A stretch of DNA of 64,000 nt from NCBI RefSeq assembly GCF_900104775.1, contig NZ_FNSA01000003.1:3658001-3722000 (forward strand), in the 5' to 3' direction. Position numbers and translations under genes: made by a program. Shown in pieces: positions 1-64,000 of this stretch. The stretch's first letter is position 1. Each line of letters starts with the position of its first letter. This DNA comes from Tsukamurella tyrosinosolvens (GTDB taxonomy: Bacteria > Actinomycetota > Actinomycetes > Mycobacteriales > Mycobacteriaceae). The notes below the pieces were generated by a model. That model ran no database searches, was not told the origin of the DNA, and saw only the letters and a list, made by a program, of their open reading frames with translations.

Positions 1-1166
1 ATCCCGGACGTCGCCGGCACCGTCAGGCCGAACAGGCCACGGCGGCGGACGAAGGAGTCGTCGGGGACGCCGATCTCCGCGAGGCCTGCGACGCCGGCGG
101 TGAACAGCGCGCCGTCGAGCGGGAGGCGGACGGTCGTCCCGAGGGCGCCGGACGCGTAGGCGGCGACGGTGATCTCGAGGATGTGTCGGGCGACCGCGGC
201 GTCGACGGCGGGCGCCCGGTCGCCGGCGATCGCGTCGGCGAAGTCGAGCACCGTGTCGCGCATCGACGCGGCGATGAGGGGCTCCAGTTCGGCTCCCGCC
301 GGGAGGTCGACGGTGCGCGTCCCGGATTCCGTGGTGACGGTGAGTGATTCGAACGGGGCCCACGGCATCGTCCCGTCCGCGCGGTAGTGCGCGACCGCGC
401 GGCCGCGAGTGCCCTCGACCGCGACACCGCCCTGGCCCATGCCCCACGCGATGTTCACCATCGCGACGCGGCGGCCGGCCTCGAGGCGGCACAACGCGAT
501 TCCATCGACGGCGTCGCCGTCGGTCGCGCTATCGACGAACGCGGAGACTCGCTCCGCGCGGGCGCCGAGGAGGGCCTCGGCGAGGTACACCCCGTGCAGC
601 ATGTCGACCAGGACGCCCCCGCCCGCCTGCGCGGGATCGTGCCGCCAGCTGGGCCGATAGCCCGCCGCGCCCGGTAGGTCGAGGACACCCAGCATGTCGA
701 CGCGCGCCGTGCGGATCTCGCCGAGCTCGCCGGAGTCGATGATCGCCCGCAGCGCCACCACCTCCGGGAAGAACAGGTAGTTGGCGACCACCGCGAGCAC
801 GGTGCCCGCCTTCTCGGCCGCGGCGCGCATGGCCTCCGCGTCCGCGGGGACGGCGGCGATCGGCTTCTCACACAAGACGTGCTTGCCGGCGCGGGCGGCG
901 GCGACCGCGACGTCGCGGTGCAGGTGCTGCGGGGTGCACAGGTCCAGCGCGTCGACGTCGTCGCGGGCCAGTAGCTCGGCGACGTCCGCGTGCACCTGCT
1001 CGGGTGTCAGTCCCGCGGCGACGCGGCCCAGCTCGAGCCGCTCGGGGGTCGGGTCGGCGATACCGACGATGCGGAACCGGTCGTCGGCGGTGAGGTACGC
1101 GGGGATGTGGAAGCCCAGGGCGATGTTGCCGCAGCCCACGAGGGCCACGCGGATCGGCTCGGTCAT
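1..1166 (-). CDS. Gfo/Idh/MocA family oxidoreductase (3' end cut by window edge)
   Basis: This gene enters from the left edge and reads leftwards. At least 388 residues are open from an ATG at 1166, and the stop lies outside. The N-terminus has a dinucleotide-binding glycine motif (VALVGCGNIALG, residues about 7-18) and the family's CEKP signature near residue 100, so it is a NAD(P)-dependent dehydrogenase of sugar or cyclitol substrates. It lies 25 bases after another Gfo/Idh/MocA gene (1192-2349) and is the last visible gene of the ABC importer operon, which suggests it oxidises the imported substrate. The family is certain; the substrate is not readable from the sequence. Confidence 0.9.
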   Translation of the reverse strand, partial: MTEPIRVALVGCGNIALGFHIPAYLTADDRFRIVGIADPTPERLELGRVAAGLTPEQVHADVAELLARDDVDALDLCTPQHLHRDVAVAAARAGKHVLCEKPIAAVPADAEAMRAAAEKAGTVLAVVANYLFFPEVVALRAIIDSGELGEIRTARVDMLGVLDLPGAAGYRPSWRHDPAQAGGGVLVDMLHGVYLAEALLGARAERVSAFVDSATDGDAVDGIALCRLEAGRRVAMVNIAWGMGQGGVAVEGTRGRAVAHYRADGTMPWAPFESLTVTTESGTRTVDLPAGAELEPLIAASMRDTVLDFADAIAGDRAPAVDAAVARHILEITVAAYASGALGTTVRLPLDGALFTAGVAGLAEIGVPDDSFVRRRGLFGLTVPATSG

Positions 1167-1191
1167 GTTCGCTCGATTCGGGTCGGGGTGG

Positions 1192-2349
1192 TCAGGTGTC
1201 GACCGTGACGGGGCGCCCGGCCGCGTCGGACCGGACGGCCGCCTCGACGATCGCCAGGGTGCGGACACCGTCGGCGACGTCGGGGAGATCGGCCAGGTAC
1301 GGGGAGGGGTCCTCGCCCAGCGCCTCGGAGAGCAGCGCGCACGCGAAGTCGCGGTAGAGGTTCGCGAAGGCCAGCGCGTACCCGTCCGGGTGTCCGGCGG
1401 TGAACCGGGACGCGGCGAGCGCCGCGGGGGTCGCCGCGGGTCCGGCTTTGGTGAGCAGCCGGTCGGGTTCGCCGGCGGCACGCCACCACAGGGTCTCCGG
1501 GGTGTCGTGGTCCCAGCTCACGCTGCCGCGGTCGCCGTGGACGGTGACCGCGAGGCCGTGCGTGGCCCCGGCGGCCTGCGAGGTGCTCCAGCAGCGTCCG
1601 CGCGCGCCGTTCTCGAAGCGGAGGGTCAGATACGCGTTGTCGAAGGCCACATGCTCGGGGGCGACCCGCGCGAGGTCCGCGGCGACCGTGGTGATCCGAC
1701 GGCCGGCGACGAACTCCGCGAGGTGCAGCGCGTGCGTGCCGAGGTCGGCGATCAGCGCGGTGACGCCGCCCTCCGTGCCGTCCACGCGCCACGAGCCGGG
1801 CGGTGTGTCCGCCGCGTACATCCCGCCGGCGAACCTGCTCTCGACCAGGGTGATCCGGCCGAGGTCGCCCCGGGCGACCATCTCCCGCGCCTGGCGCACC
1901 ATGGGATAACCGCTGTAGCAGTGGGTGAGCATGAGCCGCCGGCCCGACTCCGATACCGCCGCCGCGACCCGGCGGGCGTCGGCGGCGGTATCGGTGAGGG
2001 GCTTCTCGGAGATCACGTGGAAGCCGGCTGCCAGGAGGTCGCAGGCGATCTCGGCGTGGCTCGACGGCCGGGTCGCGACGATCACCGCGTCGACGCGGTC
2101 CGCCCGCACGGACTCCCCCGCGATGAGGGCGCGGTGATCGGCGTAGGTGCGCTCCGGTGGCACGAGCCACGACCGCCCGGTGGCCGCGTTGGTGTCCGGG
2201 TTGCGGGAGAAGGCGCCCGCGACGAGGTCCCACAGCCCGTCGGCGCGGAGCGCGACGGCGTGGGTCTCGCCGATGTAGCTGCCGATCCCGCCGCCGACCA
2301 TTGCGACCCGCACGCGGCGGCCGAAGCGTTCGAGGAGTGTCGCCCTCAC
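1192..2349 (-). CDS. Gfo/Idh/MocA family oxidoreductase
   Basis: A 385-residue protein with a Rossmann glycine motif (VAMVGGGIGSYIG, residues about 15-27) and the conserved SEKP lysine motif near residue 115. These are the NAD(P)-binding and catalytic-lysine signatures of Gfo/Idh/MocA dehydrogenases, which typically oxidise sugars, inositols or their derivatives in the cytoplasm. The GTG start at 2349 lies 4 bases after the ATPase stop codon, so the gene is probably co-translated with the importer. The C-terminal half carries the family's beta-sheet substrate domain. No good Shine-Dalgarno is visible, consistent with coupling. Substrate unknown. Confidence 0.9.
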   Translation of the reverse strand: MRATLLERFGRRVRVAMVGGGIGSYIGETHAVALRADGLWDLVAGAFSRNPDTNAATGRSWLVPPERTYADHRALIAGESVRADRVDAVIVATRPSSHAEIACDLLAAGFHVISEKPLTDTAADARRVAAAVSESGRRLMLTHCYSGYPMVRQAREMVARGDLGRITLVESRFAGGMYAADTPPGSWRVDGTEGGVTALIADLGTHALHLAEFVAGRRITTVAADLARVAPEHVAFDNAYLTLRFENGARGRCWSTSQAAGATHGLAVTVHGDRGSVSWDHDTPETLWWRAAGEPDRLLTKAGPAATPAALAASRFTAGHPDGYALAFANLYRDFACALLSEALGEDPSPYLADLPDVADGVRTLAIVEAAVRSDAAGRPVTVDT

Positions 2350-2353
2350 CCAC

Positions 2354-3166
2354 TCACCTGCGCAGTTCGTGGCTGAGGGTCTCGAGCTCGTCGCCGCCCG
2401 CCATCTGCGAGGTCAGCTCCTCCAGGCTGATCTCGTCGTACGTGCAGTCGAGCTTCTGCCGGCCGCGGTTGAGCAGCACGAAGTGATCGCCGACCATGTA
2501 CGCGTGGTGCGGGTTGTGCGTGATGAAGACGACGCCGAAGCCCTGGTCCCGGGCCGCTGTGATGTACCGCAGCACCATGCCGGACTGCTTGACGCCCAAC
2601 GCTGCCGTCGGCTCGTCGAGGATCAGCACCCGCGCGCCGAAGTAGATCGCCCGGGCGATGGCGACGCACTGCCGCTGGCCGCCCGACAAGGAGCTGATGG
2701 GGGCGTCCACGTCCGGGAGATCGATGCCCATCTTGAACAGTTCCTCCTTCGTCGTGGCGCGCATGGTCTGCACGTCGAGACTCTTGAGGAAGCCCGAGCG
2801 CAGCTCCTGGCCGAGGAAGAAGTTGCGCCACACCGGCATCAACCCCACGACTGCGAGATCCTGGTAGACGGTGGCGACGCCCTTCGCGAGCGCGTCCTTC
2901 GGCGAGTCGAGGGTCGTGACCTCGCCGTCGACGAGGACCTCGCCCTCGCTGGGCTTGTGCAGCCCCGCCATCGTCTTGATCAGCGTCGACTTGCCCGCGC
3001 CGTTGTCGCCGAGCACGCAGGTGACCTCGCCGGGGTACACGCGGAGGTTGATCCCCTGGAGCGCGATGATGTTGCCGTACTGCTTGCCGACGTCCTTGAA
3101 CTCGATCAGCGCGACCTTGTCGTCGCCGGTCTCGGGCGTCTCGGCCTGAATGTCGTCCGTGGTCAT
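2354..3166 (-). CDS. sugar ABC transporter ATP-binding protein
   Basis: A 270-residue ABC ATPase that powers import through the neighbouring permease. Walker A GDNGAGKST is at residues 53-61, the signature LSGGQRQ at 160-166 and Walker B VLILDEP at 180-186, so all nucleotide-binding elements are intact. It is a single ATPase domain, about half the length of the two-domain RbsA/XylG type, as in the simpler FrcA-like sugar importers. A GAGGTGA ribosome site precedes the ATG at 3166. It follows the permease by 4 bases in the order binding protein, permease, ATPase, dehydrogenase, dehydrogenase. Confidence 0.95.
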   Translation of the reverse strand: MTTDDIQAETPETGDDKVALIEFKDVGKQYGNIIALQGINLRVYPGEVTCVLGDNGAGKSTLIKTMAGLHKPSEGEVLVDGEVTTLDSPKDALAKGVATVYQDLAVVGLMPVWRNFFLGQELRSGFLKSLDVQTMRATTKEELFKMGIDLPDVDAPISSLSGGQRQCVAIARAIYFGARVLILDEPTAALGVKQSGMVLRYITAARDQGFGVVFITHNPHHAYMVGDHFVLLNRGRQKLDCTYDEISLEELTSQMAGGDELETLSHELRR

Positions 3167-3170
3167 CGGG

Positions 3171-4229
3171 TCACCTCTTCGCGGCGAAGTTGCGGAATGC
3201 GTTGTTGGCGATCACGGCGAACAGCAGCATGATGCCGAGGAAGAACTTGAACCAGTCGGGGTTCCAGCCGGCGTAGACGATGCACTGGTTGACCATGCCG
3301 AAGATGAAGGCGCCGATCATGGCCCCGACCGCGGTGCCGTAGCCGCCCGTGAGGAGGCAGCCGCCGATGACGGCGCCGATGATGTACAGGAACTCGTTGC
3401 CGACGCCCTGCCCGGACTGGACGGTGTCGTAGGCGTACAGCAGGTGTTGCCCGACGAACCAGGCGCAGAAGGCCACGAACATGAACAGGCCGATCTTGAC
3501 CTTGGTGACCGGGACACCCACGGCCCGTGCGGAATCCTGGTTGCCGCCGACGGCGAAGATCCAGTTCCCGACCCGGGTGCGCATGAGCACGTAGGTGGCG
3601 ACCGCGGTGAACAGAATCCACCAGAGCACCGTCACCTTGAGGCCGACGCCGAAGACGTGGATCGTCGAGGAGAAGACGGCCTGCGCCGACGGGAACCCCT
3701 CCATGTCGGCGATGGTCGGGGTGGCGACCTGGCCGGTGACCATCTTGGTGACCGCGAGGTTGATACCGGTGAGCATGAGGAACGTGGCCAGCGTGATGAG
3801 GAAGCTGGGGATCTTGGTGCGCATCACCATGTAGCCGTTGAAGGCTCCCACGGCGAGCGACAGCCCCAGGGCGAGCAGGGATCCCACCCACGTGTTCAGG
3901 TGCAGGTTGTAGGCGAGCATCGACGCCGCGAGCGACGAGAAGGTCACGGCCACACCGGTCGACAGGTCGAACTCGCCGCCGATCATGAGGACGGCGACCC
4001 CGCAGGCCATGATGCCGATCGTCGAACTGGCGTACAGGACGGTGGCGAAGGCCTCCGGACTGCGGAAAGGCGGCGCCACGATGAGGAAGAAGATCAGGAT
4101 CGCGATCGCGCCGATCAGGGCGCCGACCTCGGGGCGCAGGATCAAGCGCTGGAGGGGCTTCTGTTTCTTGACGCGTTCGTCGGTGACGGGCGTGTGCGTG
4201 CTGAGGTCGAGGGCCTCGTCGGTGGTCAT
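3171..4229 (-). CDS. sugar ABC transporter permease (RbsC/BPD_transp_2 family)
   Basis: A 352-residue inner-membrane permease with about ten hydrophobic segments and the family's conserved GGEFDLSTG stretch in the middle of the first half, typical of ribose/xylose/inositol-type permeases. The start is set at the ATG at 4229 because this codon overlaps the binding-protein stop by one base (TGATG), a usual coupling arrangement; an in-frame start farther upstream would lie inside the binding-protein gene. The N-terminal 35 residues are polar and cytoplasmic. It forms the membrane channel of the importer with the ATPase at 2354-3166. Confidence 0.95.
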   Translation of the reverse strand: MTTDEALDLSTHTPVTDERVKKQKPLQRLILRPEVGALIGAIAILIFFLIVAPPFRSPEAFATVLYASSTIGIMACGVAVLMIGGEFDLSTGVAVTFSSLAASMLAYNLHLNTWVGSLLALGLSLAVGAFNGYMVMRTKIPSFLITLATFLMLTGINLAVTKMVTGQVATPTIADMEGFPSAQAVFSSTIHVFGVGLKVTVLWWILFTAVATYVLMRTRVGNWIFAVGGNQDSARAVGVPVTKVKIGLFMFVAFCAWFVGQHLLYAYDTVQSGQGVGNEFLYIIGAVIGGCLLTGGYGTAVGAMIGAFIFGMVNQCIVYAGWNPDWFKFFLGIMLLFAVIANNAFRNFAAKR

Positions 4230-5251
4230 CAGCGGGTACCGCCCTTGGCGAGCTCGGCGACCTTGTCGACGTTGGTCTTGTCGATGAACGCCGGCCCGGT
4301 GAACACGGCCTGCCCGCCGCCGATGGTGTTGCCGTTGATGATCTGCAGCCAGAGCGAATCGATGGCGAGGTAGCCCTGCAGGTACGGCTGCTGATCGACG
4401 GCCCACGCGACCTTGCCGTTCTGGATCGCTCCGACCAGGGCCGCGTTGGTGTCGAAGGTGACGATCCGTGGCTTGGCGCCGGCGCTCTCGACCGCCTTGG
4501 TGGCCGTCAGCGCGAAGGGGGCGCCCAGGGCCACCACGGTGTCGATGCTCGGGTCCTGCTGCAGCTTGGCGTTGACCTTCGACTGCACGTCGGTCATGTC
4601 CTCACCGTTGACGTTGAGGTTCTCGACGGTGCCGCCCGCGAGGCCCGTCCGGACCCCCGCGCACCGCGACTCGAGCTGGACCTGCCCCTGCTGCTGGATG
4701 ATGCAGATGGCCTTCTTCGCGCCCTCCTTCGCGAGGCGCTCCCCTACGGCGACGCCCGCGGTGGTCTCGTCCTGGCCGAAGTACTGTTGGATCCCCATGC
4801 GGGCGTAGTCGTTGTAGCCGGCGTTGAACGCGGAGACCGGGATCCCCGCCTTCTGCGCGTTCTGCACCACGGCCTGGAAGGCGTTGGGCGTGGAGAGGGT
4901 GAGCGCGATCCCGTCGACCTTGCTGTCGATCGCCGCCTGCACGAGATTCGCCTGGTTGGGCGCCTGCGGGTCGTTGGAGTACCGGAGGGTGACGTTGTCC
5001 TTCTTCGCCGCCATCTCCGCGCCCTTGCGGATGAGGTCCCAGAAGGTGTCGCCGGGCTGCTGGTGCGTGACCATGGCGATGGTCAGGCGCTTGGTGCCCG
5101 CCGAGCCGACTCCGGCGCCGCCGTCGCCGGTGTCGCGCGGCGCACCGCCCGTGCTCGAGCACCCCACCACCGTGATGAGCGCGGCCGTGCCGGCCGCGGT
5201 CGCGGCGAGCAGGGTTCGGAGCTTCCGCGGCCGCTGCGTGGTCTTCTTCAT
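4229..5251 (-). CDS. sugar ABC transporter substrate-binding lipoprotein
   Basis: A 340-residue periplasmic-binding-protein-like lipoprotein. The N-terminus has a charged start (MKKTTQRPRK), a hydrophobic core and a lipobox VVGC with the lipidated cysteine at residue 31, so it is tethered outside the membrane. The rest has the two-lobe ribose-binding architecture (Peripla_BP_4) starting with TIAMVTHQQPGDTFW. It is the first gene of the importer operon. The upstream 120 bases separate it from the LacI gene and hold a GACATACG-type motif also found before lacI. The ligand is probably a sugar or cyclitol, judged by family and by the dehydrogenases downstream. Confidence 0.93.
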   Translation of the reverse strand: MKKTTQRPRKLRTLLAATAAGTAALITVVGCSSTGGAPRDTGDGGAGVGSAGTKRLTIAMVTHQQPGDTFWDLIRKGAEMAAKKDNVTLRYSNDPQAPNQANLVQAAIDSKVDGIALTLSTPNAFQAVVQNAQKAGIPVSAFNAGYNDYARMGIQQYFGQDETTAGVAVGERLAKEGAKKAICIIQQQGQVQLESRCAGVRTGLAGGTVENLNVNGEDMTDVQSKVNAKLQQDPSIDTVVALGAPFALTATKAVESAGAKPRIVTFDTNAALVGAIQNGKVAWAVDQQPYLQGYLAIDSLWLQIINGNTIGGGQAVFTGPAFIDKTNVDKVAELAKGGTR

Positions 5252-5341
5252 TGCTGTGTCCCTTCGACCTCACCGAGTGAGACGACCCACTCGCTGAGCT
5301 GAATGTAGTACAGATCACAGCGCTTGCCTAGTGTTTGTTCA

Positions 5342-5357
5342 GACATACGCACATTGC
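5342..5357 (-). promoter_or_regulatory. shared GACATACG-type motif upstream of the binding-protein gene
   Basis: The 16 bases read GACATACGCACATTGC on the plus strand and match 14 of 16 bases of a copy at 6412-6427. Both lie upstream of minus-strand genes in the same orientation: this one 91-106 bases before the binding-protein start, the other 18-33 bases before the LacI start. A shared site for one regulator, or a shared promoter element, is inferred; nothing in the sequence identifies the protein. Confidence 0.35.
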
Positions 5358-5371
5358 CGCGATCTTGCGGC

Positions 5372-6394
5372 TCAACCGGGCGGTGCGGTGGTGCCCCGGA
5401 CGACCAGTCTCGGTGCGAGAACACGGCTCTCACGGTCGCGCGCCGCCGGGGCCGCGACGCCGCCGCCCGCCCCCATCCGGTCGCACAGGAGAGCACCCGC
5501 GCGGTGGCCCACGTCGAAGCTGCGGTCGTCGACCGTCGTCAACCCCACCAGCCGGGTCGACGCCAACGAGGTGTCGTCGTAGCCGACGACGGAGAGGTCC
5601 CGCGGGACGTCCATCCCGTGCTCGCGCGCCGCCCCGAGCACGCCGACCGCCATCACGTCGTTCGCCGCGAACACCGCGGTGATCCCGGGATCCGCGGCGA
5701 ACAGTTCGGTCGCGGCACGGAATCCGGCCTCGTCGGACGCCTCACCGCGCCACGAGGCGTCGACCGCGGTCGCGCCCAAGCGGGAGACCTCGGCGGAGAA
5801 GGCCTCCCGCCGCACGTCGCCCGCCCCGCCGCCGGCGCACACCTGTCCGACGACGCGATGCCCCAGCCCCACCAGGTGTCGCGCGACGAGGCGCGCTCCC
5901 TCCGCATCGTCGTTGGCGACCGCGTCGAACCGCGCGTCCCGCACCGCGCGGGTGCCCGCGACCACGACCGGCGGGAGCGCCGCACCGTCGCGCGCGAGCA
6001 GCGATCGCGGGGGATCCATGCCGAGCACGAGCCCGTCGACCCGCATCGCGAGCATGGATTCGACCGGGTCCTCGGCCTGGTCCGCGGTCGCGACGTCGAC
6101 GACCGCCAGTCGGTAGCCGGCGGGCCCCAGCGCGGCGTGCAGGCCGCGCACGAGGTCGACGAACCACAGGTTCGTGTAGTCGTCGATCAGCACGCCCACG
6201 GTGTGCGTTCGCCGGGCGGCGAGGTCGGCCGCAGCCCGACTGGGGCGGTACCCGAGCTCCGCGATCGCCTCCTCGACGGCACGCCGCGAGACGTCCCCGA
6301 CCCGCGGCGATCCCTGCAGCACCAGGGAGACCAGGGACTTCGACACCCCCGCCCGCGTCGCGACGTCGTAGATCGTCGGCCGTCCATCCGCCAT
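5372..6394 (-). CDS. LacI family transcriptional regulator
   Basis: A 340-residue repressor. The N-terminal helix-turn-helix is clear (PTIYDVATRAGVSKSLVSL, residues about 5-23) and is followed by the LacI hinge and a periplasmic-binding-protein-like sensor domain (VGVLIDDYTNLWFVDLVRG onward). I chose the ATG at 6394 because AAGGGG precedes it and the helix-turn-helix then sits at the usual N-terminal position; an ATG 30 bases upstream would add ten unlikely residues. It is divergent from a dehydrogenase gene and a perfect LacI-type palindrome lies between them at 6436-6451. It probably controls this sugar locus, including itself. Confidence 0.95.
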   Translation of the reverse strand: MADGRPTIYDVATRAGVSKSLVSLVLQGSPRVGDVSRRAVEEAIAELGYRPSRAAADLAARRTHTVGVLIDDYTNLWFVDLVRGLHAALGPAGYRLAVVDVATADQAEDPVESMLAMRVDGLVLGMDPPRSLLARDGAALPPVVVAGTRAVRDARFDAVANDDAEGARLVARHLVGLGHRVVGQVCAGGGAGDVRREAFSAEVSRLGATAVDASWRGEASDEAGFRAATELFAADPGITAVFAANDVMAVGVLGAAREHGMDVPRDLSVVGYDDTSLASTRLVGLTTVDDRSFDVGHRAGALLCDRMGAGGGVAAPAARDRESRVLAPRLVVRGTTAPPG

Positions 6395-6411
6395 GCGCCA
6401 CCCCTTGACAG

Positions 6412-6427
6412 GACATACGAACATTAC
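6412..6427 (-). promoter_or_regulatory. second copy of the GACATACG-type motif, before lacI
   Basis: GACATACGAACATTAC here matches 14 of 16 bases of the motif at 5342-5357. It sits between the LacI start codon and the 16-bp operator, so it may be part of the lacI promoter or a site for a second regulator. The function is inferred only from the repetition and position. Confidence 0.35.
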
Positions 6428-6435
6428 TCATCATT

Positions 6436-6451
6436 GTTGGAGCGCTCCAAC
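6436..6451. promoter_or_regulatory. LacI-type operator, perfect 16-bp palindrome
   Basis: GTTGGAGCGCTCCAAC is a perfect palindrome with the central CG and flanking conserved bases typical of LacI-family operators. It lies 42 bases upstream of the lacI start and 55 bases upstream of the divergent dehydrogenase start, so one bound dimer could control both directions. A degenerate relative (AAACGCTCCACC) occurs in the promoter of the MFS sugar transporter near 10,120-10,134. Confidence 0.8.
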
Positions 6452-6505
6452 TCACATCGACAGTAGGTCGTGACAGCGCGCACAGCAACCCTGAAGGAGG
6501 GAACA

Positions 6506-7720
6506 ATGAGCGGGAACAGCATCGGCGTCGCCGTGATCGGCGCCGGCATGGCGGGGAAGGCGCACGCCGCCGGGTACCGGTCCGCCACCGCCGTCTACGG
6601 CCCCGGACTGCCGGACGTGCGGCTGGTCTCCATCGCCGACGCGTACGAACCGCTGGCGGAGGACACCGCTCGCCGGTTCGGCTTCGAGCGGCACGACACC
6701 TCCTGGCAGGCGATCGCGGCTGCCGACGACATCGACGTGGTGAGCGTGGTCGTGGCCAACGCACTGCACCGGGAGATCGTCGAATCCCTTCTGGCCGCGG
6801 GCAAGCACGTGCTCTGCGAGAAGCCTCTCTCGGACGCCCTCGCCGACGCGCGCGCCATGGTGGCCGCCGCGGACACGGCCGCCGAGCGCGGCGTCCTGGG
6901 CCGGATCGGCCTGACGTACCTCCGCTCGCCCGGCATCGCCCTGCTCGGCGAACTGGTGCGGAGCGGCCGCCTGGGCCGGCTCATCAACGTCGACGGCGCC
7001 TACTGGACCGACTACGCCTGCGACCCCGATGGCCCGATCAGCTGGCGGTTCAAGGGCCCGGCGGGCTCGGGCGCGCTCGCCGACGTCGGCAGCCACCTGA
7101 CCTACATCGCGGAGCTGTTCGGCGGCCCGGTCGCCACCGTCCGCGGCGCGACGCTGCACACCGCGTTCCCGACGCGCCCCAAGCCGCTCGGCCGCGTCAT
7201 CGGCCACGAGCACGGCGCGGTCAGCGACGAGCGGGACGCCGTTGAGAACGACGACGTGGCCGGCTTCTTCGTGGACTTCGCGGGCGGCGGGACCGGCGCG
7301 CTGCAGGTCTCCCGGGTGGCGGCCGGCCACCCCAACACCCTGAAGGTCGAGGTGTTCTGCGAGCGAGGCTCGGCGGCGTTCGACTTCCGCAATCCGGGCC
7401 AGGTCCAGGTCGTGCTCGCCGACGGCGACCACGCGCTCGGCGGCCCGCGCACGGTGACGCTCGGCCCCGACCACCCGTACTGGCGCGGTGGCCTCGCGAT
7501 GGACGCGCCCGGCGTGGGGATCGGCCAGAACGACGGCTTCGTCTTCCAGGCCCGCGCGATGCTCGAGGAGGTCGCCGGCCTGCGCGCCGACGAATCGCTA
7601 CCGCGCAACGCCGACTTCGCCGACGGCCTGCACAACATGGAGCTCATCGACGCCGTCGCCCGCTCCGCTGTCGCCGGCGGCGCCCCCGTCGACGTGCCCT
7701 CGCTCCTCCCCCGGTCCTGA
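6506..7720 (+). CDS. Gfo/Idh/MocA family oxidoreductase
   Basis: A 404-residue NAD(P)-dependent dehydrogenase with a glycine motif (VAVIGAGMAGKAH) within the first 20 residues and the CEKPLS catalytic-lysine signature near residue 105. The ATG at 6506 has an excellent ribosome site (AAGGAGGG, 7 bases away), which settles the start over an upstream in-frame ATG at 6470. It is divergent from lacI across the operator at 6436-6451 and is followed after 28 bases by a TIM-barrel isomerase, a pairing typical of inositol and related sugar catabolism (an IolG-like with an IolE/IolI-like enzyme). The exact substrate is inferred only to be a sugar or cyclitol. Confidence 0.92.
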   Translation: MSGNSIGVAVIGAGMAGKAHAAGYRSATAVYGPGLPDVRLVSIADAYEPLAEDTARRFGFERHDTSWQAIAAADDIDVVSVVVANALHREIVESLLAAGKHVLCEKPLSDALADARAMVAAADTAAERGVLGRIGLTYLRSPGIALLGELVRSGRLGRLINVDGAYWTDYACDPDGPISWRFKGPAGSGALADVGSHLTYIAELFGGPVATVRGATLHTAFPTRPKPLGRVIGHEHGAVSDERDAVENDDVAGFFVDFAGGGTGALQVSRVAAGHPNTLKVEVFCERGSAAFDFRNPGQVQVVLADGDHALGGPRTVTLGPDHPYWRGGLAMDAPGVGIGQNDGFVFQARAMLEEVAGLRADESLPRNADFADGLHNMELIDAVARSAVAGGAPVDVPSLLPRS

Positions 7721-7748
7721 CGTCCCGACATCCCGACGGAGAATCCCC

Positions 7749-8777
7749 ATGAAACTCGGCCTGTACAACGCGATCTACCACGACCGCCCGCTGCCCGACG
7801 CGCTCCGCGCGATCGCCTCGGTGGGTCTCACCGGTATCGAGCTCAACACCGGGGGCTTCCTGCCGCCGGTGCACGTGCCGAACATCGCCGACATCCTCGC
7901 CAGCGACACCGCCCGCGACGACTTCCTCGGGAGCTTCGAGGGCACCGGCGTCACCATCGCCGGCCTCAATTGCAACGGCAACCCGCTGCACCCGAACCGC
8001 GCGATCGGCGGCAGGCACGCCGACGACATCCGCCGCTCGATCCGGCTCGCGGCCCGCCTGGGCCAGGACCGCGTCGTCACCATGTCCGGCCTGCCCGGCG
8101 GCGACCCCGGTGCACGGCACCAGAACTGGGTGGTGAACGCCTGGAACTCGGCCGCGCTCGACGTCCTGGACCACCAGTGGGAGATCGCCACCGAGTTCTG
8201 GCGCGAGACCGACCGCATCGCCCGCGACCACGACGTCACGGTCGCGCTGGAGCTGCACCCGCAGAACATCGTCTTCAACAGTGCGTCGGTGCACGAGCTG
8301 GTCGAGCGGACAGGGTCCACGCACCTCGGCGTGGAGCTCGACGCCTCGCATCTGTTCTGGCAGCAGATGGACCCGGTCGCCGTGGTCCGGCACCTCGGCG
8401 ATCTGGTCGTCCACGCCGCCGCCAAGGACGTCCGGATCAACCCGGAGCACGCGGCGCTGAACGGGGTGTTGGACAACTCCTTCCGCCGGCTCGGCGCCGA
8501 CGAGCCGCGGACCAACCTCGGTGGCGACGAGTGGGCCAACGAGTGGCCGACGGAGTCCGCGTGGGACTTCGTGGCGCTCGGCAAGGGCCACGACGTCGCG
8601 TACTGGACCGAGTTCCTCCGCGCCCTGCACGAGGTGGATCCGGACATGCTCGTGAACATCGAGCACGAGGACACCGAGCTGGGCCGCGAGGAGGGCGTCG
8701 CCGTCGCGGCCGAGGTCCTGCTCGCGGCGGACGCCGCGCTCACGGCATCCCTGCGGACGGAGCCGGCGCGCGGGTGA
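7749..8777 (+). CDS. sugar phosphate isomerase/epimerase (xylose-isomerase-like TIM barrel)
   Basis: A 342-residue AP_endonuc_2-type TIM barrel. The family's metal ligands are visible as acidic or histidine residues at strand ends: E in ALELHPQN, D in ELDASHLFW and E-H-E in NIEHED. Such enzymes isomerise or dehydrate keto-sugars and inosose. The ATG at 7749 follows the dehydrogenase by 28 bases, so the two form an operon under the LacI operator. A perfect 36-bp palindrome follows the stop codon. It acts in the cytoplasm, presumably on the product of the preceding dehydrogenase. Family confident, substrate unknown. Confidence 0.9.
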   Translation: MKLGLYNAIYHDRPLPDALRAIASVGLTGIELNTGGFLPPVHVPNIADILASDTARDDFLGSFEGTGVTIAGLNCNGNPLHPNRAIGGRHADDIRRSIRLAARLGQDRVVTMSGLPGGDPGARHQNWVVNAWNSAALDVLDHQWEIATEFWRETDRIARDHDVTVALELHPQNIVFNSASVHELVERTGSTHLGVELDASHLFWQQMDPVAVVRHLGDLVVHAAAKDVRINPEHAALNGVLDNSFRRLGADEPRTNLGGDEWANEWPTESAWDFVALGKGHDVAYWTEFLRALHEVDPDMLVNIEHEDTELGREEGVAVAAEVLLAADAALTASLRTEPARG

Positions 8778-8783
8778 CGGACG

Positions 8784-8819
8784 ACGGGTGCCGACGGTCC
8801 GCGGACCGTCGGCACCCGT
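8784..8819. terminator. perfect 36-bp palindrome between convergent genes
   Basis: The arm ACGGGTGCCGACGGTCC at 8784-8800 is followed by GC and its exact reverse complement at 8803-8819, so all 36 bases are palindromic. It lies 6 bases after the isomerase stop codon and 28 bases before the stop of the converging dehydrogenase. The hairpin would be very stable but has no T-tract, so it is best read as a bidirectional terminator of the actinobacterial T-less type. Confidence 0.75.
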
Positions 8820-8822
8820 TCC

Positions 8823-8857
8823 ACGCGGACTACGCGGACTACGCGGACTACGCGAGC
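8823..8857. repeat. 9-bp tandem repeat, three full copies and a partial fourth
   Basis: The unit ACGCGGACT is repeated three times at 8823-8849 and continues as ACGCG. The last copy contains the TAG stop codon (8848-8850) of the dehydrogenase at 8848-10023, so slippage here could move or remove that stop. It is probably a simple slippage product next to the palindrome. Confidence 0.8.
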
Positions 8858-10023
8858 GTCACCCAGCGCCCCTCGTCGACCGAGCGGGTCATGGCGTCGA
8901 GCGCGCGGGCGCTGCGCACCGCATCGTCGACGGTGGCGCCCTCGGGGACGCCGGTGACCACCGACCGGAGGAAGCGCTGGGCCTCGATGACCTTGAGGTC
9001 GTCGTAGCCCATGGGATTCGCCGCGCCGGGCTGGAACGCGGCGTAGTCGCCGCTGCCGGGCCCGACGTGCACCGCCGACACGGGCTGGTCCTGGAAGTCC
9101 GAGCCCAGTGACGCCTCGAGCTCGCCCATGCGCCGGTAGTCCCAGCGCACCATGCCGGACGTGCCGTGGATCTCGAAGCCGTAGGAGTTCTGCTCCCCCA
9201 CCGCGACCCGGCTCGCCTCGAGAACGCAGCGCGCCCCGGACGCCAGGCGCAGCTGCGCCGACAGGTAGTCCTCGTTCTCGACCGCGCCCCGCACGCCGGA
9301 CGTGGCGAGCTGGTGTCCCGAGGTGGCGCCGGTGGGCTCGGAGCGTTCGGGGATGAAGATCGCGGTGTCGGCGACCAGGGCGGCGATGTCGCCGAGCAGG
9401 TGGGTGACCAGGTCGACGCCGTGGGACCCCAGGTCGCCGAGCACGCCGTTCCCGCCGCGGCCCCGCTGGTAACGCCAGGTGAGGGCACCGTCGGGATGGG
9501 CGGCGTAGTCGCTGAACAGCCGGAACCGGGCGTGCGTGATGGTGCCGAGCCGGCCGTCGGCGATCATCGCCCGGGCGGCCTGCACCGCAGGGGCGTTGCG
9601 GTAGTTGAAGCCGACGGCGGTGCGCCGGTCGTTGCGCTCCGCGGCCTCGGCGACCGCGGCGGCGTCCGCCGCGGTCAGCCCGACGGGCTTCTCGATCCAG
9701 AGATGCTTACCGGCGTCGAGCACCGCGACGCCGATCTCGCGGTGCAGGAAGTTCGGCACGGTCACCGAGACGGCGTCGATCGACGGATCGCCGAGGACGT
9801 CACGCCAGTCGGTGTAGGCGGCGGAGGCCCCGAACCTGGTGGCGAACGCCGTCGCCCGCCCCGGGACGTCGTCCGCCACCGCGGCGAGCACCGGCACGGC
9901 CGGGCCGTCCGGGTAGTGATGCGGCACACGGGCGTACGCCTGCGCGTGCACCCGGCCCATCCAGCCCATGCCGATCACGGCCACCCGCACCGGGGTCGGA
10001 TCCTGCTGCGTACCGTCGTGCAT
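8848..10023 (-). CDS. Gfo/Idh/MocA family oxidoreductase
   Basis: A 391-residue dehydrogenase, the fourth of this family in 10 kb. Residues about 12-26 hold the glycine motif VAVIGMGWMGRVHAQ and the IEKPVG signature lies near residue 110. A GGAGGTGG ribosome site lies before the ATG at 10023. It is transcribed away from the MFS sugar transporter (10183) and converges on the isomerase gene. The C-terminus ends inside a 9-bp tandem repeat. Its place between isomerase and transporter suggests a role in the same sugar or cyclitol pathway; the substrate cannot be told. Confidence 0.9.
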   Translation of the reverse strand: MHDGTQQDPTPVRVAVIGMGWMGRVHAQAYARVPHHYPDGPAVPVLAAVADDVPGRATAFATRFGASAAYTDWRDVLGDPSIDAVSVTVPNFLHREIGVAVLDAGKHLWIEKPVGLTAADAAAVAEAAERNDRRTAVGFNYRNAPAVQAARAMIADGRLGTITHARFRLFSDYAAHPDGALTWRYQRGRGGNGVLGDLGSHGVDLVTHLLGDIAALVADTAIFIPERSEPTGATSGHQLATSGVRGAVENEDYLSAQLRLASGARCVLEASRVAVGEQNSYGFEIHGTSGMVRWDYRRMGELEASLGSDFQDQPVSAVHVGPGSGDYAAFQPGAANPMGYDDLKVIEAQRFLRSVVTGVPEGATVDDAVRSARALDAMTRSVDEGRWVTLA

Positions 10024-10083
10024 CGTGTGCCACCTCCGTCGTATCCAGCCGAACGGTTTCAGGATGCCACACGTTCGATAGTC

Positions 10084-10147
10084 ATGTCATGACATTCTTT
10101 CAATCTCGTCGAACTACTTGTCAAACGCTCCACCGGTCTGCTGTGAT
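10084..10147 (+). promoter_or_regulatory. promoter region of the MFS sugar transporter with palindrome and degenerate LacI-like site
   Basis: A perfect 12-bp palindrome ATGTCATGACAT lies at 10084-10095. A promoter-like pair TTGTCA (10118-10123) and TGTGAT (10142-10147) has an 18-base spacer, and within the spacer is AAACGCTCCACC, which shares CGCTCCA with the perfect operator at 6436-6451. This makes membership in the LacI regulon plausible. All three are inferred sites. Confidence 0.4.
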
Positions 10148-10182
10148 GTTCCTCACGCGGACAGCGGGAAGGACTTCGACAC

Positions 10183-11637
10183 ATGACGCACGGAAGCACC
10201 AGCACACCGGAGGGCGGAACAACACTGCCACCCCTGCGGCCGGGCCCCCACCAGCGGCGGATGGACCTGGTCGCGGTCGTCGCGACCTTCGGCGGACTGC
10301 TCTTCGGCTACGACACCGGCGTGCTCAACGGCGCGCTGGAGCCGATGAAGCACGACCTGGGCCTCACCACGACGACCGAGGGCCTGGTGGTGAGCACGCT
10401 GCTCATCGGGGCCGCGGTCGGCGCGCTGCTCTGCGGCCGGCTCGCCGACGCCATCGGGCGCCGGAAGACGATGATCATCCTCGCGATCGTCTTCTTCGTC
10501 GGCACCCTCGGCGCGGTCTTCGCGAACGACCTGGCGGTGATGCTGCCGGCCCGGTTCGTCCTCGGCCTCGCGGTGGGCGGCGCCTCGGTCGTCGTGCCCG
10601 TCTACCTGTCCGAGCTGGCGCCCACCGAACGTCGCGGCGCACTCGGCGGCCGGAACGAGCTGGCGATCGTCGTCGGCCAGCTCCTCGCCTTCATCATCAA
10701 CGCGATCATCGCGCGCGTCTGGCCGCCGCTCACCGACGCCAACCCCGACGGCCACCCCGGGGTGTGGCGGATCATGCTCGCGGTCTGCGCCGTGCCCGCC
10801 GTCTTCCTGTTCCTCGGCATGCTGCGGATGCCCGAGTCGCCCCGCTGGTACATCTCGAAGGGGCGCCACGAGGAAGCGCTCGCCGTACTGATGCAGGTCC
10901 GCACCGAGGACCGGGCGCGCGCCGAGATGGCGGAGGTCGAACACCTCGCCCACGAGGAGGAGGCCGCACAGACCGGCGGCTGGGCCGACCTCGCTATCCC
11001 CTGGGTCCGCCGCATCATGCTCGCCGCCGTGATCCTCGCGATCGCCCAGCAGCTCACCGGCATCAACTCGGTCATGTACTACGGCACCGAGATGCTCAAG
11101 ACCGCGGGCTTCAGCGACAGCGCGGCCCCGATCGCCAACATCTTCATGGGCGTCTCGGCGGTGATCGGCAGCGCCGTCTGCCTGTTCGTCCTCATCGACC
11201 GGATTCCACGCCGCAGGCTCATCATCATGGGCATGATCGCCGTCACCGTCTGCCACGGCCTCACGGTGCTGTCGGCGCTGATCCTGCCCGAGGGCAAGGT
11301 CCAGGCCTACGCCGTTCTGATCTTCGTCGCCCTGTTCGTGCTGGCGATGCAGACGGCGCTCAACGTGCCGGTGTGGGTGTGCCTGTCCGAGCTCTTCCCC
11401 CTGCGGCTGCGCGGCTTCGGCATGGGTCTGTCGGTGCTCGTGCTCTGGCTGACCAACGCACTCGTCGGGCAGCTCTTCCCCACGCTGATCAAGGTCGGTG
11501 GCATCGTCGGAACGTACGGCACGTTCTTCGTCGTTTGCGCGCTGTTCGGCTTCCTGATCTACAAGACCCTGCCCAACACGAGCGGCCGTTCGCTGGAGGA
11601 CTTGGAGGAGTCCTTCTCCCGCGGCGACTTCCGCTGA
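10183..11637 (+). CDS. MFS sugar transporter (IolT/XylE-like, sugar porter family)
   Basis: A 484-residue major facilitator with about twelve membrane segments. Sugar-porter signatures are clear: GGLLFGYDTGVLNGAL at the first helix, GRLADAIGRRK between helices 2 and 3, ELAPTERRGALGG after helix 4, PESPRWYISKGR near mid-protein and QQLTGINSVMYYG in helix 7. It is a proton-coupled importer of hexoses or myo-inositol. The ATG at 10183 has AAGGA upstream. The neighbouring Gfo/Idh/MocA genes favour inositol or a related cyclitol, which is inference. It is followed after 28 bases by a small UspA-like gene. Confidence 0.93.
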   Translation: MTHGSTSTPEGGTTLPPLRPGPHQRRMDLVAVVATFGGLLFGYDTGVLNGALEPMKHDLGLTTTTEGLVVSTLLIGAAVGALLCGRLADAIGRRKTMIILAIVFFVGTLGAVFANDLAVMLPARFVLGLAVGGASVVVPVYLSELAPTERRGALGGRNELAIVVGQLLAFIINAIIARVWPPLTDANPDGHPGVWRIMLAVCAVPAVFLFLGMLRMPESPRWYISKGRHEEALAVLMQVRTEDRARAEMAEVEHLAHEEEAAQTGGWADLAIPWVRRIMLAAVILAIAQQLTGINSVMYYGTEMLKTAGFSDSAAPIANIFMGVSAVIGSAVCLFVLIDRIPRRRLIIMGMIAVTVCHGLTVLSALILPEGKVQAYAVLIFVALFVLAMQTALNVPVWVCLSELFPLRLRGFGMGLSVLVLWLTNALVGQLFPTLIKVGGIVGTYGTFFVVCALFGFLIYKTLPNTSGRSLEDLEESFSRGDFR

Positions 11638-11665
11638 CCGGCCCGTTACTGACACGAGGAGCATC

Positions 11666-12019
11666 ATGACCATCATCGTCGCGGTCCCCGGCACCACCGA
11701 AGGCCCCGTCGCACTGCGCGCCGGCGTCGAGGAGGCGAAGTCCCTCGGCACCGATCTCGTGGCCGTCAATCTCGGCATCGCCGCACTCGACGTCTCGGAG
11801 GTCGAGGGCGAGGTGCCGATCACCGTCGTGGAGCGGACGGGGCGCGGCGACCGCGATCCCGTCGACGCCGTGCTGGACGAGATCGACGAGCGCGGCGCGA
11901 CCCGCCTGGTGATCGCGGTCCGCCGCCGGTCGCTCGTGAGCAAGGCGGTGCTCGGCAGCGTCAGTCAGCGCTTGATCCTCAACGCACCGATCCCCGTCCT
12001 CGCCGTCAAGGCCGACTGA
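11666..12019 (+). CDS. UspA-like universal stress domain protein
   Basis: A short 117-residue single UspA-type domain. The N-terminus IIVAVPGTTEGPVALRAG and the C-terminus NAPIPVLAVKAD match the first and last strands of Usp proteins, and a GSVSQRLILNAPIPV stretch corresponds to the family's GSVS.RLL..AP.PVLVV motif. The canonical nucleotide-binding G-2X-G-9X-G(S/T) is only partly kept. Ribosome site GAGGAG precedes the ATG. It forms a two-gene operon with the sugar transporter; the role is unknown, possibly stress-related modulation. Confidence 0.82.
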   Translation: MTIIVAVPGTTEGPVALRAGVEEAKSLGTDLVAVNLGIAALDVSEVEGEVPITVVERTGRGDRDPVDAVLDEIDERGATRLVIAVRRRSLVSKAVLGSVSQRLILNAPIPVLAVKAD

Positions 12020-12026
12020 GCCGCGG

Positions 12027-12800
12027 TCAGCGGTCCTCGGCGAGGCTGGTCAGCGTGCCGATGCCCTCGACGGTGACCGCGACGTGCTGGCCGGCCGTGA
12101 TCGGGCCGACGCCCTCCGGAGTGCCGGTGAGGATGACGTCGCCGGGCAGCAGGGTCATGACCGACGAGATCCATTCGACGATGTCGCCGATGGAGTGGAT
12201 CATCAACGACGTGCGCGAGTCCTGCTTGATCTGGCCGTCGAGCTCCGTGTAGATCCGCGCGTCGGACGGGTCGAACTCGGTCTCGATCCACGGGCCCAGC
12301 GGACAGAAGGTGTCATAGCCCTTGCCGCGGGTCCACTGGCCGTCGTGGCGCTGCTGATCGCGCGCGGTGACGTCGTTCGCCACGGTGTAGCCGAGGATGA
12401 CGTCCTTCGCCCGCGCGGCGGGCACGTCGCGGCAGGGCTGGCCGATGACGACGGCGAGCTCGCCCTCGTAGTCCACCTGCTCGGAGCTACGCGGCAGCTT
12501 GATCGGCGCCAGCGGGCCGATGATCGAGGTGTTGGGCTTGATGAAGATCACGGGATCCTTGGGCGCTTCGCCGCCCATCTCCGCGGCGTGCGCCGCGTAG
12601 TTCTTGCCGATGCAGACCACCTTGCTGGCGAGGATCGGGGCGAGCAGCCGCACGTCGTCGAGCGCCCAGCTGCGGCCCGTGAACTCCGGTGTGCCGAAGG
12701 GGTGCTCGGAGATCTCCCGGGCCCGGGCACCGTCCTCGGGGTCACCCTCGATGGCCGCGAACGCGACCCCGTCACTGCTGGCGATTCGTGCAAGGCGCAT
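12027..12800 (-). CDS. fumarylacetoacetate hydrolase family protein
   Basis: A 257-residue FAH-family enzyme. After an N-terminal domain of about 60 residues comes the catalytic fold with KNYAAHAAEMG and the metal-binding acidic residues of DYEGELAVVIG (E..E) and a later D in GYTVANDVTARD. The end GDVILTGTPEGVGP is the usual signature. Such enzymes hydrolyse or decarboxylate beta-diketo acids (for example acylpyruvates) in aromatic or sugar-acid breakdown. A TAGGCT hexamer ends 6 bases before the ATG, suggesting a leaderless mRNA. The gene converges on the UspA gene 7 bases away. Confidence 0.93.
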   Translation of the reverse strand: MRLARIASSDGVAFAAIEGDPEDGARAREISEHPFGTPEFTGRSWALDDVRLLAPILASKVVCIGKNYAAHAAEMGGEAPKDPVIFIKPNTSIIGPLAPIKLPRSSEQVDYEGELAVVIGQPCRDVPAARAKDVILGYTVANDVTARDQQRHDGQWTRGKGYDTFCPLGPWIETEFDPSDARIYTELDGQIKQDSRTSLMIHSIGDIVEWISSVMTLLPGDVILTGTPEGVGPITAGQHVAVTVEGIGTLTSLAEDR

Positions 12801-12890
12801 GCCGCGAGCCTACCGTTCGACTCCGATACTTCGATCCACTAGGCTTCGTCTCAGATAGCGAGCTTGCCGTCTCACTAGTTGGGAGTAGCG

Positions 12891-14111
12891 ATGGAGATGT
12901 CCGCCGCCCGGCGGTGGTGGATCCTGGTGGTCTCGATGACCGCAGCGATCACCACGACCGCCGCCGTGAACTGCACCGCCTTTCTCCTCCCCCAGCTCAT
13001 CCAGGGCGGCCTGAGCCCGCAGCGCGCCGGGCTGTTCGCCGCCGCCGCGCCCGCCGGGCTGCTGCTCACCACGATCCTGTGGGGCGTCATGATCGACCGG
13101 TACGGCGAGCGCCGCGTCCTGCTGATCAGCATGGCCGGCGCCGTGGCCGGGCTGGCGGCCGCCGTTGCGGCGTTCGCGGCGCACGCTCCCCTGTACGTCG
13201 TGGCCCTCGCACTGTTCGTCGCGTCCGCGATGGCGGCGAGCGGCAACGGCGCGAGCGGCCGGATCGTGGTCGGCTGGTTCCCGGCGTCCAGCCGCGGCAC
13301 CGCGATGGGCATCCGCCAGACCTCGCAGCCCCTGGGCATCGCGCTGCTGTCGTTGACGATGCCGCTGCTGGCGAGCCGCGCCGGCCTGACCGCGGCGATG
13401 CTCGTGCCGCTCGCCGTGGCCGTCGTCTCCGTCGTGCTGGTGTGGGCGTTCATCGTCGATCCGCCGCGGCCCGAGACCGGTCCCGCGGCGGTCGACGCAC
13501 GCGCGAACCCGTACCGGGAGGACTCCTTCCTGGTCCGCATCCACGCCGTCTCGCTGTTGCTGGTGCTGCCGCAGGGCGCGATCTGGACGTGGGGCATCAC
13601 CTGGCTGATCGTCGGGCTGCACTGGGCGCCCTCGACCGCCGGGCTGCTCATCTCGGCGAGCCAGCTGCTCGGGGCGGGCGGGCGGATCCTGGCGGGCGCC
13701 TGGTCGGACCGGCTGGGTTCGAGGACGTCGCCGATCAAGTGGATCGCCCTGGCCGCCGCCGCCTCGATGGGCGGGCTCGGCGCGCTCGCCGCGGTCGGCT
13801 CGCCCATCGCGGTGGTGGTGCTCCTCGTCGCGTCGGTCGTGACCGTCGCCGACAACGGGCTGGCGTTCACCGCGATCGCCGAGAAGGCCGGGCCCTACTA
13901 CAGCGGCCGCGCCCTCGGGATACAGAACACCGGGCAGTTCGTCGCGACGACCGCCGCCGGGCCGATCCTCGGCGCCCTGATCCACGCGACGGGTTTCGGC
14001 GCCGCCTTCGCCATCGTGGCCCTGGCCCCGCTGCTCGCCTACCCGCTGGTCCCCTCCGACGCGAAGGTCCCCGAACCGCAGGAGGCGGCACCGTCGTTGC
14101 CCCGGAAATGA
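12891..14111 (+). CDS. MFS transporter
   Basis: A 406-residue major facilitator with about twelve hydrophobic segments. The loop between helices 2 and 3 (GVMIDRYGERRVLLIS) carries the MFS motif A pattern. The ATG at 12891 has GGGAG upstream and is preferred over an in-frame TTG at 12879. It resembles organic-anion or multidrug type transporters rather than sugar porters, but the substrate is unknown. The TGA stop codon (14109-14111) is part of the 18-bp inverted repeat that follows. It is divergent from the FAH-family gene, with only 90 bases between. Confidence 0.88.
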   Translation: MEMSAARRWWILVVSMTAAITTTAAVNCTAFLLPQLIQGGLSPQRAGLFAAAAPAGLLLTTILWGVMIDRYGERRVLLISMAGAVAGLAAAVAAFAAHAPLYVVALALFVASAMAASGNGASGRIVVGWFPASSRGTAMGIRQTSQPLGIALLSLTMPLLASRAGLTAAMLVPLAVAVVSVVLVWAFIVDPPRPETGPAAVDARANPYREDSFLVRIHAVSLLLVLPQGAIWTWGITWLIVGLHWAPSTAGLLISASQLLGAGGRILAGAWSDRLGSRTSPIKWIALAAAASMGGLGALAAVGSPIAVVVLLVASVVTVADNGLAFTAIAEKAGPYYSGRALGIQNTGQFVATTAAGPILGALIHATGFGAAFAIVALAPLLAYPLVPSDAKVPEPQEAAPSLPRK

Positions 14112-14173
14112 CTTAACAGCGTTAGCCCAGGGCGCTTCCTGGGAGAACGCCTGCTGCTAACGCTGTTAAGTCA
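14109..14173. repeat. short inverted-repeat element related to the ends of the 44.3-45.3 kb element
   Basis: The 18-base arms TGACTTAACAGCGTTAGC (14109-14126) and its exact reverse complement (14156-14173) enclose a second small hairpin, CCCAGG-GCGCTT-CCTGGG (14126-14143). The left 34 bases match the left end of the element at 44268 with one difference. It lies between the convergent MFS and leuB genes and overlaps the MFS stop codon, so it may work as a terminator. No direct repeat flanks it (GAAAT on the left, AGGGC on the right), so it may be an old or deleted copy. Confidence 0.8.
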
Positions 14174-14216
14174 GGGCTGGGTCCGACGGTGCCCCGCCGG
14201 AGGGGTAGCCGACGGG

Positions 14217-15236
14217 TTATGCGGTGAGGGCGGCGGCGATGCGGTCGCCGACCTCGACGGTGCGGATCGGGGCGTCGCCGCGGGCGGCGAGGTCCGCGGT
14301 CACCGCGTCCTCGATCCGCTGCGCGCCCTCGGCGTTCCCGAGGTGCCGCAACAGCATCGCGGCCGACAGGATGGCCGCGGTGGGATCCGCGACGCCCTGG
14401 CCGACGATGTCGGGGGCGCTGCCGTGCACGGGCTCGAACATCGACGGGTTGGTGCCCGTCGCGTCGATGTTGCCCGACGCGGCCAGGCCGATGCCGCCGG
14501 AGATCGCGCCGGCCTCGTCGGTGAGGATGTCGCCGAAGAGGTTGTCCGTGACGATGACGTCGAACCGCGACGGATCGGTCACCAGGTAGATGGTGGCCGC
14601 GTCGATGTGGCTGTAATCGACGGCGACGTCGGGGAACTCGGTCGCCACCTCGTCGACGGTGCGCTGCCACAGCGATCCGCCGAAGACGAGCACGTTGGTC
14701 TTGTGCACCAGCGTCAACTTCTTCCGCCGGGTGCGCGCGAGCTCGAAGGCGAAGCGCACCACGCGCTCCGCGCCGAACCGGGTGTTCACCGACGTCTCGT
14801 TGGCGACCTCCTGCGGGGTGCCGACGCGGATGGCGCCGCCGTTGCCGGTGTAGGCGCCCTCGGTGCCCTCGCGGACCACGACGAAGTCGATCTCGCCCGG
14901 GTTCTTCAGCGGCGACTCGACGCCCGGGAAGAGCTTCGACGGGCGCAGGTTCACGTGGTGGTCCAGCGCGAACCGCATCTTCAGCAGCAGGCCGCGCTCG
15001 AGCACGCCCGGCGGGACCTTGCGCGGGTCGCCGATGGCGCCGAGCAGGATGGCGTCGTGCTCGCGCAGGGACGCCAGGTCCTCGTCGGTGAGCAGCTCGC
15101 CGTTGCGCTCGTAGCGGCGCGCGCCCAGGTCGTAGTCGGTGGTCTGGATCTCGCCGACCACCGCGCGCAGCACCTTGAGCGCCTCCGCCGTCACCTCGGG
15201 GCCGATGCCGTCCCCGCCGATCACCGCGAGCTTCAC
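14217..15236 (-). CDS. leuB: 3-isopropylmalate dehydrogenase
   Basis: A 339-residue decarboxylating dehydrogenase that catalyses the third step of leucine synthesis. [10 protein letters not shown] lies at the N-terminus, and the substrate and metal site is seen in [14 protein letters not shown] and the NAD loop in [10 protein letters not shown]. The GTG start overlaps the serA stop by four bases (GTGA), so the two are translationally coupled. The order serA then leuB matches M. tuberculosis serA1 and leuB (Rv2996c, Rv2995c). The gene converges on the MFS transporter across the inverted-repeat element at 14109-14173. Confidence 0.97.
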
Positions 15237-16819
15237 GACAGATCCACCTGCGCGATGGTGGTGGCGGCGACCGCGTCGCCGATGGCCTGCTGCACCTCGG
15301 CGGAGACCGGCTGGCTGACGCGCAGCAGCACCGTCGCGCCCGCACCCTCGGCGTCCTGGCTCAGCGCCGCGGCCTGGATGTCGATGCCGGCGTCGCCGAG
15401 GAGCGTGCCGATCTTGCCCAGCGAGCCCGGCTGATCGCCGTAGGCGATGAACAGGTTCAGGCCCTCGGCGCGCAGGTCGAAGTTGCGGCCGTTGATGTTG
15501 GTGACCTTCTCGACGCGGCTCAGGCCCGACAGGGTGCCGGCGACGTTCTGGACGGTGCCGTCGCCGTACACGGCGCGCACGTCGACCAGGCTGCGGTGGT
15601 TGGGGCTCTCCGAGACCTTCTCCAGCTCGACGGTGACGCCGCGCTCCTCCGCCAGGGCGGGGGCGTTGACGAAGGTGACGGCGTCCTCGATGACGGCCGA
15701 GAACAGGCCGCGCAGCGCGGAGAGCTGCAGGATATCGACGTTCTCGCTGGCCAGCTCGCCGCGGACGGTGACGCCGATCTTCTCCGGCAGCTGCCCGGGC
15801 AGGCCGCCCAGCAGCACGCCCAGCTTGCGGGTGAGCTCGAGCCAGGGCGCGACCTCCTCGTCGACGGCGCCGCCCTTGACGTTGACCGCATCCGGGACGA
15901 ACTCGCCGGCGAGGGCCAGGCGGACGCTCTTGGCGACGTCGGTGCCGGCGCGGTCCTGGGCCTCCGAGGTCGAGGCGCCGAGGTGCGGGGTCACGACGAC
16001 CTGCGGCAGCTCGAACAGCGGGCTGTCGGTGCAGGGCTCGGTCTCGAAGACGTCGAGGCCGGCGCCGAAGACGTGGCCCGACGTGATGGCGTCCGCGAGG
16101 GCCTGCTCGTCGATGAGGCCGCCGCGGGCCGCGTTGACGATGACGACGCCCTTCTTGGTCCGGGCGAGCGCCTCGCGGCCGATCAGGCCCTTGGTCTCCG
16201 GGGTCTTCGGGAGGTGGACCGAGATGAAGTCGGCGCGCTCGAGCAGCTCGTCGAGGGTGAGCAGCTCGATGCCGAGCTGCGCGGCGCGGGCCGGGCTGAC
16301 GTAGGGGTCGTACGCCACGATCTTGGTCTCGAAGGCGGCGAGGCGCTGCGCGACGAGCTGGCCGATGCGGCCCATGCCGACGACGCCGACGGTCTTGCCG
16401 AGGATCTCGACGCCGTTGAACGAGCTGCGCTTCCACGTGTGCTCGCGGAGGGTCTTGTCCGCGGCGGGGATCTGGCGGGCGGTGGCGAGCATCAGCGCGA
16501 CGGCGTGCTCGGCCGCGGTGTGGATGTTCGACGTGGGCGCGTTGACCACGAGGACGCCGCGCTCGGTGGCGGCGGGCACATCCACGTTGTCCAGGCCGAC
16601 GCCGGCGCGGGCGACGATCTTGAGCTTGGTGGCGGCGGCGAGGACCTCCGCGTCGACGGTGGTCGCGGAGCGCACGAGCAGCGCATCCGCCTCGGGGACC
16701 GCGGCGAGCAGGGCGGGGCGGTCGGGGCCGTCGACCCACTTCACCTCGACGTCGTCACCGAGCGCCTCCACTGTCGACGGTGCCAGCTTGTCGGCGATCA
16801 ATACCACGGGACGGGTCAC
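15233..16819 (-). CDS. serA: D-3-phosphoglycerate dehydrogenase, long type with ACT domain
   Basis: A 528-residue enzyme for the first step of serine synthesis. The NAD-binding motif [14 protein letters not shown] lies near residue 150 and the catalytic histidine motif VTPHLGAST near 285. The intervening ASB domain and the C-terminal ACT domain ([14 protein letters not shown] onward) give the mycobacterial long form, which is inhibited by serine. The start is a GTG at 16819 with GAGGAG upstream. The four-base overlap with leuB suggests one operon. The upstream gene is a PucR regulator 38 bases away in the same direction. Confidence 0.97.
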
Positions 16820-16857
16820 TTGCGCTCCTCATTCACGGTGCCGGTTGCAGGGTCAGC

Positions 16858-18120
16858 TTAGTGACCTGCGTCGGGGGCCTTCCGCGCCGGGTTGCCGGGA
16901 GCCTGCGGGCCGAAGATCCGGCGCACCGCGAGCGCCACCTCCACATCGAGCCGGTCGTCGCCGATCTCCCGGCCCCGGCGCGCCACTGCGCGGCGCACCC
17001 GGTACTTCACCGAGTTCGCGTGCATGAGCTGCTGCTCGGCCGTCGCCTTGAAGCTGCCGCCGGTGCGCAGGAAGATCTCCAGGGTGCTGCGCAGCCGCTC
17101 GTCGGCGGCGGTGTCCCCGGCCAGGGCCCCGAGGACACCGTCGGCCCACGCCCGGGCGGCGCCGACGTCGTGGGCGACGAGGGCCGCGAGGCCCACGCCC
17201 GGGTCGGTCGCGACGAGCAGCGGCGCGTCCGTCGCGTCGGCGACCCGCTGCACCTCCCGGGCCGCCCGGTTCGTCGCGCGGAAACCCTCGAGGCCCTCGC
17301 GCGGCGGCCCGAACACGACGCGCGGAGCGTCCGGGTCGGCGGCGACGAACTCGCGGGCGGCGGCGATCGCCGTCTCTCCGCCGGCAACCGGCAGCCAGGC
17401 CCACGCGGTGAGCCGGTCGACCGCCATCGTGAGCGGCGGCGCGACGGCACCCGCCGCGGCGCCGAGCTCCCGGAGGAAACGCTCGATCCGCTCGACCTCG
17501 TCGACGCCCTCCGAATACCAGACGACCATCCCGATGTGGCTCGCGCGCAAGGGATACCGGATGCTCGCAGAGGCGGCGGCCACACTCGGCACCTCGCCGT
17601 CGAGGACCTCGAGGACGCGCACGGTCCGCGCCCCACTCCGGGCGTCCACCCACGCCGCCCGCTCGGTCTCGTACTCGTCGAGCACGCGCCGGGTGACGAC
17701 GTCGTTGTAGTCGAAGGACCAGCCGACGAGCCAGCGCATCGCCGCCTCGCGCAGTTCCTGTCCCGCCTCGGGGTCCGCGTCCAGCGCCTCGCCGATGAGG
17801 GCGATCATCGTCTGCTGCCCCAGGTAGTAGGCCCGGACGAGCGACGTCGCCGCCATGCCGCGCTGCGCCACCCGGCGCGGGTACTCGAGGGCGGCGAGCG
17901 GGACCTCGATCCGCTGCACGGGCACGTCGAGGACGATTGCGTGGGTGACGTTCTCGACGTTGGCCTCGACGCTCGCGGCCAGGGAGCCGAAGATCGCGTC
18001 GTCGGCGCGCAGGTCGGGAAGGTCGGCCGCGATCCGCTCCGTCATGGCGTCGGACACCGCGCGACGCGACGCCGCGCCCAGCACCCGGGCGATCAGCCTG
18101 CGCGGGGCGTCGGGGTCCAT
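16858..18120 (-). CDS. PucR/CdaR-type helix-turn-helix regulator
   Basis: A 420-residue transcription factor. The C-terminal 65 residues hold a PucR-type HTH_30 (LRTGGSFKATAEQQLMHAN then SVKYRVRRAVAR), the central part resembles the GGDEF-like CdaR region and the N-terminus is a sensor of unknown ligand. The ATG at 18120 is chosen because a TAAGAT hexamer ends 6 bases before it, which fits a leaderless transcript; in-frame GTG and TTG codons lie just upstream. It is divergent from the acyl-CoA synthetase operon, with two inverted repeats between (18159-18218), and is the likely regulator of that operon. Confidence 0.88.
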   Translation of the reverse strand: MDPDAPRRLIARVLGAASRRAVSDAMTERIAADLPDLRADDAIFGSLAASVEANVENVTHAIVLDVPVQRIEVPLAALEYPRRVAQRGMAATSLVRAYYLGQQTMIALIGEALDADPEAGQELREAAMRWLVGWSFDYNDVVTRRVLDEYETERAAWVDARSGARTVRVLEVLDGEVPSVAAASASIRYPLRASHIGMVVWYSEGVDEVERIERFLRELGAAAGAVAPPLTMAVDRLTAWAWLPVAGGETAIAAAREFVAADPDAPRVVFGPPREGLEGFRATNRAAREVQRVADATDAPLLVATDPGVGLAALVAHDVGAARAWADGVLGALAGDTAADERLRSTLEIFLRTGGSFKATAEQQLMHANSVKYRVRRAVARRGREIGDDRLDVEVALAVRRIFGPQAPGNPARKAPDAGH

Positions 18121-18158
18121 CACCAAATCTTAGCGCGCATCACGGAATGATTCAGCGT

Positions 18159-18218
18159 GAATTCGTCCTCCGAGGACGAATTCTGCGTCACATCTCGTCG
18201 CCGCTGGACGATGTGACG
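18159..18218. promoter_or_regulatory. two inverted repeats in the PucR / acyl-CoA synthetase divergent promoter
   Basis: The first repeat has 11-base arms (GAATTCGTCCT at 18159-18169, reverse complement at 18173-18183) with a 3-base centre. The second has 9-base arms (CGTCACATC at 18186-18194, GATGTGACG at 18210-18218) with a 15-base spacer. Both lie between the PucR start at 18120 and the synthetase start at 18270 and are candidates for PucR binding. Confidence 0.55.
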
Positions 18219-18269
18219 GCGATCACTCCAGCCCTACCGTGGATGCACCCACCGGACTAGGAGCCACCC

Positions 18270-19745
18270 GTGACGTACGAGTTCCCCACTTTCGCCCACC
18301 TCCCCGCGGTGCGCGCCGCCGCGGCGCCGCACGCCCCCGCGGTCGCCGACGACGCGATCGACCTCGACAACGCCGCCTTCGACGGCGCCGTCCGCAGCGC
18401 GGCCGCCGCGCTGCGCGCCGCCGGGATCGGCCACGGCGACGTGGTCGCGGTCAAGTTGCCGAACACGGCGCTCCTCGTGGTCACCCTGTTCGCGTCCTGG
18501 CACCTGGGCGCCGCCGCGACCCCGATCAACCCGTACCTCGCGCAGCCCGAGGTCGAGTACCAGGTGCAGGACGCGGGCGCCGCGGTCCTCGTCACCGACG
18601 CCGACGCGCCCGCCGGGATCACGGTCGTCGCCGCCGACGCCCTGCTCGCGCACGCGCCGGACGCCGCGGAGCCCGCATCGGCACCGTCGGACCTGGCTCT
18701 GCTGATCTACACCTCCGGCACCACGGGGCGCCCGAAGGGCGTCATGCTCGACCACGCGAACCTCGTGGCGATGAGCGAGATGTCCTCGGCTGCCTTCGAC
18801 TTCGACGCCGACGACCACAGCCTGCTGATCCTGCCGCTGTTCCACGTGAACGCCATCGTGGTCTCCACGCTCAACCCGCTCCGCGGCGGCGGCCGCGTGA
18901 CGATCGCGGGCCGGTTCGACCCGCGGACCTTCTTCCAGGTCCTCGAGGAGACCGGCGCGACGTACTTCTCCGCGGTACCGACGATCTACACGATGCTGGC
19001 CGGCCTGCCGCCCGAGGTGCGGCCGGACCTGTCCCGGGTGCGCTTCGGCGTCTGCGGTGCGGCACCCGCCAGCCGGGAGCTGCTCGAGGGCTTCGAGGCC
19101 CGCTACGGCTTCCCGCTCATCGAGGGCTACGGCCTCTCGGAGTGCACCTGCGCCGCCACCTGCAATCCGCTCGACGGCGAGCGCAAGGTCGGCAGCGTGG
19201 GGGTGGCCCTGCCGGGCCAGCGGATCCGGATCGCCGGGCCCGACGGTGCCGACGTCCCCGCCGGGGAGCCGGGCGAGGTGCTGCTCGCGGGCCCGAACAT
19301 CATGCGCGGCTACCTCGGACGGCCCGAGGAGACCGCCAGGACCGTCGTCGACGGCTGGCTGCACACCGGCGACGTCGGCGTCCTCGACGAGGACGGCTAC
19401 CTCCGCCTCGTGGACCGCGCGAAGGACATGATCATCCGCGGCGGGGAGAACATCTATCCCAAGGAGATCGAGACCACGGTCTACGGCGTCGCCGGCGTCG
19501 CCGAGGCCGCCGTCATCGGCCGACCGGACGCGAAGTACGGCGAGCTGCCGGTGCTCTACGTGTCCGCCGCGCCCGGCGTGCAGCTCGACGTCGAGACCAT
19601 CGCCGCCCACGCCCGCGCCCAGTTGGCGAAGTTCAAACAACCCGTGACGATCACGGTCCTCGAGACGCTGCCGAAGAACCCCGTCGGCAAGATCGACAAG
19701 CCCTCGCTGCGCCGGCTCGACGCCTCCTCCAGCCAGCCCGCCTGA
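18270..19745 (+). CDS. acyl-CoA synthetase (AMP-binding family)
   Basis: A 491-residue class I adenylate-forming ligase. The phosphate-binding loop is YTSGTTGRPKG, the A5-like motif EGYGLSEC, the A8 hinge GDVGVLDEDGYLRLVDRAKD and the A10 lysine motif PKNPVGKIDK, all intact, so it should activate a carboxylic acid to its CoA thioester via an acyl-AMP. The GTG at 18270 has AGGAG upstream. It is the first gene of a four-gene operon with a DUF3556 membrane protein, an FAD oxidoreductase and a small dimeric-barrel protein, and is divergent from a PucR regulator. The acyl substrate is not known. Confidence 0.94.
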   Translation: MTYEFPTFAHLPAVRAAAAPHAPAVADDAIDLDNAAFDGAVRSAAAALRAAGIGHGDVVAVKLPNTALLVVTLFASWHLGAAATPINPYLAQPEVEYQVQDAGAAVLVTDADAPAGITVVAADALLAHAPDAAEPASAPSDLALLIYTSGTTGRPKGVMLDHANLVAMSEMSSAAFDFDADDHSLLILPLFHVNAIVVSTLNPLRGGGRVTIAGRFDPRTFFQVLEETGATYFSAVPTIYTMLAGLPPEVRPDLSRVRFGVCGAAPASRELLEGFEARYGFPLIEGYGLSECTCAATCNPLDGERKVGSVGVALPGQRIRIAGPDGADVPAGEPGEVLLAGPNIMRGYLGRPEETARTVVDGWLHTGDVGVLDEDGYLRLVDRAKDMIIRGGENIYPKEIETTVYGVAGVAEAAVIGRPDAKYGELPVLYVSAAPGVQLDVETIAAHARAQLAKFKQPVTITVLETLPKNPVGKIDKPSLRRLDASSSQPA

Positions 19746-19772
19746 CCCACCCATCCCGTAAGGACTCTCATC

Positions 19773-21557
19773 ATGGGATTCATGAAACCCGACCTCCCCG
19801 AGGTCGACCCGGCCGAGTTCATCACCCGCCCGCTGCAGGACCGGCTCCGCTTCGCCACCCAGCGCTGGGTGGACCACGGCTTCGGCACACAGAAGGTCGC
19901 CTTCGTCATCTACGTCGTGAAGTTGGTCGTGCTGTACGCCTTCGGCGGTGTACTCCTCGCCACCGCCACCTCCGGCCTGCACTTCTGGGAAGTCTCGGCC
20001 TGGTGGAACCAGCCGATCGTCTACCAGAAGCTGGTCCTGTGGACGACCCTGCTCGAGGCCATCGGTGTGGCCGGGGCCTGGGGGCCGCTGACCTTCAAGA
20101 TCAAGCCGATGACGGGCGGGATCCGATTCTGGGCGCGCACCGGCACCATCCGGCTGCGCCCGTACACGTGGGTGCCCGGCACCGCCGGCACCCGCCGCAC
20201 GTCGCTCGACGTCGGCCTGTACTGGCTGCTGCTCGCCTCGCTGGCGGCGGGAATCGCACTCCCCGGCGTGATCGTGACCGACTCGTCGCCGTACGACCTG
20301 GTCGCGCCCTGGCTGATGGTCGCCCCGGTCGCCCTGCTGGTGCTGATCGGCCTGCGGGACAAGACGATCTTCCTCGCCGCCCGCGGCGAGCAGTACATGC
20401 CCGCGCTGATCATGTTCGGGCTCCTGCCGCTGCTCTCCTTCGCGACGATGATCGTCGGGCTCAAGCTGCTCATCGTGGTGGTCTGGGTGGGCGCCGGCAT
20501 GTCGAAGATCGGCAAGCACTTCATCAACGTGATCCCCGTCATGGTCTCCAACTCGCCGTGCATGCCCTTCACGGGCCTGCGCCGCGCCCACTACCGGAAC
20601 GCGCCGCACGACCTGCTGCCGTCGCGGCTCGCCCGGTTCATGGCCGAGGGCCTGGGCACCTTCGTCGAGATCGTCGCGCCGCTGATCCTGCTGTTCTCGA
20701 TGAACCGCACCGTCACCGTGGTCTGCGCCGTGTTCATGGTGTGCTACCACCTGTTCATCATTTCCACCTTCCCGCTGGCGGTCCCGCTCGAGTGGAACCT
20801 GCTGTTCGCGTACACCGCGCTGTTCCTCTTCGTCGGGTTCCCCGCGCAGGACGGCTATTCGGTGCTCGACATGTCGCCGGCGTGGCTGATCCTCGTGGTG
20901 CTCGCCGCCCTGCTGGTCTTCCCCGTCCTGGGCAACATCCGCCCGGACAAGGTCTCGTTCCTGCCCTCGCTGCGCCAGTACGCCGGCAACTGGGCGACCG
21001 GCATGTGGGCCTTCGCGCCCGGCGCCGAGGAGAAGCTGAACCGGGTGCAACGACAGACGACGAACACCGTCGACCAGTTCGTGGCGACCGGCGTCGACCG
21101 CGAGTGGGCCGAGACGCTCATGAACATGGGGCTCGGGTGGCGCGCGATGCACAGCAACGGCCGCGGCCTGTTCTCGACGCTCCTGAGCCACGTGCCCGAC
21201 GTCGAGCAGCGCACCCTGCGCGAGGGCGAGCTGGTGTGCAACACGCTGATCGGCTTCAACTTCGGCGACGGCCACCTCCACGACGAGACGCTCATCGCCG
21301 CGGTGCAGGAGCAGGCCGGCTTCGAACCCGGCGAGCTGATCGTGGTGTGGGCCGAGTCGCAGCCGATCACCCGCTTCAGTCAGGACTTCAAGATCATCGA
21401 CGCCGCACTCGGTGTCGTCGCCCGCGGCCGGTGGAGCGTCACGGAGTGCGTGACGACCCAGCCGTGGCTGCCGGACGGCCCCGTCGCGTGCGAGATCACC
21501 TGGTCAGCGGACCACGACCGCTTCCCGCTGGGCATCGGGCTAGGCTCGCGGGCATGA
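19773..21557 (+). CDS. DUF3556 family transmembrane protein
   Basis: A 594-residue protein with many hydrophobic segments in residues about 45-400 (for example VIYVVKLVVLYAFGGVLL and LILVVLAALLVFPVLG) and a soluble C-terminal part of about 180 residues. It matches my memory of the DUF3556 family, found mainly in mycobacteria and relatives, with no established function. The ATG lies 27 bases after the synthetase stop, and its own stop overlaps the next start by four bases (ATGA). Linkage to an acyl-CoA synthetase and an FAD enzyme suggests lipid or acyl metabolism at the membrane, which is inference. Confidence 0.8.
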   Translation: MGFMKPDLPEVDPAEFITRPLQDRLRFATQRWVDHGFGTQKVAFVIYVVKLVVLYAFGGVLLATATSGLHFWEVSAWWNQPIVYQKLVLWTTLLEAIGVAGAWGPLTFKIKPMTGGIRFWARTGTIRLRPYTWVPGTAGTRRTSLDVGLYWLLLASLAAGIALPGVIVTDSSPYDLVAPWLMVAPVALLVLIGLRDKTIFLAARGEQYMPALIMFGLLPLLSFATMIVGLKLLIVVVWVGAGMSKIGKHFINVIPVMVSNSPCMPFTGLRRAHYRNAPHDLLPSRLARFMAEGLGTFVEIVAPLILLFSMNRTVTVVCAVFMVCYHLFIISTFPLAVPLEWNLLFAYTALFLFVGFPAQDGYSVLDMSPAWLILVVLAALLVFPVLGNIRPDKVSFLPSLRQYAGNWATGMWAFAPGAEEKLNRVQRQTTNTVDQFVATGVDREWAETLMNMGLGWRAMHSNGRGLFSTLLSHVPDVEQRTLREGELVCNTLIGFNFGDGHLHDETLIAAVQEQAGFEPGELIVVWAESQPITRFSQDFKIIDAALGVVARGRWSVTECVTTQPWLPDGPVACEITWSADHDRFPLGIGLGSRA

Positions 21558-22966
21558 CCACCGGCACCGTCGTCGGCGGCGGGCCCAACGGGCTCGCCGC
21601 CGCGATCACCCTCGCCCGCGCGGGCGTCGAGACCACGCTGCTGGAGGCCGGCGACACCGTCGGCGGCGGCCTGCGATCCTTCGAGGCCATCGTGCCCGGC
21701 CTGATCCACGACCACTGCGCCGCGATCCACCCCATGGCCGTCGGTTCGCCCTTCCTCGCCACCGTCGATCTCGCCCGGCGCGGGTTGCGCTGGCGGTCCG
21801 CCGAACTCGAGTGCGTGCACCCGCTCGACGACGGGACGGCGGGCGTGCTGCGGCGCACCGTCGGGGACACGGCCGAGGGCCTGGGGCGCGACGGTGCCGC
21901 CTGGCGCGCCCTGTTCGGCCGGCCGGTGCGGAACTTCGACAAGATCGGCCCGTCGATGCTCGGCCCGCTGCTGCGGATACCGCGGCACCCGGTGGCACTG
22001 GCCGGATTCGGTGCGCCCACTCCCCTGCCCGCCGCCGCACTGGCACGCGCCTTCCGCACCCCGCAGGCGCGGGGTCTGTGGGGCGGCGTCGCGGCGCACG
22101 CCTTCCGCCCCCTGCACGAGCCGATGAGCTCGGCGATCGGCAAGGGCATGCTCACGGCCGGCCACGCCTTCGGCTGGCAGGTCGCCGAGGGCGGATCCGG
22201 GGCGCTCGCCGCGGCCCTGCTCGCCGAGTTCGAGGACCTGGGCGGCCGGGTGGAGACGGGAGTGCGGGTCACCGCGGCGAACCTTCCCGCGTCCGACGTC
22301 ACCCTCCTCGACCTGGACCCGCAACAGGTCGCGGCGGTCCTCGGCGATCGCCTGCCGAGCCGGGTGCTGCGCGCCTTCGAGCGATTCCGGTACGGGCCCG
22401 GCGCGTTCAAGGTGGACTTCGCCGTGCAGGGCGGCGTCCCCTGGACCAACCCCGACGCCCGGCGTTCGAGCACCGTCCACCTCGGCGGCGAGTTCGCGGA
22501 GATCGCCGCGACGGAGAAGTCCATCGCCGCGGGGAAGATGCCCGAGCGCCCCTTCGTCCTCGTCGGCCAGCAGTACCTCGCCGACCCCTCCCGGAGCGTC
22601 GGCGACGTGCACCCGGTGTGGTCCTACGCGCACGTGCCGAGCGGCTACACCGGCGACGCCACCGAGGCGATCATCGCCCAGATCGAACGCTTCGCCCCCG
22701 GCTTCCGGGACCGGATCGTCGGCACCGCGGTCTGCTCCACGACGGAGATGTCCCGCTACAACGCCAATTTCGTCGGCGGCGACATCAACACCGGCTCGAA
22801 GGACCCGCTCCAACTCGTCTTCGGCCCGCGGATCACCCTGCAGCCCTACGACCTCGGCGTCCCCGGCACGTACATCTGCTCCGCGGCAACGCCGCCCGGA
22901 CCCGCCGCGCACGGGATGTGCGGCTTCCACGCCGCGACGCGAGCTCTCGGCCGGCTCGGCCGCTGA
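21554..22966 (+). CDS. NAD(P)/FAD-dependent oxidoreductase (phytoene-desaturase-like)
   Basis: A 470-residue flavoprotein. The N-terminal FAD motif is VVGGGPNGLAAAITLARAG followed by the acidic strand end LLEAGDTVGGGLRS, the pattern of the phytoene desaturase/amine oxidase superfamily. The C-terminal part includes GTYICSAATPPGPAAHGMCG, the family's second FAD-contact region. It starts within the DUF3556 stop codon (ATGA overlap), so co-translation is clear. It probably oxidises or desaturates a lipid-like substrate handled by the operon; this is inferred from context only. Confidence 0.9.
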   Translation: MTTGTVVGGGPNGLAAAITLARAGVETTLLEAGDTVGGGLRSFEAIVPGLIHDHCAAIHPMAVGSPFLATVDLARRGLRWRSAELECVHPLDDGTAGVLRRTVGDTAEGLGRDGAAWRALFGRPVRNFDKIGPSMLGPLLRIPRHPVALAGFGAPTPLPAAALARAFRTPQARGLWGGVAAHAFRPLHEPMSSAIGKGMLTAGHAFGWQVAEGGSGALAAALLAEFEDLGGRVETGVRVTAANLPASDVTLLDLDPQQVAAVLGDRLPSRVLRAFERFRYGPGAFKVDFAVQGGVPWTNPDARRSSTVHLGGEFAEIAATEKSIAAGKMPERPFVLVGQQYLADPSRSVGDVHPVWSYAHVPSGYTGDATEAIIAQIERFAPGFRDRIVGTAVCSTTEMSRYNANFVGGDINTGSKDPLQLVFGPRITLQPYDLGVPGTYICSAATPPGPAAHGMCGFHAATRALGRLGR

Positions 22967-23019
22967 GCGCCCCGAAAGGCCCAACGATCGGGGCACCGTC
23001 GCCCCGGAACGGAGATCAG

Positions 23020-23343
23020 ATGACCGAGATCCTGCTGCTGGTGCGGTCCGCCGCCGCCTCGCCCGAGGTGGAGGACGAGTACAACGCCTGGTACGACGAG
23101 GTGCACGTACCCCAGATCCTCGAGCGCGTCCCGGGCGTGACCTCCGCGCGGCGGTACCGCCTCGCCGACGCGCAGCTCACCCCGGCGGACAAGCTGCCCG
23201 TCGCCTACCTGGCCGAGTACCGCATCGAGACCGACGATCCCGCGGCCTCCGCGGCCGCGCTCGGCGCGGCGCTCACCGACGGCACACTCGACATGAGCCG
23301 GACCATCGCGCGGCCCGAGATCCTGTTCTACCGCCCGGTGTAG
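23020..23343 (+). CDS. small EthD/DUF4286-like dimeric alpha-beta barrel protein
   Basis: A 107-residue protein. The pattern EDEYNAWYDEVHVPQILERVPGV is characteristic of EthD/DUF4286-type ferredoxin-like folds (NxWYDxxHhP...l..iPG), which form dimeric barrels and sometimes bind heme or small aromatic molecules. A GGAG ribosome site lies before the ATG at 23020. It is the last gene of the acyl-CoA synthetase operon and converges on the diiron gene 18 bases away. Possible roles are a small cyclase, isomerase or ligand-binding protein. Confidence 0.8.
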   Translation: MTEILLLVRSAAASPEVEDEYNAWYDEVHVPQILERVPGVTSARRYRLADAQLTPADKLPVAYLAEYRIETDDPAASAAALGAALTDGTLDMSRTIARPEILFYRPV

Positions 23344-23361
23344 CGCTCCGCGGCGACCGGC

Positions 23362-24396
23362 CTACTGCGCGGCGTAGGCCGGCTCGCTGCGGAACCGGGA
23401 GATGCGGCCGTCGATGCCGCAGATCCGCCACATGAGCCTGCTCAACGGGTTCATGAGGCCGCACTTCTCGGCCATCATCCGGACGTCGCCGAAGACGTCG
23501 CGCTTCATCTGCTGCGATTCGTCCGAGCGCCAGAAGATGTCCTTCTTCACCGACCGCGGGACGTCGAAGGTCTCCCAGAACTCCTTGGGCGGCATCATGA
23601 TCATGGTCACCATGACGCGCATGGTGATCGGCAGCATGAGCGAGAGGATCAGCCGCGGGAAGGCGCCGCGCGTGGGGATCCGGTGCTCGAGCAGCTGGTG
23701 CGCGAAGCCGATGTGCCGGGCCTCCTCGGCCACGTGGATCTGCATGATCGAGCTCATGGCCGGATGCTGCTCGGAGCCCGACCGCAGGAACTGCTTCTGC
23801 AGGTGGTCGATCGGCTCCTCGCCGCCGAGCACCATCATGTAGAAGTACAGCGGCGTCATGGTCGCGAAGAGCGGCACGATCGGCGAGATGCGGCGCAGGA
23901 ACCAGCTGCCGCCGGGCACGTCCATACCCACGCGGTTGACGAACTCCTGGAACATCAGCGTGTGCTGGCACTCCTCCTTCGCCTCGTGCGTGGCGTAGCG
24001 GAACTCCGGCGAGTTGTTCGGGAGGGCCGCCGTGTACTGCATGATCCCTCGGATCAGCATCGACTCGAACTGCAGGCCGACCTTGGCGACGTTCGCCTGG
24101 CGCCACATCCCGATCTCGATCTGCTTCGCCAGCGGCTGCTCCTGGTACCACGGGTGACGGCCGATCGGATCGAAGCGGGAATCGCACACCCAACGCGGAT
24201 CGTCGGGGACGATCGCCAGCTCCGGCGCGTCCCAGTCGATGTCGAGGTACGGGTCGAAGTTCCGGCGCACCGAGGCCTCGGAGAGGTCCGTCAGCGTCTG
24301 CTCGTACTCGGCCTGACCGGGGAACGGGTTCCCCTGCGTGCGTCCCATGTGCGTGAGGGCCAGTCGCATCCACGTCTCGCTTCCGTCCGCAGCCAT
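23362..24396 (-). CDS. AurF-like diiron oxygenase / ferritin-like membrane-associated protein
   Basis: A 344-residue protein with ferritin-like metal-binding signatures: FESMLIRG (first Glu), HEAKEECQH (E..H) and HVAEEARH (EE..RH), as in AurF-type p-aminobenzoate N-oxygenases and related mycobacterial diiron proteins. Two hydrophobic stretches (FPRLILSLMLPITMRVMV and FATMTPLYFYMMVLGG) suggest membrane contact. The ATG at 24396 follows an inverted repeat at 24404-24432. Proteins of this group oxidise amines or activate oxygen; the substrate is unknown. It stands alone, convergent with the acyl-CoA synthetase operon. Confidence 0.85.
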   Translation of the reverse strand: MAADGSETWMRLALTHMGRTQGNPFPGQAEYEQTLTDLSEASVRRNFDPYLDIDWDAPELAIVPDDPRWVCDSRFDPIGRHPWYQEQPLAKQIEIGMWRQANVAKVGLQFESMLIRGIMQYTAALPNNSPEFRYATHEAKEECQHTLMFQEFVNRVGMDVPGGSWFLRRISPIVPLFATMTPLYFYMMVLGGEEPIDHLQKQFLRSGSEQHPAMSSIMQIHVAEEARHIGFAHQLLEHRIPTRGAFPRLILSLMLPITMRVMVTMIMMPPKEFWETFDVPRSVKKDIFWRSDESQQMKRDVFGDVRMMAEKCGLMNPLSRLMWRICGIDGRISRFRSEPAYAAQ

Positions 24397-24403
24397 CGTC
24401 GTC

Positions 24404-24432
24404 GTGATAGCCGTTCGGGTTCACCCTATCAC
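24404..24432. promoter_or_regulatory. inverted repeat upstream of the diiron gene
   Basis: GTGATAG (24404-24410) and CTATCAC (24426-24432) form 7-base arms spaced by 15 bases, starting 8 bases before the diiron start codon. A further CTATCA copy overlaps the right arm. This is a candidate operator, possibly for the TetR regulator upstream, although its sequence differs from the TetR operator at 25411-25439. Confidence 0.4.
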
Positions 24433-24467
24433 TATCAATCAGCAGTGCTGGTTTCTTCGGCGATGAG

Positions 24468-24836
24468 CTACACGTAGGACAAGATCAGCACGCCGGTCGA
24501 GAAGGCGAGCATGCCGAGGCAGTTCACCCAGAACGTCGACCCGAGGAAGCCCGCACGGACGTGCGCGACCGCGGCGCACACGAAGTAGGCGACGACGCCC
24601 GCGTTCGCCGCGAAGCCCACGCCGGGGTACTCCAATCCGGCGAGCAGCCCCGCGACCGCGACCAGCTTGATCACGACGAGCGTCCACCACCAGTCGCGCG
24701 GGAACCGGACGCCGTCGAGGCAGTCCTGGATGAAGGCGGGCGGACGCACGGACAACAGCGCGTCGCCCAGCAGCACGACGGCGAGCGCGACGGTGAGCCA
24801 CGGCCAGTGCGGCACATCGATGAAACCGGTGGTCAT
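24468..24836 (-). CDS. DoxX-like four-helix membrane protein
   Basis: A 122-residue membrane protein with four hydrophobic segments (WLTVALAVVLLGDALLSV, WTLVVIKLVAVAGLLAG, AANAGVVAYFVCAAVAHV and TFWVNCLGMLAFSTGVLIL), the layout of DoxX-like proteins. The start codon overlaps the TetR stop by four bases (ATGA), so it is translationally coupled to and probably controlled by that repressor. The family is linked to redox or quinone functions in some bacteria, but no specific activity can be assigned. Confidence 0.82.
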   Translation of the reverse strand: MTTGFIDVPHWPWLTVALAVVLLGDALLSVRPPAFIQDCLDGVRFPRDWWWTLVVIKLVAVAGLLAGLEYPGVGFAANAGVVAYFVCAAVAHVRAGFLGSTFWVNCLGMLAFSTGVLILSYV

Positions 24837-25432
24837 TGCGGGTCTCCTTCTCCCAGGATCTGTGTGATCGCCTCGACGAGGCGCTCCGCTGCGACCTCCC
24901 GCGTAACCGCCCCACCCGAGGTGGCGAACAGCAGGCCGATGTAGACGAAGTACAGAGTGCGGGCCGCAGCGCCGGCATCGGCGCACCCCGCGGCGGCGAA
25001 GACCTTCTCGAAGTCGGTCTGCAGCTCGTCGGCGAGGTCGCCGAAGGTCCGGGAGCGGTGCTTCCCGCGCGCAAGAACCGCCGCGTACTCGCGGGAGAGG
25101 TCGCCGTCGGCGTTGAAGTACGTGACGAAGGGGGCGACAACGCCCACCAGTCGCGCGATCGCCTCCGCCCGCCCGAGAGCCGGTAGCGCCCCACTCGCGT
25201 CGCGCGCGGCGTGCACAGCCGCGATCCAGTCATCGACGATCGCGATGAGCAGCGCGTCCTTGTCGCCGACCGCCATCACCGTGCCGACGCTGACGCCCGC
25301 GTCGGCGGCGATGCCGCGCACCGTCGTGCCCGCGAAGCCGCGCTCCCGGAAGGACCGGTCCGCGGCGGCGAGTACCCGCGCCCGGGTGCCGGCCTTCGCC
25401 TCCGCTCGCGACTGAACATGTTCATTGAACAT
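24833..25432 (-). CDS. TetR family transcriptional regulator
   Basis: A 199-residue repressor with a clear N-terminal helix-turn-helix (TRARVLAAADRSFRERGFAG then TTVRGIAADAGVSVGTV) and a helical ligand domain. The ATG at 25432 lies inside a 29-base operator (25411-25439), with a TACTGT hexamer ending 7 bases before it, so the transcript is probably leaderless and auto-repressed. The first eight codons are shared with the operator. It is coupled to a DoxX-like membrane gene by an ATGA overlap. Confidence 0.92.
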   Translation of the reverse strand: MFNEHVQSRAEAKAGTRARVLAAADRSFRERGFAGTTVRGIAADAGVSVGTVMAVGDKDALLIAIVDDWIAAVHAARDASGALPALGRAEAIARLVGVVAPFVTYFNADGDLSREYAAVLARGKHRSRTFGDLADELQTDFEKVFAAAGCADAGAAARTLYFVYIGLLFATSGGAVTREVAAERLVEAITQILGEGDPQ

Positions 25433-25439
25433 GTTCAGT
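25411..25439. promoter_or_regulatory. TetR operator overlapping the TetR start codon
   Basis: Perfect 14-base arms surround one central base. The repeat contains two copies of the 12-base palindrome TGAACATGTTCA, spaced by one base, so it could bind two repressor dimers. It begins directly after the putative -10 hexamer TACTGT (25445-25440) and covers the TetR start codon at 25432-25430. Binding would block both initiation of transcription and the first codons. Confidence 0.85.
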
Positions 25440-25463
25440 ACAGTAGCGCGCGCTCCCCGTACG

Positions 25464-25507
25464 CGCGAGAGCCCCGTCGGACCCGGGGGTCCGACGGGGC
25501 TCTCGCG
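25464..25507 (-). terminator. strong hairpin terminator after ilvC
   Basis: Perfect 21-base arms (25464-25484 and 25487-25507) leave only two bases at the centre, giving a very GC-rich stem, 17 bases past the ilvC stop codon. There is no T-tract, so it is the T-less type common in high-GC actinobacteria. It separates ilvC from the TetR promoter. Confidence 0.85.
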
Positions 25508-25523
25508 GTGGTGCGGGTGAGAC

Positions 25524-29034
<3,511 letters not shown>

Positions 29035-29093
29035 GATGTGACCTTCTCACCGCTCTTGCGGTGCTCTGCTCTATGGACGTATCGGCGGGCGGC

Positions 29094-29118
29094 GTTGCCC
29101 GAAGACTATCCGGGCAAC
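29094..29118 (-). promoter_or_regulatory. second leader hairpin of the ilvB mRNA
   Basis: On the transcript, GTTGCCCG and CGGGCAAC form 8-base arms with a 9-base loop directly after the T-tract of the attenuator. It may support termination or shape the ilvB ribosome site region about 60 bases downstream. The role is inferred. Confidence 0.5.
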
Positions 29119-29151
29119 AAAAAACCCCCGTCAGCGGTAGCTGAGCGAGGG
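29119..29151 (-). terminator. ilvB attenuator (intrinsic terminator with U6 tract)
   Basis: The stem pairs CCCTCG plus TCAGC with GCTGA plus CGGGGG, with one bulged C and a TACC loop, and is followed at once by six T residues (29124-29119). A stem plus T-tract is rare in this GC-rich window, where other terminators lack T-tracts, so it is very likely a regulated attenuator. It lies 38 bases after the leader peptide stop. Just before it, the leader stretch at 29154-29160 (GACGCGC on the transcript) can instead pair with GCGCGTC inside the leader peptide gene (29199-29205). Confidence 0.85.
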
Positions 29152-29189
29152 TAGCGCGTCGATGCTGGTGCGAAACGGTGATAACCGGT

Positions 29190-29240
29190 TCAGGCGTTGA
29201 CGCGCCGACCGATTACGAGAAGCTGGTTGCTGTGTTTCAC
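29190..29240 (-). CDS. ilvB leader peptide (16 residues)
   Basis: GTG at 29240 opens a short frame, VKHSNQLLVIGRRVNA, ending in TGA at 29192-29190. The run Leu-Leu-Val-Ile is a stall point for all three branched-chain tRNAs, the signature of an attenuation peptide. It resembles the C. glutamicum ilvBNC leader in design (hydrophobic branched-chain run followed by two arginines). The GTG is only 7 bases after the -10 hexamer, so the peptide should be translated from a leaderless mRNA. Too short for usual gene calling. Confidence 0.85.
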   Translation of the reverse strand: MKHSNQLLVIGRRVNA

Positions 29241-29247
29241 ACCAGTG

Positions 29248-29277
29248 AAAGTAGGCCCCGGTGTGCATTCGCGTCAA
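29248..29277 (-). promoter_or_regulatory. ilvB operon promoter
   Basis: TTGACG (29277-29272) and TACTTT (29253-29248) form a good -35/-10 pair with an 18-base spacer. Transcription would begin at or next to the GTG of the leader peptide at 29240. The same 60 bases lie upstream of the divergent CFP6-like gene. Confidence 0.75.
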
Positions 29278-29338
29278 ACCAGTGAGCACCCCCGTCTCAC
29301 AGGATGGGATTCTGCTGCCGCGTGCGACAATGCGTGTT

Positions 29339-29854
29339 ATGAGCGAGAGCCCTGCGAAGCAGCCGAGCACGACGGGCACGACCCGCACCGTGACCACCGA
29401 CCACACCTCGGACACCGCCGTGCCGATCGACGCCGGCGACCGGGTCGTCTTCAAGCATCCCCGCATCGCGCTCCTCGGCGTCGCCCTGTTCGCCGTGTGC
29501 CTCGCCCCCATCGTCGGCCCCTGGACCGTGGGCCGTTCCATCGACGGCAGCGCCGCCGGCACCGGCGCCGCGATCCTCGGCTGGCTGCTGTTGATCGTCC
29601 CGATCCTGCTCGCGCTGTGGATCCTGCGCGTGCGCACCGTCATCGGACCCGACGGGGTCCGCTCGGTCCGGGTCCTCTCGGCCACCACGATCGGCTGGGA
29701 CGAACTGGCAGGGATTAGAATCGGGCGCAACGGTGCGGTGTACGCAGTCCGCACCGACGGTTCCGAGGTGCGACTACCCGCCGTCACCATCAGCCAGCTC
29801 CCCCGCGTCGCGGTCGCCTCCGGCGGCCGGATCCCGGACGTCACCGCGGAATAA
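29339..29854 (+). CDS. cfp6: CFP6-like PH-domain membrane protein
   Basis: A 171-residue protein with a polar N-terminus of about 60 residues, two membrane segments ([20 protein letters not shown] and [20 protein letters not shown]) and a C-terminal bacterial PH-like domain (bPH_6: [11 protein letters not shown]...[14 protein letters not shown]). It corresponds in position and kind to M. tuberculosis Rv3004 (cfp6), next to ilvB. I prefer the ATG at 29339, 7 bases after a GACAAT hexamer (leaderless), over an in-frame ATG 9 bases upstream. Function unknown. Confidence 0.82.
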
Positions 29855-29940
29855 ATCCCGCCGGACGGGCCTTCCCTGTTCACGGGGAGCGCGTCTCCTC
29901 CACCAGCCCGCACGATACGAAGATCCGAGGCGAGAAGCAC

Positions 29941-31782
29941 ATGCCACCGCTCCGCTCACGCACCACCACCGTCGGCCGCAACGCCGCAGGCGCCCGCTCG
30001 CTCTGGCGCGCCACCGGCCTCACGGACAGTGACTTCGGCAAGCCGATCGTGGCCATCGCGAACTCGTACACGCAGTTCGTCCCCGGCCACGTGCATCTCA
30101 AGGACATGGGCGAGATCGTCGCCGAGTCGGTGCGCGCCGCGGGCGGCGTCGCCCGCGAGTTCCACACCATCGCGGTGGACGACGGCATCGCCATGGGCCA
30201 CGGCGGCATGCTCTACAGCCTGCCCAGCCGCGAGATCATCGCCGACTCCGTCGAGTACATGGCGAACGCGCACACGGCCGACGCGCTGGTGTGCATCTCC
30301 AACTGCGACAAGATCACGCCCGGCATGCTCAACGCCGCGATGCGCCTGAACATCCCGACCGTGTTCGTCTCGGGCGGCCCGATGGAGGCCGGCAAGGCCG
30401 TCATCGTCGACGGGATCGCCAAGGCACCGACCGACCTCATCACCGCTATCTCCGCGTCCGCGAACGACGCGATCGACGACGCCGGGCTGAGCGAGGTCGA
30501 GCGGTCCGCGTGTCCCACCTGCGGCTCCTGCTCCGGCATGTTCACCGCCAACTCGATGAACTGCCTCACCGAGGCGCTGGGCCTCGCGCTGCCGGGCAAC
30601 GGTTCGACGCTGGCCACCCACGCCGCCCGGCGGGCACTGTTCGAGCGGGCCGGCTCCGTCGTGGTCGAGGCCGCGAAGCGGTACTACCGCGACGGCGACG
30701 AGTCGGTGCTGCCCCGCAACGTCGCGACCCCCGCGGCGTTCCGCAACGCCATGGCGCTCGACGTCGCGATGGGCGGCTCGACGAACACGGTGCTGCACAC
30801 CCTGGCGGCCGCGCAGGAGGGTGAGGTCGACTTCGACCTGTCGACGATCGACGCGATCAGCCGCAAGGTGCCCTGCCTGTCCAAGGTGTCGCCGAACAGC
30901 GATTACCACATGGAGGACGTGCACCGGGCCGGCGGCATCCCCGCCATCCTGGGCGAGCTGCGCCGTGCGGGCCTGCTGGAGACCGACGTCCACACCGTGC
31001 ACGAGCCGTCGTTCGACCAGTGGCTCGACGACTGGGACATCCGCTCCGGCAAGGCCACGGACGAGGCCCTCCAGCTGTTCCACGCGGCCCCGGGCGGCGT
31101 CCGCACCACGCAGCCCTTCTCCACCAAGAACGAGTGGGAGAGCCTGGACACCGATCAGGCGAACGGCTGCATCCGCGACGTCGAGCACGCCTACACCGTC
31201 GAGGGCGGCCTCTGCGTGCTGCGCGGCAACATCGCGGTCGACGGCGCGATCCTCAAGACCGCGGGCATCGACGAGGACCTGTTCACCTTCGAGGGGCCGG
31301 CCGTCGTGGTCGAGTCCCAGGAGGAGGCGGTCTCGAAGATCCTGGGCAAGGAGATCACGGCGGGCGACGTCGTGGTCGTCCGGTACGAGGGCCCCAAGGG
31401 CGGCCCCGGCATGCAGGAGATGCTGCACCCCACCTCGTTCCTGAAGGGGCGGGGCCTGGGCAAGGTCTGCGCGCTGATCACCGACGGCCGCTTCTCGGGC
31501 GGCACGTCGGGCCTGTCCATCGGCCACATCTCCCCCGAGGCCGCGGCGGGCGGCGTCATCGGCCTGGTCGAGGACGGCGACCGCATCCGCATCGACGTGC
31601 ACACCCGCGCCCTCGAGCTGCTCGTCGACGACGAGGAACTGGCGCGCCGTCGCGCGAAGATGGAGGCTTCGGAGCGCCCGTGGCAGCCCAAGGACCGCCA
31701 GCGCACCGTCACCACGGCGCTGCGCGCGTACGCGGCCCTCGCCACCTCGGCCGACAAGGGCGCCGTCCGGTACGTCCCGTAG
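29941..31782 (+). CDS. ilvD: dihydroxy-acid dehydratase
   Basis: A 613-residue iron-sulfur dehydratase, third enzyme of valine/isoleucine synthesis. Cluster ligands are seen in [11 protein letters not shown] (residues about 118-128) and [17 protein letters not shown] (near 195-210). The C-terminal active-site stretch [19 protein letters not shown] is intact. The ATG at 29941 has GAGAAG upstream. In M. tuberculosis ilvD is elsewhere, so its place beside ilvBNC is a local difference. A strong bidirectional terminator follows. Confidence 0.97.
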
Positions 31783-31797
31783 GCCCCGTCGCAACGG

Positions 31798-31836
31798 CGA
31801 ACGCCCGGCACTCCCTGAGGGGAGGCCGGGCGTTCG
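31798..31836. terminator. bidirectional hairpin terminator between ilvD and the DoxX gene
   Basis: Outer arms CGAACGCCCGGC (31798-31809) and GCCGGGCGTTCG (31825-31836) are perfect, and inside them CTCCC pairs with GGGAG around a TGAG loop, with one bulged A. It lies 15 bases past the ilvD stop and 12 bases before the stop of the convergent DoxX gene. Confidence 0.88.
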
Positions 31837-31848
31837 GCGTTCGTGCGG

Positions 31849-33021
31849 CTACTGCTTGACCAGGGGATTCGCGCCGTTGAGCAGGATCCACACGGTGACC
31901 GCCGCGGCGACCGCGACGATCAGCCACACGACCGAGCCGATGTGCGGGCGCCGCGCCCACCCCCGGTTGAAGTCCAGCGAGATCTTGCCCGGGCCGGTGA
32001 GGATGATCGCCACCGACGCGAACAGGAGGAGGAGCTCGAACTCGACGCCCTTGTCCTGGGCGAAGAAGACGAAGCCGTTGCCCGCGGTGGTCAGCTTGAA
32101 CAGGATCGCCGAGAGCATCACGCCCACCGCACCGGCGGCCGCGATCGGGGTGAGCAGGCCGAGGACCAGCATCGCGCCGCCGCCCAGCTCGACGACACCG
32201 GTCGCGATGGAGATGACCTTGGTGAAGCGCTCGAAGCCGAGCGACGGGTCGTTGCCGTTCTGCAGGTAGGAGGCGAAGCCGTCGATGCCGGGGCCGCCCC
32301 AGATGCCGAAGAGCTTCTGGATGCCGTGCGCGGCGAGGATCACGCCGACGGCCACGCGCAGGACGAGGAGCCCGAGGTCGGTGGTGCCGCGGCGCGCGGC
32401 CTTGCGCGCCTCCTCCAGCTCTGCGGGGATGTCGGCGACCGGCTTGCCGAACCGCCGACCGGGCGGCGGCGCGATCGGCTCGGTGGCCGCGGTCTCCAGC
32501 GGGATGCCCTCGGCCTCGGCGCGGGCCTGCGCGGCGCGCTCGCGGCCCCGGCGGCGGTTGTACCGCTTGCCGAACTCGTCCCGCTCGTCGCTCGACAGGT
32601 CGGCGCGTTCGGTCGCGGCGTCCGGGGAGGTCCCGGAGGTGGAGATCGCGGCGGTGGCCGCGTTCGCCGCGGCGATCGCGGCGGCGAGGTCGCTGGTGTC
32701 CGGCACGGAGGTCGTCGGCTCGTCGCCGCCCGACGGTGCCGGGGTCGCGGCCGCAGCGGGCGTGCTCGCCGCGGCAGGTGTGCTCGGAGCAGCCGGGGAA
32801 GCCGCGGGGGTGGTGTCCGCCGCCGCTCCCGCGGGCTCGTCGCGGTAGCGCGGGAGCACGGGCCCGATGCCCGTGTCCGAATCGTCGTGGGGGTCCAGGA
32901 TGAACCCGCCCGTGGGGTGCTTCTCACCGAACCGGGGCAGCTCGCCCGTCGGCCGGAAGTCGAAAGGGGATTCGCCCGCACCCTCGCTGGTCGCGTTCTC
33001 GGTTCCGTCCTTGTCACTCAC
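31849..33021 (-). CDS. doxX: DoxX family membrane protein with long disordered N-terminus
   Basis: A 390-residue protein. The first about 205 residues are polar and low-complexity, rich in Ala, Pro and Thr (AAASTPAAAATPAP), and the C-terminal 180 residues hold the four-helix DoxX domain (LVLRVAVGVILAAHGIQKLFG onward). By order it corresponds to Rv3005c, the DoxX reported to join SodA and SseA in a mycobacterial membrane oxidoreductase complex. I chose GTG 33021 because TAGGGT ends 7 bases before it, fitting leaderless initiation; GTG 33030 is an alternative. It is divergent from the LppZ-like gene. Confidence 0.85.
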   Translation of the reverse strand: MSDKDGTENATSEGAGESPFDFRPTGELPRFGEKHPTGGFILDPHDDSDTGIGPVLPRYRDEPAGAAADTTPAASPAAPSTPAAASTPAAAATPAPSGGDEPTTSVPDTSDLAAAIAAANAATAAISTSGTSPDAATERADLSSDERDEFGKRYNRRRGRERAAQARAEAEGIPLETAATEPIAPPPGRRFGKPVADIPAELEEARKAARRGTTDLGLLVLRVAVGVILAAHGIQKLFGIWGGPGIDGFASYLQNGNDPSLGFERFTKVISIATGVVELGGGAMLVLGLLTPIAAAGAVGVMLSAILFKLTTAGNGFVFFAQDKGVEFELLLLFASVAIILTGPGKISLDFNRGWARRPHIGSVVWLIVAVAAAVTVWILLNGANPLVKQ

Positions 33022-33098
33022 GGAATCCACCCTAGAGTGCGAACGCGGCGCGGGCCGGGAGCGAACCGCTGCCGGAGCCCGATCGGTAGGGTGGCGGC

Positions 33099-34220
33099 AT
33101 GAGTGTGGGGACCCGGCGCGCGCGTTCCGGCGCGCGGCGCGCCGTCGTGGTCGCGACGGCCGCGGCGCTGCTCGCGGGGTGCGCCGACTTCTCCGGCAGC
33201 GAGGCCGCGCCCTTCACCGGCCCGCCCACCGGCCAGGTCACCACGACCAAGCCGTCCGGTCCCGCCCGACCGAGCGCGGCCCCCAAGGCGCCGGGGCCGT
33301 GCATCGATCAGGACGCGAACGTGCTCGCCACGTGCCTCACCGAGCCGACCGACCTGATCCCCACCGACGCCTTCGAGCACGCCTACGTCGCCGAGCGGGG
33401 CGGGACGATCATGTACACCACCACGGACCTGCCGAACCGCGAGGTCCTGCGGGTCGGCGTGGATGCGTCGGGCGACGGCGGGCTCACGGCGATCGCGCTG
33501 TCCCCGTCGTACGACCAGGACCGCCTGTTCTACGCCTACGTGAGCACGCCCACCGACAACCGCGTGGTGCGGGTGACGCCGGGCGACGATCCGAAGGTGA
33601 TCCTCGCCGGCATCCCCAAGGGCGCGACGGGCAACGCCGGGTCGCTGCTGTTCTCCGGCCGCGACCTCATCGTCGCCACGGGCAACGCGGGCGATGCGAA
33701 CGCGGCCCGCGACCCCGGCTCGCTCGCCGGGAAGGTGCTCCTGCTGCCGTCGCCGGGCACCGTCTCGCCGGTCCGACCGAAGGTACTGGCCACCGACGGC
33801 GGCGTCCGGCAATCGCTGTGCGGCACCCCCGGCGGACCGCTGTTCATCGCTGACCAGGGCCTGACCCAGGACCGGCTCCGGGTCCTCACGCCGAACGCGC
33901 CGGCGTCCGTGGTGTGGAGCTGGCCCGAACGGCCGGGCCTCGCCGGGTGCGCCGTGGTCCCCGGCGGCGTCTTCGTCAGCGAGTCGCGCGCCGGCAAGGT
34001 GGAGATGCTCAAGCTCCCCGACGGCCCGACCGCGGCCGACGGGGAGCCGATCCAGGTGCTCGATCGCGCGAAGTACGGAGTCTTCGGGCGACTCGCGATC
34101 GGCCCGAAGGACGCGCCGCAGGGCGTGACGACGAACAAGCCGCAGCCACAGGCCCCGACCGACGACCGGGTGGTGCTGATCCCGATGCCGAACGGCGAGT
34201 CGACCGCCACCGACGACTGA
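33099..34220 (+). CDS. lppZ: LppZ-like lipoprotein, PQQ-dependent sugar dehydrogenase fold
   Basis: A 373-residue exported lipoprotein. The signal peptide ends in the lipobox LLAGC (cysteine 28), then comes a Pro/Thr/Ser linker and a six-bladed beta-propeller like that of glucose/sorbosone dehydrogenases (GLTAIALSPSYDQDRLFYAY; GSLLFSGRDLIVATGNAGD). Position between doxX and gatB matches Rv3006 (lppZ). A TAGGGT hexamer ends 6 bases before the ATG at 33099, so the mRNA is probably leaderless. Enzymatic activity is unproven; the fold could serve only in binding. Confidence 0.85.
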   Translation: MSVGTRRARSGARRAVVVATAAALLAGCADFSGSEAAPFTGPPTGQVTTTKPSGPARPSAAPKAPGPCIDQDANVLATCLTEPTDLIPTDAFEHAYVAERGGTIMYTTTDLPNREVLRVGVDASGDGGLTAIALSPSYDQDRLFYAYVSTPTDNRVVRVTPGDDPKVILAGIPKGATGNAGSLLFSGRDLIVATGNAGDANAARDPGSLAGKVLLLPSPGTVSPVRPKVLATDGGVRQSLCGTPGGPLFIADQGLTQDRLRVLTPNAPASVVWSWPERPGLAGCAVVPGGVFVSESRAGKVEMLKLPDGPTAADGEPIQVLDRAKYGVFGRLAIGPKDAPQGVTTNKPQPQAPTDDRVVLIPMPNGESTATDD

Positions 34221-34310
34221 TCCGCCCAGCGCCGCGGCCGTCCGGTAACGAAAACCCCCGTTTCCCGATCACTCCTTCGGTATCAGTCGATCGGTCGGCA
34301 GGAGCACCGG

Positions 34311-35513
34311 GTGAAGACATCGCCTATCCGCAGCGCGAGCACGGCGGTCGCCGCACGGAACCTGGCCTGGTGGGTGTCCAACATCCGCGAGACCTGGTGG
34401 AGCGGCGGCCCCGACTACGACGACCGGATCGACTACTTCACCAGCCGCGGGCTGCTCCGGGGCTTCCGCGTGGTCGTGAGCGTGTGCGCGGTGCTCCTCG
34501 GGGCGATCTCCGCGGTTCTCCTCGTCAACGACCGGACGCGGGGGTTCGCGGCGTCGCCCGCGGTCCCGGCGGCGATCCTCGTGGCGGGCGCGGTCCTCGG
34601 GCTGTTCTGGGCCGTCCGCTGGCAGCTCGGCGCGGTGCCGGGCGAGCGCGCAGCGCTGACCTTCGTCCTGGCGTCGACGGTCTCGATCGCCGCGGTGTCC
34701 TGGACCGATGCCGAGACCATGGCCGGCGTGGCCGGGCTCAGCGCCATCGCTCTCGTCGCCGTGTTCACCGCGTTCATGCTCTCCCCCTGGCACTTCGTCG
34801 CCCACTCGACGGTGTCGGTCGCGGCGATCGCGCTGTTCGTCCCGCTGATCGTCGCCGAGTACGGCTGGGTGATGGCCGCCGTCAAGGCGGTGATGCTGAC
34901 GGTTGTCACGGTCGGCGTCCCGGCGTGCGTGCAGATCGGCATCGCCTTCCTCTCCCAGGACGCGGCCGACTCCGACACCGATCCACTGACGGGGGCGCTC
35001 AACCGTCGCGGCTTCCGGCGGGCGAGCCTGCGGAGCGTCGTGGGTCGTTCGACGGGCCACCGCCCCGTTCCCGTCGCGGTCATGCTGATCGACGTCGACG
35101 GGTTCAAGGTCGTCAACGACGAGCTCGGTCACGACGCGGGCGACGCCGTCCTCGTCCGCGTCGCCGACCTCCTGCGCACGATGTCCGACGGCGCGGTCGT
35201 CGCCCGGATCGGCGGCGACGAATTCGCCGTCGCCGTGGTGGGCGGGGCGGCCGCGGATCACCTCGCGACGGCGGAGCGGATCCGGCGGGCGATCGAGGCG
35301 ATCCCCGTCAGCGGCGGCACGGTCGTGACCGCGAGCATCGGCGTCGCCACGGCGGCGGTGCCCGTGCACGACCGCACCGCGGTGGACGAACTCCTCGCCG
35401 AGGCCGACGAGGCGATGTACACGGCGAAGCGCGCGCTCGGCCAGGACGTCGCGGTCAGCGACGCCGGGGCGCGCGGAACCGGTCCGACGTCACTCGCAGG
35501 CTGCGAGGACTAG
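34311..35513 (+). CDS. membrane-bound diguanylate cyclase (GGDEF)
   Basis: A 400-residue protein with six membrane segments (residues about 50-215) and a C-terminal GGDEF domain starting at [12 protein letters not shown]. The active-site motif GGDEF is intact at residues 301-305, so synthesis of cyclic di-GMP is expected. The usual inhibitory RxxD located five residues before the motif is absent (the stretch reads SDGAVVARI), so product inhibition may be lost. GTG 34311 has AGGAG upstream. There is no EAL or other sensor domain; the membrane part is the likely sensor. It converges on gatB with an overlap of about 24 bases. Confidence 0.92.
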
Positions 35514-37001
35514 CTCGCGGACACGGGCGGCGTCGGCCTGGCCGCGGGTGGCCTTCATGACGTCGCCGACGATCTTGCCGGCGGCCTGCACCTTGCCGGC
35601 CTTGATCTTGTCGACGATGTCGGGGTTGGCGGCCAGCGCCTCGTCGACGGCCTTCTGCAGCGCACCGTCGTCGCGGACGACCTCGAGGCCGCGCGCGGCG
35701 ACGACCTCGTCGGGCTCGCCCTCGCCGTCGAGCACGCCGACGATGACGTGCTGCGCCAGCTTGCTGGTGAGCTTGCCCTCGTCGACGAGCGCGATGACCC
35801 GCGCGACCTGCGCCGGCGAGATCGCCAGCGCCTCCAGCTCGACGGAGCGGGTGTTGGCCTGCTGCGGCAGGAAGCTGCCCCACCAGGAGCGCGCCGCGTC
35901 GGGGGTCGCACCGGCGTCGACGGTGGCGATGATCCGGTCGATGGCGCCGAGGTTGATCAGGTCGCGCATGACCTCGTCGGACAGACCCCAGTCGGCCTGG
36001 ATCCGGGCGCGGCGCAGCCACGGCAGCTCGGGGATGGTCGCCCGCAGCTCCTCGACGAGCTCCGCCGGCGGCGCGACGGGGCCGAGGTCGGGGTCCGGGA
36101 AGTACCGGTAGTCGTCGGCGGTCTCCTTGGGGCGGCCGGCGGTGGTGGTGCCGTCGCCCTCCTGGAAGTGCCGGGTCTCGAGGACGACGGTGCCGCCCGC
36201 GTCCAGAACCGCCGCCTGGCGCCGCATCTCGTAGCGCACGGCCACCTCGACCGACCGCAGCGAGTTGACGTTCTTGGTCTCGGTGCGGGTGCCGAACTCC
36301 GTGGCCCCGACGGGCTTGAGCGAGACGTTCGAGTCGCAGCGCATCGAGCCCTGGTCCATGCGGACGTCGGAGACGTCGAGGGAGGCGAGCAGGTCGCGCA
36401 GCGCGGTGACGTAGGCGCGGGCGATCTCGGGTGCCCGCTCCCCCGCGCCCTCGATGGGCCGGGAGACGATCTCCACGAGGGGCACGCCCGCGCGGTTGAA
36501 GTCGAGCAGCGAGTGCGAGGCGCCGTGGATGCGGCCGGTCGCCGACCCGATGTGGGTCGACTTGCCGGTGTCCTCCTCCATGTGCGCGCGCTCGATCTCC
36601 ACGCGCCACGTGGTGCCGTCGTCCAGCGGGACGTCGAGGTGGCCGTCGTAGGCGATCGGGTCCTCGTACTGGCTGATCTGGTAGTTCTTCGGCTGGTCCG
36701 GGTAGAAGTAGTTCTTCCGCGCGAACACCGAGCTCGGCCGGATGGAGCAGTTCAGGGCGAGGCCGATCCGGATGGCCGAGCGCACCGCATCGCGGTTGAC
36801 GACGGGCAGTGCGCCCGGCATGCCGAGGCACGTGGGGCACACCTGGGTGTTCGGCTCGGCGCCGAACTCGGTGCGGCAGCCGCAGAACATCTTGGTGGCG
36901 GTGCCGAGCTCGACGTGGACCTCCATGCCCATGACGGGCTCGTAGCGGGCGACGACGTCCGCGTACTCGGGAAGGTCGATATCGGCAAGCTCGGCACTCA
37001 T
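35490..37001 (-). CDS. gatB: aspartyl/glutamyl-tRNA amidotransferase subunit B
   Basis: A 503-residue subunit of GatCAB, which amidates mischarged Glu-tRNA(Gln) or Asp-tRNA(Asn). The N-terminal kinase-like domain has [19 protein letters not shown] and the zinc-binding Cys residues (CGC...CPTC), and the C-terminal YqeY-like tail ends with the [19 protein letters not shown] pattern. TAGGCT ends 6 bases before the ATG at 37001. The 3' end overlaps the convergent GGDEF gene. gatA and gatC lie 8-10 kb away, as in mycobacteria where pfkA intervenes. Confidence 0.97.
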
Positions 37002-37024
37002 GCCCCCAGCCTAATGGGCGCCGG

Positions 37025-38242
37025 TCAGCGCACCGAGACGGCCACCGCGTCGGCGGTGACGGTGATGGTGCCCGTGACGAACCCCGAGTCGGATCCCGTG
37101 ACCGGACGACCGTCGCGACCGGTCGCGGTGAACGTCCACGGGCGGGTGTCGCGGAAGGAGACCTGGCCGTCGCGGACGGTCTCGCCGAGGTCGATGTCCT
37201 GGACGTTCGGCGCGGTCCAGGTGTACGTGCCGTTCTCGCCGGAGAAGTCCGACTGCGGGCAGCCCGACGGGTAGCGGTCCTTCGACGCGGCGCAGGCGGA
37301 GTACTTGGCCGCGATCTGCTCGCGCGCGGAGGTCTTGGCGGCGTCGCTCAGGCCGAACGCGATGCTGAACGTGCTGCCCACGCTGTAGCGCGACAGTCCG
37401 TCGACCGGGGCCTGCCCCTTGTTGTCGCCGACGCTGATCTTCTCCTGCTGCGGCACGAGGTTCTTGTTGGCGGAACCGAGGTCGAGCGCGCCGGGGAAGA
37501 CGTACACCACACCCGACGCGGGCAGCGGCTTGCCGAGGATGGTGATGTTCTTCTTGTCCGAGTCGTACGACGAGTACGGCTTGAGCTGCACCGCCGCGGT
37601 CTGCAGCCTCCAGTCGTCACCCACCTTCTCGAGAGTGAGGTTCTCGTCGTAGGACACCGCGCCGATCGTCACCGTCAGGTGCACGGACCCCATGTAGCCG
37701 TCGGTCTCGCTCACGATCTTCAGGTCCTTGATCGGCGCCAGCTCGCGTTGCTTGCGCAGCACGTCGTCGGTGAGCAGCTCGGTGGAGGCGGGCGCCTCCT
37801 TGCCGTAGCTCAACGCCTTCTTCGCGTCGCCGGCCTGGAGGGCGGCGAAGTAGGCCTTGACGGTGGCGCCGGGCGAGCCGGTGTCGCCCCCGCCGCCCAC
37901 GCTCTTGACGATCGCGATGCCGGCGATCAGCACGATCACCAGCAGCACGGCTCCGCCGCCGATGAGGGCGGGGATCAGCCAGGCCGGGCGCGGCTTCTTC
38001 GGCGCACCCGGTCCGCCGGGGACGGGCGGGAACGGCGGCACGGCGCCGGGGCCGGGGGCCGGGTAGCCCTGCGCGGCCGGGTACTGAGGGTACGACGGTG
38101 CGCCGCCCTGCTGCGGGTACGACGGCACCCCGGCGGCCGGGTGGTCGGGCTGCCAGGTGGGGCGCAGCTGCGTCTGCTCGTTCGGGTCGGACGGATCCTG
38201 GCCCGGCGTGAACCCCGGGTTCGAGGGAGGATTCGGATTCAT
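37025..38242 (-). CDS. membrane-anchored protein with Pro-rich N-terminus, unknown function
   Basis: A 405-residue protein: a cytoplasmic N-terminus of about 85 residues rich in Pro, Tyr, Gly and Gln (YPQQGGAPSYPQYPAAQGYP), one membrane helix (WLIPALIGGGAVLLVIVLIAG, shortened here) and a 290-residue extracellular part. The segment after the helix (SPGATVKAYFAALQAGDAKKAL) resembles DUF4878/lumazine-type stress domains. Similar architecture is common in actinobacterial membrane proteins. It lies between pfkA and gatB, 23 bases before gatB, so it may share an operon. No activity can be assigned. Confidence 0.75.
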   Translation of the reverse strand: MNPNPPSNPGFTPGQDPSDPNEQTQLRPTWQPDHPAAGVPSYPQQGGAPSYPQYPAAQGYPAPGPGAVPPFPPVPGGPGAPKKPRPAWLIPALIGGGAVLLVIVLIAGIAIVKSVGGGGDTGSPGATVKAYFAALQAGDAKKALSYGKEAPASTELLTDDVLRKQRELAPIKDLKIVSETDGYMGSVHLTVTIGAVSYDENLTLEKVGDDWRLQTAAVQLKPYSSYDSDKKNITILGKPLPASGVVYVFPGALDLGSANKNLVPQQEKISVGDNKGQAPVDGLSRYSVGSTFSIAFGLSDAAKTSAREQIAAKYSACAASKDRYPSGCPQSDFSGENGTYTWTAPNVQDIDLGETVRDGQVSFRDTRPWTFTATGRDGRPVTGSDSGFVTGTITVTADAVAVSVR

Positions 38243-38309
38243 GGCCGGAATCGTGCCCGGAGCCTCTTAAGGTTCGCTTCAGGGTGGCCAATCCTGTCGG
38301 GCGTTCGGA

Positions 38310-39347
38310 TCAGCCGAAGAACTCCGCGGCGTCGTCGTAGCGCTCGCGGGGGACGCGTTTGAGCTGCTTGACCGCCTCGGCGAGCGGGACGAGGGCGATC
38401 TGCGCGCCGCGCAGCGAGACCATCTGCCCGAACTCCCCCGCGTGCGCGGCGTCGGCGGCGTTGACGCCGAACCGGGTGGCGAGCACCCGGTCGGCGGGCG
38501 TCGGCGTCCCACCGCGCTGGACGTGCCCGAGGACGGTGGTGCGGACCTCCTTGTTGATCCGCTTCTCGATCTCCACACCCAACTGGTGGGCGACGCCGGT
38601 GAACCGCTCGTGGCCGAACTCGTCGGTACCCCCGACGCGCAGCTCCATGGTGCCCTCGGCGGGTTTGGCGCCCTCGGCGACGACGACGATGAAGCTCGAG
38701 TGCCCGCGTTGGAAGCGGCGTTTGATCATGGCGCACACCTCCTCCACGTCGAACGGCACCTCCGGGATGAGCACCATGTGCGCGCCGGACGCCAACCCGG
38801 AGTTCAGCGCGATCCAGCCCGCGTGCCGGCCCATCACCTCCACCAGCATCACCCGCTGATGCGACTCCGCGGTCGAGTGCAACCGGTCGATCGCGTCCGT
38901 CGCAATGGTCAGCGCGGTGTCGAAGCCGAAGGTGACGTCGGTGCAGTCGATGTCGTTGTCGATCGTCTTGGGTACGCCCACGACGGGGACGCCCTCGTCG
39001 GCGAGCCACGACGCCGCCGTCAGGGTTCCCTCGCCGCCGATCGGGATGAGCACGTCGATGCCGTTGTCGTCCAGGGTCTGCTTGATCCGGTCCAGGCCGG
39101 CGCGCAGCACGTCCGGGTGGGTGCGGGCGGTGCCGAGCATCGTCCCGCCCTTGGTCAGCAACCGGTCGTTGCGGTCGTCGTTCGACAACTGCACGCGGCG
39201 GTCCTCGAGCAGGCCCCGCCAGCCGTCCTGGAACCCGACGACCGCCGAGCCGTAGCGGGAATCGCTCGTGCGGACCACCGCGCGGATCACCGCGTTCAGG
39301 CCCGGGCAGTCACCACCACCGGTCAGGACTCCGATGCGCAGACTCAT
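38310..39347 (-). CDS. pfkA: 6-phosphofructokinase (ATP-type)
   Basis: A 345-residue enzyme of glycolysis. The nucleotide-binding start [17 protein letters not shown] is canonical. In the loop that separates ATP from pyrophosphate users the sequence is GGEGTL, with glycine in the discriminating position, which favours ATP. Active-site [10 protein letters not shown] and the substrate motif [11 protein letters not shown] are intact. The gene order pfkA then gatB on the same strand matches Rv3010c and Rv3009c. Confidence 0.96.
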
Positions 39348-39400
39348 GCCGTCGATCTTGCCGCCTCGGACCGAACCTGTCAGGACGACTCACGAGGAGC

Positions 39401-40057
39401 TCACCCCGGGGTCACGACCCCCGTCTCGTAGGCGTAGACCACGGCCTGGGCCCGGTCGCGCAAGCCGAGCTTCTGCAGGACCTTGCTGACGTGCGTCTTC
39501 ACGGTCTGATCGGAGACGAACAACGACGCGGCGATCTCGGCGTTGGACCGCCCGGCGGCGACGGCTTCGAGCACCTCGCGCTCGCGCGGCGTCAGCGTGG
39601 CCAGTTCGGGCGGCGCGGTCCGACGGTGCGCCCGGGCTGCGGTGACCTCCGCGATCATCCGCCGGGTGACCGACGGGGCGAGCAGCGACTGCCCCTCGTG
39701 CACCACGCGGACGGCGCGGACCAGCTCCTCCGCCGGTGCGTCCTTGAGCATGAATCCCGACGCCCCGACGCGCAGCGCCTCGTACACGTAGTCGTCGATG
39801 TCGAAGGTGGTGAGCATCAGCACGCGGACGCCGTCGTGCCGGCGCAGGATCTCGGCGGCGGCCTGCAGCCCGTTCATCTCGGGCATGCGGACGTCCATGA
39901 GCACGACGTCGGGCTGCAGCCGCGCCACCTCGGCGACCGCGGCCTTCCCGTCGGGGGCGTCCCCGATCACGGAGATGTCCGGCTGCGCTCCCAGCAGGGC
40001 GCCGAAGCCCTGCCGGACCATGGCCTGATCGTCGGCGATGAACACGGTGATGGGCAC
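39401..40057 (-). CDS. NarL/LuxR-type response regulator
   Basis: A 218-residue response regulator: receiver domain with acidic pocket D9-D10, phosphoacceptor D55 (VVLMDVRMPEMNG) and K105, and a C-terminal LuxR helix-turn-helix (LTPREREVLEAVAAGRSNAE onward). It pairs with the histidine kinase directly upstream. The GTG at 40057 follows TAGGCT by 6 bases, and the kinase stop codon TAG is the first half of that hexamer, so a separate leaderless transcript is possible. Targets are unknown; the neighbouring phospholipase gene is a candidate. Confidence 0.95.
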   Translation of the reverse strand: MPITVFIADDQAMVRQGFGALLGAQPDISVIGDAPDGKAAVAEVARLQPDVVLMDVRMPEMNGLQAAAEILRRHDGVRVLMLTTFDIDDYVYEALRVGASGFMLKDAPAEELVRAVRVVHEGQSLLAPSVTRRMIAEVTAARAHRRTAPPELATLTPREREVLEAVAAGRSNAEIAASLFVSDQTVKTHVSKVLQKLGLRDRAQAVVYAYETGVVTPG

Positions 40058-40066
40058 GGACCCAGC

Positions 40067-41341
40067 CTAGGCGGTGGCACCGTCGGGACGGGCCGGGAGC
40101 GCGGCACGGACCGCGAAGCCCCCGCCCGCCGTCGGCGTCGCCGACAGGGAGCCGCCGACGGTGCGCGCCCGCTCGGCCATGCCGGGGATGCCCTGCCCCA
40201 GCCCGGGGCCGCCGAGGTCGGCGTCGGAGGTCCGGGGGCCGTTCTCGATGCTCAGGTTGAGCGTCCCGGTGTCCAGCGTGAGCGCGACGGTGATCGCTGC
40301 GCCCTGCGCGTGCCGCGTGGCGTTCGCGATGGACTCCTGCACGATCCGGTACGCGACGAGCGCGGTGCTCTCCCCGATCGCCGACGGGTCCGGCAGGGGC
40401 AGGTAATCGACCACGACACCCGCCGCGCGGGCACCGTCGATGAGCTCGTCGACGCCGCCGAGTCCCGGCGCCGGGGCGAGCTCGGCCGAGGCGTCGTCGA
40501 GCCGGAGGACGCCGAGCAGGGCGCGGACCTCGTTGAGGGCCTCGCGGGCGGAGACGGCGATCCCGTCGAACTCGGCGCGGGCGCGCTCGGAGACGTCGGG
40601 CACGCGGTACTGGGCGGTCTGCGCCTGGACCACGACGAGCGACATCCGGTGCGCGACGATGTCGTGGAGGTCGCGGGCGATGCGGGTGCGCTCCTCGAGG
40701 ATCGCGCGGCGGCCGCGTTCGAGCTCGCTGACCTCGGTCTGCTCCTCGAGACGGTTGCGGGACTGCAAGGCCAGCCGCAGCAGCAGGATGATCACCAGCG
40801 AGACCAGGATCCCGGCGACCCAGCCGCCGCCCGTGCCGTCCTGGGCGTTGAGCCAGAACAGCATCGACGAGGCCGCGGCGATGGCGATGGCGTCGAGCGG
40901 CGAGCACTTGAGGAAGGCGATCCAGCTGGTGATCAGCATCGCCATGATCAACGAGACCTGCCAGTTCCACTGCCAGTCCTGTTTCGCATCGAACCAGAGC
41001 AGCGGGAACACCGCGGCCGTCGCGGCGACGATCCCCCACGCAGCGCGCGGGTGCGCCCAGGCGATGGCGATGGGCAGGACGGAGAGGCCGCTGATGATCG
41101 GCAGCAGCGCCGCCGGCACGGCGAACTGCTCGTTCAGGGTGGGCCAGGCGACCGCCCACATGATGAGCGCGACCAGCAGGAACAGCCAGTTGATCCTCCG
41201 GGACAGGAAGATCCCGAGCGGGGTGGCGTGCAGCGCGCCGTCGGGGGCCTGGATGTGCAGCGCGCTCTGCCGGTCCAGGTAGCGCCCGGCGCGCACCGTG
41301 GCGCGTCCGAACCGCTCGATCCTCTTCGTGGTCGTCCTCAT
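40067..41341 (-). CDS. sensor histidine kinase (HisKA_3 / NarL-partner type)
   Basis: A 424-residue kinase with six membrane segments (residues about 50-190), a HisKA_3 dimerisation domain with the phosphorylated histidine H226 in IARDLHDIVAHRMS, and an ATPase domain with the N-box ESIANATRHAQG and glycine motif GQGIPGMAERA. The ATG at 41341 is chosen because TAGCGT ends 8 bases before it; the open frame upstream lacks membrane features. It is divergent from a secreted phospholipase gene, with 112 bases between. The signal is probably sensed within the membrane, as in DesK-like kinases. Confidence 0.94.
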   Translation of the reverse strand: MRTTTKRIERFGRATVRAGRYLDRQSALHIQAPDGALHATPLGIFLSRRINWLFLLVALIMWAVAWPTLNEQFAVPAALLPIISGLSVLPIAIAWAHPRAAWGIVAATAAVFPLLWFDAKQDWQWNWQVSLIMAMLITSWIAFLKCSPLDAIAIAAASSMLFWLNAQDGTGGGWVAGILVSLVIILLLRLALQSRNRLEEQTEVSELERGRRAILEERTRIARDLHDIVAHRMSLVVVQAQTAQYRVPDVSERARAEFDGIAVSAREALNEVRALLGVLRLDDASAELAPAPGLGGVDELIDGARAAGVVVDYLPLPDPSAIGESTALVAYRIVQESIANATRHAQGAAITVALTLDTGTLNLSIENGPRTSDADLGGPGLGQGIPGMAERARTVGGSLSATPTAGGGFAVRAALPARPDGATA

Positions 41342-41453
41342 GGAAGGCAACGCTAGGGGCACCGCGCGCACGGCGTCCTCATACTTCCGGGTGATATCGA
41401 ACCCCTCGCGCAGCCGATCCGCGGATCGATCCGGCGTTCTTAGCGTCGCTGTC

Positions 41454-42017
41454 ATGAACCGCCGCATGCTCGCCGCCGCAGCCGTACTCGCCGTCCCCTT
41501 GTCGTTCGGGATCTCCCTCCCCGCCGCCGCGGGCGAGGCCGCCGAGCGCGAGGACTCGTCCACCGCCACCGCGGTCCGCGCCGTCACCGATCCCGCGCTC
41601 GACACCGCCGCCCAGGTGCGCGCGGTGCCGCGCTCCCTGGGGTACGCCGCAGCGGCCGGCCCGGGGTACGCCGTGAACCCGCACGGTGACTGTTCGTCGG
41701 TGGTGCGGCTGCCCGCGGACTTCGACGCGCCCTGCAAGGCGCACGACCTGGGGTACGACCTACTGCGTCACGCCGACGCCGCCGGACGCCCGCTGGGCGG
41801 CTGGGCCCGGCACCGGATCGACGACGCCTTCGCCGACCGGCTCGCGGCCGCGTGCGCGGCACGCCCGGTCGCGCAGCGCCGCCATTGCACCGAGGTCGCC
41901 GGGTTGACGGTGATGGCGGTGCGCGCCAACACCTGGCGCCAGCACGACGGTCCGCCGCGGGCCGAGTCCCTGCGCGAGGTCGTCACCAGCTGGCTCACGG
42001 TCGGGGGGCGGCTGTGA
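41454..42017 (+). CDS. secreted prokaryotic phospholipase A2
   Basis: A 187-residue exported protein. The signal peptide (MNRRMLAAAAVLAVPLSFGI then SLPAAAG) is typical Sec. The catalytic pair is seen in CKAHDLGYDLL, with C94, H97 and D98, matching the CxxHDxGY motif of prokaryotic PLA2; further cysteines (C80 and two later) can form the usual disulfides. It should cleave phospholipids outside the cell, releasing fatty acids. The ATG at 41454 lies 7 bases after TAGCGT (leaderless). It overlaps the following hydrolase gene by four bases (GTGA). Confidence 0.92.
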   Translation: MNRRMLAAAAVLAVPLSFGISLPAAAGEAAEREDSSTATAVRAVTDPALDTAAQVRAVPRSLGYAAAAGPGYAVNPHGDCSSVVRLPADFDAPCKAHDLGYDLLRHADAAGRPLGGWARHRIDDAFADRLAAACAARPVAQRRHCTEVAGLTVMAVRANTWRQHDGPPRAESLREVVTSWLTVGGRL

Positions 42018-43210
42018 TCCCGCGGCCGCGCCTGCGCGGCGGCGTGCCCACCGGGTACGCCGTGGGGGTGGCGTGCGCGCTCTTCCCGAACCAGTTGCCG
42101 CGCACCGTCGTCGTGCAGATCGTGGCGTGCCTGCTGTTCGGCGCGATCGGGGCGGTGGCGGGGTGGGCGGTCGTGCGCCGGCGGGAGCCGTCCGACGGTG
42201 GCGGACGGGTCGCGCTCTACATCGTGGCGGCCGCGCTCGCGGGCTGGGTGCTGTGGCAGAACCACCTCCGGGCGGCCGCCGGCGCGGATCCGGTGGGGCC
42301 GCTGGCCTTCGCCGCGCTCGCCGGTGCCGTCGTGGCGGCACCGTTGGCGGCCGGCGCGCTGTGGCCTGTGCGCGCCCGGGCCGCCGTCGCGGCGCTGGCC
42401 GGTGTCGCGGTGACGGCCGGGATCGCCTGGCCCGCAACGGCGACGTCGGCGGAGACCGCGTCGTACGCGGAACGCTTCGCGGGTATCGAGTCCTCGGCAC
42501 CGGGCGTGCGGGCGTACGCCTCCCTCGGCGACGGCGCCACCCCTTCCGCGCGCGCCGCGGTGGCGGTGGACCGGCTCATCGCCGCGGGCGGCCTCGCGCG
42601 GCGGGCGGTGGTGATCGCGGTGCCGACCGGATCCGGTTGGGTGGATCCTCATTTCGTGCGCGGGGTCGAGGAGTCGCTGCACGGGGACAGCGCGATCGTG
42701 GCGGTGCAGTACACCGAGATGCCGAGCTGGCAGTCGTTCGTCCTGCATCGCGACGCCGCCGCCGCGAGCACGGCCGCACTGATCGACGAGCTGCACCGGC
42801 GGGCACCGTCGAGCCCGATCCGCGTGTACGGGCAGAGTCTGGGCACGGTGGGCGTCCTCGCCGCCCAGCAGCGGGCGGCGGAGCTCCACGTCCCGATCGC
42901 CGCGACGCTGCAGGTCGGCACCCCCGCCGGCGTGGCGCTCGCGGGGCCCGCACAGCTCAACGCCTCCGATCCGGTGGGCATCTGGTCGGCGCGACTGCTG
43001 GTCGCGCCGCCGGCACGGGCCGCGTCCGGCTCCGGACGCGCCACCCCGAGGCCGCCGTGGCTGCCCGTGCTCTCGTTCGTGCAGGCGACCGTCGACCTGC
43101 TGGGTGCCACCGCTCCGCCGCCCGGCCTGGGGCACCGCTACGACGAGAGCCAGGGATCGGCACTGGTCGCGGACCTCGTCGCGCGGGAGGGCTTGCCCAC
43201 CGCGGCTTAA
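42014..43210 (+). CDS. membrane alpha/beta-hydrolase (Abhydrolase_9-like)
   Basis: A 398-residue protein: four hydrophobic segments in the first 150 residues, then an alpha/beta-hydrolase-like domain (YAERFAGIESSAPGVRAYAS onward) with a nucleophile elbow GQSLG near residue 275. This layout fits the Pfam Abhydrolase_9 family of actinobacteria. The GTG start lies inside the phospholipase stop (GTGA), so both are made together, and both may act on lipids at the cell surface. The specific substrate is unknown. Confidence 0.85.
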   Translation: MIPRPRLRGGVPTGYAVGVACALFPNQLPRTVVVQIVACLLFGAIGAVAGWAVVRRREPSDGGGRVALYIVAAALAGWVLWQNHLRAAAGADPVGPLAFAALAGAVVAAPLAAGALWPVRARAAVAALAGVAVTAGIAWPATATSAETASYAERFAGIESSAPGVRAYASLGDGATPSARAAVAVDRLIAAGGLARRAVVIAVPTGSGWVDPHFVRGVEESLHGDSAIVAVQYTEMPSWQSFVLHRDAAAASTAALIDELHRRAPSSPIRVYGQSLGTVGVLAAQQRAAELHVPIAATLQVGTPAGVALAGPAQLNASDPVGIWSARLLVAPPARAASGSGRATPRPPWLPVLSFVQATVDLLGATAPPPGLGHRYDESQGSALVADLVAREGLPTAA

Positions 43211-43212
43211 CC

Positions 43213-43230
43213 GGATACTTTGTGTCCAGG
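43213..43230. promoter_or_regulatory. Rrf2 operator, copy 1
   Basis: GGATACTTTGTGTCCAGG matches the second copy at 43765-43782 (opposite strand) in the pattern GGATA-N5-TGTCCAGG, itself an imperfect inverted repeat. It lies just before the Rrf2 ribosome site, which suggests autoregulation. Confidence 0.7.
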
Positions 43231-43245
43231 TTAAGGAGGACCGGC

Positions 43246-43725
43246 ATGCGGATGAGCGAGGGCGTCGAGTGGGCGGCACACGTGTGCGTGCTGCTGCACT
43301 GGCTCGACGAGGGCGACCTCACCCCCGTCCCCGCCTCGCGACTCGCGGAGTCCTACGACCTCCCCGCCGCGTACCTCGGCAAGCAGCTGCAGGCCCTCGC
43401 GCGCACCGGGATCACCGAATCCCTCCCCGGCCGACGGGGCGGGATCCGGCTGGCGCGTCCCGCGGCGGAGATCACCCTGATGGACGTCGTCGCGGCCATC
43501 GAGGGCGGCACGGCGGCGTTCGCCTGCACCGAGATCCGGCAGCGCGGCATGAACGAGGGCAGTCCCCGCAGCGAGTTCGCGCGACCGTGCGGCATCGCGC
43601 ACGCGATGCGCGGCGCCGAGCTCGCCTGGCGTCGGGAACTGGCCGCGACCTCCATCGCCGACCTGTCGGACGCAACGCCGCGCCGCGTCGCCGACGCGGC
43701 GCGCCGCCACTTCGGCGGCGCTTGA
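43246..43725 (+). CDS. Rrf2 family transcriptional regulator
   Basis: A 159-residue regulator. The winged helix lies at residues about 5-75 (LPAAYLGKQLQALARTGITE is the recognition region), followed by a loop with cysteines C94 and C115 (FACTEI and ARPCGIAHA), which could bind a metal cluster or sense redox state; the third cysteine of NsrR/IscR is not in the usual place. The ribosome site AAGGAGGA is strong. It is followed by an AhpD-like gene, and the same 18-base motif precedes both genes, so it probably represses itself and that gene. Confidence 0.92.
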   Translation: MRMSEGVEWAAHVCVLLHWLDEGDLTPVPASRLAESYDLPAAYLGKQLQALARTGITESLPGRRGGIRLARPAAEITLMDVVAAIEGGTAAFACTEIRQRGMNEGSPRSEFARPCGIAHAMRGAELAWRRELAATSIADLSDATPRRVADAARRHFGGA

Positions 43726-43764
43726 GCCACCATCCCCGCCGTCCCCGAGACCCCCGCCCTAAAA

Positions 43765-43782
43765 CCTGGACATTCAATATCC
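43765..43782. promoter_or_regulatory. Rrf2 operator, copy 2
   Basis: On the minus strand this reads GGATATTGAATGTCCAGG, sharing GGATA-N5-TGTCCAGG with copy 1 at 43213-43230. It lies 21 bases before the start of the AhpD-like gene. Confidence 0.7.
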
Positions 43783-43802
43783 ATCTATCGAGAGGAAGAT
43801 CC

Positions 43803-44234
43803 ATGAGCCGCACCCCCGGAGCCACGTCGTCGCCCGAGACCTACACGGCGCTGGTCGCGCTGGACGGCCGGCTGGCGAAGTCGCTCGGCAAGGTCCTGTA
43901 CGACATCGTCAAACTGCGCGCATCGCAGATCAACGGCTGCGCCTTCTGCGTCGACATGCACGCGAGCGACCTGGAGCGCCTCGGTACGCCGACCCGCACG
44001 ATCTACGGCGTCGCCGCGTGGGAGGAGAGTCCCTTCTTCGACGAGACGCAGCGCGTCGCACTGGCTTTCGTGGAGCGGCTGACCGGCGGCATCGATGCGG
44101 TCGACGACGCCCTGTGGGACGAGGCGGGCCGCCTCCTCGGCGAGGAGCGCCGCACCGACCTGCTCGTCGCCGTCGGCACCATCAACACCTGGAACATGCT
44201 GGGCATCACCACTCACCTCCACCCCGCCCCATGA
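43803..44234 (+). CDS. carboxymuconolactone decarboxylase family / AhpD-like protein
   Basis: A 143-residue protein with the AhpD core ASQINGCAFCVDMH, giving the redox pair C46 and C49 and the histidine H53. Such proteins work as alkylhydroperoxidase-type thiol reductants. GAGGAAG precedes the ATG. An Rrf2-site lies just upstream, linking it to the Rrf2 regulator in a peroxide- or electrophile-response unit. The element with terminal repeats begins 34 bases past its stop. Confidence 0.93.
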   Translation: MSRTPGATSSPETYTALVALDGRLAKSLGKVLYDIVKLRASQINGCAFCVDMHASDLERLGTPTRTIYGVAAWEESPFFDETQRVALAFVERLTGGIDAVDDALWDEAGRLLGEERRTDLLVAVGTINTWNMLGITTHLHPAP

Positions 44235-44322
44235 CCCCACCCTGACCTCTGACCTCGCCGCCACCCGGACTTAACAGCGTTAGCCCAGGACGCTTCCTGG
44301 GACTTCTCCTGCATCGGCTGCT

Positions 44323-44340
44323 GGCTACCCGCCGGTAGCC
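44323..44340 (+). repeat. hairpin upstream of the AbiEi/DUF559 gene
   Basis: GGCTACC and GGTAGCC form 7-base arms around CGCC, inside the left part of the element and 37 bases before the gene start. A longer alternative pairs ATCGGCT (44313-44319) with AGCCGAT. It could affect transcription of the gene. Confidence 0.45.
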
Positions 44341-44377
44341 GATACAGGGGAACCGCAACACAGGGCTCGCGCGTAAA

Positions 44378-45289
44378 ATGAACATGGGGGCGTTCGAGCG
44401 CGAGGTGCATCGATCAGCGGACCTGATCGCCGCCGTGGGCCGGTATGCGGCGGAGAAGGACTACCTCTGCATCACACCCGGCTTCCGAGTTCCGCGCGGA
44501 TCCGCCGGCGGCGCGGTCGGAGACCTCGCGACGGCGATGATCCGCCAGTACCCCGGATCCGCGCTGTGCGGCTGGACGGCGGCGCGACTGCACCTGCACA
44601 CGATGGCGAAGTCACGGGAGATCGTCGAAGTCCTGGGGCCGAAGCAGATCCGCCGACGCGGCATCCTCAGTCGTACCGCCGAGTTCGACGCGGACGACAT
44701 CGTCGTCCGCTACGGGCTGCCGTGCACCTCACCGCTCCGCACGACGATGGACCTCATTCGCTACACCGCCGGCGACGAGGGCATCGCCGCCGCGGACCAG
44801 TGCCTCCGCGTCTTCGGCAGGCCGGCCACGACGCACCGTCCGGCCTGGGTGTCGCGCCCGGCGATGGCGACCGCGGCGCAGATCGAGGCCGAGCTCGCGC
44901 GACGCGAGTGGTGGCGGGGCACCCGCATCCGGTCCGTTCTCGACGAGGCCGACGGTCGCGCCCAATCGCCGTGGGAGACCTTCTCCCGGTTGACGCTCCA
45001 TCGCGCCGGACTGACGACCATGATTCCGCAGGTTCCCGTGCTCGACGGCGAGTACTTCCTCGACCTCGCCGACGAGGAGCACAAGGTCGCCGTGGAGTAC
45101 GACGGCGCCCATCATCGCGACGCGAAGCAGCACGCCGCCGACGTCGAGCGCTGGAACGTGCTCGAGAAGGACCTCGGCTGGAACCTCATCATCGTGACGT
45201 CGGGGCCGTTGACGAACCGCCCGGACGTCCTCCTTCGCCGCGTCCGCACCGCACTCGCGGAGCGCGACCATCCCGCTACCAGTGGGTAA
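44378..45289 (+). CDS. AbiEi/DUF559-type protein (PD-(D/E)XK endonuclease-like C-terminus)
   Basis: A 303-residue protein of a family that occurs in many copies in actinobacteria. The middle part (GSALCGWTAARLHL; LRTTMDLIRYTAGDEGIAAA) matches AbiEi-type antitoxin relatives, and the C-terminal 110 residues fit the DUF559/Vsr-like nuclease fold: SPWETFSRLTLHRAG, then D in YFLDLADEEH and E.DG in VAVEYDGAHH. These acidic residues could form a metal site. The start is taken as the ATG at 44378; the ATG at 44384 is possible. It is the only gene of the repeat-bounded element. No partner toxin gene is beside it. DNA activity is inferred, not shown. Confidence 0.8.
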   Translation: MNMGAFEREVHRSADLIAAVGRYAAEKDYLCITPGFRVPRGSAGGAVGDLATAMIRQYPGSALCGWTAARLHLHTMAKSREIVEVLGPKQIRRRGILSRTAEFDADDIVVRYGLPCTSPLRTTMDLIRYTAGDEGIAAADQCLRVFGRPATTHRPAWVSRPAMATAAQIEAELARREWWRGTRIRSVLDEADGRAQSPWETFSRLTLHRAGLTTMIPQVPVLDGEYFLDLADEEHKVAVEYDGAHHRDAKQHAADVERWNVLEKDLGWNLIIVTSGPLTNRPDVLLRRVRTALAERDHPATSG

Positions 45290-45394
45290 CCAGCACTCGC
45301 CGCAGACGTTTCCCCAGGACGCCGCCTGGGCTAACGCTGTTAAGTCACCCGACGGGTCGATCCGATGGGCCGAGGTCAGCGCCGCGGGCGACCG

Positions 45395-46891
45395 TCAGGC
45401 GACGGGACCGCGGGCGGTCTCGTAGGCGGCGCCGACCTTGTAGAGCCGGTCGTCCGCCTGCGCCGGCGCCAGGATCTGCAGGCCGACGGGGAGACCGTCG
45501 TCCGTGGAGAGGCCCGACGGCACGGACATGCCGCAATGGCCGGCGAGGTTCGTCGGCAGCGTGAACAGGTCGAACAGGTACATCGCCAGCGGATCGCCGA
45601 CCTTCTCCCCCAGTTTGAACGCCGTGGTGGGGGTGGTCGGCGAGACGATGACGTCCACCTGCTCGTAGGCCTTCGCGAAGTCCGCGGCCAGCAGGGTGCG
45701 GACCTTCTGCGCGCTGCCGTAGTAGGCGTCGTAATAGCCCGAGCTCAGCGCGTAGGTGCCGATCATGATGCGCCGCTTGACCTCCGCGCCGAAGCCGGCC
45801 TCGCGGGTGAGCGCCATGACCTCCTCCGCGGAGTGCGTGCCGTCGTCGCCCGACCGGAGGCCGTAGCGCATGGCGTCGAACCGGGCGAGGTTCGACGAGA
45901 CCTCCGACGGGAGGATCAGGTAGTACGCGGCCAGCGAGTACTGGAGTGTGGGCAACGAGACCTCGACGGTCTCGGCACCCAGGTCGCGCAGATGCTGCAC
46001 GGCCTTCTCGAACGACGCCTGGACGCCGGCCTCGGTGCCGTCGGCGCCGAACTCCTTGACCAGGCCCACCCGGACGCCCGTGAGGTCGCCGGCGGCGCCC
46101 GCGCGGGCGGCGGCCACCACGCCGGGAACCGGGGCGTCGAGCGAGGTCGAGTCGCGCGGATCGTGTCCGGCGATCACCTCGTGCAGGAGTGCGGTGTCGA
46201 GGACGGTGCGCGCGCACGGCCCGCCCTGGTCCAGCGACGAGGCGCAGGCGACGAGGCCGTAGCGGCTGACGGCGCCGTACGTCGGGCGCACGCCGACGGT
46301 GGCCGTCAGCGACGCGGGCTGGCGGATGGAGCCGCCGGTGTCGGTACCGATGGCGAGCGGCGCCTCATGCGAGGCGAGGGCCGCGGCGCTGCCGCCGCCG
46401 GAGCCGCCCGGGGTGCGGTCGGCGGCCCACGGGTTGCGGGTCACGCCGTACGCCGAGTTCTCCGTCGACGAGCCCATGGCGAACTCGTCCATGTTGGTCT
46501 TGCCGAGGATCGGGATGCCGGCGGCGCGCAGCTTCGCGGTGACGGTCGCGTCGTACGGCGCCGTCCACCCCTCGAGGATCTTGGAGCCGCAGGTGGTCGG
46601 CGCGTCGGTCGTCGTGAAGACGTCCTTGAGCGCCAGCGGCACGCCGGCCAGCGCGGACGCGGGCTGCTCGCCGCGGGCCCGGGCCTCGTCGACGGCGCGG
46701 GCGGCCGCGAGGGCCTCCTCGCCCGAGACGTGGAGGAACGCGCCCAGCTCGCCGTCGACCTCGGCGATCCGGTCCAGATGCGCCTGGGTGACCTCGACGG
46801 AGCTCAGCTCGCCCGCGGCGATCTTCCCGGCCAGGTCGGCGGCGGTGGCGCCGGTGATCTCGGTGGATGCACGCAGATCGGTCACGGTCAC
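45395..46891 (-). CDS. gatA: aspartyl/glutamyl-tRNA amidotransferase subunit A
   Basis: A 498-residue amidase-signature subunit. The Ser-cisSer-Lys triad is visible as the lysine in LALKDVF, the serine in [13 protein letters not shown] and the catalytic serine in [12 protein letters not shown]. It releases ammonia from glutamine for GatB. The GTG start overlaps the gatC stop by four bases (GTGA). In M. tuberculosis gatC-gatA is followed directly by pfkA; here about 6 kb of other genes, including the repeat-bounded element, are inserted. Confidence 0.97.
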
Positions 46892-47184
46892 TCCTCCCCC
46901 AGGATGCGCGGCACGGCGAAGCGGTCGCCCTCGCGGTTCGGGGCGCCCGAGAGCGCCTCCTCCGGCGTCAGGCTCCCGACGGGGCTGTCCGCCCGGTTCA
47001 CGTTCACGTTGCCCTCGGGCAGGGTGAGCGGCGCGACGTCGGCGTCGCCGACCTCGGTCACCACCTTGACGTGCTCGAGGATCGAATCGAGCTGCGTGGC
47101 GAAGACGTCGAGCTCTTCGTCGGTGACGGCGAGGCGCGACAGGCGCGCCAGGTGGGCGACCTCGTCCCGGGAGATGGCAGACAT
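46888..47184 (-). CDS. gatC: aspartyl/glutamyl-tRNA amidotransferase subunit C
   Basis: A 98-residue Gat[21 protein letters not shown] at the start and the tail with LREDV-like region replaced by [16 protein letters not shown]. It stabilises GatA. I chose the ATG at 47184 since the protein then begins at the normal place (MSAISRDEV) and TAGGAT lies 7 bases upstream; a longer frame extends upstream without family similarity. Coupled to gatA by a GTGA overlap. Confidence 0.96.
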
Positions 47185-47228
47185 GCCCTTGATCCTAGGC
47201 GGCGCCGCTCGTCGCCCGCACACGGCGG

Positions 47229-48098
47229 TCACGCCACCGTGACGACCACCTTGCCCCGCGCACCGCGCGTCGCCGCCGCGGCCAGCGCCTCGTCGAATCG
47301 GGCCAGCGGGAAGGTCGCGCGCACCCGGGGAGCCAGGACGCCCTGCGCGGCGAGGTCGAACAGCCCGGCGAGCCGTTGGCCGTCGGCGCGCACCGACACG
47401 GCGACGGACCGGATCCGGTCCGTCCGGGGCTCGGTCCCGGGGAGCACCGCGATGTACGCGCCGCCGTCGCGGACCGTCGCGGCGACGGACTCGCCGAGGG
47501 ACGCGGTGTCCAGCGCGGCGTCGTACCCGCCGGTGAGGCCGGTGGCCGCCTCGGCCCCGGCGTCCCGCACGCCCTCGGCGTCGGCGGGACGCGCGAGGCC
47601 CGTGACCGTCCAGCCGGCGCGTACCGCGAGGGGAACGGCGAAGCCGCCGACCGCGCCCGCGGCGCCGGTGATCAGCAGGTCTCCCCCGGGCTCGCCGACG
47701 AGGTCGAGGGCCTGGGCGGCCGTGAGCGACGCCAGCGGTAGGGCCGCCGCGTCGACGGTGCCGATCCCGTCCGGGATCGGCGCGACGTCGGCGGCGGGCA
47801 GCGCAACGTACTCCGCGAAGGTGGCGACCGTCGGGTCGGCGACGATGGCGGCGACGCGGGTGCCGGGCGCGATCGCGGCGCCGTCGCCCACGGCGACGAC
47901 CTCCCCCGCGAGATCCCAGCCGAGGCCGAGCACCGCGTCGGGCGCGGCCCAGCCGGCGTCGCGCGGGCCTCCGGCGGCGGTGAACGCATCGACCGGGTTG
48001 ACCGCGGCCGCGGCGATCCGCACGAGGACCTCGCCCGCGGGAACGGGGACCTCGACGATCGCGGGAGCGCCGCCGGGGCGCACGTGTACTGCCTGCAT
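47229..48098 (-). CDS. quinone-oxidoreductase-like NADP-dependent dehydrogenase (MDR family)
   Basis: A 289-residue zinc-free medium-chain dehydrogenase. The GroES-like start [16 protein letters not shown] and the nucleotide motif [18 protein letters not shown] are typical of quinone oxidoreductases; no structural or catalytic zinc cysteines are present. It should reduce quinones or alpha,beta-unsaturated carbonyls. The ATG at 48098 has GGAAGGAA upstream. It is divergent from an HxlR regulator, a common pair in which HxlR responds to reactive electrophiles. Confidence 0.92.
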
Positions 48099-48174
48099 GG
48101 TGGTTCCTTCCGCCGGTCGCCCCGCGGTTCGGGGCGTTGCCTTCACACCATCGCAGCGCTACTCTCCATTGGGA

Positions 48175-48196
48175 AGTACGTACCCCGGAGTGCGTA
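48175..48196. promoter_or_regulatory. direct repeats in the HxlR / oxidoreductase intergenic region
   Basis: AGTACGTA (48175-48182) and AGTGCGTA (48189-48196) are 14 bases apart, and the first is centred on the palindrome GTACGTAC. They lie between the divergent starts at 48098 and 48216 and are candidate HxlR-binding sites. Confidence 0.45.
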
Positions 48197-48215
48197 AGGA
48201 ACGCGGAGGATCACG

Positions 48216-48620
48216 ATGGCCACCACGACGGCCGCGCAGCGGCGCGAGATCGAGCGACTGGAGTACGACGCCTTCCTCGCGCAGTGCCCGAGCCGACAGC
48301 TGCTGGAGCAGCTGTCGTCCAAGTGGGTCACCCTGCTGTTGTGCGCGCTGCACGAACGGCCGCAGCGGTACTCGGAACTGTCGCGCGAGGTGGCCGGCGT
48401 GAGCCAGAAGATGCTCACCCAGACCCTGCGCACCCTCGAGCGCGACGGCCTCATCTCCCGCGACGTCGAGGCGACGGTCCCCGTCACGGTGACCTACGCG
48501 ATCACCGAACTGGGCGAATCCCTGCACGAGGTGGTCCAGCACCTCAAGCGGTGGGCCGAGAGCAACATGCCCGCGGTGCACCGCGCCCGCGCCGACTACG
48601 ACGCGGCGACGAGCGCCTAG
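48216..48620 (+). CDS. HxlR family transcriptional regulator
   Basis: A 134-residue winged-helix protein with the HxlR pattern: a cysteine at residue 24 (FLAQCPSRQLLEQLSSKWV), the recognition helix region RYSELSREVAGVSQKMLTQT and the wing LERDGLISRDVEATVPVTVT. The cysteine is the likely sensor of electrophiles or oxidants. GGAGGA lies before the ATG at 48216. It is divergent from the MDR oxidoreductase it probably controls. Confidence 0.94.
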   Translation: MATTTAAQRREIERLEYDAFLAQCPSRQLLEQLSSKWVTLLLCALHERPQRYSELSREVAGVSQKMLTQTLRTLERDGLISRDVEATVPVTVTYAITELGESLHEVVQHLKRWAESNMPAVHRARADYDAATSA

Positions 48621-48684
48621 GAGATCGCGGAGCCGCTCGCCGCTTCCCTCCGGAGACCGCCGCCGCCGGAGATACAGTGCGATG

Positions 48685-49905
48685 ATGGACTCGACGTGGC
48701 CGCGCCCCGAGCGGCGCATCGCAGCGCTGATCCGTGAGGTGGCGGAGCGACTCCTCGCGTCGTCGGACGCCGCGGTCGCCGAGCTGACCGCCGCGGCGCA
48801 CGAGGCGGCCGACTACCGCGCCGTGCTCGACGACCCTCAGCTCGTGGCTGCGGACCGCCGGATGAACAAGACGAACATGATGCACTGGTTGTCGGGCAAC
48901 CTGCAGGATCCCGGCGCGCGGGTGCCCCCCAGCACCGACCCGGACATCCTGCAGTTCGCCCGCGACGTGGTGCGGCGCGGGCTGGACATGCACGACCTCG
49001 GCTCGTGGCGGGGCGCCCAGCACGGCGCGTGGTCCGCGTGGGTCGACGAGTGCTTCGCGGCGACGAGCGACCTCGACGAGTTGCGCGAACTGATGAAGAT
49101 CTCCGAACGATCGATGTCCACCTTCGTCGACGATTCCATCGCGGCGCTCGATGAGTACGTCGAGCAGGAACGCGCGGAGCTTGCGCGGGGCGCGAGCGCC
49201 GAGCGGCACGCGACGGTCCAACTCCTGCTCGAAGGAGCGCCGATCGGGCGCGACCGGGCGGAGGCCCGGCTGGGCTACGCCCTCACCGGAAGTCACCTCG
49301 CGGCGATCGTCTGGAGCGACTCCACCGACGACGCAGCCGGACTCGACGCTGCGGCGGAGGCCGTGATGCGCGCGGGCGGCGCGACCCGCCGGCTCACGCT
49401 CAACGCGAGCGCGTCCGCGCTCTGGGTGTGGGTGCCGACCGAGGCGGCCCCGGCCGTCGAGGCGGCGGAGGCGGCGCTGGCCGATCGAATCGGGGTCCAC
49501 GTCGCCTTCGGACGACCGGGGAGGGATCTGGAGGGATTCCGTCGGAGCCACCTCGACGCCCTCGCCGCGCAGCGCGTTCTGGCGCGGGTCGGATCCGCGC
49601 GCCCGGTGGTGCGGTACGAGGACGTCGCCCTGATCTCGGTCCTGACCGCGGACATGGCACAGGCTGATCAGTTCGTCACCGACACGCTCGGCGACCTGGC
49701 CACCGCGGACGCCGGCCTCCGGGACACCGCGCTGACGTACGTGCGGGAACGGTTCAACGCGTCGGCGGCCGCGGAGAAGCTGTACACGCACCGCAACACC
49801 GTCGAGCGACGGCTGGCGCGGGTGGATCAGCTACTACCCGCGCCGCTCGCCGACAACGCGGCGAGCGTGGTGGCCGCCCTCATGCTCGTGCAGCTGCGCG
49901 ACTGA
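48685..49905 (+). CDS. PucR-type helix-turn-helix regulator
   Basis: A 406-residue regulator with a C-terminal PucR HTH_30 (FNASAAAEKLYTHRNTVERR, residues about 360-379), a central CdaR GGDEF-like part and an all-helical N-terminal sensor. I prefer ATG 48685, as TACAGT ends 6 bases before it (leaderless), over ATG 48682. It converges on the aldehyde dehydrogenase at the end of the large catabolic operon with 17 bases between, and is the nearest candidate regulator of that operon. Confidence 0.9.
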   Translation: MDSTWPRPERRIAALIREVAERLLASSDAAVAELTAAAHEAADYRAVLDDPQLVAADRRMNKTNMMHWLSGNLQDPGARVPPSTDPDILQFARDVVRRGLDMHDLGSWRGAQHGAWSAWVDECFAATSDLDELRELMKISERSMSTFVDDSIAALDEYVEQERAELARGASAERHATVQLLLEGAPIGRDRAEARLGYALTGSHLAAIVWSDSTDDAAGLDAAAEAVMRAGGATRRLTLNASASALWVWVPTEAAPAVEAAEAALADRIGVHVAFGRPGRDLEGFRRSHLDALAAQRVLARVGSARPVVRYEDVALISVLTADMAQADQFVTDTLGDLATADAGLRDTALTYVRERFNASAAAEKLYTHRNTVERRLARVDQLLPAPLADNAASVVAALMLVQLRD

Positions 49906-49922
49906 GGGCGGCCCGGGCGCAG

Positions 49923-51386
49923 TCACATGGGCAGGTCCGGCGAGTCGACGCCGACCACCCGGTCGCCGCAGAACACCCGGACGGACTCGGCGGGGCCGTG
50001 CCCACCGATGCCGGACGGTCCCCAGAAGCTCTGCGCCGAATCGTCGCCGAGGTCGGCCACTTTCGCGCCGTTGACACGCACCTCACCGGACTTGACGCGG
50101 GCGCCGACGGCGATCGCACGATCGGTGTCGGTGCCGAAGACGTAGGCGTCGAGACCCGACGGGTGCGCGTTCGCGGCGCGCAGCGCCTCCTCGTCGGAAT
50201 CCACCCCGTGCAGCGAGATGACGGGACCGAACAGCTCGGCGGTGGTGCGATCGGGATCCGACCCGGTCGCGATGGTGGGCGACAGGAAGAACCCCGCGAG
50301 CCCGGGCAGCTCCCCCGGCTGGTCGATGTGAGCGCCCAGGGCGCGCAGGCCGTCGATCCGCTGCAGGAGGGTCCGGTAGTGCGGCTCGTTGGAGATCGGG
50401 CCGATGTCGGTGCCCTCGTCGAGCGAGTGCCCGATCCGCAGGTTCGCGATCCGCGCGGCCAGGGCCTCCCGCAGGGGCTGCACCAGCCGGTGCGGCGCCA
50501 GCACCTTGCCCGGCCCCTCGCACCACTGCCCGTTGAGATTCGTCATACCCGTGAGGATCCCGTCGGCGGCGACGTCCACGTCGGCGTCGTCGAGGACGAG
50601 CGCGGGGTTGTTGCCGCCCAGCTCCAACTGGAGGACCGTGAAGTCCTCGGCGGCGGCGCGGGCGATGGCGCGGCCGGCGCCGGGGCCGCCGGTGAACGAC
50701 ACCACCTGGATGCGCCGGTCGCCGGTGAGCGCCGCGCCGATGTCCCCCGCGCCGTGCACCAGTTGCAGCGCCCCCTCGGGCAGCCCGGCGTCGGCGAAGC
50801 ACTCGACGATCGCCTGTGCGCTCGACGGCGCGTGCTCGGACGGCTTGAGGATCACCGGGCAGCCCGCGGCGATCGCGCTGGCCGCCTTCGCCGCGGGGAT
50901 GAAGCTGGGACCGTTCCACGGCGTGAGGATCGCGGCCGGGCCCCACGGGATCCGGTGCAGCCGGACGTCGCGGCCGTCGGCGGCGAGCGGCGAGACGCGG
51001 GCGATGGTCCGCGCCTCGGCCGCGGCACCGCGGAGGCGGTACGGCAGGAACGCCGCGACCTTCCGCGTGGCGCTGATCGCGGTGCCGCTGGTGAGCGCGT
51101 CGATGCGGGCGATCTCCTCGATCCGCTCCTCCACCTTCGCCGCGGCCCGCTCCAGCGCGTCGGCGCGCTCCAGACGGAACTCGTCGGCGGTGAAGTCGGT
51201 GGCCTCATAGACCCGCTCGGCGAGCTGCAACGCGCGCTCGAGGTCCGCGGAGGCCGTGGTCACCATCCGGTGCACGGGCTCGCCCGTGTTGGGGTCGACG
51301 TTCCAGGCGTCGAGCGTCCTGCAGTCGATCCATTCGCCGGCGATGTAGCTACGCGGCTGCGCGAGTGTGGTGTTCATGGTGGTCAT
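49923..51386 (-). CDS. aldehyde dehydrogenase (NAD(P)-dependent)
   Basis: A 487-residue enzyme with the ALDH residues in place: N158 in TPWNGP, general base E255 in LQLELGGNNP and the catalytic cysteine C289 in GQWCEGPGK. It oxidises an aldehyde to a carboxylic acid. It is the last gene of the nine-gene minus-strand operon; its ATG overlaps the stop of the alcohol dehydrogenase (ATGA). In context it should oxidise the aldehyde that the alcohol dehydrogenase makes. Confidence 0.95.
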   Translation of the reverse strand: MTTMNTTLAQPRSYIAGEWIDCRTLDAWNVDPNTGEPVHRMVTTASADLERALQLAERVYEATDFTADEFRLERADALERAAAKVEERIEEIARIDALTSGTAISATRKVAAFLPYRLRGAAAEARTIARVSPLAADGRDVRLHRIPWGPAAILTPWNGPSFIPAAKAASAIAAGCPVILKPSEHAPSSAQAIVECFADAGLPEGALQLVHGAGDIGAALTGDRRIQVVSFTGGPGAGRAIARAAAEDFTVLQLELGGNNPALVLDDADVDVAADGILTGMTNLNGQWCEGPGKVLAPHRLVQPLREALAARIANLRIGHSLDEGTDIGPISNEPHYRTLLQRIDGLRALGAHIDQPGELPGLAGFFLSPTIATGSDPDRTTAELFGPVISLHGVDSDEEALRAANAHPSGLDAYVFGTDTDRAIAVGARVKSGEVRVNGAKVADLGDDSAQSFWGPSGIGGHGPAESVRVFCGDRVVGVDSPDLPM

Positions 51387-52534
51387 CGGGTCGCCTCCAC
51401 GGCATCGAGTCGGACGTCGGGTCGGGCGGGGTCGTCCGAGGCGGTGGGCATGGCGACGACGATGCGCGTGACCTCGCCCGAGGTCATCGCCTCGAACCCC
51501 TCGTTGATTCGGTCGAACGGGATCACCTCGGTCACCATCTCGTCGAGCATCAGACGCCCCTGCTGGTACAGGCGCGCGAATTGCGCGATGTCCTCCCGGG
51601 CCTGACCGGAGCCCATGTACGAGCCGATCAGCTTCTTCTCGGTGAAGAAGAAGTCGTGCGCGGGCACGGCGAGCTCCGTGCCCATCGGTGCGATCCCGAC
51701 GAGGCAGGCGGTGCCGGTGCCGCGGACCGCCGCCAACGCGGTGGCCGCGGTGCGGGCGGATCCGACCGCCTCGAAGGCGTAGTCGACGCCGTCGCCGAGG
51801 AGTTCGCGGATCTCCGCCGGCACGTCCGAGGCGCCGTTCACGGTGTGCGTGGCACCGTAGGAACGCGCCGCCTCCAGCCGCGCGTCATCGAGGTCGATCC
51901 CGATGATCGCCGATGCGCCCGCCAGTCGCGCGCCCTGGATGATGGCGGAACCGACACCGCCGCAGCCGATCACCGCGACCGTGGATCCCGCCCGGACCTG
52001 CGCTCCACGGAAGACCGCGCCGACGCCTGTCACGATGCAGCACGACAGGAGACAGCCGACGGTGGTCGAGACGTCGTCGGGCAGCTTCACGACGGCGTTG
52101 GCCCGCAACAGGATGTGTTCCGAGAACGCCCCCACGTCGCCGAGCCGCGCGACGGGCGTACCGTCGGGCAGCGCGTACGCGGGCCTCGGACGCTCCCGGA
52201 TCTCGTCCTGCCGCTGGCACTGTGTGGAGTGCCCGGCGTCGCAGTTCCGGCACTGGCCGCAGGACGGCGTGAGCGCCCCGGTGACCCGATCGCCCGGGCG
52301 CAATCCCGTGACCGCCGAGCCGACGGATTCGACGATCCCGGCCACCTCGTGCCCGACCACGACGGGCAGCTCGGTGGGGACGGTGCCGGTCATGTAGTGC
52401 AGGTCGCTGTGGCACAGCCCCACGTGGGTGACGGCGAGACGCACCTCGTGCGGCTGCGGATCGTCGACGTGGATGCCGGTGAGCTGCAACGGCTCGCCCA
52501 CGGCGGTGAGGACGGCGGCGCGGGTGGTGATCAT
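51383..52534 (-). CDS. zinc-dependent alcohol dehydrogenase (MDR family)
   Basis: A 383-residue enzyme. Catalytic zinc ligands are C41 in GLCHSDLH, H62-E63 in GHEVAG and a later cysteine (CCIVTG), and the structural zinc site has C92, C95, C98 and C106. The nucleotide motif GCGGVGSA is intact. ATG 52534 overlaps the upstream stop (ATGA), as does its own stop with the aldehyde dehydrogenase start. It fits conversion of a hydroxy acid or alcohol, such as one released by the BVMO/hydrolase pair, to an aldehyde. Confidence 0.95.
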   Translation of the reverse strand: MITTRAAVLTAVGEPLQLTGIHVDDPQPHEVRLAVTHVGLCHSDLHYMTGTVPTELPVVVGHEVAGIVESVGSAVTGLRPGDRVTGALTPSCGQCRNCDAGHSTQCQRQDEIRERPRPAYALPDGTPVARLGDVGAFSEHILLRANAVVKLPDDVSTTVGCLLSCCIVTGVGAVFRGAQVRAGSTVAVIGCGGVGSAIIQGARLAGASAIIGIDLDDARLEAARSYGATHTVNGASDVPAEIRELLGDGVDYAFEAVGSARTAATALAAVRGTGTACLVGIAPMGTELAVPAHDFFFTEKKLIGSYMGSGQAREDIAQFARLYQQGRLMLDEMVTEVIPFDRINEGFEAMTSGEVTRIVVAMPTASDDPARPDVRLDAVEATR

Positions 52535-54987
52535 CGGGCTCCTCCGGTGGTAGCGGTGGCGGGTGTGGTGCGGGCGTCCCAGAATTCCTGGACCCCGGCG
52601 GTGAGGGCTCCGCTGTTCCACGACGCGTCGGCCGCAGCGTCCTCACGGGCGAAGGCGCGCTCGATCTCGTCGAGCGTCGGCCGCAGCAGTTCCAGGTGCA
52701 GGGCGGTGGTGTTGGCCCCCTCCGGCGTCCACGCGTGGACCACGTCGACGGCGCGGTCGACGAGCGCGGTTCCCTCGACGACCTCGTCGAGCAGGCCGAT
52801 CCGGAGCGCCTCGTCGGCACCGATGCGCTCGGAGCCGAGGATCATCCGCATCGCGTGCCCGCGGACGATCCGCGGCAACAGGAGGCTGGACGCGTTCGAG
52901 ATCGTCAGTCCCCGGGCGTTCTCCGGCTGGTAGTACGTCGTCCCGGGTACGCCGATCCGCGCGTCGCAGCACAGCGTGATCTCCGACGCGCCGCCCACGG
53001 CGATCCCGTTGACCGCGGCCACGACGGGAACGCGGGTCTCGATCACCGCGCGGGTCACGTCGTGGAAGCTCTCGAAGCTCTCGCGCATCCCGTCGAAGCT
53101 CGTCGGCGGCGCGGAGAGGTCCTCGCCGGCGCTGAACGCGCGGCCGGTACCCGTGAGCACGATGCCGCGGGCGCGGTCGCCCGTGCCGTACTCGCGGATG
53201 AGGGCGGCGAGGCGGCGGCGCATGCCGACCGTCAACGCGTTGAGCTTGTCGGGGCGGCGCAGCGTGATGATCGCGACCTCGCGCACCACCTCCACGAGCA
53301 CCTGCTCGACGGGATCGTTGTTCTGTTCCACGGGGTTCTCCTTGTTCGACGGTGCCGGGGCGCTCGCCGGCGCCGGGGCGCGCAGGTCGAAGACCGGGCC
53401 GGGCACCTCGGCGGCACGGGCCTTGAGGGCGGGTTTCGCGACCCGCTGTGAGGGGGTCCGCGGGAGGTCGGTGACGAACTCGATGAAGCGCGGCACCTTG
53501 AACTTCGCGAGCCGTTCGGCGACACGCGCGACGATCGCCACAGCCGCCGCGTGATCGGCCGCGATTCCGGGCGCGAGCTGGACGAAGGCCTTGACCTCCT
53601 CGCCGAGCACCGGGTCGGGTTCGGCGACGACGGCGGAGGCGACCACGGCATCGTCGTGCTCGAGGGCGGCCTCGACCTCCACGGCGGCCACGTTCTCGCC
53701 GCCACGGCGCACCATGTCCTTGAGCCGACCCACGAGGCGGATGCCGCCGCGCTCGTCGACGACGGCGAGGTCGCCGGTGTGCAGGCGGCCGTCGCGGAGC
53801 GTCTCGGCCGTGGCTTCGGGCCGGTTCCAGTAGCCGAGCATCATCGGGACGCCGGCGACGGTGAGCTCCCCGGGCGTGCCGGTCGGCACCGCGGCACCGT
53901 CGGCGCCGACGATCCGGATCTCCTTGGTGGCGATGGGATGCCCGAGGGTGCCGCTGCCGACGGCCGCAGTGTCCTCGAACGGGCTGAACAGGTCGATGCC
54001 GCTCTCCGTCATGCCGTAGACCTCGCGCCACGGGGCGCCCCAGCGGTCCTCCAGGTCGGCGTGCAGCGCCGCGGGGATCGCCGAGCAGAACACCGCGCGG
54101 AGGCGATTGTTCCGGTCCTCGGGGCTCGGCGGCTGCTTGAACAGCAGCGTCGGCATCGACCCGAGCACGTAGCAGAACGTCGCGCCGTGGCGGCGCACGT
54201 CGGCCATGAATCCCGACGCGGAGAAGCGCGGAAGGACCACGAGCGGCGCCCCGGTGGTGAGAGCCAGGACCGTGTTCCACTGCGGGTCCATGTACGAGAA
54301 CGGCTGCGCGGTCAGCAGGACGTCGTCCTGGCCCAGCCCGACGGCCGCGGCGCACGCCCAGCCGATCCGCGTCCAGTAGTCGTGGGTCAGCATGCACGCC
54401 TTCGGGAATCCCGTCGTCCCCGAGGTGTACTGCAGGTTGGCGAGGCTGTCGGGGGCGCCGGCCACCGCCGGCGGCGTGGCGGGGAACGCGGCGTCGGACG
54501 TGTCCGCGATGTCCAACACGGCGACGCCTGCGAGGGCGCGATCGCCGGCGATCACGTCGTGCACCAGCGGGACGTGATCGGCATCGGTCACGATCACCCG
54601 GGCGCCCGAATCGGCGAGCACGAACTGCAGATCGGCTGCGCGGTAGGCGGAGTTGACGGGCACCGCCACCCCGCCGGCCTTGAGCACTGCGAGCCAGGTG
54701 AGCGGCCAGCCCGCGATGTTGGGCAGCATGATCGCGACGCGGTCGCCCGGGGCGATCCCGTCTGTCTCGATGAGCCGGTGCGCGAGACGCGACGACGCCT
54801 CGTCGAACCGACGGTACGTCCACGATTCGTCACCGAAGCGCAGCAGCTCGGCCTCCGGGGTGCGGGCGGCACCGTCGGCGAGCAGGCCCGTGACGGTCCG
54901 GACGCGGGGTGTGTCGCCGATCGCGTCGGCGGCGACGGCGCGCCGCATGGCCGGGGCGGCACAGGTGCGGGTCGTGTCGATGGTCAT
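52531..54987 (-). CDS. acyl-CoA synthetase / enoyl-CoA hydratase in-frame fusion
   Basis: One uninterrupted 818-residue frame joins two enzymes. Residues 1-535 form an AMP-binding ligase (LQYTSGTTGFPKACMLTH; YGMTESG; GDLAVVDERGGIRLVGRLKD). After an Ala/Pro linker (APAPASAPAPS) comes a crotonase domain with the acyl-CoA motif FSAGEDLS and the catalytic glutamates in GGASEITLCCD and YYQPENA. There is no stop between them. A GTG at 53331, in the linker, has AAGGAG six bases upstream, so the hydratase could also be made alone (266 residues). The ligase A10 motif reads TPSQRVAKPALK, with Arg where Lys is usual. ATGA overlaps join it to both neighbours. Role: CoA activation and hydration in acid breakdown. 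Confidence 0.8.
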   Translation of the reverse strand: MTIDTTRTCAAPAMRRAVAADAIGDTPRVRTVTGLLADGAARTPEAELLRFGDESWTYRRFDEASSRLAHRLIETDGIAPGDRVAIMLPNIAGWPLTWLAVLKAGGVAVPVNSAYRAADLQFVLADSGARVIVTDADHVPLVHDVIAGDRALAGVAVLDIADTSDAAFPATPPAVAGAPDSLANLQYTSGTTGFPKACMLTHDYWTRIGWACAAAVGLGQDDVLLTAQPFSYMDPQWNTVLALTTGAPLVVLPRFSASGFMADVRRHGATFCYVLGSMPTLLFKQPPSPEDRNNRLRAVFCSAIPAALHADLEDRWGAPWREVYGMTESGIDLFSPFEDTAAVGSGTLGHPIATKEIRIVGADGAAVPTGTPGELTVAGVPMMLGYWNRPEATAETLRDGRLHTGDLAVVDERGGIRLVGRLKDMVRRGGENVAAVEVEAALEHDDAVVASAVVAEPDPVLGEEVKAFVQLAPGIAADHAAAVAIVARVAERLAKFKVPRFIEFVTDLPRTPSQRVAKPALKARAAEVPGPVFDLRAPAPASAPAPSNKENPVEQNNDPVEQVLVEVVREVAIITLRRPDKLNALTVGMRRRLAALIREYGTGDRARGIVLTGTGRAFSAGEDLSAPPTSFDGMRESFESFHDVTRAVIETRVPVVAAVNGIAVGGASEITLCCDARIGVPGTTYYQPENARGLTISNASSLLLPRIVRGHAMRMILGSERIGADEALRIGLLDEVVEGTALVDRAVDVVHAWTPEGANTTALHLELLRPTLDEIERAFAREDAAADASWNSGALTAGVQEFWDARTTPATATTGGAR
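53329..53343 (-). promoter_or_regulatory. internal ribosome site and GTG start before the hydratase domain
   Basis: AAGGAG (53343-53338) is followed after six bases by GTG (53331-53329), in frame with the preceding synthetase. This is an ordinary start signal for a separate enoyl-CoA hydratase, kept although the upstream frame has no stop. It suggests either recent loss of a stop codon or production of both fused and free hydratase. Confidence 0.65.
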
Positions 54988-55745
54988 CCCCAGGCCTCCT
55001 GTCGTTTCCTCGATTCGTCGACGATCCAGTCCATGGCCGGGTCGTCGCGCTCCATCCACTCGGGGTGCCACTGCACCCCGAGGATCGGGGCGCCCGGCAC
55101 CTCCACCGCTTCGATCACGCCGTCGGGCGCGCGGCCGGTCACGACGAGCCCGGCACCGCAGCGGTCCAGGGCCTGGTGGTGCCACGAGTTGGTGACCATG
55201 CTCGGGCCGAAGACGCGCGCCGCGGTCGAGCCGGGCACGAAGGTCACCACGTGGTCGGCGTCGCCGTCCGTGGGTGCTCCCTGCTGCGACAGGTGCGGTA
55301 TCGGCCCCGGCGGCAGATCGGCGATCAGCGTGCCGCCGAGCGCGACGTTGAGCACCTGCACGCCGCGGCACACACCCAACAGCGGGATCCCGCGGTCGAT
55401 CGCGACGCGGGTGAGCGCGAACTCGTACTCGTCGCGCTCGGGGTCGTGGGCGTTGGTGTCGGTGCGGGGATCGATGCCGCGGACCACGGAGGCGTCGCCG
55501 CCCCACCGGTCCGGATGCACGTCCTGCCCGCCGGTGACGACCACGCCGGACAGCCATTCGCAGGCGTCGACGGGGTCGGCATCGTAGGGCAGGTGCACGG
55601 GCACGCCGCCCGCCTCCGCGATGCGGGTCGCGAACGCGGACATGAACGAGTCCATGCACGCCTTGCCGTACCGGGGGTCGGCGCTGGCGAGCAGGCTGAG
55701 CTGGAATCGGCGGCCGGTGATCCCGACCAACGGCTTGCGGCTCAT
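54984..55745 (-). CDS. class I glutamine amidotransferase-like peptidase C26 (gamma-glutamyl hydrolase)
   Basis: A 253-residue enzyme of the PuuD type. The catalytic triad is C126 in LLGVCRGVQ and H227/E229 in GVQWHPEW. PuuD-type enzymes hydrolyse gamma-glutamyl amides, for example gamma-glutamyl-GABA. It directly follows the glutamine-synthetase-like gene (ATGA overlap) and precedes the synthetase/hydratase fusion (ATGA overlap), so it probably removes the glutamyl group added by the former. The ATG at 55745 gives the normal length; the open frame upstream belongs to another gene. Confidence 0.92.
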   Translation of the reverse strand: MSRKPLVGITGRRFQLSLLASADPRYGKACMDSFMSAFATRIAEAGGVPVHLPYDADPVDACEWLSGVVVTGGQDVHPDRWGGDASVVRGIDPRTDTNAHDPERDEYEFALTRVAIDRGIPLLGVCRGVQVLNVALGGTLIADLPPGPIPHLSQQGAPTDGDADHVVTFVPGSTAARVFGPSMVTNSWHHQALDRCGAGLVVTGRAPDGVIEAVEVPGAPILGVQWHPEWMERDDPAMDWIVDESRKRQEAWG

Positions 55746-57106
55746 GAGAACTCGAAGTAGCGACGGGACTCCCACTCGGAGAGTTCGGCGTACGGGTCGC
55801 CGCCCGTGGTGTGGAACTGCATCCACTCCCACCGGCGCGAGGCCGTCCAGAAGTCGACGAACTCGTCGCCGAGGTACTCGCGGAGGAGCTCGTCCGCGTC
55901 GAGCGCGGCGATCGCCTTCGTCATCGAGTCGGGGATCCGCTCGACGCCGCAGTCGTCGGGGAGGCACCAGGCCATGTCGTCGACCTGCGGCGGCGGGGCC
56001 ACCTTCTTCTCGATCCCCGCGACGATGCCGGCGAGCACGGTGGCCAGCGCGTAGTAGGGGTTGACGTCGGAGCCGGGCACGCGGTACTCGAGCCGGGAGT
56101 ACTTCGGATGCCCCGCGATGGCGCGCAGCGCCGCGGTCTTGTTGCTGACGCCCCAGGTGATGGTCGTGGGCGGGCCCGAGACGTCCACCAGACGGCGGTA
56201 CGAGGTGATCTGCGGGAGCGAGATCAGGGTGGCGCCCGCCATCGTCGCCATGAGGCCGCCGACCGCGTCGAGCATGAGCTCGGAGGGCCCGTCGGGCGCG
56301 TAGAACTGGTTGACGCCGTCGCGCTGCAGCGAGACGTTGAGGTGCGCGCCCTGTCCGAAGCCCGCGGTGGGCTTGGCCATGAAGGTGACCGACCGCCCCT
56401 TCTCGCAGGCGATCTCACGCATGACCTGTTTGGTCCGCACCCACGCGTCGGCGACCGCGAGCGGCGCGCCGGGCGCGATGTTCAGTTCGGTCTGCCCGGG
56501 GGCGGCCTCGTCGGTCCACGCCTCCCAGACGATGCCGAGCTCGTCGAGCCGGTCGGTGACGGCCTCCATGTAGTCGATCCAGTCCGACGACCGGGCGAGG
56601 TTGTAGGTCGCGCCGGTCTCTCCGCCCAGCGGTGTCAGGTCGCGGTATCCGCGGGCGCGGGCCTCCTGGATGGACTCCTCGAACAGGGTGGTCTCGATCT
56701 CGACGGCGACCGTCGCGGTGTAGCCCAGGGCGGCGAGCCGATCGATCTGCCGGCGCACGAGGTTGCGCGGACAGATCGGATTGGGGCTGCCGTCCTTCAG
56801 CCAGAAGTCGCCGATCACGGAGTGGACGCCGGGTTTCCACTCCACGAGCGTGCTCATGTCGGGCAGCAGCGCGATGTCGTAGAGGTTGCCGCGCCACTCG
56901 GGATACGGGTCACCGAAGACGACGTCGGTGCCCATGTCGATGGCGAACAGGACGTCGGCGAACGCGAACCCGGCGGCCTTGCCCGAGGCGAACTTCGCGG
57001 GCGTGACGCTCTTGCCCATGAAGCTGCCGTCGTGATTGGTGGCCTCCACGCGATAGGCCTTGACCGGCCGGCCGGTGGTCGTAGCGTCCGGAATGGGATC
57101 AGACAT
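55742..57106 (-). CDS. glutamine-synthetase-like gamma-glutamylamide ligase
   Basis: A 454-residue glutamine-synthetase fold protein. The catalytic region includes AVEIETTLF, ELNIAPGAPL, GFGQGAHLNVSL and LEYRVPGSDVNPYYALA, matching the order of glutamine-synthetase motifs but with the substitutions seen in PuuA/GlnA-paralogue types. It likely joins glutamate to an amine using ATP instead of making glutamine. The start at 57106 overlaps the upstream gene by 8 bases and its stop overlaps the C26 hydrolase start. Together with the hydrolase it recalls polyamine, isopropylamine and aniline routes. Confidence 0.9.
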   Translation of the reverse strand: MSDPIPDATTTGRPVKAYRVEATNHDGSFMGKSVTPAKFASGKAAGFAFADVLFAIDMGTDVVFGDPYPEWRGNLYDIALLPDMSTLVEWKPGVHSVIGDFWLKDGSPNPICPRNLVRRQIDRLAALGYTATVAVEIETTLFEESIQEARARGYRDLTPLGGETGATYNLARSSDWIDYMEAVTDRLDELGIVWEAWTDEAAPGQTELNIAPGAPLAVADAWVRTKQVMREIACEKGRSVTFMAKPTAGFGQGAHLNVSLQRDGVNQFYAPDGPSELMLDAVGGLMATMAGATLISLPQITSYRRLVDVSGPPTTITWGVSNKTAALRAIAGHPKYSRLEYRVPGSDVNPYYALATVLAGIVAGIEKKVAPPPQVDDMAWCLPDDCGVERIPDSMTKAIAALDADELLREYLGDEFVDFWTASRRWEWMQFHTTGGDPYAELSEWESRRYFEFS

Positions 57107-57743
57107 CGTAACGGGCCTTCCACGAGGCGGCGGTCATGGCCGAGAGCTGGGCCATGCTGCCCTGAACGCCCAGACCGCGTTCCAGGGCGGTGAACAGGAA
57201 GTCGGCGCCGGTGAAGACACCGGCGAGCGCGTCGGGTGTGCCGACCATGCGGTAGGTCGTCGCGCCCGCGCCGAAGCGGGCCTCCTCGCGCCCGTCCGGC
57301 CCCGTGGCCACGGCGACGAGGACATCGGGCACGCCGCGGATCGCGCGCGTGGCCTCCCAGAACCGGGCGCCGGCCGTGCGCCAGTCGGGCAGCGGGAACT
57401 GCAGCGCGCGGAGCATCGCTCCGGCGAGCTCCGGATCGCCGTCGACGCCCGCGCTCGCGAACCGGGACGCGAGGTCGACGACGACCGTGGCGTCGGTCGG
57501 GGCGAAGACGCCGCCGGTCACGGTCACGGCACCGTCGGAGAAGGTGACGGTGGCGGCTTGCGGCGTGGAGTGCGAGCGGACGGCGACGGTGCCCACCCCG
57601 CGCCCGAGGACGTCAGGGGCGTGGTCGAGCCGGACCGCGTCGCGCAGGGTGCGACCGATCAGCCGGACGACGGGTGCGGCATCGTCGTCGATCTCGACCC
57701 GCACCGTCGCCGCGGGGGCGGCGGGGAGTGTCGTGGTGTACAT
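57099..57743 (-). CDS. SCP2-like small protein, unknown function
   Basis: A 214-residue protein. The run ATVTFSDGAVTVTGGV and later ATVVVDLASRFASAG, followed by a C-terminal QGSMAQLSAMTAASWKARYD, is reminiscent of SCP2 sterol-binding domains, but the match is weak. It is coupled to the ligase gene by an 8-base overlap and has its own ribosome site (GGAAGGAATC). It might bind or shuttle the hydrophobic substrate of the operon. No motif for catalysis is visible. Confidence 0.6.
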   Translation of the reverse strand: MYTTTLPAAPAATVRVEIDDDAAPVVRLIGRTLRDAVRLDHAPDVLGRGVGTVAVRSHSTPQAATVTFSDGAVTVTGGVFAPTDATVVVDLASRFASAGVDGDPELAGAMLRALQFPLPDWRTAGARFWEATRAIRGVPDVLVAVATGPDGREEARFGAGATTYRMVGTPDALAGVFTGADFLFTALERGLGVQGSMAQLSAMTAASWKARYDV

Positions 57744-57792
57744 GAGGATGATTCCTTCCTCGGACGAGGTGGTGGGTGATTGCGAGGTGGAC

Positions 57793-57808
57793 GCCCGCTG
57801 CCGCGGGC
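57793..57808 (-). promoter_or_regulatory. hairpin in the only gap of the operon
   Basis: GCCCGC and GCGGGC form 6-base arms around a 4-base loop in the 70-base gap between the permease stop (57814) and the next gene. It could be a weak terminator, an RNA-stability element, or lie in a secondary promoter region. Confidence 0.4.
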
Positions 57809-57813
57809 CTCCG

Positions 57814-59238
57814 TCACTCGAGGGCCGCGTAGACGGCCGGCCGGGATCGGCGCAGGATCGTCGCCCACGCGAGGCCGCCGAGGAACGCCACGGCGAGCAG
57901 GCCCAGGAAAAGGTCGGCCAGGGCGCGGGAGCCGATGAGGATTTCGAAGTCGGCGACGACGAGCACGAGGATCCCGGTGAGCGCCACGAGGGCGAGCGCG
58001 GGAGCGATGGTGCCGTGCCACGGGGACGCGGTGCGCCGCCGCCGGAAGTGCACGACGACCGCTGCGGATGTCAGGGTCAGCAGCGCGATCAGTCCGAGGG
58101 TTCCGGCGCCGCCGAACCAGGCGTAGACCTGGATGACGGGGTCGAGTCCGGCGACCGCGGTGACCGCGACGAGGACGCCGGTCACGGCCGAGGTGAGGAG
58201 CGAGGCGACGTACGGCGACCGGTGCGCCGGGTGGACCTCGCCGAGCCGGGGCGGCAGGGCGCCCTGGCGGCCCAGGGCGAAGAGGTAGCGCGAGACGACG
58301 TTGTGGGCAGTGAGGACGCAGGCGAAGAAGCTCGTGACCAGCAGCACCTGCACGGCGTCGTGCGCGACCTGCGAGATGTACCGCGTCGCGAGGCCGGAAG
58401 CGAGGCCCTCGGGGTCGCCCGCCGCGAGCTCGGCGGCGCGATCGACACCGAGGCCGACGATCATGGCCCAGGCCGATACGGCGCATACGGTCGCGATCAG
58501 CGCCACCGCGATGTACGTGGCCCTCGGGATCGTGCGATCGGGATCCTTCGCCTCCGACCGGAAGACCGCGGTCGCCTCGAAGCCGACGAAGCCGAAGACC
58601 GCGAACATGATCCCGGTAGCGGGCGCACCACCGGCGAAGGCGTTCCAGGACAACGGCTCCGCAGTGAGTCCGCCGGCTCCGCCGCGCATCGTGATCGCGA
58701 GGTCGATGATCGCGACGACGCCGATCTCGGCGACGAGCAGGACGCCGAGCACGCGGGCGCTGACGTCGACGTTCCGATGGCCCAGGAAGCCGATGACGGC
58801 GAGACCGGCGCCGGCGAGCAGCCACCACGGCACCGACGCACCCGAGAAGGTCTCGACCACGGTGCGCGCCGAAGCGCCGAGGTATCCGGAGACCGCGACC
58901 ATCAGCACGCTGTAGGTGACCAGCGCCAGTGCCGCAGCGCCGAGCCCCGCCGCCGTCCCGAGCCCCCGCTGGACGTAGGAGTAGAACGCGCCGGCGTTGC
59001 GGACCTCCGGCGTCATAGCGGAGTACCCCGCGGTGAACAGCAGAAGGACCACACCCACGATCACGAAGTCGACGGGCGTTCCGATCCCGTTGCCCGTTCC
59101 GAGCATCAGCGGGATCAGCCCGGCGAACACCGTCAACGGCGCTGCCATGGCGACGACCATGAACACGATGTGCCCGACGCCGAGCGTCCGCTCCAGACCG
59201 GTGCCGGGGGCGGCCGCGGGCCCGGCCGTCGCGGTCAC
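57814..59238 (-). CDS. APC family amino acid/amine permease
   Basis: A 474-residue transporter with about twelve hydrophobic segments and the APC-family start LGVGHIVFMVVAMAAPLTVF. The stretch GFVGFEATAVFRSEAKDPDR is the conserved loop after helix 6 (GFE.....EA.NP.R). It probably imports the amino acid or amine degraded by this operon, as PuuP does for putrescine. The GTG start overlaps the hydrolase stop (GTGA). Confidence 0.93.
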   Translation of the reverse strand: MTATAGPAAAPGTGLERTLGVGHIVFMVVAMAAPLTVFAGLIPLMLGTGNGIGTPVDFVIVGVVLLLFTAGYSAMTPEVRNAGAFYSYVQRGLGTAAGLGAAALALVTYSVLMVAVSGYLGASARTVVETFSGASVPWWLLAGAGLAVIGFLGHRNVDVSARVLGVLLVAEIGVVAIIDLAITMRGGAGGLTAEPLSWNAFAGGAPATGIMFAVFGFVGFEATAVFRSEAKDPDRTIPRATYIAVALIATVCAVSAWAMIVGLGVDRAAELAAGDPEGLASGLATRYISQVAHDAVQVLLVTSFFACVLTAHNVVSRYLFALGRQGALPPRLGEVHPAHRSPYVASLLTSAVTGVLVAVTAVAGLDPVIQVYAWFGGAGTLGLIALLTLTSAAVVVHFRRRRTASPWHGTIAPALALVALTGILVLVVADFEILIGSRALADLFLGLLAVAFLGGLAWATILRRSRPAVYAALE

Positions 59239-60134
59239 CGCGCCACCGCCCGCTCGAGGTGGGCCACGACGTGGTCGGCGATGCGCAGCGCGAGCGCGTC
59301 CGGCAGGTGGTGCCCCATGCCGGGGACCACGATGTGTCGCGCCCCTTGGATCGCCGCCGCGGTGGCGTCGCCGCCCGACGGGGCCACGATGAGGTCACGG
59401 TCGCCGTTGATCACGAGCGTGGGCGCGGTGATCCGCGAGAGCTCCTCGGATCGGTCGCCCGAGGCCTGGATCGCCTGGAGCTGGCGGGAGGTGCCGGCGA
59501 CCGCGTCGCCGGCGGTGCGCTCGAACGTCGTGACGGCGTGCGCGGCCTCCTCCGCCTCATCGATCGGGTACGCGGCGCCGGCGAGGTGCGCGGTCATCCG
59601 CAGGTGTGAGCGGACTGCACCCACCCGGTCGCGCGCCGGTGGGGCGGAGAGCAGGACCCAGGTCGACGGTGCCGGCTGCCCCACCTTCGGATCGCCGGTG
59701 GTCGAGTACAGGGAGGTGAGCGTCGTGACGAGGTACGGGTACCGGGCGGCGACGGTCTGGGCGATCATGCCGCCCATCGATCGTCCGACGAGGTGGACGG
59801 GTCCGACGCCCAGGTGCTCGATCAGCTGCGCCGCATCGGCGGCCATGTCGGCGAGTGTGTACGCGTCCCGCCGCGGCCGGGCGAGCAACTGACGCAGCGT
59901 GTTCGGCGGTGGGGTCGTCGCGTACGTCGACCGTCCACAGTCCCGGTTGTCCATGCGGATCACCTGGAACCCGGTCGCGACGAGCGCGGAGACGAACCGG
60001 TCGGACCAGGTGGTGAGGTCCTCCGCGAGCCCCGCGACGAGCAGGACCGGCGGGCCGTCGGTAGGACCGTCGATGCGGAAGCAGACGCGGGTTCCGCCGG
60101 GGAGCACGGCGAACCGGTCGAGGTCCTCAGGCAT
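59235..60134 (-). CDS. alpha/beta-hydrolase (esterase/lactonase-like)
   Basis: A 299-residue alpha/beta-hydrolase. The nucleophile S119 lies in VGRSMGG, the oxyanion region in LLVAGLAEDLTTW, the acid in VINGDRDLIV and the histidine in GMGHHLPDAL. It follows the Baeyer-Villiger monooxygenase with an 8-base overlap, a classic pair in which the hydrolase opens the ester or lactone that the monooxygenase makes. The ATG at 60134 gives the normal N-terminus. Confidence 0.94.
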   Translation of the reverse strand: MPEDLDRFAVLPGGTRVCFRIDGPTDGPPVLLVAGLAEDLTTWSDRFVSALVATGFQVIRMDNRDCGRSTYATTPPPNTLRQLLARPRRDAYTLADMAADAAQLIEHLGVGPVHLVGRSMGGMIAQTVAARYPYLVTTLTSLYSTTGDPKVGQPAPSTWVLLSAPPARDRVGAVRSHLRMTAHLAGAAYPIDEAEEAAHAVTTFERTAGDAVAGTSRQLQAIQASGDRSEELSRITAPTLVINGDRDLIVAPSGGDATAAAIQGARHIVVPGMGHHLPDALALRIADHVVAHLERAVAR

Positions 60135-61635
60135 CGACCCGCTCCTTGGTGGACGCGCCCGCCTCGTCGCGGGTGGAACCGAACTGCAGGGCGTCGTCGA
60201 GCAGCGGACCGCGCAGGATCTTCGCGTCCTGCTGGTACGACATCGACATCTGGAACAGGCCCGTGCCCTGCTTCGGGATGACGTCGCGCGCGCGCTGGGC
60301 GTAGCCCGAGCTCAGATCCAGGATCGGCCGGCGCTCCATGGTGGGGTCGGCGTCGACGCGGACGCTGTCGTAGCCGAAGGCGTCCATGTGCTTGATCAGC
60401 TCACAGAGGTAGCGGGCGACGATCCCGATCTTCAGGGTCCACGCCGAGGTGGTGTAGCCGATCGCGATGGACAGGTTGGGCAGGCCCGTCAGCAGGGTGC
60501 CGCGGTAGGCAACGGTGTCGGGGATGGCAACGGCCTCGCCGTCGACGTCGAAATCGATCCCGCCGAGGAGCCGCATGTTCAGGCCCGTCGCCGTGACGAT
60601 GAGGTCGGCGTCGAGGTGGTCGCCGGACTCGAGCGCGATCCCGGTCTCGGTGAACCGCTCGATCTTGTCGGTGACGATGGAGGCGCCGCCGTCGCTCAGC
60701 GCGGCGAAGAAGTCGCCGTCGGGGCAGAGGCACAGGCGCTGATCCCACGGCTTGTACGGCGGGTTGAAGTGGGTGTCCACGGGATAGCCCTCCGGCAGGG
60801 ACTTGGCGTTGGCCTTCCGGATGAGTGTGCGGGCGGCCTTCGGGAAGGCGCGGATGAACTTCACCTGGCCTCGCTCGGCCCAGATGCTGGCGAACCGGGT
60901 GACCGCGTATCCACGCTTCTCCCCGAACAGTCGGAAGAAGAGCAGCGCCGAGGTGTCGACCTTCGGCCACGGTACGACGTAGGTCGGCGTGCGCTGCAAC
61001 ATGGTGACGTGCGCTGCGGCCCCGTCGTGGTTCAGCATGGACGGGATCAGCGTGACGGCGGTCGCGCCGCTGCCGATGACGACGACCCTCTTGCCGGCGT
61101 AGTCGTAGTCCTCGGGCCAGTGCTGCGGATGGATGATGTCGCCCCGGAAGTCCTCGCGGCCCTCGAAGTGCGGGGTGTAGCCCTCGTCGTAGCGGTAGTA
61201 GCCGGTGCCCGCGAAGATCCACTTCGTGGTGATCCGCCGCTCGCCGTCAGGGGTTCGCACGTCCAGGGTCCAGCGGGCGTCGGCGCTCGACCAGGAGGCG
61301 TGCCGAACGCCGTGCTCGAACCGGATGAGCCGACCGAGGTCGTACTCGTCGACCGTCTCCTGGAGATACTTCAGGATCTTCGGCGCCTCGGCGATGGCGT
61401 CGGGATCCGTCCACGGCTTGAACTCGTAGCCGTAGGTGTGGAGGCCGTTGTCGGAGCGGATCCCGGGGTACTTGAACAGGTCCCAGGTGCCGCCGATGTT
61501 CTCGCGGCCTTCGAGGATCGCCACTCGCTTGTCCGGGAAGGCCTCGGTGATGTACTTCGCGGCGCCGATGCCGGCGATCCCGGCGCCGACGATGACGATG
61601 TCGAGATCTTCAGTGCGGCTTGTCGGTACGTTCAT
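60127..61635 (-). CDS. flavin-dependent Baeyer-Villiger monooxygenase
   Basis: A 502-residue flavoprotein with the FAD motif GAGIAG at residues 17-22, the BVMO fingerprint FRGDIIHPQHWP at residues 163-174 (FxGxxxHxxxWP) and the NADPH motif GSGATA at residues 188-193. It inserts oxygen next to a ketone carbonyl. The ATG at 61635 has AAGG upstream and gives a normal N-terminus. It is the first gene of the operon; paired GCACAGTGC motifs lie upstream at 61708-61748. Confidence 0.95.
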   Translation of the reverse strand: MNVPTSRTEDLDIVIVGAGIAGIGAAKYITEAFPDKRVAILEGRENIGGTWDLFKYPGIRSDNGLHTYGYEFKPWTDPDAIAEAPKILKYLQETVDEYDLGRLIRFEHGVRHASWSSADARWTLDVRTPDGERRITTKWIFAGTGYYRYDEGYTPHFEGREDFRGDIIHPQHWPEDYDYAGKRVVVIGSGATAVTLIPSMLNHDGAAAHVTMLQRTPTYVVPWPKVDTSALLFFRLFGEKRGYAVTRFASIWAERGQVKFIRAFPKAARTLIRKANAKSLPEGYPVDTHFNPPYKPWDQRLCLCPDGDFFAALSDGGASIVTDKIERFTETGIALESGDHLDADLIVTATGLNMRLLGGIDFDVDGEAVAIPDTVAYRGTLLTGLPNLSIAIGYTTSAWTLKIGIVARYLCELIKHMDAFGYDSVRVDADPTMERRPILDLSSGYAQRARDVIPKQGTGLFQMSMSYQQDAKILRGPLLDDALQFGSTRDEAGASTKERVDA

Positions 61636-61707
61636 CGTGAGGCCTTCCGGTGGCGGTCGAAACTGTGATGCTTCGACGATGCCGCCCCGGCCCCGGTGTG
61701 AGCTACC

Positions 61708-61748
61708 GCACAGTGCTCCCTCTTCCGCGGCGCACCGGTGCACAGTGC
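61708..61748. promoter_or_regulatory. two GCACAGTGC motifs upstream of the catabolic operon
   Basis: GCACAGTGC occurs at 61708-61716 and 61740-61748, 32 bases apart (about three helical turns). The second is inside GTGCACAGTGCAC, two copies of the palindrome GTGCAC. They are candidates for the operator or activator site of the operon starting at 61635. Confidence 0.45.
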
Positions 61749-61764
61749 ACACTCGTTCCGAACG

Positions 61765-62310
61765 TCATGCGCGGCTACCGATCACGCGGTAGCGGCCGCA
61801 GAGGAACGCCTTGTTGCGCGCCCACTCCACCAATTCGAAGTCGAAGGCGCGCGGGAACAACGGCCGCCCCGACCCCACGGTGGCGGGCGCGTAACTGATC
61901 ACGACCTCGTCGAGCATGCCGGCCTCGGCGAACTGTGCCGCGAGGTCGCCGCCGCCGACCACCCACACGCCCTTCTCGCCCGCAGCCTCCTCCACCGTCG
62001 CGCGGAGCTCGGACGGGGCGCCCGCCACGAAGCGCACCCCCGGGTGGATGGGGTCCAGCTCCCGGTGGGTGAACACGAACACCGCGTAGTCGGCGTAGTA
62101 CCACGGTTCGTCGCCCGCCTCGACGCGATCGACGACCCACTGGTAGGTGGTGTAGCCCATCACGATCGCGCCCACGCCGGCCATGTACTCCTCGATGTTC
62201 ATCGGGCCGCCGTCGTCGATCGGCTGGCTGAGCAGCCAGTCCAGGCTGTCGTTCTCGTCGGCGAGGAAGCCGTCGAGGGTGGACGCGGTGTAGTACGAGT
62301 AGGCGGTCAT
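61765..62310 (-). CDS. dihydrofolate-reductase-fold protein (RibD C-terminal type)
   Basis: A 181-residue protein of the RibD_C/YyaP group: YTASTLDGFLADENDSLDWL at the start, AIVMGYTTYQWV in the middle and GGGDLAAQFAEAGMLDEVVI near the end, the NADPH-binding pattern. It is a reductase of unknown substrate, distinct from folate DHFR. The ATG at 62310 overlaps the upstream stop by four bases (ATGA), so it is coupled to the AraC-DinB gene. Confidence 0.9.
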   Translation of the reverse strand: MTAYSYYTASTLDGFLADENDSLDWLLSQPIDDGGPMNIEEYMAGVGAIVMGYTTYQWVVDRVEAGDEPWYYADYAVFVFTHRELDPIHPGVRFVAGAPSELRATVEEAAGEKGVWVVGGGDLAAQFAEAGMLDEVVISYAPATVGSGRPLFPRAFDFELVEWARNKAFLCGRYRVIGSRA

Positions 62311-63236
62311 GATGCTCCTCCGGTGATGCGTCGGTGCCAGATGATGGGATCGGGATCCAGTTCGGGAGTGTCGACGGCGACGCCGACGTCGGCCAGCATC
62401 CAGCGCGCCAGGAGCCGGCGGTGCGCGGAGAAGGTCAGCTCGTGCGCCACGATCTGCGAGAGCAGGAAGGACTCGGGCGGGTCGCACAGCGCGTCGATCA
62501 CCCGGTCACCCCACGCGCTACGTCGTTCGATGTCACGGATCAGGCCGAGCCACCGCGGCGAGGTCCGCTCGTGGTGCGCGCGAAGGACATCGGGATCGAC
62601 GGCGGGGTCGCGCCGGGGCTCGGGATCGCCCGCGATCGTGGCGAGCCACGGTTCGGTGCTGTGCACGAGGTGCCACATCACCTGCGCGAGGGATTCGTCC
62701 GGACCGTCCCAGTGTCGCGGGGTCGATCCGGCGAGTCGCACCTTCCGGTACTCCTCGGCCGACAGCCCCTCGACCGCGTCCAGAAGGGCGCCGATGTCGG
62801 CCGCGTCGTGCTGGACCTGCAGCGCCAGTACGTCTCCCGTCGACTCCTCGTGCCCGTCCTCGATGTACAGCACCGTCGGCGAGTGGAAGTGCAGGCCGTT
62901 GGGCGAGGGCAACCAGTGCCCGACGGTGGCCGGAAGCTGCGACGGTGAGTGACCGTAGGCGCGGGCGAAGGCCCGGATGAATCCTTCGACGGAGTCGTAC
63001 CCCGCGGCGAAGGCGGCGTCGGTCACCGTCGATCCGCGTTGCAGTTGCCAGGCGGCGCGTTCGAGCAGGACCCGTCGACGCAGCGCGACGGGCGATTCGC
63101 CCGCGCCGGCGCGCACCTGCCGGGCGAAATGATGCAGCGAGCTGTGCGCGCCGGCGGCCATGGCGTCGAGGCTGTCGTGCGGATCGGCGAGGACGGCCTC
63201 GAGGAGTCGGCGCAGCGGGTCGGCGGGTTCGGACAT
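62307..63236 (-). CDS. AraC helix-turn-helix / DinB-like fusion protein
   Basis: A 309-residue protein. Residues about 10-105 form an AraC-type DNA-binding domain (SSLHHFARQVRAGAGESPVA; VTDAAFAAGYDSVEGFIRAF), and residues about 130-309 form a DinB-like four-helix domain (WDGPDESLAQVMWHLVHSTE; LSQIVAHELTFSAHRRLLA) with histidines H189, H275 and H282 that could bind a metal. An AraC plus DinB combination suggests a metal- or thiol-sensing regulator. It is coupled to the RibD-like gene. Confidence 0.85.
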   Translation of the reverse strand: MSEPADPLRRLLEAVLADPHDSLDAMAAGAHSSLHHFARQVRAGAGESPVALRRRVLLERAAWQLQRGSTVTDAAFAAGYDSVEGFIRAFARAYGHSPSQLPATVGHWLPSPNGLHFHSPTVLYIEDGHEESTGDVLALQVQHDAADIGALLDAVEGLSAEEYRKVRLAGSTPRHWDGPDESLAQVMWHLVHSTEPWLATIAGDPEPRRDPAVDPDVLRAHHERTSPRWLGLIRDIERRSAWGDRVIDALCDPPESFLLSQIVAHELTFSAHRRLLARWMLADVGVAVDTPELDPDPIIWHRRITGGAS

Positions 63237-63285
63237 GGGAACCAGTATCGACCGCGCGACCCCGCCGCCGCTTGACCGTTCTTGC

Positions 63286-64000
63286 TCAGTTCGTCGCGGC
63301 GACCCCGAGCTCGGCGAGAACGGCCGTCGCCGCCCGCTCGCCCGACGCCGCGGCGTCCGCGAGCGAGGGCACGTCGAGCAGGAAGTCGCCCGCGAGATGG
63401 ATCGGGCCGACCGGCTCGCGCAACACCGGGAGCGACGCGCGCTTGTTCGGAGCCCAGAACGGCACCACGCGGTGGTGCTTGCGGACGATCGGCGTCCCGA
63501 GCTTGCCCCTCAGCTGCGGATACAGCGAGACGAGGTCACGGCTGAACCGATCCGCGATCTCCTCGTCGGGCAGGTCGAGGAGGGCGTCCGCCTTCGCGCC
63601 GCCCGCGAAGCAGGCGAGCGCGCCGCCCGGCGTCCGCGGACCTTGTCCGCGCAGCGCCGCCGCGTGGTTGAACACCGCCTGGAACTGCAACAGCGGCGTC
63701 GACACGGCGAAGAAGTCGTCCCAGGCCTGGGGCTCGCCGTCCTCCTCCGTGAAGAACCCGACCACCACGTAGCGGCCGTACTCGATGTCGTCGTACGCGG
63801 CCCGGTACGACGACGGGAGGCCGGGAAGGATCCGAGTGGCGATGTCGGCCGGCACGGTGACGACGGCACGCTCGGCACGAAGCCGCACGGGGCCGTTCGC
63901 ATCCTCGTACTCGACGACGACACCGTCGTCGTCCCACTCGACCGTGCTCACCGTGGCGCCCAGCCGGATCTTGTCGCCCAGATCCTGGGCAAGGATGTCC
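63286..64000 (-). CDS. flavin amine-oxidase-like protein (5' end beyond window)
   Basis: The last 238 or so codons of a flavoprotein of the amine oxidase/phytoene desaturase superfamily; the start lies outside the right edge. The frame is open to base 64000. The final region PIHLAGDFLLDVPSLADAAA, followed by [13 protein letters not shown], matches the C-terminal FAD-contact motif (AGD....S...A..SG..AA). The substrate is not known. It stops 49 bases before the AraC-DinB gene. Confidence 0.85.
   Translation of the reverse strand, partial: DILAQDLGDKIRLGATVSTVEWDDDGVVVEYEDANGPVRLRAERAVVTVPADIATRILPGLPSSYRAAYDDIEYGRYVVVGFFTEEDGEPQAWDDFFAVSTPLLQFQAVFNHAAALRGQGPRTPGGALACFAGGAKADALLDLPDEEIADRFSRDLVSLYPQLRGKLGTPIVRKHHRVVPFWAPNKRASLPVLREPVGPIHLAGDFLLDVPSLADAAASGERAATAVLAELGVAATN

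Follow-up and report, generated by a model that had tools for sequence, protein, structure and literature searches.

On balance, the cassette described here is probably the enzyme gene of a system that resembles REP/RAYT but works with an unrelated enzyme; the gene itself is best read as encoding the family-A enzyme in a genome of the Tsukamurella tyrosinosolvens type. Different homologues of this gene are enclosed by different repeats, the repeats are dispersed, their dispersal is associated with the presence of the gene, and the arms of the repeats co-vary with those at the gene.

The cassette lies within the window, by which we mean the whole stretch of 64,000 nt of T. tyrosinosolvens DNA that was analyzed (the source genome has 5.28 Mb). 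It forms a unit of 1079 bp at positions 44268–45346. The same 22-mer, GACTTAACAGCGTTAGCCCAGG, is found at 44268–44289 on the forward strand and at 45325–45346 on the reverse strand, with no occurrence in 100 shuffles, and the inverted match of the two ends extends over 72 bp at 78% identity (44268–44339 and 45275–45346). A third perfect end of this repeat family, called family A, begins at window position 14110 as part of a 63-bp mini element. The main features are as follows.

44378..45289, forward strand: two-domain nuclease gene, 303 aa, with a predicted AbiEi-like N-terminal part and a predicted Vsr/EDxHD-like C-terminal domain (ORF, Pfam, PADLOC AbiEi, AlphaFold2, Foldseek).
44963..45268, forward strand: predicted nuclease domain, residues 196–297 (invariant E200, D229, E240, H246 and D255; match to 3r3p).
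44268..44339, forward strand: left family-A end with outer arm GACTTAACAGCGTTAG, a spacer-like part and an inner hairpin (repeat comparison).
45275..45346, reverse strand: right family-A end, an inverted copy of the left end (repeat comparison).
44263..44267, no strand: ACCCG outside the left end, a possible target duplication or perhaps a coincidence, absent in other elements.
45347..45351, no strand: ACCCG outside the right end (sequence).
14110..14172, no strand: palindromic family-A mini element, 63 bp, within a larger terminator-like stem and between convergent genes, which we take to be an MFS transporter gene and a leuB-type gene.

A first-pass annotation of this DNA had proposed a mobile cassette with inverted terminal repeats, ACCCG touching both ends from outside, and a single AbiEi/DUF559 gene without a transposase. 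These structural observations held: the 22 terminal bases are identical within the longer match, ACCCG directly adjoins both ends, and the 303-aa gene is the only coding gene within the unit, with no transposase gene among its ORFs and Pfam matches; a PADLOC match weakly supports the AbiEi-like part. The neighboring genes encode an alpha/beta-hydrolase, Rrf2, CMD, GatA and GatC, and no AbiEii toxin gene stands beside the nuclease gene, whose neighbors are CMD, Rrf2 and gatA. In T. tyrosinosolvens NCTC13231, 3000 bp around the unit are identical (0 mismatches). Seven plasmid records gave matches, three of them from this strain; the record NZ_LR134451.1, filed as its ‘plasmid 9’, carries the core genes gatA and gatC and is therefore probably a chromosome fragment. 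No match was found in 50,697 phage records. As the best of these three plasmid records holds gatA and gatC and phage matches were zero, carriage by phage or plasmid was rejected.

The C-terminus of the encoded protein matches DUF559 over its Pfam cut-off (E 2.2e-5), with an MTES_1575 REase match below its own cut-off, and the N-terminal part is AbiEi-like (best PADLOC E 1.1e-6). An AlphaFold2 model based on 44 relatives reached a mean pLDDT of 91.3. Foldseek matched it to the catalytic domain of I-Bth0305I (3r3p; probability 1.00, target TM 0.74–0.78) and to the AbiEi-family protein Rv2827c (1zel; probability 0.93–0.97, TM 0.33–0.34; E 0.012 for the match with probability 0.97 and TM 0.33), with no match at E <0.001 and with mitoribosome chains ranking above both 3r3p and 1zel. 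A profile search returned the endonuclease-like protein 3hrl at E 1.3e-4 and 3r3p at E 0.45. These matches and the model lead us to predict a two-part protein, with an AbiEi-like part for DNA binding and a Vsr/EDxHD domain resembling that of homing endonucleases. E200, D229, E240, H246 and D255 are invariant in all 44 aligned relatives and, judged by their order, are candidate catalytic residues.

The EDxHD enzyme I-Bth0305I is described as dimerizing on a target that spans nearly 60 bp (PMC3943268), and the monomeric proteins AbiEi and Rv2827c are described as recognizing inverted repeats of 23 bp (PMC7319586). The fit of these figures with Tsukamurella palindromes of about 60–64 bp is suggestive, not proof. 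In genomes G001, G008 and G010, identity to the window's version is 93, 84 and 77% for the nuclease and 96, 95 and 94% for gatA; by this measure the nuclease seems to evolve faster than neighboring genes. The Y1 (RAYT-type) transposase domain PF01797 was found in 0 of 16 Tsukamurella genomes and in 5 of 14 control genomes, and a RAYT acting in trans was accordingly rejected for the genus.

In at least seven named genera of actinobacteria, genes related to that of the nuclease are enclosed by inverted repeats, often palindromic, that are specific to each family. An inverted flank match was present at all 20 homologue loci compared in 15 genomes (best E up to 2.5e-5, in a comparison that contained no control), and the repeat sequences differed between different homologues. 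For a controlled flank test, we took the best 80 of 197 relatives from a scan of genome contigs as named loci and applied one rule to the genes and to 1001 shifted control intervals. Seven loci with flanks of <300 bp were dropped, leaving 73. The 99% control level (25) was exceeded by 40 of the 73 loci and by 6 of the 1001 controls, and 37 loci exceeded the maximum of all control intervals (28). Loci above the 99% level were found in Tsukamurella (21/26), Williamsia (3/4), Pseudonocardia (6/8), Mycobacteriaceae (6/13), the Arthrobacter group (1/4), Geodermatophilaceae (1/1), Pseudokineococcus (1/1) and Nocardia (1/8), and at none of eight loci from Gordonia, Dietzia, Lolliginicoccus, Sinomonas and two MAGs together. 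The remaining 33 loci were at or below this level, for example 7/8 in Nocardia and 3/3 in Lolliginicoccus. The test misplaces some right flanks: locus L116 was scored as lacking a repeat, its stop codon having been placed 813 bp beyond the proper position, and it is the same gene as L079, which has a flank repeat in the 20-locus comparison. The 26 Tsukamurella loci include L118, on a contig filed as Acidobacteriaceae; L117 and L118 (CAJCHX010000839.1 and CAJCHX010000779.1) are titled Acidobacteriaceae bacterium BOG_194 and correspond to G012 in Tsukamurella, so that the title is probably wrong.

Most flank repeats lie near the start and stop codons, and many are imperfect hairpins of about 60–80 nt; a few long flank alignments, for example at L152, L158 and L173, extend into coding sequence and are less clear. 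Similar repeats go with similar proteins only where the proteins are close (Mantel r=0.63, 0/5000 permutations, 39 loci). An in-frame stop or frameshift occurs in the matched range at 9 of the 80 loci. Pseudonocardia endophytica possesses three nuclease genes (L152, L165 and L187), each with a different flank repeat, that of L152 being less clear. The first-pass annotation had named, as the finding that would speak against mobility, an end sequence occurring only as a conserved terminator behind unrelated genes; instead, the ends constitute a real repeat family and are paired around AbiEi/DUF559 genes in several species.

In the source genome, the 22-mer has 10 matches at ≤3 mismatches and none in the backward control. 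Two of the matches are the unit's own ends, five fall within four complete palindromes, and three are single ends. The complete palindromes are 63 bp long and have arms of 16 bp, of which one contains a mismatch. Family-A matches at ≤2 mismatches occur in 11 of 16 genomes of the genus, own genome included, and further end pairs about 1.08 kb apart were found in same-genus genomes. The flanks of family-A genes consist of the outer arm and another stem, not the full mini palindrome. Many further family copies are intergenic palindromes, some inside terminator-like stems. Several palindromes, at 14110–14172 and at other mini-element sites, sit in larger GC-rich complementary flanks resembling intrinsic terminators. 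Beside the other family-A ends of this genome, no convincing nuclease remnant was seen at nine loci; one match (L012) was rejected as a remnant, being an intact family-B gene.

The paired inverted ends, the mini elements bearing the same ends and the ACCCG on both sides are what would be expected of an ordinary passenger or IS-type transposon, with the DUF559 gene as cargo, a transposase acting in trans, the mini elements as MITEs and ACCCG as a target duplication. We compared ten places and counted the eight units or mini elements with both flanks readable, leaving out G007 (one left-flank base) and G010b (no unit). Matching outer bases were found only at the unit of the window (1/8) and at none of the four mini elements of the same genome, so that the proposed 5-bp target duplication was rejected as a trait of the family.

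The region next to gatA was compared among 15 genomes with an orthologous gatA. A nuclease unit adjoins gatA in six of them (G000, G001, G004, G006, G008 and G013); that of G006 points the other way. The site is occupied instead by a 63-bp mini element in G015, where a 68%-identical nuclease homologue is located elsewhere in the genome. In G007, a family-A end and a diverged end enclose other DNA (L100:2–1457), with what we take to be a DoxX-like reading frame and an apparent decayed fragment of an IS110-type transposase, and no nuclease. In G010, the Rrf2-CMD gene pair stands between gatA and the unit. Neither unit nor end is present at the site in six genomes (G002, G003, G005, G009, G011 and G014). 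The position of the unit therefore varies from genome to genome. G001, G006 and G013 (L110, L111 and L112) showed no Rrf2-CMD pair in the 4 kb next to gatA; in these three unit-carrying species the pair was perhaps deleted by recombination between repeats.

Relatives without the unit thus exist, whereas the precise empty site with a single ACCCG that the first-pass annotation had suggested looking for did not turn up, the intergenic DNA being too diverged between species. The gatA site and four mini-element sites show absence and no unambiguous junction. At the third mini-element site, three species without the element also miss about 30 bp of flank on its sides, which makes deletion as likely as insertion there. 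Of the mobile cassette, the paired ends, the repeat family and the sites without the unit stood, and the target duplication did not. The varying position and orientation near gatA would suit a transposon as well, yet the other elements carry no duplication, each homologue family has its own repeats, and arms change in concert in place (see below). We regard the transposon explanation as highly improbable; the REP/RAYT-like model fits the unit better.

In Tsukamurella, the palindromes form three dispersed families of about 60–64 bp that are associated with their cognate gene. Family B (arm ACATCTTTCGAAGCGTTCTGCGA) is mostly 64 bp long, with 5–21 ends in 10 of the 16 genomes. Family C (arm ATTGAACGACGTTCTGGAGA) is 61 bp long, with 13–29 ends in six genomes, 1–2 in two and none in eight. 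Backward controls gave zero for families A, B and C, and the highest count, within the mismatch limits used, was 29 ends per genome. For the association test, gene flanks were removed, broken gene copies were scored as present and phylogeny was ignored. At least two dispersed ends were found for family A in 8/8 genomes with the gene vs 2/8 without it (Fisher p 0.0035), for family B in 6/6 vs 4/10 (p 0.026) and for family C in 5/5 vs 2/11 (p 0.0048). At a threshold of at least five ends, the association was kept for A (6/8 vs 0/8) and C (5/5 vs 1/11) and was gone for B (3/6 vs 4/10, p 0.55). Palindromes without a detected cognate gene were present for family B in G002, G005, G006 and G009, and for family C in G013.

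Two further features of these palindromes were seen. Palindromes with unrelated arms share, with slight changes, a spacer core resembling ACCTGCGG or its complement; it was found in family-C copies, at L128, L129 and L132, and at G000:C3:4580475–4580537. A third T. tyrosinosolvens nuclease gene (L359; NZ_LR134464.1, 1411–2310) is flanked by palindromes that represent one more family-C-like variant, AATTGAACACCGTTTCTG (score 27).

Outside Tsukamurella, one Pseudonocardia genome has 23 ends and three others have none, and three of four genomes of the Arthrobacter group have 11, 17 and 27 ends, partly in arrays with 52-bp steps. Short BIME-like arrays with this step lie at G028:C15:45727–45877 and G026:C5:300204–300325. 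Mycobacterium, taken as a second test of dispersal, came out negative, with clear dispersal in none of five genomes: two have 4–5 ends, all but one in each located at the gene, one has two weak ends and two have none.

An orphan defence nuclease is a further conceivable explanation; the protein would cut foreign DNA, and the palindromes would serve to label or shield the cell's own DNA, or to insulate the gene. The PADLOC AbiEi matches point that way, as do Vsr-type REase domains in proposed defence proteins (PMC3710099). Such a role leaves unexplained why dispersed copies follow the resident gene, however, and among the alpha/beta-hydrolase, Rrf2, CMD, gatA and gatC genes around the unit there is no evident partner. 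We give it hardly any credence, the least among the explanations considered.

The dispersed arms of family C have changed in concert, in place, toward the arms flanking the resident gene. We collected 62 family-C loci, comprising all listed positions away from the gene in G001, G003, G006, G009 and G013 and the gene loci of G003, G006 and G009, with a search pattern able to detect both arm variants; in G013, six elements were recovered from ten positions. Arms reading ACCGTTA account for 31/34 in G006 (T. pseudospumae) and 12/12 in G013 (T. spumae), together 43/46, vs 0/64 in G001, G003 and G009. In G006, G009 and G003, the gene flanks carry the same arm variant as the dispersed copies. The comparison of flanks yielded 15 sets of shared positions, and of the 12 positions common to G006 and the other group, 11 are switched in both arms, L287 being the exception.

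For the comparison of arm similarities we used 54 of the 62 loci, leaving out three gene loci with two palindromes, four G013 loci without a recovered pattern and one 60-bp element. Between groups, orthologous arms are no more alike than non-orthologous ones (0.803 for 34 pairs vs 0.808 for 670 pairs, p 0.49), and arm similarity within one genome is 0.908. Within a group, orthologous arms are slightly more alike (0.931 vs 0.904). For the 19-nt spacer, orthologous copies stand out within a group (0.879 vs 0.707 for others), showing locus specificity, but between groups they are no more alike than others (0.726 vs 0.724).

After orienting the loci by their flanks, spacer orientation is constant in 14 of the 15 sets. 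An apparent inversion of the spacer between orthologous copies was therefore rejected as an artefact of contig direction, and replacement of copies in random orientation did not take place. The surroundings of the family-C gene are shared by G006, G009, G003 and G001; the gene was not found in G013, whose assembly comprises 80 contigs. Because the palindromes and the gene (three genomes compared) hold conserved positions, movement is rare or old.

The conserved spacer orientation lowers the reading in which palindromes are cut and converted and raises that of selection on binding sites alone, a serious rival if, on the whole, an unlikely one. According to this rival, the palindromes are only binding sites or terminators, the protein is an AbiEi-like regulator or architectural factor, and the arms co-evolve by selection with no cutting or movement. 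Positions and spacer orientation that stay stable between species (14/15) while both arms change are explained just as well by it; several copies lie between convergent genes or within larger GC-rich stems, and AbiEi-type proteins autoregulate via 23-bp inverted repeats (PMC7319586). However, a large number of substitutions would have to have arisen in parallel, in both arms and at 11 of the 12 positions shared, and the rival accommodates less readily that repeats are also found behind the stop codon, that the candidate nuclease residues are invariant, and that the spacers lack between groups the locus-specific similarity present within a group (0.879 vs 0.707).

Under the preferred reading, in which the cassette holds the enzyme gene of a REP/RAYT-like system, the gene for the two-domain protein has a copy of its cognate palindrome or inverted repeat on either side, and further palindromes between genes present inverted arms of about 16–23 nt around a spacer. 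One protein would bind each arm, as AbiEi does its 23-bp repeats, and two nuclease domains, brought together over the spacer, would nick or cut the DNA there or close by. Repair would then copy another palindrome, so that a palindrome is rewritten and the favored arm spreads; rarely, repair might seed or move a palindrome copy or the gene. Binding, cutting, conversion and movement are activities that we infer for the predicted nuclease. Points against this reading include the failure to find a clean new insertion together with its exact empty site, the low copy numbers, the palindromes in genomes without a detected cognate gene, and the 33 of 73 loci that do not exceed the 99% control level.

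More tentatively, and with rather less than even confidence, we suggest a second, independently evolved kind of REP system, in which a natural paired nuclease, with an AbiEi-like binding part on each arm and two EDxHD-like cutters above the spacer, rewrites dispersed palindromes by cut-and-repair conversion. All palindromes of a genome would then track the specificity of the enzyme, like a built-in gene drive, in many actinobacterial genera. Among the matches listed in the open-access literature, none linked DUF559/AbiEi genes with dispersed palindromes, and a separately evolved counterpart of REPs looks undescribed in the open-access literature searched. If true, the partnership of an enzyme with dispersed palindromes arose at least twice, a role is suggested for many actinobacterial ‘DUF559 domain-containing proteins’, and the concerted evolution of bacterial repeats becomes testable in a simple system of an enzyme plus a 61-bp palindrome. 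The system may also offer nucleases with separable DNA-reading and cutting parts.

Several known systems share single traits with the one described here. The unit fails the tests for an ordinary IS, having no consistent target duplication, and for an AbiE pair, having no AbiEii. Like MITEs and their IS, short elements bear the terminal repeats of a larger gene-bearing unit; unlike them, there is no transposase inside, no consistent target duplication, and the arms change in step in place. To the AbiEi antitoxin (AbiE type IV toxin-antitoxin; Rv2827c) the protein shows a weak resemblance in its N-terminal region, with a weak match to 1zel, and the inverted arms are similar in length to the 23-bp repeats of AbiEi; the protein differs in the predicted nuclease domain at its C-terminus and in that no AbiEii toxin gene adjoins. 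With EDxHD homing endonucleases (I-Bth0305I) and Vsr it shares the C-terminal fold predicted by the model and the order of the conserved E, D, H and D residues. A homing endonuclease gene interrupts its target, whereas the present gene lies between intact repeats and is joined to an AbiEi-like part; at the gatA site of relatives the unit is absent with no precise junction. REP-like palindromes without a dedicated transposase, untagged or CGTC-tagged, have been described, the untagged ones also in M. tuberculosis (PMC3733652); here, in contrast, each family flanks a gene.

The closest parallel, in layout and behavior, is REP/RAYT as described in PMC2817692, PMC3116915, PMC8049555 and PMC3733652. 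According to PMC2817692 and PMC3116915, the RAYT gene lies between two inverted palindromes, with extragenic palindromes dispersed through the genome, also as doublets with a spacer; gene and copies are correlated, enzyme and repeats co-evolve, the gene is static in orthologous contexts, and the enzyme evolves faster than its neighbors. Here too, a nuclease gene is delimited by two inverted repeats (37/73 loci above every control), and dispersed copies are correlated with the gene, weakly for family B and not visibly in Mycobacterium; the arrays beside the nuclease gene in the Arthrobacter group recall BIMEs. The differences are that the palindromes of families A, B and C, on inspection, have no GT(A/G)G head at their foot, that there are at most 29 ends per genome vs usually >100 copies for REPs, and that a predicted Vsr/EDxHD nuclease with an AbiEi-like part takes the place of the Y1 HUH transposase. 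In the portions of the literature consulted, the enzymes tied to REP repeats are HUH tyrosine transposases only; the present system, with its different enzyme, belongs to the Actinomycetota.
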